Source: Chloroflexota bacterium
GTDB taxonomy: Bacteria; Chloroflexota; UBA6077
DNA: 7,360 nucleotides
Reading direction: 5' to 3'
NCBI GenBank assembly: GCA_021788565.1
Contig: JAJYKO010000253.1
Coordinates: 1 to 7,360, forward strand
The notes beneath the pieces are model-generated. The model did not search any database and was not told the DNA's origin. It saw only the letters and a program-made list of their open reading frames with translations. Positions within the stretch are counted from its first letter, which is position 1. Each line of letters opens with the position of its first letter. Of this stretch, positions 1 through 7,360 are shown in pieces. A program made the position numbers and the translations under genes.

Positions 1-966
1 CAACAGGGAGCTACGGGCGTTCCCGTTGGGGGTGGTAGCCCCGCCCGGCCACGGAACAGCCCCCGAACTCGTGCCCATCGTCGCCTTAGTGCCGTGCGCG
101 ACGTGGCATGTTAGACACACCATGGAACGGTTGTCCGGCGAGGTGGAAGGCGGTCCGCCGTTCACAGTGCTCACCGGCAGGGCAAGGTTGCTCGGGAAGC
201 TGTAGGTGATCCCACCAACCACGGCTCCCGAGGGCGCATCGATCCTGTGCTCGAACTTGTATATGAAGTCGCTTGAGGCGGTCTCGCCCGAGCCGCTGGC
301 CGTGGCCATGTATCGGGTGTGGCAGGCGGCGCAGAAGGTGGATATCTCCCACTGTCCGCTGCCGGCGGTCGGCTTGTAATACGTCGGAGTCGTATAGCTC
401 TTGGCGGAATCGTCGGTAGGTGTGACCTTCACAGTCACCCCGTTGATGTCGGTCCTCAGCATCCGGTAGTTAGGGCTCCCGTGGGGATCGTGACAGCTGG
501 TGCAGTAGAGATCGAAGCCGGTGCCGGCGATACCGGGGCCGCTAGAATTGGCCGGCCCCGCCCCCCACATCATCGCCGTGCTGCTGTATCCGGGCATCCC
601 CTGTACCATGTGGATCGAAGTCACCGGCCCGCTGGTCGCGGTACCTGTCAGTCCGGTGTCCTGTTTGGCGCTAACGAAGCCGCCGCCGTCGAGACCGGCG
701 TTCTGGACGCCCTGGGTGGTCCCTTTGTAGATACCATCCACCACGTCGGTCTCGGCCCCGGTGGCGCCCGAGCCGTGGCAGGTGAGACACAGGGCCGTCT
801 CCGCGCTGGTCAGCAGGTTGGCCGTGGTTGCCGTGTGAGTGCGGTGGCAACCGGCGCAGGCATCAGTAGAGGCGGTGTAGGATCCGTGAGGACCGCCGTC
901 GGCTAGAGCCGGCTCCGTCCACACGGCCAGCAGCACCGCCGACAGGACTACGGCCGTCCTCAGCAT
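1..966 (-). CDS. Secreted multiheme cytochrome c, doubled-CXXCH family (3' end cut by window edge)
   Basis: The reading frame is open from an ATG at 966 to the window edge: 322 codons without a stop, so the C-terminus is missing. GAGG (976-973) lies 6 bases before the ATG. Residues 1-22 form a signal peptide with a hydrophobic core ending in an Ala-Leu-Ala cleavage motif, so the protein is exported. Five heme motifs are visible: CAGCH (37-41), CLTCH (60-64), CTSCH (155-159), CAACH (212-216) and CLTCH (284-288). CTSCH is followed by DPHG and then an NYRMLR segment, and CLTCH 284 by VAHG. Both are typical of doubled-CXXCH cytochromes, where the trailing His can be an axial heme ligand. The visible end (NARSSLL) is the kind of segment that often precedes a final heme motif in this family, so at least one more heme is likely just outside. 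It is the last visible gene of the operon, 22 bp after the NHL gene. Family assignment is confident; partner and substrate are unknown. Confidence 0.9.
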   Translation of the reverse strand, partial: MLRTAVVLSAVLLAVWTEPALADGGPHGSYTASTDACAGCHRTHTATTANLLTSAETALCLTCHGSGATGAETDVVDGIYKGTTQGVQNAGLDGGGFVSAKQDTGLTGTATSGPVTSIHMVQGMPGYSSTAMMWGAGPANSSGPGIAGTGFDLYCTSCHDPHGSPNYRMLRTDINGVTVKVTPTDDSAKSYTTPTYYKPTAGSGQWEISTFCAACHTRYMATASGSGETASSDFIYKFEHRIDAPSGAVVGGITYSFPSNLALPVSTVNGGPPSTSPDNRSMVCLTCHVAHGTKATMGTSSGAVPWPGGATTPNGNARSSLL

Positions 967-972
967 CGAGGA

Positions 973-976
973 CCTC
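973..976 (-). promoter_or_regulatory. Ribosome binding site for the doubled-CXXCH cytochrome
   Basis: GAGG lies 6 bases upstream of the ATG at 966, inside the 22-bp gap after the NHL gene. It supports this ATG, directly in front of a clear signal peptide, as the true start. Confidence 0.6.
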
Positions 977-988
977 GCGCAAATCAAC

Positions 989-2008
989 TCAGTAGCTCCA
1001 CACCTGGACCCGATTGTTTTCGCGGTCAGTGATGTACAGACGGTCGCTACCGTCCACGGCGAGACCATTGGGGAAGTTGAACTGGCCGTCGCCTATACCC
1101 TGGCTGCCCAGGGTGAAGAGCAGCTTCGCATCCTGGGCGCCGAGCTCAAGAACGAGCACCTCGTGATTGGAGGTGTCCGCGACGTAGACCCTGCCCTTGG
1201 AGTCGACGGCGAGGCCCCTTGGCAGGCCGAAGGACGGGCCATCTTCTCCGTGCCCGATGGACCACTGGACTGTGCCTGAGGCATCCAGCACAGTCACCCG
1301 AGCGTTGTTGCTATCGGCGACCAGGATCCGGCCGCTCTTGTCCACGGCGATGCCGTTAGGGTAGCTGAACTCGCCGTCCCCGGCTCCTTCTCGTCCGAAC
1401 TGGCGCAACAGCTTGCCATCTGGACTCAGGACCACGACGCCGTGCTTGCCGGTGGGCGTGTTGGTCGCCAGCAGATTGCCTGCCGCATCGAAGGCGAGGG
1501 CCAGGGGGTTCCACGAACCCTTCAGCTCCGATGCCACAGCGAGATCGGCCACGAACTTGCCGTTCGGCGAGTAGATGTGCACGCTTCCCGTGCCCCGGTC
1601 GGCTACGTACACGTTCCCCTTCGAGTTGACGGCCACGTACACGGGAATCCGGCCGGCCGGATTGGAGCCGGGGGGGTTGAGTGACCCCAAGGGATGGCCG
1701 TCGCGGTCGAACACTTTGGTCTCCCTCGTGCCATCGCTCTCGGTCACGTAGACGCGATCACCCTTCGGCGACACCGCCACACCCAGGGGCCTGGAGACTC
1801 CATTGATGGAGAACAGAAAATGGGGGGCGGCCGCAACGGCTTCGGGAACCGCGGGCGGAAGCACGGCGGCCGCGGCACTGCGCTCGGTCTCCACCACGTA
1901 ACCGCTCCCCAGCTCGACCACTGCCGCGAGGCTCATCACCAGAACGGATAGGAACGCGATCTTCCATAACCTGGAGCCCAATGAGGGTTTTCGCCCTTTC
2001 ACTGTCAT
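989..2008 (-). CDS. Membrane-anchored six-bladed NHL-repeat beta-propeller protein
   Basis: 339 residues. Residues 14-32 form a hydrophobic segment after a basic N-terminus, so the protein is probably anchored with its propeller outside, or is secreted. An Ala/Pro-rich linker runs to about residue 62. Six NHL repeats follow, at roughly 72-108, 120-156, 165-204, 216-251, 262-300 and 312-339. They are recognisable by recurring P-x-G-(I/L)-AVD-x-x-G-x-(I/V/L)-x-V-(A/T)-D segments and by N-x-R-V-x-V near blade ends. There is no CXXCH motif, so it is not a cytochrome. NHL propellers bind proteins or ligands, and some are enzymes; I see no catalytic signature. The start overlaps the TPR gene stop in ATGA (2008-2005). 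A strong GGGAGG (2017-2012) sits only 3 bases before this ATG, so the GTG at codon 3 is an alternative start with better spacing. Its position in a cytochrome operon suggests a docking or assembly role, which is inference. Confidence 0.92.
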   Translation of the reverse strand: MTVKGRKPSLGSRLWKIAFLSVLVMSLAAVVELGSGYVVETERSAAAAVLPPAVPEAVAAAPHFLFSINGVSRPLGVAVSPKGDRVYVTESDGTRETKVFDRDGHPLGSLNPPGSNPAGRIPVYVAVNSKGNVYVADRGTGSVHIYSPNGKFVADLAVASELKGSWNPLALAFDAAGNLLATNTPTGKHGVVVLSPDGKLLRQFGREGAGDGEFSYPNGIAVDKSGRILVADSNNARVTVLDASGTVQWSIGHGEDGPSFGLPRGLAVDSKGRVYVADTSNHEVLVLELGAQDAKLLFTLGSQGIGDGQFNFPNGLAVDGSDRLYITDRENNRVQVWSY

Positions 2009-2994
2009 TCTCCTCCCAGCCTGCCGAGGCCCTGCTTCGCGGCGACGGAGTTGCCGTCGAGTTGAGCGGCCTTGCGATACTCGTCCAGGGCCGAAGTCCT
2101 CTTCCCCTGCTTCTCGTAAGTCATGGCAAGCCCCAGATGTACCTCGGCAGCGTTCGGCAGAGCCCTCTCCGCCTGCGTCAGCTCGTCCAGCGCGCTCGAG
2201 TAATCCGCGCGCGTGTAATCCACCATGCCGCGAGCGTACTCCGCGTGGTTCTCGTCTCCCTGCCGGCCGTAGGCCTGGAGGAGATCCTCGTAGGCGCCCG
2301 AGAAATCGGGCACCAGCCGCACTGCCTGCTGGTAGCTCTTGATCGCCTCGTCCACCCGCCCCTGCTGCGCCTGGGCATTGCCGAGCAGTCGCAGGGTATC
2401 GGCGTTGCCGCCATCGATCTGCAGGGCCTGAAGGAGCTCCTTTTCCGCGTCCGCGGTCCGGTTCTGCTTGAGGAAGATGCCGCCCAGCGACTGGTGAGCC
2501 TGGGCAAGTTGCAGGTTGCTCCCCGCCATGGAATTGTTTTTGTTCAGCTCCACGATCCTGGAGAGATTGGAGGCCGCCGATGCGAGGTCTCCCTTGCCCG
2601 CGTAAGCCTCCCCAAGGGCCAGGAGCGCCGCCTGGTTGTCGTGACTGAGCAACAGCGCCTGCTCAGCCTGAGAAACCGCGTCATCGTAGCTGCCCTTATC
2701 GACGAAGAGGTTGGCGATCGCCACCCTGAGTCCTGGGTTGTTGGGTTGCTGGCGGATCTGGTCCTCCAGGGCATGCGCGTCCCGATCCTCCACGGAGAGG
2801 CTGGAATATACGTAGTGCTGAACGTACCAATAGGCGGCCAGGCCGGCGACGCACAGCACCAGCAGACAAGCCGTGAGATAGATCGCGCTGGTCAACAGGC
2901 GGTCTACAGCTGCGCGCTCGCCGCTCGCCTTCGAGCCGCCATGGCGCTCCAGCGTACTCGCGGTGCCCTTACTTCGAAATACAAGCCGGATCAT
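2005..2994 (-). CDS. Membrane-anchored tetratricopeptide-repeat (TPR) protein
   Basis: 329 residues. A basic N-terminal tail of about 30 residues is followed by one transmembrane segment at about 33-58. The rest is helical TPR units from about 86 to 325. Typical TPR spacing is visible, for example LGEAYAGKGDLASAASNL (127-144), LLGNAQAQQGRVDEAIKSY (203-221) and LGLAMTYEKQGKRTSALDEY (287-306), each with the canonical small residues and a final aromatic or aliphatic position. I judge six or seven repeats. The likely topology is N-terminus inside and TPRs outside. TPR proteins with an N-terminal anchor (CcmI/CycH and NrfG) bind apocytochromes during heme attachment, so an apocytochrome chaperone or scaffold role is plausible but unproven. 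The ATG overlaps the stop of the upstream cytochrome in ATGA (2994-2991). The Shine-Dalgarno sequence is weak, so translation is probably coupled to the upstream gene. Confidence 0.92.
   Translation of the reverse strand: MIRLVFRSKGTASTLERHGGSKASGERAAVDRLLTSAIYLTACLLVLCVAGLAAYWYVQHYVYSSLSVEDRDAHALEDQIRQQPNNPGLRVAIANLFVDKGSYDDAVSQAEQALLLSHDNQAALLALGEAYAGKGDLASAASNLSRIVELNKNNSMAGSNLQLAQAHQSLGGIFLKQNRTADAEKELLQALQIDGGNADTLRLLGNAQAQQGRVDEAIKSYQQAVRLVPDFSGAYEDLLQAYGRQGDENHAEYARGMVDYTRADYSSALDELTQAERALPNAAEVHLGLAMTYEKQGKRTSALDEYRKAAQLDGNSVAAKQGLGRLGGE
2012..2017 (-). promoter_or_regulatory. Strong ribosome binding site inside the end of the TPR gene
   Basis: GGGAGG lies 3 bases before the ATG at 2008 and 9 bases before an in-frame GTG at 2002. 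The spacing leaves the exact NHL start open between these two codons. It is the strongest Shine-Dalgarno match I found in the operon, which suggests good translation of the NHL protein despite the 4-bp gene overlap. Confidence 0.55.
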
Positions 2995-3752
2995 CGCTTC
3001 GGCACCACCGTTCCAACCGGAGTCGGTGCCGGTGTCCCCACGGCCGCCACGTTAGGGGCAGCCACCGTGACTGGTCCCTGGGCGTGGCAAAATGAGCAGG
3101 TGGAGTTGTCGCGGCCAGCGTGGTTAACGGGCATGGCCGCTGCTGTGCCCCGACCGTGGCACTCGAGGCATCGATTGGCCTGGTCGGGAAATGCGTGAGG
3201 GATAGCGGGCGGTGCCTGGGGCTGGGTCGCGGCCACCGGCACCGCCGTCTTCGCCGGCGGAGTTGTCGCGCCCACCACCGGCGAGTCCTGCGTCTTGGGA
3301 AGGCCGTTGCTCGCCCGAACGTATTGGGCGACGGCTTTCATCTGATCGGCATCGAGGGGACCGCCCTGTTCCTTGCCCCAGGCCGGCATGGTGCCGCGTC
3401 CCTGAGTGATGGTCTGTTCCAGCCTGTCGCCGAGGCTATCTACGTACGATTGAGAGTTCAGGGGAGCGACGGGGATACGGTCCCCGGCGGCACCGTGACA
3501 CGACGCACATTGCTGCGAATACAGGGTCTTACCTTCCTTTACGAGCCCGCCTGAACTGCCATTGCTCATTGCGATCGACGGAAGCGGCCCAGATCCCGTG
3601 AGGAAAGCCAGCGCGGTAGCTCCAACCCGAAGCACCAGCAGAGCCATCAGCACTAACCCCAGGACGGCCAGAATGCGAGCACGTTTGCTCCGGCCGGAAG
3701 ACGGAGGCCGTTTCTCGGGCTTCGGTGGGATCGTCTGTCCATCTCCTACCAC
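2991..3752 (-). CDS. Membrane-anchored class I cytochrome c fused to a diheme repeat module (3 hemes)
   Basis: 253 residues from a GTG at 3752. This start is preferred because GAGG (3763-3760) is 7 bases upstream and because it overlaps the stop of the 15-heme gene by 7 bp. The same frame stays open further upstream, but those residues would lie wholly inside the previous gene. Order: short basic tail; transmembrane segment about 27-52; class I cytochrome c domain about 68-148 with heme motif CASCH (82-86) and Met122 in TMPAWG as probable distal ligand; Ala/Pro/Thr-rich linker about 152-183; then a diheme module with His186, CLECH (195-199), His211 and CSFCH (219-223). That module matches the repeats of the neighbouring multiheme proteins. 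A Pro/Val-rich tail ends the protein. The likely role is an electron relay anchored in the membrane, linking a donor there to the long multiheme cytochromes; this role is inference. Confidence 0.92.
   Translation of the reverse strand: MVGDGQTIPPKPEKRPPSSGRSKRARILAVLGLVLMALLVLRVGATALAFLTGSGPLPSIAMSNGSSGGLVKEGKTLYSQQCASCHGAAGDRIPVAPLNSQSYVDSLGDRLEQTITQGRGTMPAWGKEQGGPLDADQMKAVAQYVRASNGLPKTQDSPVVGATTPPAKTAVPVAATQPQAPPAIPHAFPDQANRCLECHGRGTAAAMPVNHAGRDNSTCSFCHAQGPVTVAAPNVAAVGTPAPTPVGTVVPKR
3084..3197 (-). repeat. Single diheme repeat module appended to the class I cytochrome
   Basis: This segment encodes residues 186-223: IPH, CLECHG, then NHAGR, then CSFCH. It is the same layout as one repeat of the 15-heme protein, with a heme motif, a His followed by x-G-R, and a second heme motif. 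The second His-to-Cys distance is the standard 8 residues; the first is 9. Confidence 0.75.
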
Positions 3753-5152
3753 TGGGTCGCCTCGTGACAGAGTAAGCAGTCGGTCCGCCCCTGGAGCGTA
3801 TGCGGTATCTTGGGCACACCGCCGGCCACGGGCTGGTGGCAGACCGGACACTGCTGGTTCGTTCGGTTGGCGTGGCTCGCGGGTAGAGCCCCGAGCTTCT
3901 GCGCGGAGTGGCAGTTCGTGCACTGCGGCCGATCCGCAATTGGATGCGGCGCCTGAGGAGGCTGAAGCGTCTGAGCGTGGCACGCCGTGCAGAGCGCTTC
4001 CGATCGCCCCTTATGATCCGCCGGGAGTGGAGCCAGCTTCCCGTCGCCGTGGCAGCTGAGGCACTGCCACATCCCGTCCAACGGGTGCGCCACCACCGTC
4101 GGAGTTTCGGTCTGGGTGTGGCAGATCTGGCAGGTCTGGTCCGTTCGCCCTTTATGGCTGGCGGGAAGCGGCACCGCTTTGCCATCGCCGTGACACAGGC
4201 TGCAGGTAGTCTTGCCCTCCAAGGTGTGCCCGATCTTCGGAACGGGCGTCGTCTGGGTATGGCAGATCTGACATTCCTGCTCGGTGCGTCCCTTGTGGCT
4301 GGCTGGCAGTGGCACGAGCTTGCCGTCCCCGTGGCACTCGGCGCACTTGGTCATGGCATCCAGGCCATGGGCGATGGGAGTCGGGATTTCGGTCTGCGTA
4401 TGGCAGATGGTGCAGGTCTGGTTGGTTCGCCCCTTGTGGTCGGCTGGAAGGGCGGCCATTTTCCCGTCCCCATGGCACGAGGTGCAGTCGGACTTGCCGT
4501 CCAGGGTGTGCTGGATCTTGACCGGCGTCAGCGTGTCGGTGTGGCAGATGACGCAGGTCTTGTCCGGGCGGTTCGAATGGTCGGCGGGAGTCGGCGCGAG
4601 TTTCCCGTCGCCGTGGCAGGTCGTGCAGCTGCCGTTCGTGTCTATCGGGTGCGGGACCTTCGGAGGTCCACCCGGGATCGGCGGATGGCAGCTCAGGCAG
4701 CTGTCGTTCTGCCGGCCATCGTGGGAGGCTGGCATCGGCCACATGACCAGCCTGCCGTGGCACGCGAGGCAATCCGCCCTCCCCTGGACCGCGTGGGGAG
4801 CGTAAGGTGCCCCGGTGGGCGAAACGGAGATCGAGGGCAGCTCAGTTACGGCCGCGACCGGCGCCAGGACGGCAGGGTTGGGCTGCGCCGGCTGCTGCGT
4901 TGGGGCGGTGGCTGCCGGCCGCGAGGTCGGGCTGGGTGCGGCGGTGGCCTGAACCTGCGCGGTGGGCCCAGGGGTTGGAGGTGGAGCGTTCTTGGGCGTA
5001 CACGCAGCCATCAAGGCCACCGCAGCGATGCTTGTGGTCGCGAGGACGAGCAGGCAGCCTACTCGTCGCCTCCTCCCGGTGGGCTCGTCCAGCCTCACCG
5101 CCTCACGCGCCTCGAAATCAGGTGCCCACACTTCCGAATGCTTCCTCAACAC
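3746..5152 (-). CDS. Lipoprotein-like 15-heme repeat cytochrome c
   Basis: 468 residues from GTG at 5152, with GAGG (5161-5158) 5 bases upstream and directly adjoining the preceding stop. Residues 1-30 are a long charged N-terminal region. Residues 32-50 are hydrophobic and end in LMAAC with Cys51, which resembles a lipoprotein cleavage site, so it is either a lipoprotein or a signal anchor. Residues 52-115 are a Pro/Thr/Ala-rich linker. Residues 120-463 are almost entirely repeat: 15 CXXCH motifs with first Cys at 128, 152, 176, 200, 223, 247, 270, 294, 317, 341, 364, 388, 411, 435 and 459. A His lies exactly 8 residues before each of these Cys. These are the only other histidines in the exported part, so every heme can be bis-His ligated. 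The two-heme unit is 47-48 residues with a CHGDGK-LPAxHKGR pattern. Its role is probably long-range electron transfer outside the membrane, by analogy with multi-domain cytochromes such as Geobacter GSU1996; this is inference. Confidence 0.95.
   Translation of the reverse strand: MLRKHSEVWAPDFEAREAVRLDEPTGRRRRVGCLLVLATTSIAAVALMAACTPKNAPPPTPGPTAQVQATAAPSPTSRPAATAPTQQPAQPNPAVLAPVAAVTELPSISVSPTGAPYAPHAVQGRADCLACHGRLVMWPMPASHDGRQNDSCLSCHPPIPGGPPKVPHPIDTNGSCTTCHGDGKLAPTPADHSNRPDKTCVICHTDTLTPVKIQHTLDGKSDCTSCHGDGKMAALPADHKGRTNQTCTICHTQTEIPTPIAHGLDAMTKCAECHGDGKLVPLPASHKGRTEQECQICHTQTTPVPKIGHTLEGKTTCSLCHGDGKAVPLPASHKGRTDQTCQICHTQTETPTVVAHPLDGMWQCLSCHGDGKLAPLPADHKGRSEALCTACHAQTLQPPQAPHPIADRPQCTNCHSAQKLGALPASHANRTNQQCPVCHQPVAGGVPKIPHTLQGRTDCLLCHEATQW
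3760..3763 (-). promoter_or_regulatory. Ribosome binding site deciding the start of the class I cytochrome gene
   Basis: GAGG lies 7 bases before the GTG at 3752, within the last codons of the 15-heme gene. It favours this GTG over upstream in-frame starts such as the one at 3983, which would lie entirely within the preceding coding sequence. Confidence 0.6.
3764..4795 (-). repeat. Tandem coding repeats: seven diheme units of 47-48 residues plus a half unit
   Basis: This segment encodes residues 120-463 of the 15-heme protein. First-Cys spacing alternates 24 and 23 residues through the middle and is 24-24 at both ends, giving diheme periods of 48, 47, 47, 47, 47, 47 and 48 residues (141 or 144 bases). 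The middle units are the most alike, with CHGDGK, LPAxHKGRT and ICHTQT conserved. The end units have diverged, for example CHGRLVMW at the first and CHSAQKLG near the end. This pattern fits expansion by internal duplication. Confidence 0.92.
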
Positions 5153-5554
5153 TCAAACCTCATCCACCGGCTGCTCTGAAAAGGGCTGCGCCGACCGCTC
5201 GCCGGCAACGTCGGGGCGCTCTCCCAGTAACCTGACCGCCGCCACCAGATCGGGGACGCCGGACGCCGTCAGGTGCCTGGCGGAGTAGATACCGAGCTGG
5301 TTGCTCTGGATGTTCAGCCGGATGACCCCGACCTCGGGACTCTGGCTGAGGATCTGGCTCAGCGTGAGCGCGAAGCCCGCTTCTGAGTCGTTGTCCTCCA
5401 CCAGGATCAGCCTGGGCCGTAGCGCGAGAAGCCGATCGTACGCGTCCTCCTGCCTGGCATCGACCAGTACCGGTTGACACTGCCCGTCGCTCAACAGGCG
5501 AGCGATTCCATCGGCGAAGAGTTGGTGGCGATAGAAGATGAGCGGAGCGTCCAG
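5153..5554 (-). CDS. Stand-alone degenerate response-regulator receiver-like domain (start uncertain)
   Basis: The frame ends with TGA at 5155-5153, directly before the next start. The earliest possible start after the in-frame stop at 5560-5558 is CTG at 5554 (133 residues). The first standard start codon is TTG at 5494 (113 residues). I prefer the longer form because codons 4-21 encode a segment containing HQLFADGIARLL, which resembles helix 1 of NarL-type receivers (HPLFREGLRxLL); the TTG start would remove strand 1 and most of that helix. Numbering from CTG: PRLILVE (47-53) matches strand 3, where the phosphoacceptor Asp is replaced by Glu53. The strand-1 acidic pair is missing (Tyr8-Arg9), and the conserved Thr after strand 4 is Asn81. 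No DNA-binding output domain follows. It is therefore probably a non-phosphorylated pseudo-receiver that acts by protein contact. A one-base frame error near 5555-5579, giving an ATG start at 5579, is another possibility. Confidence 0.62.
   Translation of the reverse strand: MDAPLIFYRHQLFADGIARLLSDGQCQPVLVDARQEDAYDRLLALRPRLILVEDNDSEAGFALTLSQILSQSPEVGVIRLNIQSNQLGIYSARHLTASGVPDLVAAVRLLGERPDVAGERSAQPFSEQPVDEV
5158..5161 (-). promoter_or_regulatory. Ribosome binding site for the 15-heme cytochrome
   Basis: GAGG lies 5 bases before the GTG at 5152 and overlaps the last codons of the receiver-like gene. It supports this GTG start and tight translational linkage of the two genes. Confidence 0.55.
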
Positions 5555-5643
5555 CTCTCAGGACCCTTTCTGTCGGCATTGCGACAACGGCCGCGTTGGC
5601 AATTTGCCGCGGCCCAATCCTATGTACGGGCGCCGAGCGCGTC

Positions 5644-5662
5644 GATGTACTTGGGATACATT
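5644..5662. promoter_or_regulatory. Candidate operator, palindrome 2 (proximal to receiver-like gene)
   Basis: On the plus strand this reads GATGTACTTGGGATACATT, with arms GATGT and ACAT(T) separated by 9 bases. It matches the other palindrome at 14 of 19 positions and starts exactly 33 bp from it. It lies about 90 bp upstream of the receiver-like gene. A binding site for a dimeric regulator is the simplest reading. The protein that binds it is unknown. Confidence 0.45.
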
Positions 5663-5676
5663 TATCTTCATGGAAT

Positions 5677-5695
5677 GATGTGCCCCGGATACATC
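5677..5695. promoter_or_regulatory. Candidate operator, palindrome 1 (distal)
   Basis: On the plus strand this reads GATGTGCCCCGGATACATC, with perfect 5-bp arms GATGT and ACATC separated by 9 bases. Its second half, GGATACAT, is shared exactly with palindrome 2. The 33-bp offset is close to three helical turns, so bound dimers would sit on the same face of the DNA. Confidence 0.47.
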
Positions 5696-5767
5696 TTCCG
5701 ACTGGCTCCGGTCACTACGACCGTCACCTTGATTCCGACACGCTAGCAGGATGCCCGCACGTCTTCG

Positions 5768-7360
5768 TTAGCTGGCGGCGGCTGCCTGCTGATGGCAGGA
5801 GGAGCAACTGTCGTTGGTACGGCCGCTGTGGTCGCTCGGCACCGGCGGCACCAGGTATGACGAGTGGCATGTCAGACAATCCTTGCGCCCCGCGATCACA
5901 TGCGGGATCTTGGGAGCGCTCCCTGACTCGTCGATGCTCGATGGGTGGCAGCCGATGCAGGCGGCGCTCGGCCGTCCCTTGTGGTCTGCCGGCTCCGGCC
6001 GTAAACCGCCAGGTCCGTGGCACGCCAGGCAGTTCGAGCGGCCTTCCACCAGGTGGGGTGTATCGGGCGCCCGTCCAGGAATATTGACCTGCGGCTGCGG
6101 CTGATGGCAGTTCTGGCAAGTCTCGTTGCCCCCGGCCATGCCCGCGTGGCTGACGGCGACCGGACCAAGGAAGCCCTTACCGTGACAGGTCAGGCAGTCG
6201 GAGCGGTTCTGGATCGAGTGCGGCACGTCCGGGGCACCGGGCGACGGCCGGGTGTCGGCCTGAGGGTGGCACAGGACGCACATCTCGTTCGGCCGGTTCG
6301 CGTGGTCTGCCGGAACAGCCGGGATAAGCGGCGACGAGTGGCAGGTGGCGCAGTCAGTGCGGCCGTCGAGGGAGTGCGGGATCTGGGGAGCCGCGTTCTG
6401 CTGGGCCTGCGCCTTCGTGGGGGCCTGGTGGCACATGGTGCAACTCGCGTTCGTGCGTCCGGTGTGGTCCGAGGGGGTCGGGCGCAATCCACCCTGGCGA
6501 TGGCAAGACAGGCAATCGCTACGGCCGTCCACCGCATGAGGGATCGCGGGACCGCCTGCGGGCGCCGGGCCGGAGATGGTCGTTGTGTGGCACAGCGTGC
6601 ACTGTCCGTTCCCTATACCCTGATGGTTCGCCGGTGCCTTATGTAGGGCACTGTGGCAGCTTCCGCATGCCGCCCCAATCCCATGCCGTGTAGCGTAAAT
6701 CGGTTTGTTGGAGGAGCCGGCATGCGCCGGAGCGGGCTCGACCTGGACGGAGATCCGGCCGGATACCTGGGCAGGGTTGCCCCGACTATCGGTGCCGGTC
6801 GCGGCGACGATGATCTCGTACTTGCCGGGCTGCTGGTCCAATGGGACACTGACCAGGGCGTCCGTGCCCATCGAATTGGCGCGGCCGTCGGCGTCTCCGG
6901 GGCCGCCGTCGTCCCTGGCGGCCGAGTCCACACCCTGCACCGACCACGAGGAGGCAGAATAGTCTATGTAGTAGGAGCCGGGTTCGCTTGGCACGGGTTT
7001 CCATCGACCGCCGCTGGTTCCGTTGCCAGCCCCACCTCGGTTCCACGCCGGGCTCCAGAAGTCTCTCCCGCTACCATTCGGGCTCCAACCATCGACGGGT
7101 TTGCCGCTGCCGGGACCCACGGACCACGACGAGCTACGGGGACATACGATCTCGACCCCCACTCCCGGGTACTTCTGGAGATCGCCGGCCATCCCGACGA
7201 AGTGCACGGCAAGCTCGAAGGCGTCCCCCGCTCGGACAGACAGGGTGGGATTATCGGTGACGTCCCGACCGTTGATGGCCAAATAGAGCTTTCCATGCTC
7301 GTTGATCGACTTGTGGCAGGAGGTGCAGGGACCGTCCTGGTGGGCGAAGCCCTGTGCAGA
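5768..7360 (-). CDS. Multiheme cytochrome c with Ig-like region and 13 visible hemes (5' end cut by window edge)
   Basis: The frame is open from the window edge to TAA at 5770-5768: 530 residues visible, with the N-terminus missing. An internal TTG at 7282 is an unlikely start because a heme motif (CTSCH, residues 12-16, near 7320) lies upstream in frame. Residues about 27-210 hold no heme motif and look beta-rich: a V-x-P/A-G-D-x-F-x-L-x-V segment, an Ala-Arg-Asp-Asp-Gly-Gly-Pro-Gly-Asp stretch that might bind calcium, and a final YEIIVAATG to ISVQV strand pair. I call this an Ig-like or similar beta-sandwich. Residues 232-523 carry 12 more motifs, first Cys at 232, 254, 283, 307, 337, 361, 389, 415, 444, 468, 495 and 519. 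Ten of the 13 have a His 8 residues before the first Cys, the same rule as the 15-heme neighbour, but linkers here are longer and less regular. It is probably exported and works with the same electron-transfer chain. Confidence 0.93.
   Translation of the reverse strand, partial: SAQGFAHQDGPCTSCHKSINEHGKLYLAINGRDVTDNPTLSVRAGDAFELAVHFVGMAGDLQKYPGVGVEIVCPRSSSWSVGPGSGKPVDGWSPNGSGRDFWSPAWNRGGAGNGTSGGRWKPVPSEPGSYYIDYSASSWSVQGVDSAARDDGGPGDADGRANSMGTDALVSVPLDQQPGKYEIIVAATGTDSRGNPAQVSGRISVQVEPAPAHAGSSNKPIYATRHGIGAACGSCHSALHKAPANHQGIGNGQCTLCHTTTISGPAPAGGPAIPHAVDGRSDCLSCHRQGGLRPTPSDHTGRTNASCTMCHQAPTKAQAQQNAAPQIPHSLDGRTDCATCHSSPLIPAVPADHANRPNEMCVLCHPQADTRPSPGAPDVPHSIQNRSDCLTCHGKGFLGPVAVSHAGMAGGNETCQNCHQPQPQVNIPGRAPDTPHLVEGRSNCLACHGPGGLRPEPADHKGRPSAACIGCHPSSIDESGSAPKIPHVIAGRKDCLTCHSSYLVPPVPSDHSGRTNDSCSSCHQQAAAAS
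5792..6685 (-). repeat. Array of 12 heme-binding repeats in the truncated cytochrome
   Basis: Successive diheme units share a pattern of IPH, x-G-R-x-D, CLxCH, then SDHxGR and a second CxxCH. Unit lengths in the regular part vary from about 51 to 55 residues because the proline-rich linker before each IPH differs in length, unlike the near-fixed 47-48 in the 15-heme protein. One unit has HAGMAGGNETC, with 10 residues from His to Cys instead of 8. Confidence 0.85.

Follow-up and report, generated by a model that had tools for sequence, protein, structure and literature searches.

A 15-heme c-type cytochrome built from regular His-x7-CXXCH units, encoded with TPR and NHL proteins in a Chloroflexota bacterium

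The Pfam family Cytochrome_C7 (PF14522) comprises cytochrome c7 and related proteins, e.g. PpcA of Geobacter. Cytochrome c3 carries four hemes, two of them at CX4CH motifs, in about 107 residues. Its sequence in the PDB contains H22-x7-C30, where H22 is presumably the distal ligand of heme I. Ligation of a c-type heme by two histidines makes it low-spin and of low potential. Much longer heme chains are also described. In the MtrCAB complex 20 bis-His hemes lie in one pathway over 185 Å (PMC7198977), and large cytochromes with 22.4-25.1 residues per heme have been reported, for the similarly dense Burkholderiales members of which wires have been proposed (PMC7399161). Figure 5 of the latter paper presents large cytochromes of Anaerolineales (Chloroflexi) with many CXXCH motifs and variable heme number. 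Gene clusters for extracellular electron transfer in Dethiobacter alkaliphilus include NHL- and TPR-repeat genes and hold most of the cytochromes that are over-expressed in ferrihydrite- or thiosulfate-reducing cells; a role of the NHL and TPR proteins in secreting, orienting or assembling cytochromes is suggested by the authors (PMC10376724).

The window analysed here (i.e. the whole stretch of DNA, 7,360 nucleotides) encodes a 15-heme cytochrome, termed A, together with a number of other genes (Table 1). A looks like a known kind of protein, in a little-described version that is set apart by its marked regularity and by the genes around it. Our reading is that A is probably a tethered, surface-anchored wire of 15 bis-His hemes for extracellular electron transfer, located on the exterior of a Chloroflexota-like cell.

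Table 1. Positions of A, its parts and the neighbouring genes in the window.
Feature	Position	Strand	Description
D, doubled-CXXCH multiheme protein	1..966	-	Five CXXCH within the window, the gene continuing past its edge; 22 nt from the end of the NHL gene; homologues in the cluster of the relatives
NHL-repeat beta-propeller protein	989..2008	-	ATGA overlap with the TPR gene
TPR protein	2005..2994	-	ATGA overlap with C; homologues beside 15-heme relatives
C, CBB3-type cytochrome domain with 2-heme tail	2991..3752	-	One His-x7-CXXCH in the tail; start overlaps the A stop by 7 nt
A, 15-heme c-type cytochrome	3746..5152	-	468 aa, GTG as putative start; Pfam Cytochrome_C7 match
15 tandem His-x7-CXXCH units of A	3764..4795	-	Units of 23-24 residues, in 47-residue pairs; range given from H463 to H120
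Residues 52-115 of A, Pro/Thr/Ala-rich linker (tether)	4808..4999	-	From the sequence; pLDDT <50 at residues 52-108 in the full-length model
Residues 1-51 of A, probable lipoprotein signal	5000..5152	-	Basic leader, hydrophobic stretch, lipobox-like LMAAC with C51; assigned by eye
Small ORF	5153..5494	-	113 aa; ends directly before the A start
B, second cytochrome built from the His-x7-CXXCH unit of A	5768..7360	-	-8 His at 10 of its 13 CXXCH; 5′ end open at the window edge

A contains 15 CXXCH motifs between residues 128 and 459, spaced 23 or 24 residues from motif to motif, and all 15 have a histidine exactly eight residues ahead of the first cysteine (position -8). There is no CX3-4CH motif. 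The only other non-motif histidine is H5 in the leader, and the two non-motif cysteines are C33 and C51. These motifs and histidines had been listed, with no further histidine past the leader, in an earlier sequence-only reading of this DNA, and all 15 were confirmed with their coordinates correct. That reading had also described a one-heme repeat paired into units of 47 residues; this is borne out by the unit spacing, which gives seven pairs plus one unit, and by a 141-nt direct repeat in the DNA (i.e. 47 residues) that is present in four in-register copies. Three of the copies are 62-74% identical to the reference copy, so that the repeat has diverged and is not the product of recent slippage. 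The array had been called very compact, yet at one heme per 23.6 residues its density is ordinary, lying within the range quoted above for large cytochromes (PMC7399161).

A matches Cytochrome_C7 with 65.7 bits against a cut-off of 24.8, and the same family matches all 11 rows, at E <= 1e-3, of an alignment (A3) made up of A and ten relatives that are 39-47% identical to it. Pfam Paired_CXXCH_1 is also above its cut-off. A resembles Cytochrome_C7 in having tandem CXXCH motifs and no large inserts, and differs from it in that its 15 hemes form one array and each unit has its distal His at the fixed position -8. A also matches cytochrome c3 (PF02085), with 36.1 bits (cut-off 22.9), and the H22-x7-C30 of c3 has the same spacing as the units of A, contrary to the earlier view that this spacing differs from the c3 and c7 patterns. 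However, the four-heme layout of c3 with its CX4CH motifs is absent from A, where all 15 hemes are at CXXCH. The unit does match a described family, PF14522, and a tetraheme profile of A's family finds chain 6r2q_A as its top match in the PDB (E 3.7e-12). We take this chain to be the decaheme MtrA of MtrCAB, although the PDB listing labels it 'Cystathionine beta-synthase'. Next in rank come further multiheme cytochromes, MtrF among them.

More specific assignments did not follow. A reaches no cut-off among the five NCBIfam families that match it at E <= 0.01. It scores 57.3 bits with the DmsE/MtrA decaheme family TIGR03508, below the NCBIfam cut-off of 192.2; the heme density is similar to that of MtrA/DmsE, but A differs in having a probable lipid anchor. 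No porin family (i.e. an MtrB-type partner) occurs among the matches of seven window proteins at E <= 0.01, within the 7360-base contig. The hexadecaheme HmcA family NF045713 gives no match to A at E <= 0.01, and B scores 17.8 bits with it against a cut-off of 400.

The central domain of DnaJ (PF00684, DnaJ_CXXCXGXG) is matched with 33.0 bits, the cut-off being 32.7, and on this score A might be read as a zinc protein. It might otherwise be a multiheme reductase enzyme. Either identity is highly improbable. The PF00684 match is marginal and far below that to Cytochrome_C7, and all 15 motifs are CXXCH, while an enzyme would be expected to keep an open axial site for catalysis and 15 histidines for 15 hemes should leave none. 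The DnaJ zinc domain was rejected on its marginal score. Comparisons with PADLOC (for A), with PHROGs (for A and B) and with plasmids and phages (for A) returned no family or match, and a defence or phage reading of A was likewise set aside.

The N-terminal residues of A suggest a lipoprotein that bears a Pro/Thr-rich tether. The lipobox-like motif of A has Met at -3 instead of the usual Leu. By eye, a clear lipobox is present in seven of the 11 relatives for which the N-terminus is available (L001, L005, L008, L025, L048, L049 and P0001); it is unclear in L007, in P0002 and in L006, where Asp comes after VVAC, and there is none in L026.

The 15 positions within A are copies of one unit and are not independent of each other, so that the real test against chance is conservation among the relatives. 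Across the 11 rows of A3, 156 of 161 cells retain the -8 His. The cysteines and histidine of CXXCH are kept in 159/159, 160/160 and 160/160 cells, and at the other non-motif query columns the residue of A is matched in 1180 of 3156 cells (37%). By this alignment the -8 His pattern of A is beyond chance. (An alignment of shifted seven-heme fragments settled in the true position and not in the repeat register, and was left out.) A second histidine is thus conserved for each heme, which implies that the hemes of A are probably bis-His, low-spin and of low potential, and lends support to the ligation through the -8 His that had been put forward earlier. The exception is H120, the first -8 His of A, which is kept in only six of ten rows. 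In L008 and L025 heme 1 has a His at -15 in place of -8, and in L007 there are two, at -15 and -3.

We considered whether methionine replaces the missing histidines as ligand, and rejected this. Among 93 units lacking His at -3 to -14 there are five with Met at -8, and Met is found elsewhere in these units at -6 (5), -3 (9) and -2 (11), so that Met at -8 gives no signal.

Taken across the wider set of relatives, the -8 rule as read from the sequences is strong but not absolute, and heme number is variable. The His-x7-CXXCH pattern had been called invariant; this is true within A (15/15), whereas some units of the relatives carry His at -9, -10, -11 or -15. The -11 class comes mainly from three frames of one genome, G270 (26 at -11). 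As a check on which heme each His serves, units were sorted mechanically on flanking letters; the first units of the pairs departed from a spacing of 8 in 33 of 243 cases and the second units in 36 of 203, with no clear difference. Similarly, the exact 1:1 ratio of histidine to heme is a property of A and not a rule of the family. With histidines counted from 20 residues ahead of heme 1 onwards, the ratio is exact in three of 28 relatives (P0002, P0007 and P0034). P0044 is the sole case with fewer histidines than hemes (seven for eight), and the rest have more. Of 13 close relatives (the three frames of G270 and the ten rows of A3 apart from A itself) P0002 alone is exact, at 14:14; the other 12 have 1-4 extra histidines.

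The best matches to A in the protein search are P0001 (15 hemes, 14 with -8 His) and P0002 (14 of 14). P0002, as one member only, bears Ig-like domains. A search of genome contigs with A as a single protein found no relative. The same search with an alignment (A2) found two, a 15-heme relative with -8 His in 15/15 units from the Chloroflexi MAG FK_Sedi_B_Bin.16 (L001), and a shorter one with eight hemes, four of them with -8 His, from a Dehalococcoidia MAG (L002). The closest relatives, L048 and L049 of genome G422, are 50% identical to A and have 15 hemes each, 14 with -8 His. In further loci the numbers of hemes and of -8 His are 15 and 14 (L005), 15 and 15 (L006), 16 and 14 (L007), 15 and 12 (L008), 16 and 13 (L025), 13 and 12 (L026), and 12 and 12 in L009, which is cut by a contig end. 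Overall the close relatives carry 13-16 hemes, with one of 45. The last is a 1169-residue open frame of G270 (L036:6505-10011, + strand) in which 45 CXXCH of the unit of A are accompanied by 30 His at -8 and 13 at -11. Additional frames with 18 and 28 CXXCH are present in the same genome, on L036 and L037.

The relatives are sporadic in distribution. At E <= 1e-60 there are matches in five of 20 genomes of the order of L001 and in at least three of 400 genomes drawn from its phylum, the starting genome being included in both counts, and at E <= 1e-20 in at least 21 of 396 genomes of its class. In another class, that of G422, which is among the genomes with a match, there is one in 29 genomes, G422 itself. 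The His-x7-CXXCH array also occurs within proteins that carry, in addition, a NapC/NirT domain or a cytochrome b domain of the formate dehydrogenase type, in P0009, P0042, P0010, P0033, P0037 and L050. Joined to such domains, the array behaves as a mobile electron-carrying module.

In the window the small ORF, A, C, the TPR gene, the NHL gene and D follow one another on the minus strand, and from A to D the genes abut or overlap like an operon. The small ORF had been read by eye as a receiver; it has no Pfam match and no match to the receiver protein of L001, and this reading was dropped. No relatives of C were found at E <= 1e-30 among 396 genomes, in a search run without a positive control. 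B, which lies upstream of A and the small ORF, has one CXXCH at its start, about 200 residues free of heme and then 12 hemes; among its Pfam matches none has its best stretch in the middle part.

We note that the TPR and NHL genes and a gene for a doubled-CXXCH protein recur as a cassette in other genomes. The cassette is present in seven of 13 loci (L029-L038 and L048-L050) examined around genes for such relatives. The seven come from five genomes (G001, G012 twice, G119 twice, G156 and G302), and all have the order TPR, NHL, a 4-heme protein, a 6-heme doubled-CXXCH protein, the 13-16-heme protein and a large 7-heme protein; L029, L030 and L038 each contain a further 7-heme gene. The 4-heme protein has -8 His in 4/4 units. 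A stands before its TPR-NHL-D cassette, and in the loci of the relatives the multiheme gene comes after it. In L035 and L037, where the contig starts within the gene, the cassette is not seen; L036 has none within 6.5 kb upstream, and neither L048 and L049, the two closest relatives, nor L050 has a TPR/NHL cassette beside it.

On contig C74 of G422, which also holds L049, there are three TPR-NHL-doubled-CXXCH cassettes (L052:3481-15484 and L056:7668-10861), and one of them is then followed by a relative of B. This suggests that the TPR, NHL and doubled-CXXCH genes move together, also where no 15-heme gene goes with them. Other genes lie near the relatives. Downstream of the 15-heme gene in L001 (11673-15407, + strand), a subtilisin-like protease (subtilase, Peptidase_S8) and a doubled-CXXCH region with seven hemes are fused in one protein; the remaining six syntenic loci likewise have a large 7-heme frame on that side, the scan for protease domains covering L001. 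In L048 (1988-5683) a set of 4Fe-4S, NrfD and molybdopterin oxidoreductase genes is found among B12-/pterin-binding genes, about 3.3 kb upstream of the 15-heme relative.

The clusters of Dethiobacter can be set beside this arrangement by description only, their cytochromes being described as MtrA-, MtoA-, CymA-, SmhB- or OmcX-like (PMC10376724). The same applies to the Anaerolineales cytochromes, which belong to the same phylum as the named relatives of A; the passages that describe them mention no His-x7 rule and no TPR-NHL cassette (PMC7399161). Among the titles, abstract openings and text passages of the literature consulted we found no description of a regular one-His-per-heme family with a TPR-NHL cassette in Chloroflexota.

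The full-length model of A, from the 11-row alignment, is poor (pLDDT 57.0, pTM 0.23), and with it Foldseek returned four matches in the PDB at E 3.1-7.5. A tetraheme model of residues 303-396 reached a pLDDT of 83.2 and a pTM of 0.65, two of its five models being poor (60.2 and 47.8), and gave no Foldseek match in the PDB and BFVD. The tetraheme profile has a weak match to 7tfs (E 3e-4), which is listed as 'Cytochrome c' and which we take to be OmcE. From this match it might be supposed that A is the subunit of a polymer, i.e. of an extracellular cytochrome nanowire, and the low secondary structure of the A models is in keeping with that reported for known wires (PMC9473688). OmcS and OmcE are reported there to have no matches beyond themselves and close homologues, so the empty Foldseek result for the tetraheme model shows little as to the undescribed repeat fold that the sequence-only reading had suggested. 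Such a polymer seems to us improbable for A, which has a probable lipid anchor; moreover each heme has its own -8 His so that no neighbour-supplied His is needed, unlike OmcS and OmcE (PMC9473688), and growth of the repeat up to 45 hemes offers another route to length.

In the favoured reading, with A as a single tethered wire, the 15 bis-His hemes would form a rod that projects from the lipid anchor on its Pro/Thr-rich tether. From the membrane pool, electrons would enter through donors of the NapC/NrfD or CBB3 type (C next to A, for example), pass from heme to heme towards the surface and be taken further by the partner cytochromes B and D, with the TPR and NHL proteins acting as assembly or docking factors. 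Points that count against this reading are the poor full-length model and the two poor tetraheme models, the lack of a clear lipobox in four of 11 relatives, the missing cassette beside L048, L049 and in L036, and the sporadic distribution of the relatives. On the scale of MtrCAB the 15 hemes could reach roughly 130 Å if extended. A multiheme wire had already been proposed in the sequence-only reading, and we infer the same. The array could instead serve mainly as a surface electron store (a capacitor), its 15 low-potential hemes buffering electrons when the outside acceptor is absent. The high heme density would suit this, the sequence alone does not separate storage from transport, and charge storage is named beside wires for the dense Burkholderiales cytochromes (PMC7399161). 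We nevertheless consider storage as the main role unlikely, since the several other multiheme proteins in the cluster of the relatives suggest a chain, and an anchor with a tether suits bridging.

Within the wire, each unit may be self-contained, its own His ligating its own heme, by analogy to heme I of cytochrome c3; the alternative is that a given His serves a neighbouring heme. If the former applies, then His-x7-CXXCH might be a one-heme module that stacks, with no set limit of length, into a solenoid (the relatives span 4 to 45 hemes), making a length-adjustable tethered wire that together with the TPR-NHL-doubled-CXXCH cassette makes up an undescribed extracellular-electron-transfer system of some Chloroflexota. 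We put this forward only tentatively.

To our knowledge few envelope-crossing electron-carrying proteins of Chloroflexota are known. That members of the phylum can exchange electrons with solids is indicated by Ardenticatena maritima (PMC5808234). The conserved regular heme array of A and the recurring gene cassette provide a concrete candidate for an electron carrier of the Chloroflexota envelope, and if each unit is self-contained this would be a natural repeat with which to study how conduction scales with heme number.
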